The notes under the pieces are model-generated. The model worked only from the letters and a program-made list of their open reading frames with translations. It did not search any database and was not told where the DNA came from. Positions 1-39,983 of a stretch of DNA of 39,983 nucleotides are shown piece by piece. The first letter of the stretch is position 1. Every line of letters begins with the position of its first letter. The position numbers and the translations under genes were made by a program. The stretch comes from Snodgrassella alvi (GTDB lineage: Bacteria; Pseudomonadota; Gammaproteobacteria; Burkholderiales; Neisseriaceae). Where the stretch lies: positions 1 to 39,983 of the forward strand of contig NZ_MEIR01000035.1 in the NCBI RefSeq assembly GCF_002777825.1, written 5' to 3'.

Positions 1-1656
1 GCTGGGCAGATTGGCGAAAACTCCACCGATGCAGTTAATGCCGGACAGCTATACAGCATTTCATCTTCAATCTTCAGCTCAGTATCCAGTAGCGTTGAAA
101 ATGTAGTTAATGAAAACAAAATTAATATGGATGCTGTAAACCGAGATCTCAAAACTGCACAATCAGCCATTCAGACTGCGCAGAATGATATCCAGACCTC
201 GAAAAAACTGATTGAGGAATTGCAGAAAAATGCTGTGCATTTCGACGACGATGATGCAGGTTCACCCAGCCCCTTTGGGCTAACTCGTGATACCAGCAAT
301 GAAAGAACGATTAGTAATATTGCAAATGGCCGTGTTGATGCCACCTCTAATCAGGCAGTGAATGGCCGTCAGCTCTATGCGCTGTCTACTTCTACTTCGA
401 CTAGTCTGTCCAGCTTACAGGAGCAGTTGAATCTAGCATCTGGCAATATACCAGCAGGGTTGTCAACCTCTCTGAGCGCATTGCAGACAGACGCCCTGCA
501 ATGGAATGGCAATGCTTATGATGCCAGCCATCATTCTGGTAGCTCGCAGAAAATTACTAATCTTGCTATTGGTGATATTGGTGAACATTCAACGGATGCG
601 GTTAATGGCAGCCAGTTGTGGCAAATGAAAAATGATTTCAAACAGGATTTGCAAAACCTGTCTGATTCATTTGACAACAAGCTGGCTCAAAACAACAGTG
701 GCAGTACCGCAGCCATTAATGCAGCAACTGATAAAGCCAATCAGGCATTGGCCAAAGCGGACAGCCTGTCTACCTCTACAGCAAAGACGCTATCCAAAGT
801 GGCAAGCAGTCTGGGCGGCAATGCCAGCTATAATGCCGAAACGGGTAACTTTACCGCACCAAGCTACAGCAGCACCGCTGCTGATGGTACTGCACTTACA
901 GCCAATAATGTCGGTGATGCATTAACCAATCTGTACAACGGTGGCAGCAAGTATGCCAAAGTTAACTCTACCCTGAGTGTCGCTTCGGCAAGTGGCAATA
1001 ATGCTATTGCTGTAGGTGGTGCGGCTGTGGCCAGCGGCAATGCGGCTGTGGCCATCGGCGCAGAAGCCAAAGCCAGTGCCGCAGATGGAGTGGCCATTGG
1101 TAATCATGCCAGCGTTACCCAGAGTGGTGGTATTGCACTGGGTGCCAACTCTGTGGCGAATACAGCAGGCGGCATTATGGGCTATATTCCGGCAAGTGCC
1201 ACAGCGCAGCAGGCTCGTGCCATTCAGGCTACCACCAGCACCGAAGCAGCGGTTTCCGTAGGTGATGCTTCAAGAGGTATTTATCGCCAGATTACCGGTG
1301 TAGCCGCTGGTACAGAAGATACCGATGCCGTGAACGTCGCACAGCTCAAAGGCGTTAATGCCCGTATAGAAAACATTAACCAGTACGTCAACAATGTTAA
1401 CGACCGTATACAGCACGTAGAACGCCGTGCCTATTCCGGTACGGCACTGGCCATGGCGCTGTCAGGTGCCTATCTGCCACAGTTGAATGCCGGTGAGCAG
1501 ACTGTCGGCGTGGGTATGGGTTCCTACCATGGTTATACTGCCGTTGGTATTAACTATAAAGCCACAAACAACAGCGGTAAATTCTCATGGGGTGCAGGTG
1601 TCTCTACCACCGGTCATGAAACTGGCTTTAATGCAGGTGTCGGCTATAAATGGTAA
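1..1656 (+). CDS. Trimeric autotransporter adhesin (YadA-like), C-terminal part, cut by the window edge
   Basis: The frame is open from base 1, so the gene starts upstream of the window; 551 codons are visible and the methionine at 127 is not the real start. The visible part has long Ser/Ala/Asn-rich stalk stretches with repeated neck motifs of the type DAVNGSQLW (around bases 589-615, with relatives near 30-55 and 350-380). A YadA-head-like run of AIAVGG, AVAIGA, GVAIGN and GIALGA repeats lies at about 1000-1150. A last neck DAVNVAQLKG at about 1324-1353 is followed by a short coiled coil and a roughly 70-residue beta-barrel anchor ending in aromatic YKW. This is a type Vc secretion architecture: three chains form one outer-membrane barrel and display a fibrous adhesin. 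The ligand cannot be inferred because the N-terminal head is missing. A strong terminator follows directly, so this is the last gene of its transcript. Confidence 0.93.
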   Translation, partial: AGQIGENSTDAVNAGQLYSISSSIFSSVSSSVENVVNENKINMDAVNRDLKTAQSAIQTAQNDIQTSKKLIEELQKNAVHFDDDDAGSPSPFGLTRDTSNERTISNIANGRVDATSNQAVNGRQLYALSTSTSTSLSSLQEQLNLASGNIPAGLSTSLSALQTDALQWNGNAYDASHHSGSSQKITNLAIGDIGEHSTDAVNGSQLWQMKNDFKQDLQNLSDSFDNKLAQNNSGSTAAINAATDKANQALAKADSLSTSTAKTLSKVASSLGGNASYNAETGNFTAPSYSSTAADGTALTANNVGDALTNLYNGGSKYAKVNSTLSVASASGNNAIAVGGAAVASGNAAVAIGAEAKASAADGVAIGNHASVTQSGGIALGANSVANTAGGIMGYIPASATAQQARAIQATTSTEAAVSVGDASRGIYRQITGVAAGTEDTDAVNVAQLKGVNARIENINQYVNNVNDRIQHVERRAYSGTALAMALSGAYLPQLNAGEQTVGVGMGSYHGYTAVGINYKATNNSGKFSWGAGVSTTGHETGFNAGVGYKW

Positions 1657-1680
1657 TACCTAAATAAACAGTTTCAGTAT

Positions 1681-1709
1681 CGGGCATACAATCGTATGCC
1701 CGATTTTTT
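1681..1709 (+). terminator. Rho-independent terminator of the YadA-like gene
   Basis: A perfect 9-bp stem, CGGGCATAC / GTATGCCCG, encloses a 4-base loop and is followed by a T-rich run. It begins 25 bases after the adhesin stop codon. Confidence 0.85.
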
Positions 1710-2676
1710 ACGGGAAAAACTAATCACAAAATATTTTGGTAATTAACTGATATCAATCACGATTGTAATTATTTGGAATTAAAAATTTATTACATTAGAA
1801 TCAGAAATATTATGTAACCAGCGGATAACAAATTTTCAGGCTGATTTGTAAATACTTTTGCTCAGCACCCCTTAATCTTCCTGCTATTGCTGATTCTGAG
1901 ATAAAAAATTGAAAATCCAGGTCTTTAAATATTTTCAAGTGACAAAACATTTATATGTAAACTACTAATATTAAAATAATTATTATAGGAAATAGATTAT
2001 ATATTGAAGAAATCATTGCCATGTTTAAATATCATTGTTTTTTTGTACCCTAACAGCAAAAGCAACTGTCGCCAACAATAAGTGCAGCCTGATGTAGATT
2101 TATATTTGAAACAGCCACAGGATGAAAAGCCATATTAATCGCCTGCCATACAGCCTGCCAGAATTACTGACTCCTGACTTCATGCAAATATTCGTGAAAT
2201 GGGTCAATAACCAGCGACATGCAAGCTGGCATGATAACTACTACTCAAGCAATACCGATTAACTGATTACTCATTTATGGCCAATAAAACAACACTATAA
2301 ATGTAAAACAGCTTATTGCCAGCCATACATTTATGCAATATGATTAAAATTACTTATTTCTGACTGTATCAGACATACAGCGCAGCAATTATCCAGCGTG
2401 TAACGTGCCGATCAATATTATTGTCGTCATCCATAGCCAGCCAAATTTATACAGCGAACCTCACCGATATTTTGTAGTACCCGCTATCATTGGTGCAAAA
2501 TCACATGGCCGTAAACTAGCCGATTCCCGTTATAACCTGTCACCAGAACGGCAATAGATTTATAATACTATATGCATAAAAATTTATCCAAAATTAATTT
2601 TTCTGAGATAAAACAAGCACAACAAAATCAGCAAACAGATAGCTTTTACCTAGAATAAAAATACACAGCAAACAAC

Positions 2677-2847
2677 CGATACATCTGGTGTGCGGCAATA
2701 ATTGACAGTATCAAGCTTTAACGGCAAGATAAAGACGTTGTGTTCAATAGCGCAGCCAGCTTTGACAGGCTGATTAAAGAGGCAGACATCCTGCTACTCA
2801 TCAATGGAGTAGCTTTTTTGTCTGTGAATGTTCATTGCCTCACCTGA
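2677..2847 (+). pseudogene. Remnant of an unknown gene, C-terminal piece
   Basis: Read from 2677 this frame gives a protein-like segment with YIWCAAIIDSIKL, an in-frame TAA, then RQDKDVVFNSAASFDRLIKE and a hydrophobic LLLI stretch, ending at a TGA at 2845-2847. There is no start codon or ribosome-binding site. The composition suggests real former coding sequence rather than chance, but I do not recognise the family. The terminator-like hairpin at 2793-2819 overlaps its end. Confidence 0.3.
2793..2819 (+). terminator. Hairpin with T-run
   Basis: Stem GCTACTC / GAGTAGC with a 7-base loop is followed by TTTTTT. It looks like a + strand Rho-independent terminator left from the decayed gene it overlaps. 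Confidence 0.6.
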
Positions 2848-2984
2848 CTTATGGTGGACAGTGGCAGGGAGGCTTCGCGCCTGCCGGTTCTCTTTGTCGG
2901 TCTGTCAACCCTGCCATTTGTCTGCCGCCATCTGTGTTTGACAGCACAATTGCGGCTTCATGACCAAAAGAGAAAGGCAATAAC

Positions 2985-3146
2985 ATGGATATCTACAAAG
3001 CGAACCTCCCCCATCACCTACTGCAATCTAGCCTGTTTGCACAACAACTGTTTACAATCAGGTGCCATCAGTACACACAGATATATTCCATGACAAATAC
3101 AAATAATGTATTTAGCATGAATTGTACGCAGGGGGACAGACAATGA
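2985..3146 (+). CDS. Small ORF of unknown function, overlapping the next ORF by ATGA
   Basis: This 53-codon ORF starts MDIYKANLPHHLL and is preceded by a fair ribosome-binding site (GAGAAAGG, about 7 bases before the ATG). Its TGA overlaps the ATG of the following ORF (ATGA at 3143-3146), the usual arrangement for translational coupling. I see no signal peptide, membrane segment or known motif. It could be a leader or small partner of the downstream protein, or a chance ORF; the overlap and the ribosome-binding site are the only support. Confidence 0.3.
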   Translation: MDIYKANLPHHLLQSSLFAQQLFTIRCHQYTQIYSMTNTNNVFSMNCTQGDRQ

Positions 3147-3499
3147 AACTTCTTGTACCTGACAAGAATGCACTGTCCAGTGCACTGCACGACAACTTAC
3201 AGTTACAGCAACCCTTTGCACTTTATTACCTACAACAAACTACCCCCATCGGCAGCTCATGGCCAAACGATCCAGAGGAAACTACCGAATATACTGCCTA
3301 TATCCTGTCACCTTACATCATCAGAGTTGACTCAGACTGGCAGGACAGCGGATTACTAGTTTTCAAACCCTGCAACAACATTATCAGAGCCGAAACTCTG
3401 GTGTTTTCATTTTGCAAAAAGCGCAATTGGCAACCCCTGCTGTGGCACGGCATAGAACCCTTAGCACAACAAATATGGCAGGCAATACATAAGTCCTAG
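3143..3499 (+). CDS. Hypothetical protein, 118 aa
   Basis: The start chosen is the ATG at 3143 (MKLLVPDKNAL), preceded by AGGGGG at 6-11 bases; an in-frame TTG at 3122 would add seven residues but has no better signal. The protein is probably soluble: no signal peptide or membrane helix, rich in aromatic residues (YYLQQ, WPNDPEE, WHGIEPLAQQIWQ), with three cysteines. I do not recognise a family. The size and the small overlapping upstream ORF would fit an immunity or antitoxin-like protein near the degraded region, but nothing in the sequence shows this. A perfect 24-bp palindrome follows ten bases after the stop. Confidence 0.6.
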   Translation: MKLLVPDKNALSSALHDNLQLQQPFALYYLQQTTPIGSSWPNDPEETTEYTAYILSPYIIRVDSDWQDSGLLVFKPCNNIIRAETLVFSFCKKRNWQPLLWHGIEPLAQQIWQAIHKS

Positions 3500-3508
3500 T
3501 TACATTTT

Positions 3509-3532
3509 GCCTATGGTGATATCACCATAGGC
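3509..3532. repeat. 24-bp perfect palindrome
   Basis: The half-site GCCTATGGTGAT is followed at once by its exact reverse complement. There is no T-run on either side, so it is not a classical terminator. It may form a tight mRNA 3' end structure for the preceding ORF or serve as a protein-binding site. Confidence 0.6.
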
Positions 3533-3990
3533 AGCAACCTTATTGCCGCCATCAAATCAGCCTGAACAGTTTTCTGCGTCAAACACACCAAGATACAGGT
3601 AATATATTTAGTTTGTTCCGGCCAGCAACACCTTTAATCAGTATCAATTGCAACCACAACTATAATTTAACATTACTTAACTTATATATCAATAGCTTGC
3701 CCTAACCAAATTATTAATAATTTGAATCTTTGTCAGCCAGAATTCCAGTTAATGACTATCAAAGTGATATCAGCCGTGGCTGAAACCATTGTTGGCCATA
3801 ACTTTTAGCTCCATCAATCCAGATATCAATTAATATTGAATATATTTATTTATCATAATATATTTTACCTCAAACTCTAAGTTATTCAAACAGCCTGAGA
3901 AAATAGAATTTCTTACATAGCAATAAATAACATTAAATATTAATAAAAAATGTAATTTAATTGTTTTCTAACATTTTCAAAAGGGGTATA
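3533..3990. other. AT-rich intergenic stretch upstream of the iron operon
   Basis: No ORF with coding character is visible. The stretch is A/T-rich, especially 3830-3970, which suits a promoter region for the operon starting at 4069. I could not assign -35/-10 boxes with confidence. Confidence 0.5.
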
Positions 3991-4015
3991 TTGATAATCC
4001 TTATCAATTGTTATC
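3991..4015 (+). promoter_or_regulatory. Fur-box-like operator of the iron-uptake operon
   Basis: The sequence TTGATAATCCTTATCAA is a 7-3-7 inverted repeat that resembles the Fur consensus (GATAAT / ATTATC units), and another TTATC unit follows to 4015. It lies 54-78 bases before the first start codon of an iron-uptake operon, where a Fur operator is expected. Assignment is by resemblance and context only. Confidence 0.65.
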
Positions 4016-4068
4016 TAGTCATCACCTGATTCATATTGATTTACATGACTAAAATAGGAAAATCAAGC

Positions 4069-4614
4069 ATGCTGTTACAAAAAATGGCCATCGCCAGTGC
4101 TGCCTTCGTATCCATGGCAGCCTTTGCTCAGGAATACCCTATGGGTAAACCCATCATCAAAAACGGAATGGAAATTTCTGGCGTATATCTGCCGCCCATC
4201 ACCATGGATACCGATGGTATGGATCACAGCAATATGCATCTGCCAGCCAGCAAATCCGACGTACACATGGAAGCAGACATCCATGCTACAGAAAGTAATC
4301 CAAACGGTTTTGCCGAAGGTGACTGGATTCCCAACTTGAATATCGAATATTCCATCACCAAACTGACTAAAGGCAAATTTACGCACTCAGGTAAATTCAT
4401 GTCCATGGTTGCCAATGACGGCCCACACTATGGCGACAACATCAAACTCAATGGTCTGGGCAAATACCGGGTTACCTACCGTATTTCACCGCCCACTGCC
4501 AATCAAATGGCGCGTCATATTGACAAAGAAACCGGCGTAGCACCGTGGTTCAAACCTTTTGAAGTTAGCTGGGACTTTGATTACGCCGGAGTAGGCCGCA
4601 AAGGTAGCTATTAA
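4069..4614 (+). CDS. P19-like periplasmic iron-transport protein (FetP/P19/Tp34 family)
   Basis: P19-family proteins are periplasmic, bind Cu and Fe at a His/Met/Glu/Asp site, and work with an FTR1-type permease in Campylobacter and in the E. coli FetMP system. The start chosen is ATG 4069 (MLLQKMAIASAAF), with AGGAA 8 bases upstream; in-frame starts at 4045 and 4036 lack a ribosome-binding site. The 181-aa product has a signal peptide with likely cleavage after AFA, then EYPMGKP, a Met/His/Asp-rich segment (MDTDGMDHSNMH), EADIHA, MVANDGPHYGDNI and YRVTYRISPP, all typical of P19. It is the first gene of a five-gene operon behind a Fur-like site, so iron repression is likely. The usual partner, an FTR1 permease, is two genes downstream. 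Confidence 0.9.
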   Translation: MLLQKMAIASAAFVSMAAFAQEYPMGKPIIKNGMEISGVYLPPITMDTDGMDHSNMHLPASKSDVHMEADIHATESNPNGFAEGDWIPNLNIEYSITKLTKGKFTHSGKFMSMVANDGPHYGDNIKLNGLGKYRVTYRISPPTANQMARHIDKETGVAPWFKPFEVSWDFDYAGVGRKGSY

Positions 4615-4629
4615 CAGCACCGTACAGTA

Positions 4630-4668
4630 AAGGGATTATTCTGGTTTTAATCAGTAGGATAATCCCTT
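4630..4668 (+). promoter_or_regulatory. Intra-operon stem-loop between the P19 gene and the cupredoxin gene
   Basis: A perfect 10-bp inverted repeat, AAGGGATTAT / ATAATCCCTT, has a 19-base loop. No T-run follows, so it is probably not a full terminator. It could stabilise the 3' end of the upstream message or weaken read-through, giving more P19 than downstream proteins. Confidence 0.5.
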
Positions 4669-4715
4669 AATACTTTGTCACTGCCACAATACCTTTTTCT
4701 GTAAGTGTATCCATC

Positions 4716-5051
4716 ATGAAAAAATTTTTTCTTACTGTCTTGAGTTTATGCAGCTTCATGCTTTCATATTCTGCGATTGCTGATGATAAAGTCACTCTGG
4801 AGCTGAAAATGAAAGATGGTGACATGATACCGTTAACCCTCAACGCACCAGCCAACAAAATTATTCGCATCAAAGTCACCAATATTGGCAAGGGGCCAGT
4901 TGAGTTTGAAAGCACCCAACTGGTAAAAGAAAAAGTACTGGCACCAGGAGCATCATCAGTGGTAGTGATTGCTCCGAAAAAACCCGGCACCTATATCTTT
5001 TTCGATGATTTCCATCTCAATAAGCCTAAAGGGCAGTTAATCATAAAATAA
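4716..5051 (+). CDS. Periplasmic cupredoxin-like protein (stand-alone EfeO N-domain type)
   Basis: The 111-aa protein has a signal peptide (MKKFFLTVLSLCSFMLSYSA, cleavage near AIADD) and one cupredoxin-like beta-sandwich: TLELKMKDG at the start, IRIKVTNIGKGPVEF in the middle and a C-terminal KPGTYIFFDDFH. This is the pattern of the N-terminal domain of EfeO. The mature part has no cysteine and a single histidine, so a type 1 copper site is absent; the acidic FFDDFH end could bind iron. In E. coli EfeO this domain is fused to an M75 domain; here the M75 protein is separate, two genes downstream. The gene lies 14 bases before the FTR1 permease gene, inside the operon. Confidence 0.82.
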   Translation: MKKFFLTVLSLCSFMLSYSAIADDKVTLELKMKDGDMIPLTLNAPANKIIRIKVTNIGKGPVEFESTQLVKEKVLAPGASSVVVIAPKKPGTYIFFDDFHLNKPKGQLIIK

Positions 5052-5065
5052 AAACGGGATATACC

Positions 5066-5896
5066 ATGGGACAAGTCATTTTTGTTGTCTGGCGAGAATG
5101 CTTCGAAGCACTGCTCGTAGTTGGCATTATTTATTCATGGATTAAACGCAATCCCGACAGCAGCAATGGCATGCGTTACCTGTTTGGCGGTGTAGGACTT
5201 GGTGTACTGATATCAGTCATACTGGCTATCATTATTAATGGCATATTTAAAGAGCTTACCGATGACCATCAAACAATATTTATGATGAGTATGTCTACAA
5301 TAGCCTGTGTACTAATTGTGCAGATGGTGTACTGGATGAACAAACACGCCCGTAGCATGAAATCCTCACTAGAGCAGGAAATGGCGCAGCAGGTAGCCCG
5401 CAATTCATGGTGGGGAGCACTATTCATTATAGCGATTGCCATTGCTCGCGAAGGCAGTGAAATCGTTGTATTCCTGTCTGGGCAAATCATGCAGCTCAAC
5501 AGCCATAATTACTTCAGCTTCTGCATTGCCGTACTAATCGGTATCGCCGTATCAGCCCTAACCTTCTATACCTTTATTCAGACCAGCCGCTTCATTCAGT
5601 GGAAAAAATTTTTTACCATAACCGGCATCATATTATTATTTCTGGCCATTTCATTACTGATGAAAGCAGTTGAAGATGGTACCAATATATTACTGGAACA
5701 TGACATATCCATCCCCGATTTCCTGATTAGCCCTGCATGGGATACCTCACCATTTATTGACGATAGCGGTTTGATTGGCGGCTTCGCTTCTTCACTGCTT
5801 GCCTACCGCTCCCAGCCAATGTGGATTAGCGTCATTACCTTTAGCGTATTCTGGCTGTTAATGGCCATACTGTTTTTAAGGAAGAAATCCACATGA
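5066..5896 (+). CDS. efeU: FTR1-family iron permease (EfeU-like)
   Basis: This inner-membrane permease carries ferric (or oxidised ferrous) iron into the cytoplasm. The 276-aa protein has about seven hydrophobic segments and both FTR1 iron-binding REXXE motifs: RECFE at residues 10-14 in the first helix and REGSE at 128-132. A conserved acidic/Gly region follows (WDTSPFIDDSGLIGGF). Length matches EfeU. It begins 14 bases after the cupredoxin stop, and its TGA overlaps the ATG of the M75 gene (ATGA at 5893-5896), so the two are probably translationally coupled. The neighbours give it both a P19-type and an EfeO-type periplasmic partner, so FetM-like or EfeU-like classification is equally defensible. 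Confidence 0.93.
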   Translation: MGQVIFVVWRECFEALLVVGIIYSWIKRNPDSSNGMRYLFGGVGLGVLISVILAIIINGIFKELTDDHQTIFMMSMSTIACVLIVQMVYWMNKHARSMKSSLEQEMAQQVARNSWWGALFIIAIAIAREGSEIVVFLSGQIMQLNSHNYFSFCIAVLIGIAVSALTFYTFIQTSRFIQWKKFFTITGIILLFLAISLLMKAVEDGTNILLEHDISIPDFLISPAWDTSPFIDDSGLIGGFASSLLAYRSQPMWISVITFSVFWLLMAILFLRKKST

Positions 5897-6783
5897 AGCT
5901 GCTCAGATACCTCGCCCTATTCCTTTGTTCGCTGCTACTGCCGGCAATTTCGGTAGCGCATGGCTTACGGGCGCCAATCATCAACGACACCAATGCAGTG
6001 ACAGCCAAGGGCGATATTCCCACTCCGGAAAAATACCATTCAGCCATTCAGGCTTATCAGCAACAGGTTGTCCAGCAACTGAAAACCACCCAGCAATATC
6101 TTGATGCCATCGTACATACCAGTCAGAACGGGCAATTATTACAGGCACAACAGAACTATATCCGCGCGCATCAAAGCTACGAACAGGTACGGGTTATTGT
6201 CAAACTGTTCGGTAATGCCGACCAGAACATCAATTCACGCGCCGACTACTATCTGCAAGGCGTTAGCAACCCTAACTTCAGCGGTTTTCACCGACTGGAA
6301 TATGAGCTGTTTGTACGCAAAGACCTCCAACAGGCACAGGCAGAAGCCAGTAATCTGCAATATGAAATTATTGATTTGCAGAAGCGGGTTGCGGCTGATG
6401 AGCTGGATATAGCCAAAATCATTCAATCCGCATCCGATTTTCTGGAAATGATTCTGCAAACCAAACTCTCTGGCAAAGAAAACCAGTACAGCCATAGCGA
6501 TTTAGCCGATATCCACGCTAATGTCATCGGTTCTGTCCAAATCGTACAGCAGCTTGCTGGCTTTATTCCGGCAGAACAACGTATCGCACTGGATAGCGGC
6601 TACCAGCAAATTTTTGCCGTGCTCCAACACTATCAGTTACCGCAGAATCAGTATCAGAACTTCACTGAACTGAGCCAGACTGACCATGACCGGCTGTATT
6701 CCCTGCTAAGCATTCAGACCAGTCGTCTGGCACAACTGCGAGCACAACTGGGCGTTCGTATTTATTACAAATACCCTCATTAA
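5893..6783 (+). CDS. efeO: M75-domain periplasmic iron-binding protein (EfeO/EfeM-like)
   Basis: The 296-aa protein has a signal peptide (cleavage near SVAHG) followed by an all-helical imelysin/M75 domain. The metal-binding HxxE motif is visible as FHRLEYE with H133 and E136. No cupredoxin domain is attached, so it resembles the short EfeM form; the missing domain is encoded separately at 4716. It should bind iron in the periplasm and pass it to the permease, whose gene it overlaps by four bases. A gap of 10 bases separates it from efeB. The architecture is clear; which iron form it binds is not visible. Confidence 0.9.
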   Translation: MKLLRYLALFLCSLLLPAISVAHGLRAPIINDTNAVTAKGDIPTPEKYHSAIQAYQQQVVQQLKTTQQYLDAIVHTSQNGQLLQAQQNYIRAHQSYEQVRVIVKLFGNADQNINSRADYYLQGVSNPNFSGFHRLEYELFVRKDLQQAQAEASNLQYEIIDLQKRVAADELDIAKIIQSASDFLEMILQTKLSGKENQYSHSDLADIHANVIGSVQIVQQLAGFIPAEQRIALDSGYQQIFAVLQHYQLPQNQYQNFTELSQTDHDRLYSLLSIQTSRLAQLRAQLGVRIYYKYPH

Positions 6784-6793
6784 GGTTCAAATT

Positions 6794-8083
6794 ATGCAAA
6801 AAAATACCTTCAGACACCAGCCAGAGTTAACTGCCACGCCTGAAGACAACCCTGCCAGTCCCAGTCGCCGCCACGGCATGAAAATGCTGCTGGCTGGAGG
6901 ATTGGGTATAGCCAGTATCGGCGTCAGCAATCCAGCCAGCGCAGCCAGCCGCTGTACTCACGATTACAATCAGGCAGTCGATTACTGGGGCAGCCATCAG
7001 GCCGGTGTAATCACACCTGATACCAAAGAAGCCATTTTTGTTGCCTTTAATGTCACCACACGGGAAAAATCCCAGCTACAACAGTTATTACAGCTTATTT
7101 CCCAGCGCATTGCCTATCTCACCCAGCCACAGACACTAACAACAGGCAAAAATGACCAACTGCCCCCGGTGGAATCTGGGCTGCTTGGCCATAACCTGTC
7201 ACCAGATTCGCTTACTATTACCGTAGCCGTAGGCGCCAGCTTGTTTGACCAGCGCTTTGGTCTGGCCAAACATAAACCGAAAAAACTAATTCCCATGCCA
7301 CGCTTTCCCAACGACCGACTGGAAAAAAACTGGTGTGGCGGAGACTTGTCGATTCAGCTATGTGCCAACAGCCGCGAAAGCGTAATTTATGCCCTGCGCG
7401 ATCTGATTAGCCACTGCAACCAGTTCATGATACCCGTTTGGAAAATGGATGGATTTCTGCCAGCACGCGATATCGACCAACACAACACTGCCATCAACCT
7501 GTTTGGCTTTAAAGATGGTACCGGCAATGCCTCCATTACCGATAGCAAACTGATGGACGAACTGGTATGGGTAACTGCCGACAATCATGAACCTGCATGG
7601 TGTCTGGGCGGCAGCTATCAGGCTATCCGCCTGATTCGCTTTAATCTAGAATTCTGGGACAGAACACCACTGGAAGATCAGGAAAACGATTTTGGCCGTT
7701 ACAAAACCAGCGGCGCCCCCATTGGCATGCAGCACGAAACAGATGACCCGCAGATGAATCGCGACCCGCATGGCGACCGCATCCTGTTCGATTCGCATAT
7801 GCGCCGTGCTGAACCACGTATTCCAGAACGGCATGTAGCCAAGCTGCGCCGGCGCAGCTTCAGTTACTCACTGGGCATCTTGCCCAGCGGCCAGCTTGAT
7901 ATGGGGCTGATTTTCGTTGCCTACCAGAATGACCTCAAAAAAGGCTTTATCGACACCCAAAACCGCCTCAACGGCGAACCACTGGAACGCTATATCAAAC
8001 CATTCGGTGGAGGCTTCTTCTTTGTCCTGCCGGGAATGGCCAGAGAAAACGATTATCTAGGCAAGCAGCTACTTGAAGGATAA
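6794..8083 (+). CDS. efeB: Tat-exported DyP-type heme peroxidase EfeB
   Basis: The 429-aa protein begins with a twin-arginine signal (SRRHGMKML, R25-R26, then a mild hydrophobic stretch ending in ASA), so it is exported folded with heme. The DyP signature GxxDG is present as GFKDG at 238-242. The probable proximal heme histidine is H335 in DSHMRRAEPR, and the C-terminal GGGFFFVLPG is typical of EfeB. In EfeUOB systems EfeB oxidises ferrous iron before import; release of iron from heme has also been proposed. It closes the five-gene operon. A weak terminator-like structure lies after it and pepN converges from the other side. Confidence 0.93.
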   Translation: MQKNTFRHQPELTATPEDNPASPSRRHGMKMLLAGGLGIASIGVSNPASAASRCTHDYNQAVDYWGSHQAGVITPDTKEAIFVAFNVTTREKSQLQQLLQLISQRIAYLTQPQTLTTGKNDQLPPVESGLLGHNLSPDSLTITVAVGASLFDQRFGLAKHKPKKLIPMPRFPNDRLEKNWCGGDLSIQLCANSRESVIYALRDLISHCNQFMIPVWKMDGFLPARDIDQHNTAINLFGFKDGTGNASITDSKLMDELVWVTADNHEPAWCLGGSYQAIRLIRFNLEFWDRTPLEDQENDFGRYKTSGAPIGMQHETDDPQMNRDPHGDRILFDSHMRRAEPRIPERHVAKLRRRSFSYSLGILPSGQLDMGLIFVAYQNDLKKGFIDTQNRLNGEPLERYIKPFGGGFFFVLPGMARENDYLGKQLLEG

Positions 8084-8152
8084 ACAGCAAGCAATAACAA
8101 CAGACCGCATTCCAACCTAAGCCTGAATAACCACAAGCATATCCATATCAAA

Positions 8153-8195
8153 AGAGCACGCCAGCATAAACTGTAGTGCTCTGATTTATTTTATT
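8153..8195. terminator. Possible terminator between efeB and pepN
   Basis: Stem AGAGCAC / GTGCTCT with a 16-base loop is followed on the + strand by a T/A-rich run (GATTTATTTTATT). It sits between convergent genes. The long loop makes this uncertain. Confidence 0.4.
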
Positions 8196-8221
8196 CAGGC
8201 TGGCACTCTCCAGCCATCATC

Positions 8222-10867
8222 TCAATCACGCAAAATCTTATCCACAATCTCACGACTGTCTTTAGATAAACCTTCATGCTGCTGAATCCGCAGCAACTGC
8301 TCAGCCATTAACGCCTTGCGTTGCGGTTCCAGCCGGCCATACAGATTAAACGCCTGTACCAGACGCGACGCCACCTGCGGATTAAACCCATCAATACGCA
8401 ATATATGCTCAGCAATAAAGCGGTAGCCACTACCATCAGCAGCATGAAAATGCTCAATATTACGGCTAAAACTGCCCAGTAACGAACGCACCTTGTTCGG
8501 ATTTTCCAGACTGAAAGCCGGGTGCTGCAAGGCTGCCTGTACCTGTTGTAAGGTATCGGCACGCTGGCTGCTGCCAATCAGAATAAAATACTTGTCCATT
8601 ACCAGATCATCGTGCGCATAACGCTGGGCAAACTGATTTAATAACTCATTGCGTTTGTCATCGGGCAAATGATTAATGGCCGACAGCATCCCAAATTCAT
8701 GAGTCATATTGGTGGCACGTTGCGTATATTCACTTGCAATAGTTTGCAGTAATTGCGCTCTGGCCTGTACACCCCATTGCAATAAAGTGTTGCGCAAGCT
8801 GCGAATGCCGGCCAGATCAGGGTGATATTCCTGTGGTGCAGCGTGCTTACTATTTTGCTCCTGTGTATCAGCCCATGTACGCCAGCGCGTTAGCGTGTCC
8901 TCCATGCTGGCAGCCAAATCCTGCAATAGCGCCTGCCGTGCACGTACATACAGCTCAGGATTAATACTTTGCGCCTCTTCCCATAATTCTGCTTCAGTTG
9001 GCACCTGTAGTAATACTGCTTTATAAGCCGGGTCAATATCGGCATTCAACGCCGCAATAATTGCCTCAGCCAGCTCAGCATGATGGGGAGCCGGCTGATT
9101 TGCTGCCAGCGCCACCAAATTAGCCGTAACCGCACGTCGGTATAGAGTTTGCGCAGCTTCCCAGCGGGCAAAGGAATCACTGTCATGTGCCAGCAGCAAC
9201 ATCAGATCAGCATCACTATATGGATAATCTAGTCTTACAGGAGCACTGAAACCACGCAATAATGATGGCACCACCTCCTGAGCAACATCATCAAACACAA
9301 ATGTCTGTTGCGCCTGATTGAATACCAGTACTGTTTCATCTACAGCCACATCCGTATCGCCCAGTCGGAATGCTACAGATGCACCATCCCTGCCCAGCAA
9401 ACCTACTTTAACCGGAATCACCATCGGCAGCTTGTCTGCCATATCAGGAGTGGGTGGAATGTACTGCTGCAAATGCAAGCTGAAAGTACGTTTGCCCGCA
9501 TCATATTCACCATGCGCTTTAATCTGCGGCGTACCGGCCTGACTGTACCATAAAGCAAACTGCTCCAGATTAACACCATTGGCATCCGCCATCGCAGCGC
9601 GGAAATCATCACAGGTAACCGCCTGACCATCATGGCGTTGGAAGTAAAGCTGCATACCTTTTTGAAAACCAGCTTCGCCCAGAAGTGTATGGTACATGCG
9701 TACCACTTCAGCACCTTTCTCATACACAGTCAACGTATAGAAATTATTCATTTCCTCATATGAAGCTGGTCGTACCGGATGTGCCATCGGGCCAGCATCC
9801 TCGGCAAACTGCATGCTGCGCAACACCCTGACATTATGAATACGACGTACAGCCCTACTGGCACGATCGGCTGAAAATTCCTGATCACGGAATACCGTTA
9901 ATCCTTCTTTCAATGACAACTGAAACCAATCACGACAAGTTACCCGGTTACCTGTCCAGTTATGGAAATACTCGTGACCAATCACACCCTCAATTGCTTC
10001 AAAATCCGCATCGGTAGCCGTATCACTGCTAGCAAGCACATATTTAGTATTGAAAATATTTAGGCCTTTATTTTCCATGGCGCCCATATTGAAATCGCTC
10101 ACGGCCACGACCATAAAAATATTCAAATCGTATTCCAGATTAAAACGCTCTTCATCCCACTGCATCGCATGCTTCAGTGACTCCAGCGCAAAACCTGCCT
10201 TAGCACGGTCTTCCGGACGGGTATAAAACTTCAGCGCTACCTCTTTACCGCTGCGGGTAGTAAAATTGCCCTCCAGCACCGCCAGTTGCCCAGCCACCAG
10301 AGCAAACAGATAGCTTGGCTTGGCAAACGGGTCACGCCAGCATACCCAGTGGCGGCCATTGTCCAGTTCACCACTGTCAATCAGATTACCATTAGACAAC
10401 ATAACCGGATAACGCCGCTTATCACCAATAATAGTGGTGGTAAACTGACTCATCACATCCGGCCGATCAAAATAATAGGTAATCTTGCGAAAACCTTCTG
10501 GCTCATTCTGGGTATACAGATTATCACCAGATTCGTACAGTCCCATCAGCGTCTTGTTCTGTGCCGGATACAATCGGGTAGAGATTTCCAGCACAAACTC
10601 ACTATCTGGCACCGCATGAATAATCAGTTTCTCATCTGCAACTGCATATTCATGTGGACACAAAAGCTTACCATTTAAAACAACCTGCAACAGCTCAGCA
10701 CTGCCGTCCAGTACACAAAGTTTGCCTGTCTGCCGCGGCACCACAGTCATGCGATTGAGAACTGTGGTATAAGCATCTTCCAAGGAAAAAGTCAGATTAA
10801 TATCAGCAACCGCAAAATCCGGTGCCTGATAATCTTTTAGATAATGAACCACTTTATTTTCACTCAT
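8222..10867 (-). CDS. pepN: Aminopeptidase N (M1 zinc metallopeptidase)
   Basis: PepN removes N-terminal residues from peptides in the cytoplasm and completes protein turnover. The 881-aa frame shows the substrate-anchoring GAMEN motif at residues 262-266, the zinc motif HEYFH at 298-302 and the third ligand E321 in KEGLT; these nearly coincide with the E. coli numbering. Length is normal for proteobacterial PepN. The start chosen is ATG 10867 (MSENKVVHYL) with GAGAG upstream; an in-frame TTG at 10882 is less likely. It is a single gene convergent with the iron operon. Confidence 0.96.
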   Translation of the reverse strand: MSENKVVHYLKDYQAPDFAVADINLTFSLEDAYTTVLNRMTVVPRQTGKLCVLDGSAELLQVVLNGKLLCPHEYAVADEKLIIHAVPDSEFVLEISTRLYPAQNKTLMGLYESGDNLYTQNEPEGFRKITYYFDRPDVMSQFTTTIIGDKRRYPVMLSNGNLIDSGELDNGRHWVCWRDPFAKPSYLFALVAGQLAVLEGNFTTRSGKEVALKFYTRPEDRAKAGFALESLKHAMQWDEERFNLEYDLNIFMVVAVSDFNMGAMENKGLNIFNTKYVLASSDTATDADFEAIEGVIGHEYFHNWTGNRVTCRDWFQLSLKEGLTVFRDQEFSADRASRAVRRIHNVRVLRSMQFAEDAGPMAHPVRPASYEEMNNFYTLTVYEKGAEVVRMYHTLLGEAGFQKGMQLYFQRHDGQAVTCDDFRAAMADANGVNLEQFALWYSQAGTPQIKAHGEYDAGKRTFSLHLQQYIPPTPDMADKLPMVIPVKVGLLGRDGASVAFRLGDTDVAVDETVLVFNQAQQTFVFDDVAQEVVPSLLRGFSAPVRLDYPYSDADLMLLLAHDSDSFARWEAAQTLYRRAVTANLVALAANQPAPHHAELAEAIIAALNADIDPAYKAVLLQVPTEAELWEEAQSINPELYVRARQALLQDLAASMEDTLTRWRTWADTQEQNSKHAAPQEYHPDLAGIRSLRNTLLQWGVQARAQLLQTIASEYTQRATNMTHEFGMLSAINHLPDDKRNELLNQFAQRYAHDDLVMDKYFILIGSSQRADTLQQVQAALQHPAFSLENPNKVRSLLGSFSRNIEHFHAADGSGYRFIAEHILRIDGFNPQVASRLVQAFNLYGRLEPQRKALMAEQLLRIQQHEGLSKDSREIVDKILRD

Positions 10868-11304
10868 CTTCAATACTCTCAATATCCAAATCTATTCCAC
10901 CTATTGTACGGCTACCATACACACAATCAACCCCATCACCGCCGTGCACAGTAGCAACAACATTTCCGCCTTAAAATACAGCCATTATTACCCAGACTCA
11001 ATTCCTGCCATACATAATCTGTACCACTTGCATCAAACGGGTATTATTCATACCTACCCTGACAACCGCTATTGCCACCAATAACAAAATAATGTTAAAT
11101 CATTTAATATATAATTATATTATTTAAATAACCAAAATCGTTAATTTTAATTTGGTTCAAATACCGAATTATGATAAAAATACTGAATCCGTTAATCTAG
11201 GCTGTAAATTCCCAGTTAACTATAATAAGATAATTAGTATTTTCATTACTAAAAAATGCAACACTATCTATAAAAATTATTATATCGTGAATATTTTAAT
11301 AATA
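10868..11304. other. Intergenic stretch between pepN and the AT-rich cluster
   Basis: The half next to pepN has the base composition of the surrounding chromosome. From about 11085 leftover composition changes abruptly to extremely AT-rich, and that character continues through the four-gene cluster. The change may mark the edge of acquired DNA. No gene, tRNA, integrase or clear direct repeat is visible, and no good terminator is seen for the cluster. Confidence 0.5.
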
Positions 11305-12468
11305 TTATATTTTATTACTTAACTGAGTTGGTGCAAAATCTAAATCTTCAAAAATATCTTGAGAGTTTTCGAATCCAACAGATAAACGTACTAAATTATC
11401 ATCTATACCAAAAGCTTTTTTTTCTTGGTTAGTATACTTACAATGAGTTGTTGTCCCTGGATGAGTAATCAAAGAACGGGTTCCACCTATATTTGTACAA
11501 ATCTTAATTAATTTTAAAGAATTAATAAATTTAATTGTACCCATTTTATCTGTTTTAATTTTGAATGAAATTAAACCACCAAAGCCAGATTGCTGTTTTA
11601 TTATGATATCATTATTTTTCTCTATGCCAGTATAAAAAACTTTTTCAACCATATTATGTTGAATAAGTTTTTCAGCCAAAAACATTGCATTCTGCTGATG
11701 AGATTTCATTCTAATTTCTAATGTATCTGCACCAAATGATAATAGCCACGCATCAAATGCACTTAACGTAAATCCAACTGAACGTTGAATTTGTAAAAGC
11801 TGATTAATTAAATTATTACTACCGGCTACAGCTCCTGCCACAACTCTCCCTTGTCCATCAAAATACTTTCCTAATGAATTAATAACTAAATCAGCACCAT
11901 GCTTTAACGGCGATTGAAAAATAGGCGTCAAAATCGTATTATCAACTACTAATAGTATATTTTCTGGTATTTGTTTTTTAAGTTTACCAATATCATAAAC
12001 CCTCATAATAGGATTAGAAGGTGTTTCCAGTATAATCAATTTGGTATTTTGCGTAATATTAGTTATCCAAGATTCGGGGTTTTGAGGGGGTAATAATGTC
12101 GAAGTAATACCGAATTTGGAAAAAATTTTTCTAATTAAAACTGAAGTGGAACCAAATACTCCACCAGCAATTAAGACATTATCTCCTTGTTTAAGAAAAG
12201 TTAATGCAATTGCTGTATAAGTAGCCATTCCAGAAGCAAAACAAATTGCATCTTCTGCATTTTCTAAAATAGCAATCTTTTGCTCTAGCTCATTAACAGA
12301 GGGATTAGTAAATCTACTATAGATATTTCCATTTTCTTCACCAGTAAATCTTTTTTCAGCGGTATCTGCATTTTTAAAATTATATGCAGAGGTTAACCAA
12401 ATAGGAGAAGCATGTGATTCACCTAAATCATCTATTTGTTTGTGTAAAGATTTTGTAATTCGATCCAT
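11305..12468 (-). CDS. PLP-dependent transsulfuration-family enzyme, MetZ-like
   Basis: Cys/Met-metabolism PLP enzymes carry out beta/gamma elimination or gamma replacement on amino acids such as activated homoserine. The start chosen is ATG 12468 (MDRITKSLHK) with GAGAG close upstream; the TTG at 12486 is weaker. Visible in the 387-aa product: YSRFTNPS near residue 50 (Tyr and Arg that contact the neighbouring subunit's PLP), ASGMATY, ETPSNP, VVDN (PLP-ring Asp, about 176), and the Schiff-base lysine about 201 in NSLGKYFDGQGR. The DGQGR after the lysine is characteristic of O-succinylhomoserine sulfhydrylase (MetZ). The usual Thr just before the lysine is Gly here. It is last in a tight AT-rich operon with an HDO, an exporter and an acetyltransferase, so a specialised role is likelier than housekeeping methionine synthesis. 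Confidence 0.85.
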   Translation of the reverse strand: MDRITKSLHKQIDDLGESHASPIWLTSAYNFKNADTAEKRFTGEENGNIYSRFTNPSVNELEQKIAILENAEDAICFASGMATYTAIALTFLKQGDNVLIAGGVFGSTSVLIRKIFSKFGITSTLLPPQNPESWITNITQNTKLIILETPSNPIMRVYDIGKLKKQIPENILLVVDNTILTPIFQSPLKHGADLVINSLGKYFDGQGRVVAGAVAGSNNLINQLLQIQRSVGFTLSAFDAWLLSFGADTLEIRMKSHQQNAMFLAEKLIQHNMVEKVFYTGIEKNNDIIIKQQSGFGGLISFKIKTDKMGTIKFINSLKLIKICTNIGGTRSLITHPGTTTHCKYTNQEKKAFGIDDNLVRLSVGFENSQDIFEDLDFAPTQLSNKI

Positions 12469-12512
12469 AATACTCTCTATATGCAAAATATATGATTATC
12501 AAATTTTTATAT

Positions 12513-13736
12513 TCATTTAGAATTTAAATTAGTTTTTTTAAATGAAATTAACATTAATGATGATAATGCAGAAAGAAGTAACCAAAAAATTACTAAATAT
12601 AAAACAGGTAAGTAACTTCCTAAATATGTACGTAATAAACCACCAATCCATGCAGTCAAAAGCCCGCTTATTTGATGGAATAGAAAAATAATTCCAAACA
12701 TATATCCTTTAAAATCTTGACCGAATATATCGCCTGAAAGACGAGATATAATAATTACAGTACCCATATATGTAATACCAAAAACTATACTAAATAAAAG
12801 TAAAACGATTGGATATGGATACAATAAAACAAAAAACAATGCAAAGCATCGAACAAAAAAAAGTAAAGCCAAAAGTAAAGGTAAAGATTTATTTCTTGTT
12901 ATCAATAAACCAATTAATACACTACCAATAAATTCAAATATACCTAATAAACTTAAAGATGTACCCATAAATAATTTAGCAGATTGCGTATAATTTAGTA
13001 TCTCCTGCATAGTAGGAACAAAGTGGATATCAATAAAACTCATAGATGAACCACAGCCTGAGAAAGCTAGAATTAATAAAATTAACTTTCTATTAAAATA
13101 CCAATTTTTAGGAAGTGAAGTGAGTTTAGTTGTTTTATACTGTTGATTCAGATTATGACGACTAGCTGAACGAATATAAAATACCATTATTATCGATAAA
13201 GCCAAAAAAATATACGATAGAGTTGTACAAATTGCTCTCCACTTGACTATACCATTTAAATATATCCATAATGGAGATAATATAACAAAACCGATAGCAA
13301 TACCATTTGTTGTTATTGCATAAGCAATTGATCGTTTTGACGGAGTCACAAAATTATCTATTAATACGCTCACAGGTACAAAAGTCAGCGCTGAAATTGA
13401 ATATGCAGAAAACAGTACAAAGCCAATAATAAAACTAATAAAATTGTCACTGAATGCAAATATTGCAAACCCTACAAAAGCCATGAAAGTACCTGAAATC
13501 AAAACATATGGTGCTCCATAACGATCGCTTATCTTACCTACTACTGCAGAAAATAAACCTTGTGTTAAACCAAATAAACCACCCACTATAGCTAAATTTG
13601 TTACATTAGTATGATAATGTACAATCAGCTCTGAAAAATATACTTGATAAACTCCTTTAAGAGATGTGCTGATGAACATAATAAAAAAGCCGAATAAAAC
13701 AACTAATTCGGCTTTATATGAGCGTTTTGATTGCAT
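12513..13736 (-). CDS. MFS transporter, 12 membrane segments
   Basis: The 407-aa protein is a major facilitator with about twelve hydrophobic helices. The typical loop 2-3 signature is visible as GKISDRYGAPYVL, preceded by GLFGLTQGLFSAVVG. A good ribosome-binding site (AAGGGC) precedes the ATG. It lies 35 bases after the HDO gene and 44 before the PLP enzyme gene, so it is co-transcribed with enzymes of small-molecule metabolism. By position it most likely exports the product of the cluster; import of a precursor is the alternative. No substrate-specific motif is recognisable. Confidence 0.88.
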   Translation of the reverse strand: MQSKRSYKAELVVLFGFFIMFISTSLKGVYQVYFSELIVHYHTNVTNLAIVGGLFGLTQGLFSAVVGKISDRYGAPYVLISGTFMAFVGFAIFAFSDNFISFIIGFVLFSAYSISALTFVPVSVLIDNFVTPSKRSIAYAITTNGIAIGFVILSPLWIYLNGIVKWRAICTTLSYIFLALSIIMVFYIRSASRHNLNQQYKTTKLTSLPKNWYFNRKLILLILAFSGCGSSMSFIDIHFVPTMQEILNYTQSAKLFMGTSLSLLGIFEFIGSVLIGLLITRNKSLPLLLALLFFVRCFALFFVLLYPYPIVLLLFSIVFGITYMGTVIIISRLSGDIFGQDFKGYMFGIIFLFHQISGLLTAWIGGLLRTYLGSYLPVLYLVIFWLLLSALSSLMLISFKKTNLNSK

Positions 13737-13771
13737 ATCAAAGCCCTTATTATAAGATACAAATTTAGGTT

Positions 13772-14479
13772 TTATTTAATATATTGGTTGTATATTCCAG
13801 TATACATGTTATAAAACAATTGGCAAGTATAATCAACAGCTTTAATAGCTTCTTGCTGTAATTGTATAGTGACACAATAATCTTTTAATAAATCCAGACC
13901 TTGATTTACATGATGTACATCTTCTTTTTGATGGACTGAAAAAAACAATAAATCATCGTCTGTTAAGTTATATGCTTTTCCCAAAATATTATGCCTAGCA
14001 TTTTCACCAATTTTCTCAAGATTCTGTCCTTCGCTTGCTACTAATACTGCAGCAGCACCAATATGATAACAATTTTTATCATTACATGCATTTAATCTAT
14101 AATTGATTAAATCCATAGTATTAGGTAAAGGTTCAGCTTCATCACGTTCTTTATCCGAAATATGTATAGCACGCAAAAAATCCTGCATAAGAGTCATATG
14201 ATTCTTTGTCTTCGATAAATAACCGGTTTCTTCTTCAAATAAATTAAAAAGTAAATTTCGTTTATGCTCAGGAAGTGGACAATAAAAAAATAAACTTTCA
14301 ACATATCCAATAAAATATTTTGTTAATTGATACCCTTGTAGAGCAGTTAGCTTTAGTAAATCTAGTTGGGGATTATCAACGTCCATAATTATAGAAAACA
14401 ATGGATGAGATAAAGTTAAGTGTGATTCTAATGTTTGACGAAGAACAATTTTAAATTCATCTTTTGAATATAATTTCAT
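13772..14479 (-). CDS. Heme-oxygenase-like diiron oxidase (HDO; iron-containing redox enzyme family, CADD/BesC-like)
   Basis: The 235-aa all-helical protein shows a full set of candidate diiron ligands in the order found in HDOs such as Chlamydia CADD: E84 in EEETG, H94, E150 in ASEGQN, then H183, D187 and H190 in HQKEDVHH. Known HDOs include UndA (fatty acid decarboxylation), SznF and HrmI/BelK (N-oxygenation), BesC and PolF (oxidation of amino acid side chains) and CADD (p-aminobenzoate synthesis). PqqC and TenA share the fold but not this ligand set. A strong ribosome-binding site (GGGAGG) precedes the ATG and the gene lies 7 bases after the GNAT gene. The substrate cannot be read from sequence; the PLP-enzyme partner makes an amino acid plausible. 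Confidence 0.85.
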   Translation of the reverse strand: MKLYSKDEFKIVLRQTLESHLTLSHPLFSIIMDVDNPQLDLLKLTALQGYQLTKYFIGYVESLFFYCPLPEHKRNLLFNLFEEETGYLSKTKNHMTLMQDFLRAIHISDKERDEAEPLPNTMDLINYRLNACNDKNCYHIGAAAVLVASEGQNLEKIGENARHNILGKAYNLTDDDLLFFSVHQKEDVHHVNQGLDLLKDYCVTIQLQQEAIKAVDYTCQLFYNMYTGIYNQYIK

Positions 14480-14486
14480 AATAATT

Positions 14487-15053
14487 TTACCTCCCAGTAA
14501 ACCTTTTCAATTTATTTAAACCAATTTCCATAAAACAACCAGCATAACTTTCATCATCAATTCGAGAATAATCCAGCAGTTTCCCATATTCAGAAAAACC
14601 TATATATTTCCACATTTTATGCGCCTTACTATTTTCTCGGACATCTAAAACTATTTTGGAAATTCCATGATATTCAGCTTGAGATACAATTGCTCTAAAT
14701 AATTCTTTTAATACTGCAAGACTACGTTCCTCCTTTTTAATGATTCCCTTATGAATTTCACATATATGTGCCTTTGATGTATTTTTGAAATATCTTAATG
14801 ATACTGTAGCTATTAAACTAATATTTTTAAATACAAAAATTAACTCTAAAGATTTTGATTTTAATTCTTGTTTAATATTATCAATATATAAATTATAAAT
14901 ATCATTATCCAATGGTTTTGTAAAACCAAGTATAAAATTATCTTCAATAGAAGAATTAATCAGCTTTATATAATCCAGTACGTATTGATCAAACAATAGA
15001 TTATCATTAATAATTTTTAATTTATAACTTTCATTTATATTGGTAGTATTCAT
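14487..15053 (-). CDS. GNAT-family N-acetyltransferase
   Basis: The 188-aa protein has the GNAT core in its C-terminal two thirds: beta-strand 4 (ICEIHKGI), the acetyl-CoA loop region (KKEERSLAVLKEL, less canonical than the usual RxxGxG), beta-strand 5 (KIVLDVRENSKA) and the late HKMWKYIGFSEYG that closes many GNAT domains. It has an ideal AGGAGG ribosome-binding site and is the first gene of the four-gene AT-rich operon, 7 bases before the HDO gene. It may acetylate the pathway product or an intermediate (biosynthesis or self-protection). Substrate unknown. Confidence 0.82.
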   Translation of the reverse strand: MNTTNINESYKLKIINDNLLFDQYVLDYIKLINSSIEDNFILGFTKPLDNDIYNLYIDNIKQELKSKSLELIFVFKNISLIATVSLRYFKNTSKAHICEIHKGIIKKEERSLAVLKELFRAIVSQAEYHGISKIVLDVRENSKAHKMWKYIGFSEYGKLLDYSRIDDESYAGCFMEIGLNKLKRFTGR

Positions 15054-15112
15054 ATATCTGTTCCTCCTAATTTAAATTTACAATAAATCACACATATATT
15101 AAAGACCGTTTT

Positions 15113-15128
15113 TTTATAAGCTTATAAA
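15113..15128. promoter_or_regulatory. 16-bp perfect palindrome in the divergent promoter region
   Basis: TTTATAAGCTTATAAA is centred between 15120 and 15121, in the 115-bp region shared by the GNAT gene (minus) and cycA (plus). T-runs flank it on both sides. It has the form of an operator for a dimeric regulator, although A/T-rich palindromes can arise by chance. Confidence 0.4.
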
Positions 15129-15168
15129 TTTTTTTTATTTAAAATTAATCCTTAACAAAGGAAATACT

Positions 15169-16569
15169 ATGACCAAGTCTTCTGAATTAAAACGCACATT
15201 GAAAAACCGACATCTACAACTAATTGCCATCGGCGGTGCAATCGGTACCGGCCTTTTTATGGGTTCAGGCCGCACCATCAGCCTGGCTGGGCCATCCGTA
15301 CTGTTTACCTACATCATCATCGGCGCATTCTTGTTTTTCGTTATGCGTGCCATGGGTGAACTGCTGTTGCACAATCTGCATTACAAATCCTTTGTCGACT
15401 TCACCACCGATATTCTTAATCCTACTGTCGGCTATTATGTTGGCTGGTCATACTGGTTCTGCTGGGTCGTAATTGGCATGGCCGATATCGTAGCCATTAC
15501 CGGTTATACCCAGTTCTGGTGGCCAGAAGTACCACTCTGGCTGCCCGGTATCATATGCATTATTGTCCTGCTGGCACTGAATCTGTTATCCGTCAAACTG
15601 TTTGGTGAGCTGGAATTCTGGTTTGCCTTGATCAAAATTCTGGCTATTCTGGCGCTGATTGGCTGTGGCGGCTATCTGTTACTCAATGGCTTTGTCAGCT
15701 CCAGCGGTATTCAGGCACGAATCAGCAATTTATGGACTTATGGAGGCTGGATGCCACATGGCTGGAGCGGTTTTTTTGCTGCCTTTCAGATTGCCATCTT
15801 CGCTTTTGTCGGTATTGAGCTCGTTGGCACAGCATCAGCCGAAACAGACGACCCTAATACCACCTTGCCAGCCGCCATCAACAAAATACCGGTGCGCGTG
15901 ATTGTCTTTTATGTACTGGCCTTAACCATCATCATGACAGTTACCCCGTGGAGCATGGTTGCGCCAGACCGCAGTCCGTTCGTCAACATGTTCACCTTGA
16001 TTGGCATTAGTGGCGCAGCCACCATTATTAATTTTGTCGTACTGACTTCCGCCATGTCTTCTGCCAATAGCGGCATGTATTCCACCGGCCGCATGCTATA
16101 CGGCCTATCAAGAAACGGTGTTGGCCCGAAGGCCTTCGCGCAGCTATCAGCTACAGGCGTGCCACAAAACGGCCTGATCTATTCCTGCGCCCTGCTGCTG
16201 ATTGGTGTTGGTCTGCTCTATGCCGAGGGTGATGTCATGAAAGTATTTACCATCGTCACCACCGTATCCAGTATCTGCTTTATCTTTGTCTGGGCAGTTA
16301 TCCTGATTGCCTACCTTCGTTATCGCAAGCTCTATCCAGAGGCACATGCCCGCTCAGTCTACAAAATGCCTTTTGGCATACCGATGTGCTATGTCTGCCT
16401 GATATTCTTTGTATTTGTGCTGTATCTGTTCACTCAGGATAAAGATACCCTTACCGGCTTAATAGCTACACCTGTCTGGTTTATTCTGCTAACCATGCTC
16501 CTGCCCCTGTATCGCCTGCAACTGAAAAAACGCATCACCTATTCAGATACCACCAGCACCAACCAGTAA
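15169..16569 (+). CDS. cycA: Amino acid permease CycA (D-serine/D-alanine/glycine transporter)
   Basis: This is an inner-membrane APC-superfamily proton symporter. The 466-aa sequence follows E. coli CycA closely through its length: HLQLIAIGGAIGTGLFMGSG in the first helix, ISLAGPS, MRAMGELLL, YWFCWVV, FAFVGIELVGT, the ETDDP motif, VVLTSAMSSANSGMYST and a conserved YKMPFG near the C-terminus. About twelve hydrophobic helices are visible. A ribosome-binding site (AAAGGAAA) precedes the ATG. It has the normal base composition of the chromosome, unlike the cluster it diverges from. It is a single gene followed by a good terminator. Confidence 0.93.
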   Translation: MTKSSELKRTLKNRHLQLIAIGGAIGTGLFMGSGRTISLAGPSVLFTYIIIGAFLFFVMRAMGELLLHNLHYKSFVDFTTDILNPTVGYYVGWSYWFCWVVIGMADIVAITGYTQFWWPEVPLWLPGIICIIVLLALNLLSVKLFGELEFWFALIKILAILALIGCGGYLLLNGFVSSSGIQARISNLWTYGGWMPHGWSGFFAAFQIAIFAFVGIELVGTASAETDDPNTTLPAAINKIPVRVIVFYVLALTIIMTVTPWSMVAPDRSPFVNMFTLIGISGAATIINFVVLTSAMSSANSGMYSTGRMLYGLSRNGVGPKAFAQLSATGVPQNGLIYSCALLLIGVGLLYAEGDVMKVFTIVTTVSSICFIFVWAVILIAYLRYRKLYPEAHARSVYKMPFGIPMCYVCLIFFVFVLYLFTQDKDTLTGLIATPVWFILLTMLLPLYRLQLKKRITYSDTTSTNQ

Positions 16570-16584
16570 CATTCAAAAAGGCTG

Positions 16585-16619
16585 TCCTGTTTAACCACCA
16601 TCGGTACAATTAAACAGGA
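16585..16619 (+). repeat. Inverted repeat after cycA
   Basis: A 10-bp repeat, TCCTGTTTAA / TTAAACAGGA, has a 15-base loop and starts 15 bases after the cycA stop. It may help end or stabilise the cycA transcript; the stronger terminator lies just downstream. Confidence 0.4.
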
Positions 16620-16640
16620 TTAAATAACCGTCAATATTAA

Positions 16641-16668
16641 ATAAAGCGCTTACGCGCTTTATTTTTTA
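16641..16668 (+). terminator. Rho-independent terminator after cycA
   Basis: A 9-bp stem ATAAAGCGC / GCGCTTTAT with the loop TTAC is followed by TTTTT. On the other strand it is followed by a weaker T/A-rich stretch, so it may also serve the decayed thiG from the opposite side. Confidence 0.8.
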
Positions 16669-17462
16669 CTACTCATAATCAGGATAGTACCAGAACAACT
16701 GCCCAACCTGCGGCATAGAAGCCTGCGCATTATGGTGCGGCACCACCGGTTCCACTTCATAAGCTAGCCGCCCGGTATTAACAGCCAGCGCAAATTCCTC
16801 TGCCATCATTACCGGATCGCCACTGCGCGAAACCGCCGTATTAAGCAACACACCATCAAAACCCCACTCCATTACCATTGCCGCATGCGAAAGTAGCCCT
16901 AGCCCCGCATCCACCAGTAGCGGAATATCCGGCAAACGTTCACGCAACACATGCAGCGCATATTCATGCACCGACCCCAGACCAGTGCCAATCAGAGCAA
17001 CCCACGGCATCAAAGCCCCACAACCAACATCCAGCAAACGGTGGCAGGCAATCAAATCTTCCGCTCAATAAGGCAATACTTTGAAACCATCCTTAATCAG
17101 AATATCCGCCGCGTGTACTAACTGAAATACATCCGGCTGTAAAGTATCATCATCGCCAATCAGTTCCAGCTTGATCCAGTCAGTGTCAAATACCTCGCGC
17201 GCAATCTGCGCCGTAGTCACCGCCTCTTCCACACTTAGACAACCGGCGGTATTAGGAAGAATAAGCAAAGCCAGCTCCTGCAATAACCACCATAAACCCT
17301 AACCATGTTCAGCTGAGGTAGCACCCTGCCGGCGCAACGCTACAGTAATCATGACTGGCCGCGCTTTTCTTACTGCTGCACGCAGCACTTCCAGATTAAG
17401 ATAAGAGCAGTGCCCAACAGCAAACGACTATCAAACTACTCATCACAAAGTTGCAAAGCCAT
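16669..17462 (-). pseudogene. thiG: thiG pseudogene (thiazole synthase)
   Basis: ThiG forms the thiazole ring of thiamine. Read on the minus strand from ATG 17462 (good GGGGGAG ribosome-binding site): a short N-terminus with an in-frame TAG, then SRLLLGTAL, then a frameshifted stretch in which ITVALRR is still recognisable, then a clean piece with [16 protein letters not shown] and [12 protein letters not shown] at 17065-17067 sits where thiG normally has Cys (LPYC). The rest is open and recognisable: DVGCGALMPW, IGTGLGS, VDAGLG and VLLNTAVS to the normal end. At least two stops and one or more frameshifts make it non-functional. The conserved body implies fairly recent inactivation. Its partners thiS and thiO upstream are decayed too. 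Confidence 0.88.
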
Positions 17463-17692
17463 AAACCATCTCCCCCTTCATATAAAATTAACCAATATTC
17501 CCAAACAGCCGCACTAAAAACCATCCGCAGTAAAGTATGTTAGATTTTATAATCAAAACAATAACTTTGCACCCATTTCACCTGACAGAACTACATTAAT
17601 ATTGTCACCATACTCCAGCATATACCGAAACAGCCAGAATACTGCTTATTCCGGATACAAAAGCGTGGGCACAGGCAAGAATCAGACAAAGC

Positions 17693-18220
17693 TTACTGGA
17701 ATTCCGGGTCAGATTTCTTGGTCAGGCGGCTACTCAAATCATGGCGGAAAATTTCAATCGTCCACATCCATAGCAGCGTCCCCACCAGCTCAGAGAACAG
17801 CTCATCAAACGGCAGATTCCATAGTGCCGGTGACAGATTCAGTACCGGCAACATCATACCGTGAAACAGAATAGTTACCCCGATACCAAACGCCAGCCCC
17901 TGCCATAGCTTAACTTTGGGAAAAATCTCCGCAGCCATACAATAAATCACTGCCCACACAATTGAAAACAGAATATGCACCACATTGCCGCCCCAGTTCA
18001 CCACCTGATCAGAATAGATGTAAACCATATTGTGCATATCAATACCCATATCCTGAATTATCTGAACCGTAGGAGCCACACGGTTCGGCATACGTGGAGG
18101 CATTACCCCTTCCATACCCGATTTCACAAAAGCTGCAATCAGACCACCCATAATACCGGCCAAAAATGCCACCGCATAATTGCGACTCGCGGGTTGTGTG
18201 CGAGTAAACAGATTAGACAT
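17693..18220 (-). CDS. yagU: YagU-family (DUF1440) inner-membrane protein
   Basis: The 175-aa product matches YagU: an N-terminal helix with AGIMGGLIAAFVKSG, then EGVMPPRMPNRVAP, a middle hydrophobic segment with VHILFSIVWAVIYC, FPKVKLWQGLAFG, and a C-terminal helix with ELVGTLLWMW. About four hydrophobic segments are visible. A good ribosome-binding site (AGAGGAA) precedes the ATG. In E. coli YagU is linked to acid resistance by an unclear mechanism. The gene is intact and sits between the decayed thiS and thiG on the same strand, so it was either inserted into a thi operon or is independent of it; the AT-rich leader to its right could hold its own promoter. Confidence 0.85.
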   Translation of the reverse strand: MSNLFTRTQPASRNYAVAFLAGIMGGLIAAFVKSGMEGVMPPRMPNRVAPTVQIIQDMGIDMHNMVYIYSDQVVNWGGNVVHILFSIVWAVIYCMAAEIFPKVKLWQGLAFGIGVTILFHGMMLPVLNLSPALWNLPFDELFSELVGTLLWMWTIEIFRHDLSSRLTKKSDPEFQ

Positions 18221-18681
18221 AAATTCAATTCCTCTTAATATAATAATAATTGTTATAATTTTTTATTAACTAATTAACAAAATACACTCAAGTGTAAATG
18301 TAGACTAAAGATAAATCCAAGCAGATTTACCCTTTAAATTCTAATATATCGGCTTAATATAACACAGGCAAAAATCTGGATGGCTATCTTACTCATTAGC
18401 ACATTAATTATATTTACAAATAAACCAGCATTATTTTAGAAAATATTTTCAGAAGAAAATATCATTTCATTAAAAAATAAACAGATTAAATTGATTTAAC
18501 AGCAGGTAAACTATCGCTCCCTTACCTGTAAACAAAATATATTCCCGTTTTTATCGGAATGACTGCAACAGAAATACCTGCAAAATCCCATTACACAGGC
18601 AAAGACTGCCACCAGCCAAATAGCAAAAAACCCTGTATTCAAACAGAGCTTGCAGAAACAAATCAGCACAGCAGCCAAATA
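18221..18681. other. Intergenic stretch between yagU and the thiS remnant
   Basis: The 250 bases next to yagU are very AT-rich and probably carry its promoter. Next to thiS (about 18540-18680) the composition is more normal and may be decayed coding sequence, but I recognise nothing. No intact ORF with a start signal is visible. Confidence 0.45.
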
Positions 18682-18875
18682 CTAGCCACCCACTACCGGG
18701 CTAACAATATCTACCCTATCCTGCGGTTGCAAATGGTAGCTTGAATAATACTTTCTGGCGACAAAAGCCGTATTTACCGCAACAGCAAAGGTGCTTCAAG
18801 CATCAGATACTCAACCAGATCAGCGACTGTACAGCCATCAAAAACAACCACATCACCATTAACACAAATATCCAT
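18682..18875 (-). pseudogene. thiS: thiS pseudogene (sulfur carrier protein)
   Basis: ThiS carries sulfur as a C-terminal thiocarboxylate for ThiG. Read on the minus strand from ATG 18875 (ribosome-binding site GGGGAGG): MDICVNGDVVVFDG and TVADLVEYL match ThiS. The frame then hits a TAA. In the shifted frame the rest follows as AVNTAFVAR, LQPQDRVDIVSPVVGG and stop, including the essential Gly-Gly end. One frameshift near 18785 therefore separates two recognisable halves of a normal-sized gene. It begins 16 bases after the thiO stop, as in a thi operon. It is too short and broken to appear as an ORF. Confidence 0.85.
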
Positions 18876-18891
18876 CAACTGCCTCCCCGTT

Positions 18892-19978
18892 CTAACTTAC
18901 AGGCAAAACATTAATATGATAGCAAGCCTGCGCACTAGGCAATGACTGTTGTTGCATTAAAGTCTGCAATACACCCACTGTAGCAATACTCACCGCAGGC
19001 GAAATCATAAAACCATGCCGAAACAGACCATTAACCATTACAATACGATTCTGTGTATCATAGCGAATTTCCGAGATTTCATGATTAAGCGTAGAACGCA
19101 GCTCAGCCATACTTTCCAGAATCCGTGCCTCTCCAAAAGCCGGATGAACTGAATACAGAGCAGACATCAGCTCCAGCCCACTGCGGACACTCAGATTACT
19201 GTTATCTTCACTTTCAATCTGCATCGCCCCGACAACAAACAACTTATCCTGCTTGGGCGCAATATAAATAGGATAGCGCGGATGCAATACCCGCACCGGC
19301 CGGTAAAGCTCAATATCCGGTGCATACAGGCGCAACACCTCTCCCCGCACCCCACGTAAACGGCTTTGACCGTGACTATTCCAGTTACCTTTGCCACCGT
19401 AGCCGCGACAATCCAGCGTCCAGTGAACCAGAGCAGCACATTCCGCCAGATCGCTGCTGCGCCTCCAAATGGCAGCTTACCTGCTGCCGGTCAAGCACAT
19501 CCGCCAGAGCCAGCAGAGTTTGACGATTATCCAACTGCCCTTCAGTGGGTAGAAACAAACCTTGCTGAAAACGTCCAGACAACTGTGGCTCGTGTTCACT
19601 AATTTCCTGATTACGCCATACCTGCCAGACACTACTGTCCTGGTGGGCACGTTGCAAATGCTGGGAAAACTGCTTGGCCAAAGCATGATCCTGCGGATGC
19701 CACACAATCAGCGAACCATTTTGCTGCATGAATACCAGTGTCGGAAACGAATCCACCCACTGATGCCAGATGGGCAGACTGGCATAGCCCAGTTATACCA
19801 CCAGCAGCGTTGCTTCCACCGCTTCAGCCGTAGGTGCCAGCATCGCGGCAGCAGCATCTTCACCATTACGCTTACCAGCATTGAACAATACCACCTTACA
19901 GCCCTGATCTGCCAATAACTATGCAGTCAGGCAACCCAACAAACCACCTCCCAGTACCGCAACATCATATTGTTTCAT
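18892..19978 (-). pseudogene. thiO: thiO pseudogene (glycine oxidase, thiamine biosynthesis)
   Basis: ThiO is an FAD-dependent oxidase that makes iminoglycine for ThiG. From ATG 19978 the N-terminus reads MKQYDVAVLGGGLLGCLTA (the FAD-binding GxGxxG-type motif), interrupted by a TAG. A TAA follows soon after (near 19795). The frame is then open through SFPTLVFMQQNG and GLFLPTEGQLDN until a frameshift near 19450. The C-terminal half continues in another frame: RGYGGKGNW, VRGEVLRLYAPD, YPIYIAPK and GLFRHGFMISPAV to a TAG at 18892. Two stops and one frameshift inactivate an otherwise well-conserved gene. It heads the decayed thiO-thiS-thiG series. Confidence 0.87.
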
Positions 19979-20152
19979 TGTGCACCTATTTTCCTTGATC
20001 TGAATCTGTATCCAGTTCATATCGGCCTGCATCCTGTAGCGCCAGCAATCAATCCACACAAAACATTACACAGCACTCAACCATTCATTTCTTGAACAAA
20101 TCCACTCCAGCAGGTATAACCCCCATATTACTCATAATAGGTATACACCACC

Positions 20153-20425
20153 ATGGCCAAGGTTTTTCCGTTACATCCCAAACATCCCGAACGAATCTGT
20201 TGGGGCTGCGACAAATACTGCCGTGCCGATGACCTGCAATGCGGTAACGGCTGCATCCGCATCCCTCACCCCTGTGAAGATTTCGGCGAACAGTGGTATC
20301 TGGATGGAGACTGGTCCGGCCTGCTCTCCGACAAACAGCTCGCACAAATTGCTACCGCCAGTAAACCATCTGCGCCAGAAATCAAAGCACAAAAACCCCA
20401 CATCAAACTGGCATTAAAAAAATAG
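20153..20425 (+). CDS. DUF3079 family protein
   Basis: The 90-aa protein starts MAKVFPLHPKHPERICWGCD, the hallmark of DUF3079, a small family of proteobacterial proteins of unknown function. Four cysteines (CWGCDKYC, then LQCGNGC and HPC further on) form a probable metal-binding cluster, and GEQWYLDGDW is the conserved second half. The C-terminus is Lys/Ala-rich and probably loose. The ribosome-binding site is weak. It stands alone between the divergent thiO remnant and a long AT-rich gap. Confidence 0.82.
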   Translation: MAKVFPLHPKHPERICWGCDKYCRADDLQCGNGCIRIPHPCEDFGEQWYLDGDWSGLLSDKQLAQIATASKPSAPEIKAQKPHIKLALKK

Positions 20426-20921
20426 CTCAGCCCTAATGTAACAGCAAACACACCTTGCTGTCAGAACCTATATCGCAAAAAAAAACAAATTCATTAATCC
20501 AGCTCATAATATTAACGCGCAAACAGCAGATAGCAGTCTGAATAGATTTAAAATTAATCGCCTTTAATATAAACCTGATAAATATTAATTAAAATCAAAT
20601 AGACAAACAGCAACCAATCAACACAAAAGCACAAAGCAAACAAATAGAGGCATCATAAGCAATAACTGCACCGCAGCAGATAGTGCCTGTACAACACACC
20701 ATAAAATAATTCAGCACACCGGTGCTGCAAATTTAAAAATAACCAACGTAAGGCTCAAGCTTACCGCATGATAAACTTATCATAATAATAGACTTATTTC
20801 AGCAGCACTGGCACCCGAAACAATATTAATCGCAACAAACAGCTAAATTAGTGACAATAAATAACACCAGCCGGCACACGCTAAAATTACTTTTAACCAA
20901 ACAGTACAACAGATAAAAATA
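20426..20921. other. A/C-rich intergenic stretch
   Basis: No gene is visible. The + strand is markedly rich in A and C (in 20581-20640, 12 C against 4 G), matching the strand bias of noncoding DNA throughout the window. No clear terminator for the DUF3079 gene is seen. Confidence 0.5.
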
Positions 20922-20949
20922 AATCGCCTACAAAAATCCGCAGGCGAAT
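20922..20949 (-). terminator. Terminator on the minus strand after the small Cys-containing ORF
   Basis: On the minus strand the stem TCGCCTGC / GTAGGCGA (one G-U pair) has an 8-base loop and is followed by TTTATTTTT. It ends a minus-strand transcript that begins after the pta terminator, which supports a small gene or RNA in between. Confidence 0.65.
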
Positions 20950-20977
20950 ATCAAATACTATATCCTCTAGTTTTAGA

Positions 20978-21160
20978 TTATGCCTCTGTATTCTTGGCCT
21001 TTTCCAGACGAAATGTCTGCGTTACAAACTGTAATTTATGAACACAGTTTTGGCAATAGCCAGTAAAATTACAACAACAAAAGACAATAATCATCTTATT
21101 TTTCTTAAATATTATTATTAATATTGCACAAAAAATCAGATTAACAAATTTTCTTGCCAT
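20978..21160 (-). CDS. Small Cys-containing ORF of unknown function, 60 aa
   Basis: The ORF encodes a hydrophobic N-terminus (VNLIFCAILIIIF) followed by a cysteine-dense stretch (IVFCCCNFTGYCQNC) and a charged tail. It has no clear ribosome-binding site. It begins 15 bases after the pta terminator stem and ends 29 bases before another minus-strand terminator. It may be a real small membrane-anchored protein, or the transcript may be a small RNA and the ORF a coincidence. Confidence 0.3.
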   Translation of the reverse strand: MARKFVNLIFCAILIIIFKKNKMIIVFCCCNFTGYCQNCVHKLQFVTQTFRLEKAKNTEA

Positions 21161-21164
21161 ATAA

Positions 21165-21204
21165 GCAACAAAATCGGGCAGATGACATAACCATCACCTG
21201 CCCG
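21165..21204 (-). terminator. Rho-independent terminator of pta
   Basis: On the minus strand an 11-bp stem (CGGGCAGGTGA / TCATCTGCCCG, one G-U pair) with an 8-base loop is followed by ATTTTG. It lies 30 bases after the pta stop. Confidence 0.75.
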
Positions 21205-21233
21205 TACCATACAAAACCGGATGCAATAATCCG

Positions 21234-22934
21234 TTAGCTCATCTGTACCGCCTGAATTGCCGTCAGAGCAACAGTATAGACAATATCTTCAATCAGAGCG
21301 CCACGAGACAAATCGTTTACCGGTTTGTTCAGACCTTGCAACATCGGCCCAACACTCAGCACATGAGCACTGCGCTGAACCGCCTTATAAGTTGTATTAC
21401 CAGTATTCAAATCAGGGAATACAAATACCGTTGCCTGACCTGCTACCTTACTGTCAGGAGCTTTCTGCCGGCCCACGCTCGGTACACTGGCCGCATCATA
21501 CTGCAAAGGTCCGTCAATATGCAGATCAGGACGTTTTTGCTGTGCCAGCTTAGTTGCAGCAGTAACCGTTTCCACATCAGCACCACTGCCTGATGAACCA
21601 GTAGAATAAGAAATCATCGCCACTTTTGGTTCAATACCAAATGCTTTAGCAGAATCAGCAGACTGAATAGCAATATCAGCCAGTTGCTCGGCAGTAGGAT
21701 TCGGATTTACCGCACAATCACCATATACCAGCACCTGATCCGGCATCAGCATAAAGAATACACTGGATACCAGACTGGCACCCGGTGCAGTTTTAATCAG
21801 TTGCAAGGCCGGACGAATAGTATTGGCTGTAGTATGCACAGCGCCTGATACCAAACCATCCACGTCACCTGTTGCCAGCATCATAGTACCCAGTACCACT
21901 GTATCCTGTAACTGTTCAGCCGCCTGTTCCGCAGTCAACCCCTTACTCTTTCTCAGCTCTACCATCGGAGCAACATAACGTTCACGGATACTGTCAGGGT
22001 CAATGATTTCCAGCGAAGCTGGTAAAGTGATTCCTTTAGCCTGCGCCACTTCTTCCACTTCTGCTTTTTTAGCCAGCAACACACAGCGGGCAATACCTTT
22101 ATTTTCACAAATGGCAGCCGCAGCAATCGTACGTGGTTCATTACCTTCAGGCAGAACAATGCGTTTATTCGCAGCACGGGCACGTGCCATCATCTGATAG
22201 CGGAATGCTGCCGGTGCCAAATGTTCTGCTACCGGTTTAGCCAGTTCCGCGCAAAGCAGCTCGGCGTTTAACTGAGCAGCCACAGCTTTAGCCACATCCT
22301 GAGCCTGCGCTACTTCGACACCAGCAGGTGCGGCAGTAACCACACCAATACATTCAAGCTTTGTACCATGTGCAGCCAGTGCCGCCTGCACTTCTGCGGC
22401 AAAACCGGCAGCCGGTGCAGTTTGGGCATCAACAGTTAAAATAAAGCCACTGATTTCGGTATGGCCATGTGCATAATCATGTAAAACCAATTGCAACTGA
22501 GTAGCCACCGCAGCAGGTGTTTGGTCTGCCACAGCAGCCACCAGAATCACCCGTGCATTCAGTGCTGCCGCAATCTTCACATTTTGTGCAGGCAGGTAAG
22601 TCCGGCCTGCTTCAGGCACAGCACCCTCAACCACCACCACATCGTGTCTGGCTTCAGCCATCTGGTGGAAAGCAGCCACAAACTCTTCTACCGCATCATC
22701 TGCCTGTCCCTGATACACACGCTCATCCAGATTCGCCAGCGACAGTGGTGCAGGCAAATTTTGCTGTAATACAGTTTGCACCAACGCAGATGTATTATCC
22801 GCAGCCACATCCGCAACAACTGGTTTGAAATACAGCGGCACATGTCCGGCCTGCACAAAAGCCTGTGCTACACCCAAACCTACCGCAGTCAGACCTGTTT
22901 GAGCTCCGGTTGGCACCAGCAAAAATTGCGACAT
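21234..22934 (-). CDS. pta: Phosphate acetyltransferase
   Basis: Pta interconverts acetyl-CoA and acetyl phosphate in overflow metabolism and acetate use. The 566-aa protein has an N-terminal P-loop-like regulatory domain ([14 protein letters not shown], residues 5-18) and a C-terminal PTA/PTB catalytic domain from about 240. There the family signatures [31 protein letters not shown] and [12 protein letters not shown] are visible. It is shorter than the E. coli enzyme (714 aa), so the middle region is reduced. A good ribosome-binding site (AAAGGGA) precedes the ATG. ackA is not adjacent. The gene is monocistronic by its terminator. Confidence 0.95.
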
Positions 22935-23484
22935 AACTATCCCTTTCGTCTAAATAACACCAGCAGCAACCGCTGCACTTACTTTATCTCTAACGATTAT
23001 AATTTACTTCGTTTCACCATATCACAACCTACATCAACTTTTGCATGAAAAAACATTAATCAGCCGGATATATCCACTTACCACCACCATTCCTGTTATG
23101 ATTTAACTTACCCAATCACCCATTACCTGAATCAGGTATCAAATACGCATGGCAACCCAAGCAATCTTATGTCATTCCATCCGCACAGGTAGCAAGTCAA
23201 ACTAAAAAACAACCATCATCCAAATCTACAAAACAATTTGGCAATAACAACAGCCATGTGAACAGAATACGTAGATAGATCAACTTTCTTAACCGGGCTA
23301 GCAGCCGATCTTTGATATCTATTTCGTATCACAAATTTAGTATTTCAGCATATTCAGGTTTCTATGTACACTCTAGCAGCTAGATCACCCCTGAATTACG
23401 CTAAACATCAATAACGCTTCAATCAAGCCCAATGATATGAAATCAGGGCAATATTAATCTAGCTGTTAGCAAGATACACAAATA
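22935..23484. other. Intergenic stretch upstream of pta
   Basis: The part next to pta should contain its promoter. The rest has scattered short open stretches but no start signals, no recognisable product and no repeat. It borders a decayed gene on the right. Confidence 0.45.
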
Positions 23485-24360
23485 ATGAAAAAAAATTTTT
23501 ATATGCTATTGCATTTACTTTTCTCATCTTATGTTCTTTATATTTATATAGCGAAGTTGCTATAGACAAATTAACCACCGAAAAAAATTTTCTGAAAGCG
23601 TCCGCAGATAGGACAAGCCGATTAAAAACAGTGGGCACTTTTTTAAAGCCCCCACTGGAATTGCATTCGATAATACAGGCGCAATGTATGTCACCAATCG
23701 GTCTGGCGACTCGGTTACTAAGATTAAAGCCAGTGGTGAGCATGAAACCGTCTATACAGATATTTCTGCTCCTGCCAGCATTCCGATTGATGCTGATGAT
23801 AATATCTACATCTCCTCATATCATGATAATTACATTTTAAAAATAACCACTAACGGAAAGTCTCAAAAAATTTCAGATGGCTACCACACACCAACAGGCA
23901 TTGCTTTTTCTAACTCAGGAAAATTACTTATTACTAATTGATCAAGCGGGGAAATTATTGCGCTGGATTTAAAAAGTGGCAGCAAAGAAATTGTGGCACA
24001 AGGATTATCCACACCCGTTGGTGTGACACAATTACCCGACAACAGTCTGGTTGTTTCCCAGTATAGTGGCCGCCTGACTTTGATCCAGCACAATGGTAAA
24101 CAAACAGAACTAGGCGCAGACTTCAAGCGCCCCGGCGTAGGTATCGTTACCATTGCGCCAAATGTTGTGCCGTGATTGACAACGGTGCTGATATGGTACG
24201 AAGAGTTGATATAAAAACAAAAACCGTAAGAACTATAGTTTCATCTTTGCCCGGTGCAGTTGCATTAGCTTTTCATAACAATCATTACTATATTGACACA
24301 TTGCAGGATGGATCTGTTTATATGTTTAGCAATAATTATAAAAAAAAAGATCACTTATAA
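23485..24360 (+). pseudogene. NHL/SMP-30-like beta-propeller protein, pseudogene
   Basis: A start is visible at 23485: MKKNFYMLLHLLFSSYVLYI, a signal-like segment. A TAG and a frame change follow. In the second frame the propeller repeats are clear: PTGIAFDNTGAMYVTN, PIDADDNIYISSYHDN, PTGIAFSNSGKLLITN, then TGA at 23939-23941. The same frame goes on with TPVGVTQLPDNSLVVSQYSG until a TGA at about 24175. The last repeat (VIDNGADMVRRVD, FHNNHYYIDTLQDGS) is in a third frame and ends at 24360. Such proteins are secreted six-bladed propellers (virginiamycin B lyase-like or NHL). Two stops and two frameshifts inactivate it. A minus-strand ORF across the start is only its shadow. Confidence 0.8.
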
Positions 24361-24361
24361 C

Positions 24362-24526
24362 TCTACCGCTATTAATATTTATTTCAGCATAGTAAGGTTT
24401 ATCGAAAGAGACATTGGGTAAAGATTTTGTTAACAACTCAATTTTTTGTCTACAACCACATCCAATAAGTGAAAAAACTAAAAATAAGTTAATGATTAAA
24501 ATTAAATAATATCGTCATCTTTTCAT
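24362..24526 (-). pseudogene. Truncated lipoprotein gene, N-terminal remnant
   Basis: From ATG 24526 the minus strand reads MKR, a TGA at codon 4, then RYYLILIINLFLVFSLIGCGC, a lipoprotein signal with lipobox LIGC. SLPNVSFDKPYYAEI follows, and the sequence then runs into the 3' end of the NHL remnant and loses coding character. No alternative start lies downstream of the TGA. It is therefore both nonsense-mutated and truncated. I infer a former small lipoprotein; its function is not visible. Confidence 0.45.
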
Positions 24527-24628
24527 ATAATTTATTGAGATTAATTGAATAATTTATTAAAAAAAGTAACCACATAATCACTCATTAAGCTGATTATCAT
24601 CTCAGGCTATTAAACATAGTAAGCTGAT

Positions 24629-24669
24629 ATTAAAAAAAACTTAGATTGCTTACATAGCCAATCTAAGTT
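24629..24669 (-). terminator. Rho-independent terminator on the minus strand
   Basis: On the minus strand an 11-bp perfect stem AACTTAGATTG / CAATCTAAGTT with a 10-base loop is followed by TTTTTTAATATC. It could end read-through from the lipoprotein gene at 25033-26448 or from the remnant at 24718-24909. Confidence 0.78.
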
Positions 24670-24717
24670 CACAATTAAATTCAAAATACACCCTAAAAAT
24701 TAGAACACCAATGTTTT

Positions 24718-24909
24718 CTAACCAGAATGCGGCATAAGTAAATTCCAAAAACCTAACAGTATCATTTGGCCTAACACAGCTACACCCCCATTAGTGCCCA
24801 CAATGGGGATTGACATGCCGGTAAAACTAGCGCACCAGAAATTCCTTGTGCCCAGTTAACGTATACCGACTTAAAAATTCTGTATAAAAAAGTAACACCG
24901 TCTTCAGAG
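24718..24909 (-). pseudogene. Membrane-protein remnant of unknown family
   Basis: The minus strand reads EDGVTFLYRIFKSVYVNWAQ and GISGALVL, then after a one-base frame change TGMSIPIVGTNGGVAVLG and QMILLGFWNLLMPHSG with a stop at 24718. The Gly-rich and hydrophobic pattern looks like genuine coding sequence for a small membrane protein or the end of a larger one. No start is visible. I do not recognise the family. Confidence 0.35.
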
Positions 24910-25032
24910 GCTATTGCTATCAAAGTTATCACCAACCAAAACCCTGTCTGACTGAGACTTCAATACACACCATCATCTGGTAAGCTGTGCAGACAAACAT
25001 CTGCCAATCTAAAGGTGGCCGTCATCCGCGTG

Positions 25033-26448
25033 CTACAGATTAGCCAGCGCCCCACTCATCTCATAAAAATCGCCCCGCATTTGAGACCATAGATTGTCAC
25101 GCGCCTGATCAAACTGTTCTTCCCGGCCAAGCAGTTTACCTTCAGTAAAAGCCGTATACTTTCTAGGCACATGCCCATCAAACCAATAATAAGTCTGCGA
25201 TGATGAACTTTTTGCACTGTAGTGGCGGTTTAAGTTATATAGCCCGCTGGAATGCACTTCAGCCTCCATCACCGCCTCATTAACCGTCTTCACACTATAT
25301 TGTTTAAAATAAAAATCCTCATAAACGGCCTGATCCACCATATTACCATTGTCATCAGCCACCTGTTTCGTACCTACCCGCAGATTTTCATGCTTGTCAC
25401 TGGTTTTAATATTCTCTTTATACTGCTGAAAATGGCCACGAGTCATACTCACATCAATCACCAGATTAGCCGCACTGGCACTGCTTACAAAACTCACATA
25501 ATTCTTTTGCAGCGCAGAGCGTATACGGTCAGCCAGATAACTATTACCACGGACAAATATCTGTACCTGCCCCTTACGAGCATAAACATCAGCCAGTTTA
25601 GTGGCATTCTTATAAGAACTGCCATAAGGACTGTATACCTGACTGGCTGCACTGAACAAACTGGCCGCCTCACGGTATTCACTTAAATACCTTGCTTTGC
25701 GCACAATGGCCTGTGCCTGCTGGTACTGATTTTCTGCCTCAATTGTGCGCCATTTTTTTTCATAAATATCGGCCAGTTTAGCGCTATCCTTATAATTACC
25801 TAAAGGCAGATAGACATCATGCGCCTCACGGAAATTAGCTGCTGCCTGCTTATAATTCCGCGCTCGGACATTAGCTTGTCCCTCAGCATAAAACTCCTGC
25901 GCAGCAGTTTTATAATACATTTTCTGATTATCCTCAGCGCGCTTGTAAATATCTTTATAATTAAAATATTCATAGCCCTGACGGTATAATTTGGCCTTAC
26001 GCAGATAATCATTACTATTAGTCGCCACAATAGCACCAGCCTGCTGGTAAAACTGTATCGCCAGAGATTCTTTCAGCCCACTCACTGTATACAGACCCAA
26101 AAATTGCTCAATAAAAGAACTGTAGCTTTTATCTTCCAACTTAGTTTTCATCTCCAGCAACAGCTGATAATTCTTAATCCGCGTATCATAATCCGCAGCA
26201 GCAGCCTGCTGAATATTTTTCTGTGCCATCTGAGTCAGTTCACTAACTGTCACCTGCAAATACAGAATATCTTTTTCTTTCCACGGTTTATTTTGCTGTT
26301 TCAGCTTCTGGCTTTTCGCATTAAAGTTAGTCGCCAGAATATTCACTCCACCGATATAATCGCCTGTTTTAAACTTATCTTCCGGTTTAACCGGTATCAC
26401 ACAGCTTGCCAAAAACAAACACAAAAACACCAGTAAAACTTTTTTCAT
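25033..26448 (-). CDS. Lipoprotein with TPR-like helical repeats
   Basis: The 471-aa precursor has a lipoprotein signal (VFLCLFLASC, lipobox LASC with Cys16) and lacks Asp at +2, so outer-membrane sorting is likely. Residues about 60-300 are helical, Ala/Tyr/Gln-rich and contain TPR-like units (ARNYKQAAANFREAHD, YLSEYREAASLFSAA, each followed by YKDSAKLADIY or YKNATKLADVY). The C-terminal third (from about 300) is more beta-like with repeated KQYSV, VYEDFYF and AEVHSSG elements and may be a separate domain. A strong ribosome-binding site (GAGGGG) precedes the ATG. I do not recognise a named family. It stands alone and its own promoter must lie in 26449-26795. Confidence 0.85.
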   Translation of the reverse strand: MKKVLLVFLCLFLASCVIPVKPEDKFKTGDYIGGVNILATNFNAKSQKLKQQNKPWKEKDILYLQVTVSELTQMAQKNIQQAAAADYDTRIKNYQLLLEMKTKLEDKSYSSFIEQFLGLYTVSGLKESLAIQFYQQAGAIVATNSNDYLRKAKLYRQGYEYFNYKDIYKRAEDNQKMYYKTAAQEFYAEGQANVRARNYKQAAANFREAHDVYLPLGNYKDSAKLADIYEKKWRTIEAENQYQQAQAIVRKARYLSEYREAASLFSAASQVYSPYGSSYKNATKLADVYARKGQVQIFVRGNSYLADRIRSALQKNYVSFVSSASAANLVIDVSMTRGHFQQYKENIKTSDKHENLRVGTKQVADDNGNMVDQAVYEDFYFKQYSVKTVNEAVMEAEVHSSGLYNLNRHYSAKSSSSQTYYWFDGHVPRKYTAFTEGKLLGREEQFDQARDNLWSQMRGDFYEMSGALANL

Positions 26449-26795
26449 TGATTTATCCCCTCAGCTATAAAAATAGGCATCTGGTAAAGTATCAAATCGC
26501 ATATTAGCATTTACAAAAGAAACCAACAATAAATACACATATTAACTTAAACTCATTTATATACGACATCATTTCACAATCATAGTAATGATGTAAACAA
26601 TTTAATATACTCAAAATCCCAATATCACATTCCCGATACAAGGCAGCAAATAGCCCAGTAAGCATTCTAGTACGCTAAAATTAAGCTAAAATACAGATAT
26701 CGGTGCAGAAAACAAACTAAAGACCCTCTCAAAAATCCATTTTGGCGGCAATAATCCATCGCACCCATAGCCGTATCAGCTAAAGGCAACCCAGA
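26449..26795. other. Intergenic region between divergent lipoprotein and MBL genes
   Basis: This AT-rich region should hold promoters for both divergent genes. I see no strong palindrome or additional ORF. The + strand is C-rich (13 C against 4 G at 26581-26640). Confidence 0.5.
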
Positions 26796-27800
26796 ATGCT
26801 ATTTAAAAGAAAAAACCCATACTACAATCCAGCGAAAGCCCACCATACACCCCATGGCTTCCGCAATCTGGAACCCACGGCCATCAAACAACTTGAAGTC
26901 TGGCGCTGGAGCTGGGAAAGGCGTGTTCAACACCTGCCCAAACCGCCACAACAAGGCTATGAGCGCTTTGCTCGCCACTGGCATCAGACACCAGACTTTA
27001 CCCTCAGCGGCAACCGCCTGTGGTGGATTAGTCATGCCACATTGCTACTGCGTTTACAGCAATGCACGATTATCACCGACCCAGTATTCTCCCAGCGGGT
27101 ATCTCCAGTGACATTTGCGGGCCCGAAACGCCGCACCCAGCCGGCAGCCAGCATTGCCCAGCTCCCCCCCATTGATGTTATTGCCTTGTCACACAACCAT
27201 TACGACCATCTGGACAAAGCCAGTATCCGCCAGTTGGCTGCCCGTTTTCCGGCCATTACAGCCGTTGTCCCGCTAGGTCTGAAAAACAAATTGCAAAAGC
27301 TGGGCGTTAACAACATAATTGAACTAGACTGGTGGGAACAAGTCAGCATTAAAGATATTCAGTTCCATGCCGTACCGGCACATCACTGGAGCCAGCGCGG
27401 CATCTTCGACCGCAACCGTAGCCTGTGGTGTGGCTGGATAATGCAAACACCTCAGGGCAGCAGTACTTATTTCAGTGGTGACACCGGTTTCAGCGAAATA
27501 ATGTTCCGGCAGATAGCTGAACATTTTGCCCCCATAGACATGGCCACCATCCAGATAGGCGCCTATGCGCCGCGCTGGTTTATGCACAATCAGCACATCG
27601 ACCCACAACAGGCAGTAACTATTTTCAAAATATTGCAATGCCGTCAGGCCGTTGGTATCCACTGGGGCGCTTTTGAACTGGCCGACGAACCACTGGATGA
27701 ACCACCACAACTGCTGGCCGCAGCCTGTGTACAGCAGCAACTGGCTGCCTGCCGCTTTGAAAGTATTAAAATGGGAGCCAGCCGCCTCATTCCTGCCTGA
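26796..27800 (+). CDS. MBL-fold metallo-hydrolase (NAPE-PLD/UlaG-like)
   Basis: The 334-aa protein has a metallo-beta-lactamase fold with the zinc motif HNHYDH at residues 133-138, AHHWSQRG (third ligand region), the bridging Asp in FSGDTGF, and a last ligand in IHWGAFEL. The N-terminal WISHATLLL and TIITDPVFS are typical of the NAPE-phospholipase D-like and RomA-like branch, not of beta-lactamases. A likely role is hydrolysis of a phosphodiester or phospholipid-derived substrate; the actual substrate is unknown. No signal peptide is present, so it is cytoplasmic. A ribosome-binding site (AAAGGC) precedes the ATG. It converges on the TetR gene but shares no operon. Confidence 0.88.
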   Translation: MLFKRKNPYYNPAKAHHTPHGFRNLEPTAIKQLEVWRWSWERRVQHLPKPPQQGYERFARHWHQTPDFTLSGNRLWWISHATLLLRLQQCTIITDPVFSQRVSPVTFAGPKRRTQPAASIAQLPPIDVIALSHNHYDHLDKASIRQLAARFPAITAVVPLGLKNKLQKLGVNNIIELDWWEQVSIKDIQFHAVPAHHWSQRGIFDRNRSLWCGWIMQTPQGSSTYFSGDTGFSEIMFRQIAEHFAPIDMATIQIGAYAPRWFMHNQHIDPQQAVTIFKILQCRQAVGIHWGAFELADEPLDEPPQLLAAACVQQQLAACRFESIKMGASRLIPA

Positions 27801-28079
27801 TCTGACAGGAAACTTTGGCAGCGGAATATGATTTTCACAGAATTGGCCAGATAGCGAAATCATTCGTACCCAGCATATAGACCTTGCTGAAAGCAAACAT
27901 TTTATTTTACTGATAAAACCACAGTAAGAGAAACGCTGAATCGAAAAGTTATCAGCACATATTGACCGAATAGACAGGCAAAAGCTAACTGGTCAGACAG
28001 ATTGCACCCTGATATAAAAATCCCGAATTAAACAGCTAAAACTAATCCCATTCAGCCTGAATAAAACTAGTTTTAACCT

Positions 28080-28727
28080 TCACACCTGATTACGTAAATC
28101 AGCCATCATACGATTAAACTCTTCACGAAAAGCAGGAGCAACAAATGGGCGCAACAACGTGAGCGTCTGGTATGTACCGCGAAATTTCGATGCTTCAGTC
28201 AGCTTGCGCTCATACAGAGCATTATCATAGTCACACCAGTATTTGGTAATCAGCCAGATATTAACCGCCAACTCCTTGCGAGCAATTTCATCTGTCTGAA
28301 TAAACCCGATATTAGTCAACTGCTGCAACAGCTTTTGCAGCAATGGCGACACCTGTATCCGGGTGAAATTATTGTGTTCGCCCAGCAGCTCGGCACTGCG
28401 CGATAACATCGCATTCAAATCACTAAACAGAAAACGGTATTTCCACATCACATCGTAGACACCAAACATATAATTCTTGATAGCATCCGTGTCCTGCGGC
28501 ATTTTTGCCTGTTGCAAATAGCACAACAGCTCATCACTGTAGCGCTTGAACAACTGCATAATAATTTCATCTTTATTACGAAAGTGATAATACAGATTGC
28601 CCGGACTGATACCCAAATAAGAAGCAATATGATTAGTACTGGTATTACGCTCACCCTCTTCATTAAACAACTTCAGACTGGCATCAATAATACGATTATA
28701 AGTATTGGGGCGTGATTCTTTCACCAT
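28080..28727 (-). CDS. TetR/AcrR-family transcriptional regulator
   Basis: The start chosen is ATG 28727 (MVKESRPNTYNRII), where the family normally begins; an in-frame start at 28775 would add an untypical tail. The 215-aa product has a TetR helix-turn-helix at about residues 10-55 (NTSTNHIASYLGISPGNLYYHFRNKDEII). The C-terminal ligand-binding domain is helical, with conserved WKYRFLFSDL and many leucines as in the TetR C-terminal group of PF13972 type. It lies 99 bases from the murB stop on the same strand; its target is not evident. Position after murB hints at possible read-through only. Confidence 0.85.
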   Translation of the reverse strand: MVKESRPNTYNRIIDASLKLFNEEGERNTSTNHIASYLGISPGNLYYHFRNKDEIIMQLFKRYSDELLCYLQQAKMPQDTDAIKNYMFGVYDVMWKYRFLFSDLNAMLSRSAELLGEHNNFTRIQVSPLLQKLLQQLTNIGFIQTDEIARKELAVNIWLITKYWCDYDNALYERKLTEASKFRGTYQTLTLLRPFVAPAFREEFNRMMADLRNQV

Positions 28728-28826
28728 ATTAATTTCTTTCAGATTATGCAGTGTCTTACCGCGAAAATCATACAACTAACATTTTCAGCAACTGGCCACA
28801 CATCAACTGGCCACCAGCGGCAGCAC

Positions 28827-29852
28827 TCATGGCAGCCACACCGGTTCCGGCTCCAAATGCACCTGAAAACGCTGTGCCACACATTCCTGAACATATTGTG
28901 CCAGCGCAACCACATCAGTGGCACTGGCCTGATTTCTGTTTACCAGCACCAGTGCCTGCCGTTCATGCACTGCTGCACCGCCAAGCTGATACCCCTTCAG
29001 ACCACACTGGTCAATCAGCCAGCCAGCAGCCAGCTTCACCTGTCCATCAGGCTGCGGATAATGCGGTAAAGCCGGATACTGGCTTAACAGTGTGGTCGCC
29101 AGTGCAGCCGGCACAACAGGATTTTTAAAGAAACTGCCGGCACTGCCCAGCACACGCGGATCAGGCAGCTTCTGCTGACGGATACGACATACTGCCTGTG
29201 CTACCATAGTGGCCGTTAGCGGCTGCCCCTGAGCCAGTTCTGCCACCACCTGCGCCAGATCACCATAATGCAACTGCGGCGTAAAACTGCGCGACAAAAC
29301 AAACCGCACTGCCACAATCACATAACGCCCCTGTTCACCGTGTTTAAAAATACTGTCCCGATAAGCAAAACAACACTCATCGCGATTCAGCCAGCGCAGT
29401 TGCCGCTCATCAAGATCAAAACATTGCACCGCTTCAATACAAGACTGTACTTCAACGCCATAAGCACCAATATTCTGTACTGGTGCCGCACCTACCGTAC
29501 CAGGAATCAAACTAAGATTTTCCAGTCCGCTCCAGCCTTGAGCCAGCGTGTACTGTACAAATTCATGCCAGCATTCACCTGCCGCAGCTTCTACCACCAC
29601 CCGCACACCATCATCCGCCACCAGCCGAATGCCACGATTGGCCATGCGTACCACCAGCGCCGGATAATCCTCACAAAACAGGATATTACTCCCACCACCC
29701 AGCCACAGCACACTTTGTCGGTCAAATTGTGGCAATGCCATAATGTCCGGCAACTGAGCAGTATCATCCAGCGTTACCAGCCAGCGTGCGCGCACCGGCA
29801 GAGCAAAAGTATTTAATGGCAGTAAATCTGCATGTTCAACCACATCAATCAT
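28827..29852 (-). CDS. murB: UDP-N-acetylenolpyruvoylglucosamine reductase
   Basis: MurB reduces the enolpyruvyl group to make UDP-N-acetylmuramate, the second committed step of peptidoglycan synthesis, using FAD and NADPH. The 341-aa protein matches the E. coli-type (type I) enzyme: LNTFALPV, the FAD-binding LGGGSNILF, GAPVQNIGAYGVEV, FAYRDSIFK (which holds the catalytic-region Tyr/Arg), GSFFKNPV with the catalytic serine, and AGWLIDQCGLKG. The start codon overlaps the norM stop by four bases (29849-29852), so the two are probably translated together. Confidence 0.96.
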   Translation of the reverse strand: MIDVVEHADLLPLNTFALPVRARWLVTLDDTAQLPDIMALPQFDRQSVLWLGGGSNILFCEDYPALVVRMANRGIRLVADDGVRVVVEAAAGECWHEFVQYTLAQGWSGLENLSLIPGTVGAAPVQNIGAYGVEVQSCIEAVQCFDLDERQLRWLNRDECCFAYRDSIFKHGEQGRYVIVAVRFVLSRSFTPQLHYGDLAQVVAELAQGQPLTATMVAQAVCRIRQQKLPDPRVLGSAGSFFKNPVVPAALATTLLSQYPALPHYPQPDGQVKLAAGWLIDQCGLKGYQLGGAAVHERQALVLVNRNQASATDVVALAQYVQECVAQRFQVHLEPEPVWLP

Positions 29853-31234
29853 GATTCTCTTTCCGCATGCGCCAGCGCAATTTTTTCACTTTGCCGGTGC
29901 AGATACCACACCAGCGCCACAGCCGCACCCGTTAATGCCAGTACCAACGCCAGCCAGAAACCATACAGCGCCATACCAAAATACAAACCAAATAAACAGC
30001 CAAAGCCCAGCCCCAGCCCCCAGAAACTAAACGCGTGAATCACCATCGGAATCTTGGTCAGCTTGTAGCCACGCAGAGCATACGAAGCAATCGTTTGTGT
30101 TGCATCCGAGAGCTGGAAAACCGCCGCAAAAATCAGCAGCGTTCCACCCAGCAGAATCACTTCCTGATCAGCAGTATACAGACCCACCCAGAAATGCCGG
30201 AACAACAACAGCATCACCCCGGTGAAACAGGCGCCTAAAAGCCCCATGCTCAGCCCCACACCCGAAATAAAGCGTGCACGCTGCCATTTACGCGCACCCA
30301 CAGCCTGCCCAACACATACCGCCAGCGCAATACCCACACTTTGCGGCAACATATAAATCAGAGAAGTAATACTGATTACCACCTGTTGCGCAGCCACCTG
30401 AGTTACCCCAAAGCGCGCAATCAGTAAGCTAATAAAGGTAAACAGGCTCACCTCAAGGAAAAACGACATCCCAATTGGAATACCCAGCCGCAACAGAGAA
30501 CCCTGCAAACGCCAGTGTGGCCAGTCGAAACGTGCAAACAGCGCAAACGGAGCAAAAAAGCGCTGGCGAAACACATAGATACCCAACACAATTGCATTAA
30601 ACCAGAAACAGATAGCCGAAGCCAGGCCACAGCCCGCCCCGCCCAGCTCCGGCATCCCATACTTGCCATAAACAAAAACATAATTCAGCGGAATATTCAG
30701 CAACAGCGCAATCAGGCTCACCACCATAATCGGTTTCGGGCGGTTTAAAGACGAAGCAAAGGCATAAAAAGCCCGATGAATCATCGCTGCCGGCATACCC
30801 AGCGCAATAAAGAACACAAACTGGCCAAACACACCATTTACATACGTACCCATATTCAGCCAGCGCTGCATCGGCGCGATCAGCGCCCACAACAGCAGCA
30901 TACCCAGCACGCCCAGAAACAGCCCAAACCACAGTCCCTGCCGCCCCTGCTCACCAATTTCCGTGGTTTTTCCGGCACCATACAACTGCGCCAGTATCGG
31001 CTGCAACGCCGTCATCACCCCCAGAAAAGTAATATACAGAGTAATAAATACATTCGATCCCAAAGCCACCCCGGCCAGATCATTGGCACTGGCATGACCG
31101 GCCATCACCGTATCCACCACACCCACACCCACCTGCGCTGCCTGTGCGACAAGAATCGGCAACGCCAGCCGCAATAACCTGCGGCATTCAGCCAGCAGCT
31201 CACCGCGGCCATGCTGATTCAATTCAAACAACAT
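29849..31234 (-). CDS. norM: MATE-family multidrug efflux pump (NorM-like)
   Basis: NorM-type pumps use a sodium or proton gradient to expel cationic drugs and dyes. The 461-aa protein has about twelve hydrophobic segments and the MATE signature sequences: LPILVAQAAQVGVGVVDTVM in helix 1 with AGHASANDLAGVALGS, NIPLNYVFVYG in the middle, and PQSVGIALAVCVGQAVG in the second half. Length equals that of the Neisseria homologue. It overlaps murB by four bases downstream. A pair of terminators separates it from efp, so its promoter should lie in the short gap at 31235-31260 or read-through must occur. Confidence 0.92.
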   Translation of the reverse strand: MLFELNQHGRGELLAECRRLLRLALPILVAQAAQVGVGVVDTVMAGHASANDLAGVALGSNVFITLYITFLGVMTALQPILAQLYGAGKTTEIGEQGRQGLWFGLFLGVLGMLLLWALIAPMQRWLNMGTYVNGVFGQFVFFIALGMPAAMIHRAFYAFASSLNRPKPIMVVSLIALLLNIPLNYVFVYGKYGMPELGGAGCGLASAICFWFNAIVLGIYVFRQRFFAPFALFARFDWPHWRLQGSLLRLGIPIGMSFFLEVSLFTFISLLIARFGVTQVAAQQVVISITSLIYMLPQSVGIALAVCVGQAVGARKWQRARFISGVGLSMGLLGACFTGVMLLLFRHFWVGLYTADQEVILLGGTLLIFAAVFQLSDATQTIASYALRGYKLTKIPMVIHAFSFWGLGLGFGCLFGLYFGMALYGFWLALVLALTGAAVALVWYLHRQSEKIALAHAERES

Positions 31235-31260
31235 GTTTCACCTACAAACTTAAACAATAC

Positions 31261-31285
31261 AAACAATAAAAGACGGCAAGCCGTC
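31261..31285 (-). terminator. Second hairpin between efp and norM
   Basis: A small hairpin, GACGG / CCGTC with a 4-base loop, is followed on the minus strand by TTTTATTG. It lies behind the main efp terminator and just before norM; a backup terminator is likely. Confidence 0.45.
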
Positions 31286-31318
31286 ATAAACATCAGGCAG
31301 CGTGATGCCGCATAAATC

Positions 31319-31358
31319 ACAACAAAACAGGCTGCCTGAAATTCTTCAGACAGCCTGT
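31319..31358 (-). terminator. Terminator of earP-efp, built from an inverted DNA uptake sequence
   Basis: On the minus strand a 14-bp stem (ACAGGCTGTCTGAA / TTCAGGCAGCCTGT, one G-U pair) with loop GAAT is followed by TTTGTTG. The + strand arm contains AGGCTGCCTGAA (31329-31340), exactly the 12-base DNA uptake sequence dialect known from Simonsiella. Paired uptake sequences forming terminators are common in Neisseriaceae. Confidence 0.85.
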
Positions 31359-31373
31359 CAGCAAGAAAATCAG

Positions 31374-31934
31374 TTAAGCGCGTTTGCGGAACTCAAAAGT
31401 ACGTGAATCAATTTCCACCTTATCGCCATTTTCAACATAAGCAGCCACCTGAATCTCGGCACCACCTACCAGACGAGCATTCTTCATTACCTTACCAGAA
31501 GTATCACCTTTTACCGCTGGCTCAGTGTATTCCACTTCACGAACGATAATAGTAGGCAACTCCACAGAAATAGCGCGACCATCATAGAAAGTCACTTCAC
31601 ATTTTTCTTCCATGCCATCCACAATAAACTTGATGGCATCACCAATGTTTTCAGCTTCCACTTCATACTGATTGAATTCATCATCCATGAAAACATACAT
31701 CGGGTCAGCAAAATAGCTGTAAGTACACTGTTTGCGATCAAGCACTACCACATCAAACTTCTCATCGGCTTTATATACCGTTTCCGTAGCAGCACCAGTC
31801 AGCAGATTTTTCAGTTTCATTTTCACCACGGCAGCATTACGACCGGATTTATTGTATTCGGACTTCTGCACCACCATTGGATCATTGCCCACCATAAACA
31901 CATTACCCGGGCGCAATTCTTGTGCGGTTTTCAT
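31374..31934 (-). CDS. efp: Elongation factor P
   Basis: EF-P relieves ribosome stalling at polyproline stretches. The start chosen is ATG 31934 ([16 protein letters not shown]); upstream in-frame codons give an untypical extension. The 186-aa protein has three beta domains: KOW-like N-domain, OB middle domain ([18 protein letters not shown]) and C-terminal domain ([19 protein letters not shown]). The tip residue in KSGRNAA is Arg32, the form modified by EarP rhamnosylation, not the Lys34 form modified by EpmA. The earP gene lies just upstream (44 bases) on the same strand, so substrate and modifying enzyme are co-encoded. Confidence 0.96.
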
Positions 31935-31978
31935 CTTTAATCTAACTTCCAAAAATGTTCAGCAAATAGATAAGTACA

Positions 31979-33178
31979 TTATTTTAGCGGAAGATGGCAG
32001 AATCTGGCTAGTTTTTCCAACGCACCATCCTGCGCATGCAGCATTTCAGACCAAGCCGCGGCTGCTTTTACCCAACTTTGCCAGTCCACACACAAATCCT
32101 GCCACGCCGCTACACGCCTTAACCCGTCCAGACTGCCTGCCCCATTCAAATCATCCGACAACACCATAAAAGCCGCCCGCAACCCTGCCGGCCAACCTGC
32201 CGTGGCCTTATTCCAAAATGCATGCAGCTTGTGCAGATGAGCATCATCATCCTGCCGGTAAATATGCCAGAAAAACGGCAACCCAGCCCATAAAGCACGC
32301 ACAAAACTATCCTCCCCGCGCACAATCGCCGCATCAGCCAGCCACAACAAGCGGTCAAAGGCCGCCTGCGGCACAAACGGAATGCGCACCAGCGTCAGCT
32401 TACCCACTACCCAGACATCGCCGTCCTGTTGCAGAGCATCTAGCGGGATAACCTGTTGAGCGCGCAAACTGTCTATCACCTGCCCCCCGGCCAGCCACAG
32501 CGTTATCGGCGTATCTGCCTGCTGCCACATCGCCATCCATTGCGGCCAGCACACCGAAGCATAGGCAAACACCAGCCACAACTGGCCGCTATGCTGCAAC
32601 GGCAAACCATACTGCTGCCTGAATGCCTGCTGTAGCAACGGCTGCTGCAAGAATGCAGCCCGCTCAGCCACATAATCAGCTTCACGCAACAAGCCACCAC
32701 TGGCCGCATCAATGCCCATAAACCAGAAATACTTTTCCAGCCCATTGGCCTGCAACGATGGCATAGCATGTAAATCTACCGCCCAGTCTTCTGCCGTCAG
32801 ATACTCCCAGTTCAGCCATAATGGCCGGCATTCAGTCATGCGTGCCAGCACCGCTGGCGGCAAATCACAGCCAAATGTCTCAATCACCAGCACTGGGTCG
32901 GCAGCAGCAGCCAGTTGCCCTTGCACCACAGCCTCATCCTGCCACACTTCCACCATAATCTGCGGCTGATAGCCGGCGCGTTCCGGTACCAGCCTGTCCA
33001 GCGCGTCCACATCATCAATCCACAAGCGCACCCGCAAGCACAAATAATCTGCCAGCAGGCAGCTTAAGCGCCAGCCCACTCCCACATCACCAAAATTATC
33101 AATGACCCGCACAAATACCCATGCCTCAGTGGCCAAACCATTCGGCGATGCACACACAGGCAAATTCAGAGAACACAT
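31979..33178 (-). CDS. earP: EF-P arginine rhamnosyltransferase EarP
   Basis: EarP transfers rhamnose from dTDP-rhamnose to Arg32 of EF-P (GT-B fold, formerly DUF2331). The start chosen is ATG 33178 (MCSLNLPVCASP) with AAGGAAA upstream; the longer frame to 33277 lacks such a signal. The 399-aa protein has the catalytic-site VIDNFGDVGVGWRL (D27 and D31) at the N-terminus, FGCDLPP, LNWEYLTAEDW in the middle, and the donor-binding RGEDSFVRALWAG late in the C-domain. It forms an operon with efp. Confidence 0.95.
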   Translation of the reverse strand: MCSLNLPVCASPNGLATEAWVFVRVIDNFGDVGVGWRLSCLLADYLCLRVRLWIDDVDALDRLVPERAGYQPQIMVEVWQDEAVVQGQLAAAADPVLVIETFGCDLPPAVLARMTECRPLWLNWEYLTAEDWAVDLHAMPSLQANGLEKYFWFMGIDAASGGLLREADYVAERAAFLQQPLLQQAFRQQYGLPLQHSGQLWLVFAYASVCWPQWMAMWQQADTPITLWLAGGQVIDSLRAQQVIPLDALQQDGDVWVVGKLTLVRIPFVPQAAFDRLLWLADAAIVRGEDSFVRALWAGLPFFWHIYRQDDDAHLHKLHAFWNKATAGWPAGLRAAFMVLSDDLNGAGSLDGLRRVAAWQDLCVDWQSWVKAAAAWSEMLHAQDGALEKLARFCHLPLK

Positions 33179-33267
33179 AAAAATTTCCTTACCAGCAGCA
33201 TAACTTAACCCATTACCACCACTACCCGTCATTCTGTCAAGAGCAAAACAGACTTGACAGAATGATT

Positions 33268-33276
33268 TTATCCACA
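33268..33276 (+). promoter_or_regulatory. DnaA-box-like 9-mer
   Basis: TTATCCACA matches the consensus DnaA box exactly. With two more sites about 175 bases further on it brackets an AT-rich stretch upstream of gyrA. Confidence 0.4.
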
Positions 33277-33442
33277 TGAATTAAATTTACAGCGCCAAAG
33301 CGTGTGAAAAGATGAAACAGACTTACCCCAGTCTTATATATTTTTAAATATATGTTTTTAAAAGATTTAATTTTCAGGCTTATTTTTTAGGCAAGCACAT
33401 ACAAAGCTTGATTTTCAGGCAATTATCCAGGCACAACTTTCA

Positions 33443-33463
33443 TTTTCCACAGATTTATCCACA
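33443..33463 (+). promoter_or_regulatory. Two adjacent DnaA-box-like 9-mers
   Basis: TTTTCCACA (33443, one mismatch) and TTATCCACA (33455, exact) lie 12 bases apart, close to one helical turn, in the same orientation as the site at 33268. They may bind DnaA and tune gyrA expression. The strand composition does not switch here, so a replication origin is not supported. Confidence 0.4.
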
Positions 33464-33598
33464 AATATTGTGGGCATGTCTTTAACCCCTTTAACAACAA
33501 GGTTTTTTACACCAAATCGACCTCACAACGAAAAATAATCAGAAACCAATGACTGCTATGGTAAAATAAACCATGCTCTCCAAAGTAGTAAAGCCATT

Positions 33599-36202
33599 AT
33601 GTCTGATGCACTTTTTGCCAAAGAAACCATAACAGTATCTCTTGAAGAAGAAATGCGCCGCTCCTACCTCGATTACGCCATGAGCGTTATCGTAGGACGT
33701 GCCCTTCCCGATGTACGTGATGGCCTGAAACCAGTTCATCGCCGTGTACTGTACGCCATGCACGAGCTGAACAACGACTGGAATCGCGCCTACAAAAAAT
33801 CAGCACGTATTGTCGGCGATGTTATCGGTAAATACCACCCGCACGGCGACACTGCCGTTTACGACACCATCGTGCGTATGGCACAGGATTTCTCCATGCG
33901 CTACATGCTGGTAGACGGACAGGGTAATTTTGGTTCCGTTGACGGCGACAGCGCCGCAGCCATGCGTTATACCGAAATCCGCATGGCAAAAATTGCGCAC
34001 GAATTACTGGCCGATATCGATCAGGAAACCGTCGACTTCATTCCCAACTATGACGGCAACGAAAGCGAACCAGCCGTACTGCCCACACGAATTCCGGCAC
34101 TGCTGGTTAACGGCTCTTCCGGTATCGCCGTCGGCATGGCTACCAATATACCGCCGCACAACATCAACGAAGTGCTTGGCGGCGCCAAAGCCCTGCTGGC
34201 CAACGAAGACCTCAGCATTGACGAACTTATCAACCTGATTCCCGCGCCAGACTTTCCTACCGGCGGCATCATCTATGGCCTCTCCGGCGTGCGCGAAGGC
34301 TACCGCACCGGTCGCGGCCGCGTCGTCATGCGCGGCAAAACCCACATCGAACCAATCGGCAAACACGACGATCGCGAAGCCATCATCATTGATGAAATCC
34401 CGTATCAGGTAAACAAAGCCAGACTGGTCGAAAAAATTGGTGAGCTCGTACACAGCAAAGTTATCGAAGGTATTTCCGACCTGCGCGACGAATCAGACAA
34501 ATCCGGTATGCGCGTGGTTATCGAACTCAAACGCAACGAAAATGCCGAAGTTGTACTCAACCAGCTATACAAACTCACCCAGTTGCAAGACAGCTTTGGT
34601 ATCAACATGGTGGCACTGGTAGACGGCCAGCCGCGCCTGCTCAACCTGAAACAAATACTGAATGAATTTTTACGTCATCGCCGCGAAGTCGTTACCCGGC
34701 GCACCATGTTTGCCCTGCGTAAAGCACGCGAACGAGGCCACGTACTTGAAGGTTTAGCTGTAGCCCTGTCCAACCTTGACGAAATCATCACCCTGATTAA
34801 AACTTCTGCAACACCACCAGAAGCCAAAGCCGCCCTAACCTCACGTCCGTGGCGCTCAGGTCTGGTCGCAGAAATGCTCGCCCGCAGCGATATCGATGCC
34901 AAACTGGTTAAGCCACAGGATTTACCTGAAAATACTGGACTACTAGGCAACGACTACTACCTATCTGAGGCACAAGCACAAGCCATTCTCGAGATGCGTT
35001 TGCAACGCCTTACCGGTTTGGAACAAGATAAAATCGTTGAAGAATACAAAAGCGTCCTCGATATCATACTCGACCTGCTCGACATTCTGGCCAATCCAGT
35101 GCGCATCAACCAGATTATCCATGACGAACTGACTACCATTCAGCAACAGTTTGGTGACGAACGCCGCAGCGAAATAAATGCCTTCGGTGGCGACATTGCC
35201 GACGAAGACCTGATCCCGCAGCGCGACATGGTTGTTACCCTCACGCATGGCGGCTACATCAAAACCCAGCAGGTAGACGACTATCAGGCACAACGGCGTG
35301 GTGGCCGTGGCAAACAGGCCGCCGCCACCAAAGACGAAGACTTCATCGAAACCCTGTTTATCGCCAACACCCACGACTACCTGCTGTGCTTCACCAGCTT
35401 GGGCAAATGTCACTGGATAAAAGTCTACAAACTGCCCGAAGGTGGCCGCAACAGCCGTGGCCGGCCAGTTAACAACCTGATTCAGCTCGAAGATGGTGAA
35501 AAAATCAACACCATCCTGCCAGTACGCGAATTCAGCGAAAACGAATACGTCTTCATGTGTACCGAACAGGGCATCGTCAAAAAAACCTCCCTGATCGACT
35601 TCTCCCGCCCACGTACTGCCGGCATCATCGCCCTCGGACTGGACGAAGGCGACCACCTGATAGGCGCCGTAAAAACCGCTGGCAAACACGACATCATGCT
35701 GTTTTCCAATGGCGGTAAAGCCGTACGCTTCAGCGAAGACAACGTCCGTGCGATGGGACGCAGTGCCCGTGGCGTACGCGGCATGAAACTGGCTGAAAAC
35801 AATCAGGTCATTAGTCTGCTAGCATACGATGCTGAAAAAGACAGCAACAAACTGGTACTCACCGCCACCGCCAACGGCTTCGGCAAACGCACCGTCGTTG
35901 ACGATTACCGCCGTTCCGGCCGTGGTACTCAGGGCGTTATTGCCATCGATACCGGTGAACGCAATGGCGACCTCGTGGCCGCCACCCTCGTGGCCGACAG
36001 TGACGACCTCATGCTGATTACCAGCGGTGGCGTACTGATTCGCACCAAAGTCGAACAGATACGCGCCACCGGCCGCGCCGCTGCCGGCGTAAAACTCATC
36101 AATCTAGATGAAGGTGAAAAACTGGTGAGTCTGGAGCGCATTGCCGAGCCGGAAGAAAACAGCAACACCGAAGTAGATGTACTGGATGCCCCGGAAGATT
36201 AA
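33599..36202 (+). CDS. gyrA: DNA gyrase subunit A
   Basis: GyrA is the breakage-reunion subunit of gyrase, which introduces negative supercoils in an A2B2 complex. The 867-aa protein has the winged-helix N-domain with the catalytic tyrosine Y124 in AMRYTEIRM and the quinolone region [11 protein letters not shown] (residues 80-90). The GyrA box QRRGGRG, needed for DNA wrapping, is at about 563-569, followed by six beta-pinwheel repeats and an acidic tail. Thr85 occupies the position of E. coli Ser83, and Asp89 equals Asp87. Length is usual. It is transcribed rightward with a strong terminator after it; the region upstream has DnaA-like sites. Confidence 0.97.
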
Positions 36203-36220
36203 ATCCAGCACATGAAACCA

Positions 36221-36250
36221 TAAAGCCGACCTTATCAGTCGGCTTTATTC
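36221..36250 (+). terminator. Rho-independent terminator of gyrA
   Basis: A 10-bp perfect stem, TAAAGCCGAC / GTCGGCTTTA, with a 7-base loop is followed by TTC. It starts 18 bases after the gyrA stop. Confidence 0.82.
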
Positions 36251-36305
36251 TTATCCAAACAAATATTCTTACCGTACTCCCCATAGCAATACCCCCCTTG
36301 ATAAC

Positions 36306-36324
36306 AATAATGAAATCTATTATC
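36306..36324 (+). promoter_or_regulatory. Fur-box-like site upstream of bfd
   Basis: On the minus strand GATAATAGATTTCATTATT agrees with the 19-base Fur consensus at 13 of 19 positions. It lies 44-62 bases before the bfd start, and bfd genes are typically induced by iron shortage. Confidence 0.55.
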
Positions 36325-36367
36325 ATCTTCATTCGCAAAAACAAACCACATCCACAAAGGAAAAATC

Positions 36368-36565
36368 ATGTACGTTTGTCTGTGCAATGCCATCACCGAT
36401 CGCCAGATAAAAGAAACCGTAGCCGCCGGCGCTTCCAGCCTCACCGACTTGCAGGCGCAGCTTGGCGTAGCCACCTGTTGCGGCTGCTGTGCCGATTTGG
36501 CCAGCTCATACCTGTCATCTCGCCACGACAACCTAACCAGTTGCACCAAAGCCGATAACAAATAA
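36368..36565 (+). CDS. bfd: Bacterioferritin-associated ferredoxin
   Basis: Bfd carries a [2Fe-2S] cluster and delivers electrons to bacterioferritin so that stored ferric iron is reduced and released. The 65-aa protein has the family's cysteine pattern: C4 and C6 (MYVCLCNAI) and a CCGCC group at 37-41 whose C38 and C41 complete the site. The DRQI and the ASSLTDLQAQLG helix also match. A good ribosome-binding site (AAAGGAA) precedes the ATG, and a Fur-like site lies upstream, consistent with iron-starvation induction. It is a lone gene; no bacterioferritin gene is in the window. Confidence 0.95.
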   Translation: MYVCLCNAITDRQIKETVAAGASSLTDLQAQLGVATCCGCCADLASSYLSSRHDNLTSCTKADNK

Positions 36566-36827
36566 GCATCTGATAATCTGCCACACATTTAAATTACTTA
36601 AATTTCTCAGAATAACCAGAATACAAAACCCATATCAATTACAAAAAAACAACATATAAACTTACATACACACATGTAAAACAAACATAAATTGATATAA
36701 AAACCCAATTCATCACATAATATAACCTCAAACAAACCATTAACACCTGCCAACTTAACCATTGGCAGCTAATCAAATAAAATTTCGAATTTAGAAACTG
36801 ATACTTTGAGCAAAAAGGGGTTTTGCT

Positions 36828-39800
36828 ATGGGAGATGCTTACTGGGCTGCTCGAAAAGGAGACAAACTTCTACACACCTCCATCTGGGCTGATATCGCAG
36901 GTGCCGCAGTAGAACTCGCCTGCTATGGCGCAATCGGCCTTATCCCCGGTGGCCTCATCGTTACCACCCTTGTTAGCGTAGCTGTTTCTGTTACCGGATT
37001 TAATGACGTCATATCAGACTTGTCTGAAAGTGTCAGCGACTTATTCCCCATGGTCGAAGATGGCGAAATCGTATCAGGTTCAGCCAACACCCATATCAAC
37101 GGCAAACCAGCAGCCCGCGCTGCCGGTACCGTAGACCAAAGTATTCAGCTCAGTGACGGCAGTGAAGAACCACAGCAGCCTGAAAGCTTTATCGATATGG
37201 CCAAAGGCATACTGGATGGTGCATGGGAAAGCGTCAAACAGCTTCCCCAGCAAATTGTCAGACCCACCGTAGCTGCACCAGACCCTCGGGCAGAACCCAG
37301 AGACGACGACCAAATCACCTGCGCCAAACATCCCCATCCACCTGGCACATATGAATACATGGCCGAAGGTTCCAGCAAAGTCTACATCAACAGCCAGCCT
37401 GCCGTACGCAGCAACGATCGCAGCACCTGCGAAGCCAAAGTCACCGATAATTGCGCGGATGGCGTCAAAGTTTCCAACAACGTGCGCATTGGCGGCGAAC
37501 CCATCGTCGTACGCGAGATCCGCAGTGGCAAACACCCCATTGGGCTGGCAATTTCCGTATTTTCACTAATATTTAACCGTAAAAAACTTTGCACTCAATT
37601 TGGCTGTTTTGGACTGGGATTTATGCGAGATGCCGCTGCTGGCTATATTGCCGGCAAAGCAGCAGATGCCATAAAAAAAGGGTTCCCCGTTCACCTGCCC
37701 ACTGGCGCCAAACTCCTTGCCGGCGCCGAAGAGCTCGACTTCTCTGTCCCCGCTCATTTTCCCATCGAATGGCAACGCTTTTACAGCAGCGCCGATACCC
37801 GTACCCACAACATGTTTGGTACCGGCTGGAGCGTCCCTTATGAAGTAGAAATGGAAATTTGCCCGCAGCCTGACGGTTCCTGCTCCGCCGTCTACATCGA
37901 CGAACAAGGGCGGCGCATCGAAATCGAAGCCATGCAGCCGGGTGAAGGCATCCGCGGCTTCAACGAAAACCTCACCATCCGCCGCGGTGAACAGAATCGC
38001 TGGGTGATCGAAGACGACGACGGCATCTACCGCCTGTTCGAACCCGATCCAAACAACCCCAACCGCCTCTACCTCACCCTGCTGCAAGACCGCAACGACA
38101 ACAAGCACCTGATTTCCCGTGATACCCACAGTCGCATCATCGAAATAGCCAACGAAACCAACACCACCCGCATCACCTTACACTATCAGGACAAACGCCA
38201 CCCCCAGCGCGTCACACACATCAAAAGAGAACTAGCCGATGGCAGCAGCCAGCTACTGAGCCAGTACCACTACAGCGAACAGGGCGATTTGCAACAAGTC
38301 ATTGATGCTGAAAACCGTCCCACCAGAGAGTTTGCCTACGATAACGGCCGGCGCATGAACTACCACCGGCTGCCTACTGGTTTGCAGTGCTATTACCAGT
38401 GGCAGCACTTCGACGGGCCAACAGAAACCGCATGGCGCGTCATCCATCACTGGAGCGAAGCCGACGGCAAACGACTAGAAGACTATCACTTCCAGTATGA
38501 TCTCGAACAACGCCTCACCACCGTCCACGACAGCATCGGCCGCAGCAGCAAACACTACTGGAACGAAGTCTACCAAATCACCCGTTACATCGATGCCCTT
38601 GGCCAGACTACCGAATTTGAGTGGAACGAAGACCAGCAACTGGTCAGCGTCACCGATCCGCAAGGTGGGAAATGGCGCTACAGCTACGACGAACAGGGAC
38701 GCGAAATCGCCGAAACCGACCCCCTCGGCCGTACCAGCCAGACCCAGTGGCTGCCACACTGGGCTTTGCCCACCATCAGCGTCGACCCCGATGGCAGCAC
38801 ATGGCGTTACTACTACGACCAGCGCGGTAACCTGCGCAGCGTTATCGACCCCCACAAACAGCGTACCCACTACCAGTACGACCTGCATGGCCAGATAGTC
38901 AAAATAACCGATGCGCGCGGTGGCAAAAAGTATCTGCGCTGGAATCAGAACGGCCAGCTAATCCAACATGTCGACTGCTCCGGTGCCACCACCTATCTCT
39001 ATTACGATGCATCAGGCAATCTCAGCAGCGTCACCGACGCCATCGGCGAAAGCAGCAAATACCACTACAACGCTGCCGGCCAGCTTACCGGCGTGACCTT
39101 AACCGACGGCAGACAGGAACACTACCGCGTCAACAGTGCTGGCCAACTACTCACTTATACCGACCCCGCCGGCCACAGCACCCATTACCAGCGCGACCCG
39201 CGCGGACTGGTGCATACCCGCATCGATGCTGCCGGACGCAAACTCGGCTTTAACTACGACGCCTATGGTCGCCTTAACACCCTTATCAACGAAAACGGCG
39301 AACACTACCAGTTTCAATACGATGCCGCCGACCGCCTCATCGAACAAACCGATCTGGACGGGCGTAAACAGAAATACAGCTACGATGCACTGAATAACGT
39401 CAGCGCCGTGCACTTTGCTGCCGGCAGCAGTGCCGAAATCACCCACCGCTTCAAACGCGATGCCATCGGCCGCCTCATCGGCAAATACACCACCGACGGC
39501 ACCACCGCCTACCAGTACGATAAAGCCGACAACCTTATCAAAGTCGGCTACAAAAAAGCCGGCCTGCCCGCAGAAGCCGAACCCGATATCATCGCCTTCA
39601 GCTACGATCTACTGGGTAACCTGCTGAGCGAAACCACCGCACAGGGTATCCTCAGCCACCAGTACGACCCACTGGGCAACCGCATCGCCACCACCCTGCC
39701 GGATGGGCGCACCATCAACAACCTCTATTACGGCTCCGGCCACCTGCACCAGATAAACATCGACGGCCACACCATCAGCGATATCGAACGCGACAACCTG

Positions 39801-39983
39801 CACCGCGAAGTATTACGTACCCAGGGACGCCTGAACACTCAGTTCAAATACGACCGCAACAGCCGCCTACAACACAAACAGATACAGCGCAATCAGAATC
39901 CGATTCTGCCCGATATCCTCATCGAACGCAGCTACCAGTACGACAACCTCGACCGGCTGGTAAGCAAAAGACACAGCAAACAC
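36828..39983 (+). CDS. PAAR-domain Rhs repeat protein, probable T6SS effector; 3' end beyond the window
   Basis: The frame is open without a stop for 1052 codons to the right edge. It starts MGDAYWAARKGDKLLHTS, the usual opening of PAAR-Rhs proteins, followed by a hydrophobic double-helix segment at about residues 20-58. A PAAR-like part (about 78-235) has INGKPAAR and INSQPAVRSND. DUF6531 starts with FPVHLPTGAKLL at about 285, followed by the FPIEWQRFYSS region. From about 500 there are many YD repeats (YDEQGRE, YDQRGNL, YDASGNL, YDAYGRL and so on). The PAAR tip and the Rhs cocoon fit a cargo effector loaded on a VgrG spike and released by a type VI secretion system. The toxic C-terminus and the immunity gene are outside the window. 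Confidence 0.93.
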   Translation, partial: MGDAYWAARKGDKLLHTSIWADIAGAAVELACYGAIGLIPGGLIVTTLVSVAVSVTGFNDVISDLSESVSDLFPMVEDGEIVSGSANTHINGKPAARAAGTVDQSIQLSDGSEEPQQPESFIDMAKGILDGAWESVKQLPQQIVRPTVAAPDPRAEPRDDDQITCAKHPHPPGTYEYMAEGSSKVYINSQPAVRSNDRSTCEAKVTDNCADGVKVSNNVRIGGEPIVVREIRSGKHPIGLAISVFSLIFNRKKLCTQFGCFGLGFMRDAAAGYIAGKAADAIKKGFPVHLPTGAKLLAGAEELDFSVPAHFPIEWQRFYSSADTRTHNMFGTGWSVPYEVEMEICPQPDGSCSAVYIDEQGRRIEIEAMQPGEGIRGFNENLTIRRGEQNRWVIEDDDGIYRLFEPDPNNPNRLYLTLLQDRNDNKHLISRDTHSRIIEIANETNTTRITLHYQDKRHPQRVTHIKRELADGSSQLLSQYHYSEQGDLQQVIDAENRPTREFAYDNGRRMNYHRLPTGLQCYYQWQHFDGPTETAWRVIHHWSEADGKRLEDYHFQYDLEQRLTTVHDSIGRSSKHYWNEVYQITRYIDALGQTTEFEWNEDQQLVSVTDPQGGKWRYSYDEQGREIAETDPLGRTSQTQWLPHWALPTISVDPDGSTWRYYYDQRGNLRSVIDPHKQRTHYQYDLHGQIVKITDARGGKKYLRWNQNGQLIQHVDCSGATTYLYYDASGNLSSVTDAIGESSKYHYNAAGQLTGVTLTDGRQEHYRVNSAGQLLTYTDPAGHSTHYQRDPRGLVHTRIDAAGRKLGFNYDAYGRLNTLINENGEHYQFQYDAADRLIEQTDLDGRKQKYSYDALNNVSAVHFAAGSSAEITHRFKRDAIGRLIGKYTTDGTTAYQYDKADNLIKVGYKKAGLPAEAEPDIIAFSYDLLGNLLSETTAQGILSHQYDPLGNRIATTLPDGRTINNLYYGSGHLHQINIDGHTISDIERDNLHREVLRTQGRLNTQFKYDRNSRLQHKQIQRNQNPILPDILIERSYQYDNLDRLVSKRHSKH

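What the first reader, a model, noticed from the sequence alone, without database searches (positions are those of the whole stretch)
11305..15053. AT-rich four-gene operon: GNAT, HDO diiron oxidase, MFS exporter, MetZ-like PLP enzyme
Seen: four tightly spaced minus-strand genes (gaps of 7, 35 and 44 bases), each with its own good ribosome-binding site, in DNA much poorer in G+C than the flanks (7 of 60 G/C at 14821-14880 against 25 of 60 at 16021-16080 in cycA). The HDO keeps all six candidate iron ligands. Established: HDOs such as BesC, PolF, SznF, HrmI and UndA modify amino acids or fatty acids in natural-product pathways; in the beta-ethynylserine pathway an HDO works with a gamma-eliminating PLP enzyme of the same broad family as the one here. 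Inference: the operon makes a small amino-acid-derived compound (for example an unsaturated or nitrogen-oxidised antimetabolite), acetylates it and exports it. I know of no described pathway with exactly this four-gene set.
Basis: partly seen in the sequence, partly recalled or inferred. Interest (0 to 1): 0.78.

Follow-up and report, generated by a model that had tools for sequence, protein, structure and literature searches.

The report
Mobile four-gene diiron-oxidase metabolite operon
A compact, apparently horizontally acquired set of four genes, found in the same order in distantly related bacteria, probably makes and exports an unusual amino acid using an iron enzyme and a repurposed methionine-pathway enzyme, but what it makes is not yet known.

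Summary
In detail: four minus-strand genes (GNAT, HDO, MFS, MetZ-like PLP enzyme; 11305-15053) lie in DNA of 28% G+C (GC3 0.15-0.17 against 0.45-0.57 in three nearby genes). The same four genes in the same order occur in Bacterioplanes sanyensis, another genome of its order and three genomes of family f184, and reshuffled in a seventh. Related HDO-GNAT pairs sit with an SbnA-like PLP enzyme (8 of 18 HDO loci) or a nicotianamine-synthase-like enzyme (1 of 18). The HDO is not a p-aminobenzoate synthase: the sacrificial Lys is replaced in 15 of 15 aligned members and the Tyr in 14 of 14 with an intact N-terminus, while six candidate metal ligands stay. The PLP enzyme is not the housekeeping MetZ (separate at 99/98 support) and has Gly, not Thr, before its PLP lysine (7 of 7; 28 of 28 other rows have Thr). 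Of 14 genomes of the genus only this one has the HDO; three keep just a 50-53% identical MFS gene at the locus. Best reading: a mobile pathway to a non-proteinogenic, perhaps antimetabolite, amino acid that the MFS exports. Product, order of steps and acylation are inferred. My paper searches found no earlier description.

The parts
14487..15053 (-). GNAT-fold acyltransferase, 188 aa
   Evidence: Pfam Acetyltransf_1 22.4 bits (cut-off 20.7). A profile of 8 cluster GNATs matches the tabtoxin resistance acetyltransferase 1ghe best in the PDB, E 1.1e-16. Linked to the HDO at 16 of 18 HDO loci.
13772..14479 (-). Heme-oxygenase-like dimetal oxidase (HDO), 235 aa; the hallmark gene
   Evidence: Pfam Haem_oxygenas_2 E 4e-19; six ligand positions invariant, pABA residues lost; 66% identical to the Bacterioplanes HDO.
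12513..13736 (-). MFS transporter, 407 aa
   Evidence: Pfam MFS_1 E 8e-29; 31-35% identical to MFS proteins of the same cluster elsewhere, 51-53% to the MFS-only proteins of three species of the genus.
11305..12468 (-). MetZ-derived Cys/Met-type PLP enzyme, 387 aa, with Gly200-Lys201 at the PLP site
   Evidence: Pfam Cys_Met_Meta_PP E 5e-113; separate from the genome's own MetZ (L043) and Gly before Lys in 7 of 7 cluster enzymes.
11087..15156 (.). Stretch that replaces the corresponding pepN-cycA interval of the close relative G002
   Evidence: Flank homology to G002 ends near 11086 and resumes near 15157.

Best explanation
The operon is a compact, horizontally acquired, stand-alone pathway for a non-proteinogenic amino acid, probably an antimetabolite. 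Shown: the gene set is conserved; the HDO keeps its metal ligands and is not a pABA synthase; the PLP enzyme is a dedicated MetZ paralogue; in related clusters its place is taken by an SbnA-like PLP enzyme or a nicotianamine-synthase-like enzyme. Inferred: the PLP enzyme takes an activated homoserine (O-succinyl-, O-acetyl- or O-phosphohomoserine) and joins its four-carbon amino-acid unit to a heteroatom nucleophile; the HDO uses Fe and O2 to desaturate or N-oxidise either the nucleophile or the product; the GNAT acylates the free amine as a protecting or self-protection step; the MFS carries the product out.
For: Same four genes in the same order in L002, L012, L017, L018 and L099, reshuffled in L100 with a DUF2817 gene. 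HDO: 15 of 15 keep six ligands, Lys replaced in 15 of 15, Tyr in 14 of 14 with an intact N-terminus; the pABA-synthase-like control L004 keeps both. PLP: MetZ rows are split from cluster rows at 99/98; Gly before the PLP Lys in 7 of 7 cluster rows, Thr in 28 of 28 others, of which 26 differ; the genome has its own MetZ-clade enzyme. Partner swap: SbnA-like enzyme (TIGR03945, 320 bits against a cut-off of 350) in 8 of 18 HDO loci, beside PKS or NRPS genes where read; NAS-like enzyme in 1. By established family knowledge (recalled) SbnA forms a C-N bond from an activated serine, NAS transfers an aminobutyrate unit from SAM, and MetZ enzymes do gamma-replacement. GNAT profile nearest tabtoxin resistance acetyltransferase. 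HDOs elsewhere act on amino acids or peptides (PMC13108848, PMC13185094).
Against: No product is known. GNAT position 6 of the acetyl-CoA loop, Gly/Ala in the usual motif (recalled), is Leu/Ile/Val/Phe in 16 of 16 counted from the Arg, so acetylation is not assured. Nothing shows the direction of transport. The tabtoxin-resistance match rests on the profile; the window GNAT alone matches only general families weakly. One HDO locus (L007) stands alone and one cluster (L019) is decayed. With seven cluster PLP rows, the cluster's own monophyly is unresolved at an open fork; it is 90/84 with five rows.
Confidence: 0.55

Rival explanations
1. A small metallophore pathway: the PLP enzyme builds an N-linked multi-amino-acid chelator, HDO and GNAT turn an amine into an acylated hydroxylamine (hydroxamate), and the MFS exports it.
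For: In G049 the HDO lies next to a nicotianamine-synthase-like gene (Pfam NAS, E 7e-18), the family that makes opine metallophores (recalled); SbnA (8 of 18 loci) serves staphyloferrin B synthesis (recalled); in Bacterioplanes the cluster lies next to genes that look by eye like a siderophore synthetase, lysine hydroxylase and decarboxylase (not checked with a profile).
Against: No receptor, no uptake gene and no Fur-type control was seen beside the window operon, though I did not search for a Fur box. Five of six other MetZ-type clusters do not have the siderophore genes within the stretch read by eye. SbnA-like enzymes also serve antibiotics.
Confidence: 0.2
2. A BesC/BesB-like route: the HDO cleaves or desaturates an amino acid and the PLP enzyme then does a gamma-elimination or rearrangement to an unsaturated amino acid.
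For: MboA shows that HDOs can desaturate side chains to alkynes (PMC13185094).
Against: No halogenase or ligase gene in the operon. BesC (7twa) is only a marginal match even to the HDO profile, E 0.25. The PLP enzyme's best relatives are O-succinylhomoserine sulfhydrylases, and its place is elsewhere taken by SbnA-like and NAS-like enzymes that form bonds.
Confidence: 0.15
3. A detoxification or uptake unit: GNAT and MFS inactivate and move a foreign antimetabolite and HDO and PLP enzyme degrade it.
For: GNAT profile resembles a resistance acetyltransferase; three species of the genus keep only an MFS gene at this locus, which could be immunity or uptake.
Against: In SbnA-type relatives the HDO-GNAT pair lies beside acyl-AMP ligase, PKS or NRPS genes, which is biosynthetic.
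Confidence: 0.08
4. Housekeeping: p-aminobenzoate synthase plus an ordinary MetZ.
For: The HDO's best solved relatives are 4-aminobenzoate synthases (9pj4 E 6e-11; CADD 3e-6), and TIGR04305 (CADD) is its only NCBIfam hit.
Against: TIGR04305 75 bits against a cut-off of 200; essential Tyr and Lys lost, four extra residues between the first Glu and His ligands; HDO absent from 13 of 14 genomes of the genus; separate MetZ-clade enzyme in the genome.
Confidence: 0.02

Closest known systems
Self-sacrificing p-aminobenzoate synthases CADD and NePabS
   Same: Closest sequence relatives with solved structures; same fold family and the same H-x3-D-x2-H ligand motif.
   Different: Tyr and Lys that become pABA are replaced; first-helix ligand spacing is four residues longer.
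SznF-type N-oxygenating HDOs
   Same: E-x9-H then H-x3-D-x2-H spacing: E84-H94 and H183-D187-H190 here, E215-H225 and H311-D315-H318 in SznF (numbers from passages of PMC11705231).
   Different: No detectable sequence match to SznF in the PDB searches; no cupin domain; N-oxidation not shown. E61, in 13 of 15 rows, might or might not be an extra ligand.
Mangotoxin (mbo) HDO pathway
   Same: HDO at the heart of a small amino-acid-based antimetabolite pathway (PMC13185094, abstract and parts of Results).
   Different: mbo uses peptide ligases and a dedicated reductase MboB; MboA ligands are E86-H89; none of these partners is in this operon.
O-succinylhomoserine sulfhydrylase (MetZ)
   Same: Nearest family of the PLP enzyme (406 bits; best PDB 9iqh).
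   Different: Below the NCBIfam cut-off of 522; split from MetZ rows at 99/98; Gly replaces the Thr before the PLP lysine.
Tabtoxin resistance acetyltransferase
   Same: Best PDB match of the GNAT profile, E 1.1e-16, over nearly the whole domain.
   Different: The Gly-rich acetyl-CoA loop kept there (RGRGLG) is not kept here; substrate unknown.
SbnA / nicotianamine synthase amino-acid-linking enzymes
   Same: Take the place of the MetZ-like enzyme next to the same HDO-GNAT pair.
   Different: Different folds and donors (recalled); not present in the window operon.

Membership tests
Heme-oxygenase-like dimetal oxidase (HDO) | Three His and three carboxylate ligands in the usual order | tested here: met
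   E84 (or E83), H94, E150, H183, D187, H190 invariant in 15 of 15; motifs kept in 3 further loci.
Heme-oxygenase-like dimetal oxidase (HDO) | Family profile match | tested here: met
   PF14518 69.5 bits, cut-off 28.9.
Heme-oxygenase-like dimetal oxidase (HDO) | Seven-helix fold | tested here: inconclusive
   AlphaFold2 with two sequences gave mean pLDDT 41.7; mostly helical but unusable.
Heme-oxygenase-like dimetal oxidase (HDO) | Diiron centre and O2 chemistry | not testable with these tools
   Needs protein.
CADD/NePabS p-aminobenzoate synthase | Sacrificial Tyr (Y27/Y25) and Lys (K152/K159) (PMC11965152, passages) | tested here: not met
   Window has F28 and R162 in the script alignment; the HMMER pairing puts A161 opposite the CADD Lys. 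Either way no Lys. L004 control keeps Y26 and K160.
CADD/NePabS p-aminobenzoate synthase | NCBIfam TIGR04305 above cut-off | tested here: not met
   75.2 bits, cut-off 200.
O-succinylhomoserine sulfhydrylase (MetZ) | Cys/Met PLP fold and PLP lysine | tested here: met
   PF01053 378 bits; K201.
O-succinylhomoserine sulfhydrylase (MetZ) | Falls inside the MetZ clade / above equivalog cut-off | tested here: not met
   Split at 99/98; 406 of 522 bits and 370 of 510 bits.
Beta-ethynylserine (Bes) pathway | Halogenase and ligase partners beside the HDO and gamma-lyase (recalled) | tested here: not met
   Only four genes between pepN and cycA; the rest of the genome was not searched for them.
Tabtoxin resistance acetyltransferase | Sequence similarity over the domain | tested here: met
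   Profile match E 1.1e-16, by profile of 8 sequences.
Tabtoxin resistance acetyltransferase | Canonical acetyl-CoA loop and tabtoxin as substrate | tested here: not met
   Loop atypical in 16 of 16; substrate not testable here.
Opine or siderophore-type metallophore pathway | Metal-regulated operon with chelator synthase and uptake receptor | not tested
   No Fur-box scan was made; no receptor gene among the four.

The most novel reading that the evidence does not exclude
A new modular way to make unusual amino acids: a constant HDO-GNAT pair is combined with an interchangeable donor enzyme (MetZ-like for a C4 unit, SbnA-like for a C3 unit, nicotianamine-synthase-like for a C4 unit from SAM), giving either a free exported amino acid (MFS form, as here) or a building block for PKS/NRPS lines. 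The MetZ-derived branch has changed its PLP-phosphate pocket (Thr to Gly beside the lysine). Related species that keep only the MFS gene would then be immune or product-using neighbours of producers.
Probability: 0.3. Interest if true: 0.8.

Novelty: new variant of a known kind. Interest (0 to 1): 0.62.

Why it matters
Only about a dozen HDOs have a known reaction (PMC13108848), against thousands of sequences. This is a small, complete-looking, mobile four-gene set around an uncharacterised HDO subfamily, with natural variants that swap just one enzyme: a practical way to find a new reaction. It also offers a clean test of how a methionine-biosynthesis enzyme was recruited to a specialised pathway (one diagnostic residue beside the PLP lysine), and a natural comparison between producers and MFS-only relatives at one chromosomal locus.

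Tried and rejected
Viral contigs: two scans, no relative. Plasmids: two Caballeronia records at 24.8% identity only. Promoter scan: 32 sites against 31.4 expected by shuffling, so uninformative; the two terminator-like sites lie inside genes. Rhizobitoxine analogy (MetZ-type domain making an enol ether that is then desaturated; recalled): considered, papers seen only as a listing, not kept because the SbnA-like and NAS-like replacements fit C-N bond formation at least as well. pABA synthesis: rejected. Ordinary MetZ: rejected.

Limits of the counts: the genome search was used 12 times with different thresholds (1e-3 to 1e-60) and overlapping sets; 18 HDO loci in 17 genomes are what those calls and one search returned, not a census. 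L019 was dropped from the tree, because its N-terminus is replaced; the sequence of L004 was kept as a control.
Full report
What is there. The window holds four minus-strand genes between pepN and cycA: GNAT 15053-14487, HDO 14479-13772, MFS 13736-12513 and a Cys/Met-type PLP enzyme 12468-11305, with gaps of 7, 35 and 44 bases. Their G+C is 0.284, GC3 0.153-0.172, against GC3 of 0.451, 0.567 and 0.549 in pepN, cycA and the gene at 6794-8083. GNAT and HDO have strong ribosome-binding sites, MFS and PLP weaker ones.

It is a conserved unit. A scan of the genome-contig collection (one genome per 84,980 species; close relatives only) returned one relative of the HDO, in Bacterioplanes sanyensis (L002, 67%), with the same four genes in the same order and strand. 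Whole-genome searches returned more: class of the window 369 genomes, one further genome (G049, two copies) plus a pABA-synthase-like protein in G336; family 83 genomes, own only; genus 14 genomes, own only; phylum 398 genomes, G758; genus of G758, 5 of 60; family of G758, 11 of 398, those five included; order of G049, 1 of 3, G049 itself; order of the Bacterioplanes genome, 4 of 390, itself included. Together 18 HDO loci in 17 genomes. The thresholds differ between calls.

Neighbours of the 18 loci. GNAT-HDO-MFS-PLP in this order: window, L002, L012, L017, L018, L099. GNAT-PLP-HDO-DUF2817-MFS: L100. HDO and MFS only, with no GNAT or PLP match in the stretch: L019, whose HDO frame begins with what looks like the start of a GNAT and lacks the HDO N-terminus. 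GNAT, HDO and SbnA-like enzyme: L020, L046-L051, L101, eight loci; in L020 with acyl-AMP ligases and a PKS, in L101 with an NRPS. HDO, nicotianamine-synthase-like enzyme and GNAT: L006. HDO alone: L007. So the GNAT accompanies the HDO at 16 of 18 loci and is the constant partner. In L012 GNAT and HDO form one open frame. A GlxA-type AraC-family regulator lies near the clusters of L002 and L012 (Pfam) and L099, and by similarity to these or by eye near L017, L018 and L019; none flanks the window operon.

The HDO. Pfam places it in Haem_oxygenas_2. Its nearest solved relatives are 4-aminobenzoate synthases (9pj4, CADD). But in the alignment of 15 subfamily members and the control L004 the Lys position is Arg in 15 of 15 and the Tyr position is Phe, Leu or Val in 14 of 14 with an intact N-terminus (L019, the 15th, has an unrelated N-terminus), while L004 keeps both. 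The HMMER pairing puts Ala161 rather than Arg162 opposite the CADD Lys; neither is Lys. The roles of these residues come from passages of PMC11965152. All six candidate metal ligands are invariant. A four-residue longer spacing makes the first pair E84-x9-H94, as in SznF E215-H225 (passages of PMC11705231), not the shorter spacing of the pABA synthases. This hints at, but does not show, N-oxidation. E61 is present in 13 of 15 rows.

The PLP enzyme. Its best family is O-succinylhomoserine sulfhydrylase, below the cut-off (406 of 522 bits). The genome has two other good relatives, 37% and 34% identical, and one weak match. In a tree of 33 rows the five cluster enzymes form one side of a branch at 90/84, next to a clade that holds the genome's own MetZ-like L043. 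In a 21-row tree the ten MetZ rows split from the seven cluster rows at 99/98; the cluster rows themselves then come off an open fork, so their single origin is not resolved. The residue before the PLP lysine is Gly in 7 of 7 cluster rows and Thr in 28 of 28 other rows, two pairs of which are identical. The window row is a long branch of unusual composition, and the tool warns of this.

The GNAT. A profile of eight cluster GNATs finds the tabtoxin resistance acetyltransferase as its best solved relative, E 1.1e-16. Against a simple reading, the sixth residue of the acetyl-CoA loop counted from the Arg is Leu, Ile, Val or Phe in 16 of 16, where the usual motif (recalled) has Gly or Ala. On its own the window protein matches only RimI-like and general GNAT models below or near cut-offs.

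History. The HDO tree groups the window with Bacterioplanes and G1537 (99/96), not with the three genomes of its own order that carry the same cluster; with the low G+C this points to horizontal acquisition. In L012, L017 and L018 too the cluster is poorer in G+C (0.56-0.57) than its locus (0.66). At the pepN-cycA interval of the 13 other genomes of the genus: three (G001, G004, G005) have an intact MFS gene of 430-433 aa, 50-53% identical to the window's, at ordinary G+C; two (G002, G003) have short MFS remnants; seven show no match to the four proteins; in one (G012) the contig ends too early to tell. So the resident lineage once had an MFS gene there, and this genome carries a full AT-rich cluster in its place.

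How it most likely works. Shown: conserved unit, HDO metal ligands, loss of the pABA residues, dedicated PLP paralogue, interchangeable third partner. Inferred: the PLP enzyme makes or joins a C4 amino-acid unit (SbnA-like and NAS-like enzymes, recalled as C-N bond makers with C3 and C4 donors, stand in its place elsewhere), the HDO oxidises the nucleophile or the product, the GNAT acylates, the MFS exports. In SbnA-type relatives the product would feed PKS or NRPS lines; here it would leave as a free amino acid. My confidence is 0.55 for this class of explanation and low for the exact chemistry.

Novelty. Paper searches with terms for HDOs, GNAT, MFS, cystathionine enzymes, SbnA, nicotianamine synthase, Snodgrassella and Burkholderia listed no description of this set; the library lacks most subscription journals. 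Of PMC13185094 I saw the abstract, the first part of Results and the crystallography section; of PMC13108848 the abstract and three sections; of PMC11965152 and PMC11705231 passages; of PMC13232832 the abstract and outline; the rest only as listings. HDO-centred pathways are a known kind; this subfamily and its partner logic are a new variant.

Noticed in passing
L056:4501-5793, L057:4812-6113, L058:965-2266: Three species of the same genus keep an intact MFS gene alone between pepN and cycA, 50-53% identical to the operon's MFS; possible immunity or uptake without synthesis.
   Followed up: partly
L052 and L054, pepN-cycA interval: Short decayed pieces of the same MFS gene in G002 and G003.
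   Followed up: partly
L012:9014-10321: GNAT and HDO in one open frame of 435 codons in G758: natural fusion or sequencing indel.
   Followed up: partly
L019:8394-11608: Decayed cluster in G852: HDO frame starts with a GNAT-like stretch and lacks its N-terminus, MFS intact, no PLP enzyme in the stretch.
   Followed up: partly
L100:8250-9344: DUF2817 gene between HDO and MFS in G1462, a possible deacylase partner.
   Followed up: no
L020 and L046-L051: Seven genomes share an HDO-GNAT-SbnA-like cluster with 68-75% identical GNAT and SbnA-like proteins; in L020 it also holds an amidohydrolase, acyl-AMP ligases and a PKS; product unknown to me.
   Followed up: partly
L002:634-7053: Divergent from the Bacterioplanes cluster lie genes that look by eye like an NIS siderophore locus.
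   Followed up: no
L004:1264-2019: Likely self-sacrificing pABA synthase (Tyr and Lys kept) in G336, a genome of the window's order, behind a gene that looks by eye like a cobalamin-independent methionine synthase.
   Followed up: no
window 4036-8083: Genes that look by eye like a P19/FTR1/EfeO/EfeB-type iron uptake set, separated from the operon by pepN.
   Followed up: no
window 127-1656: ORF that looks by eye like a trimeric autotransporter adhesin.
   Followed up: no
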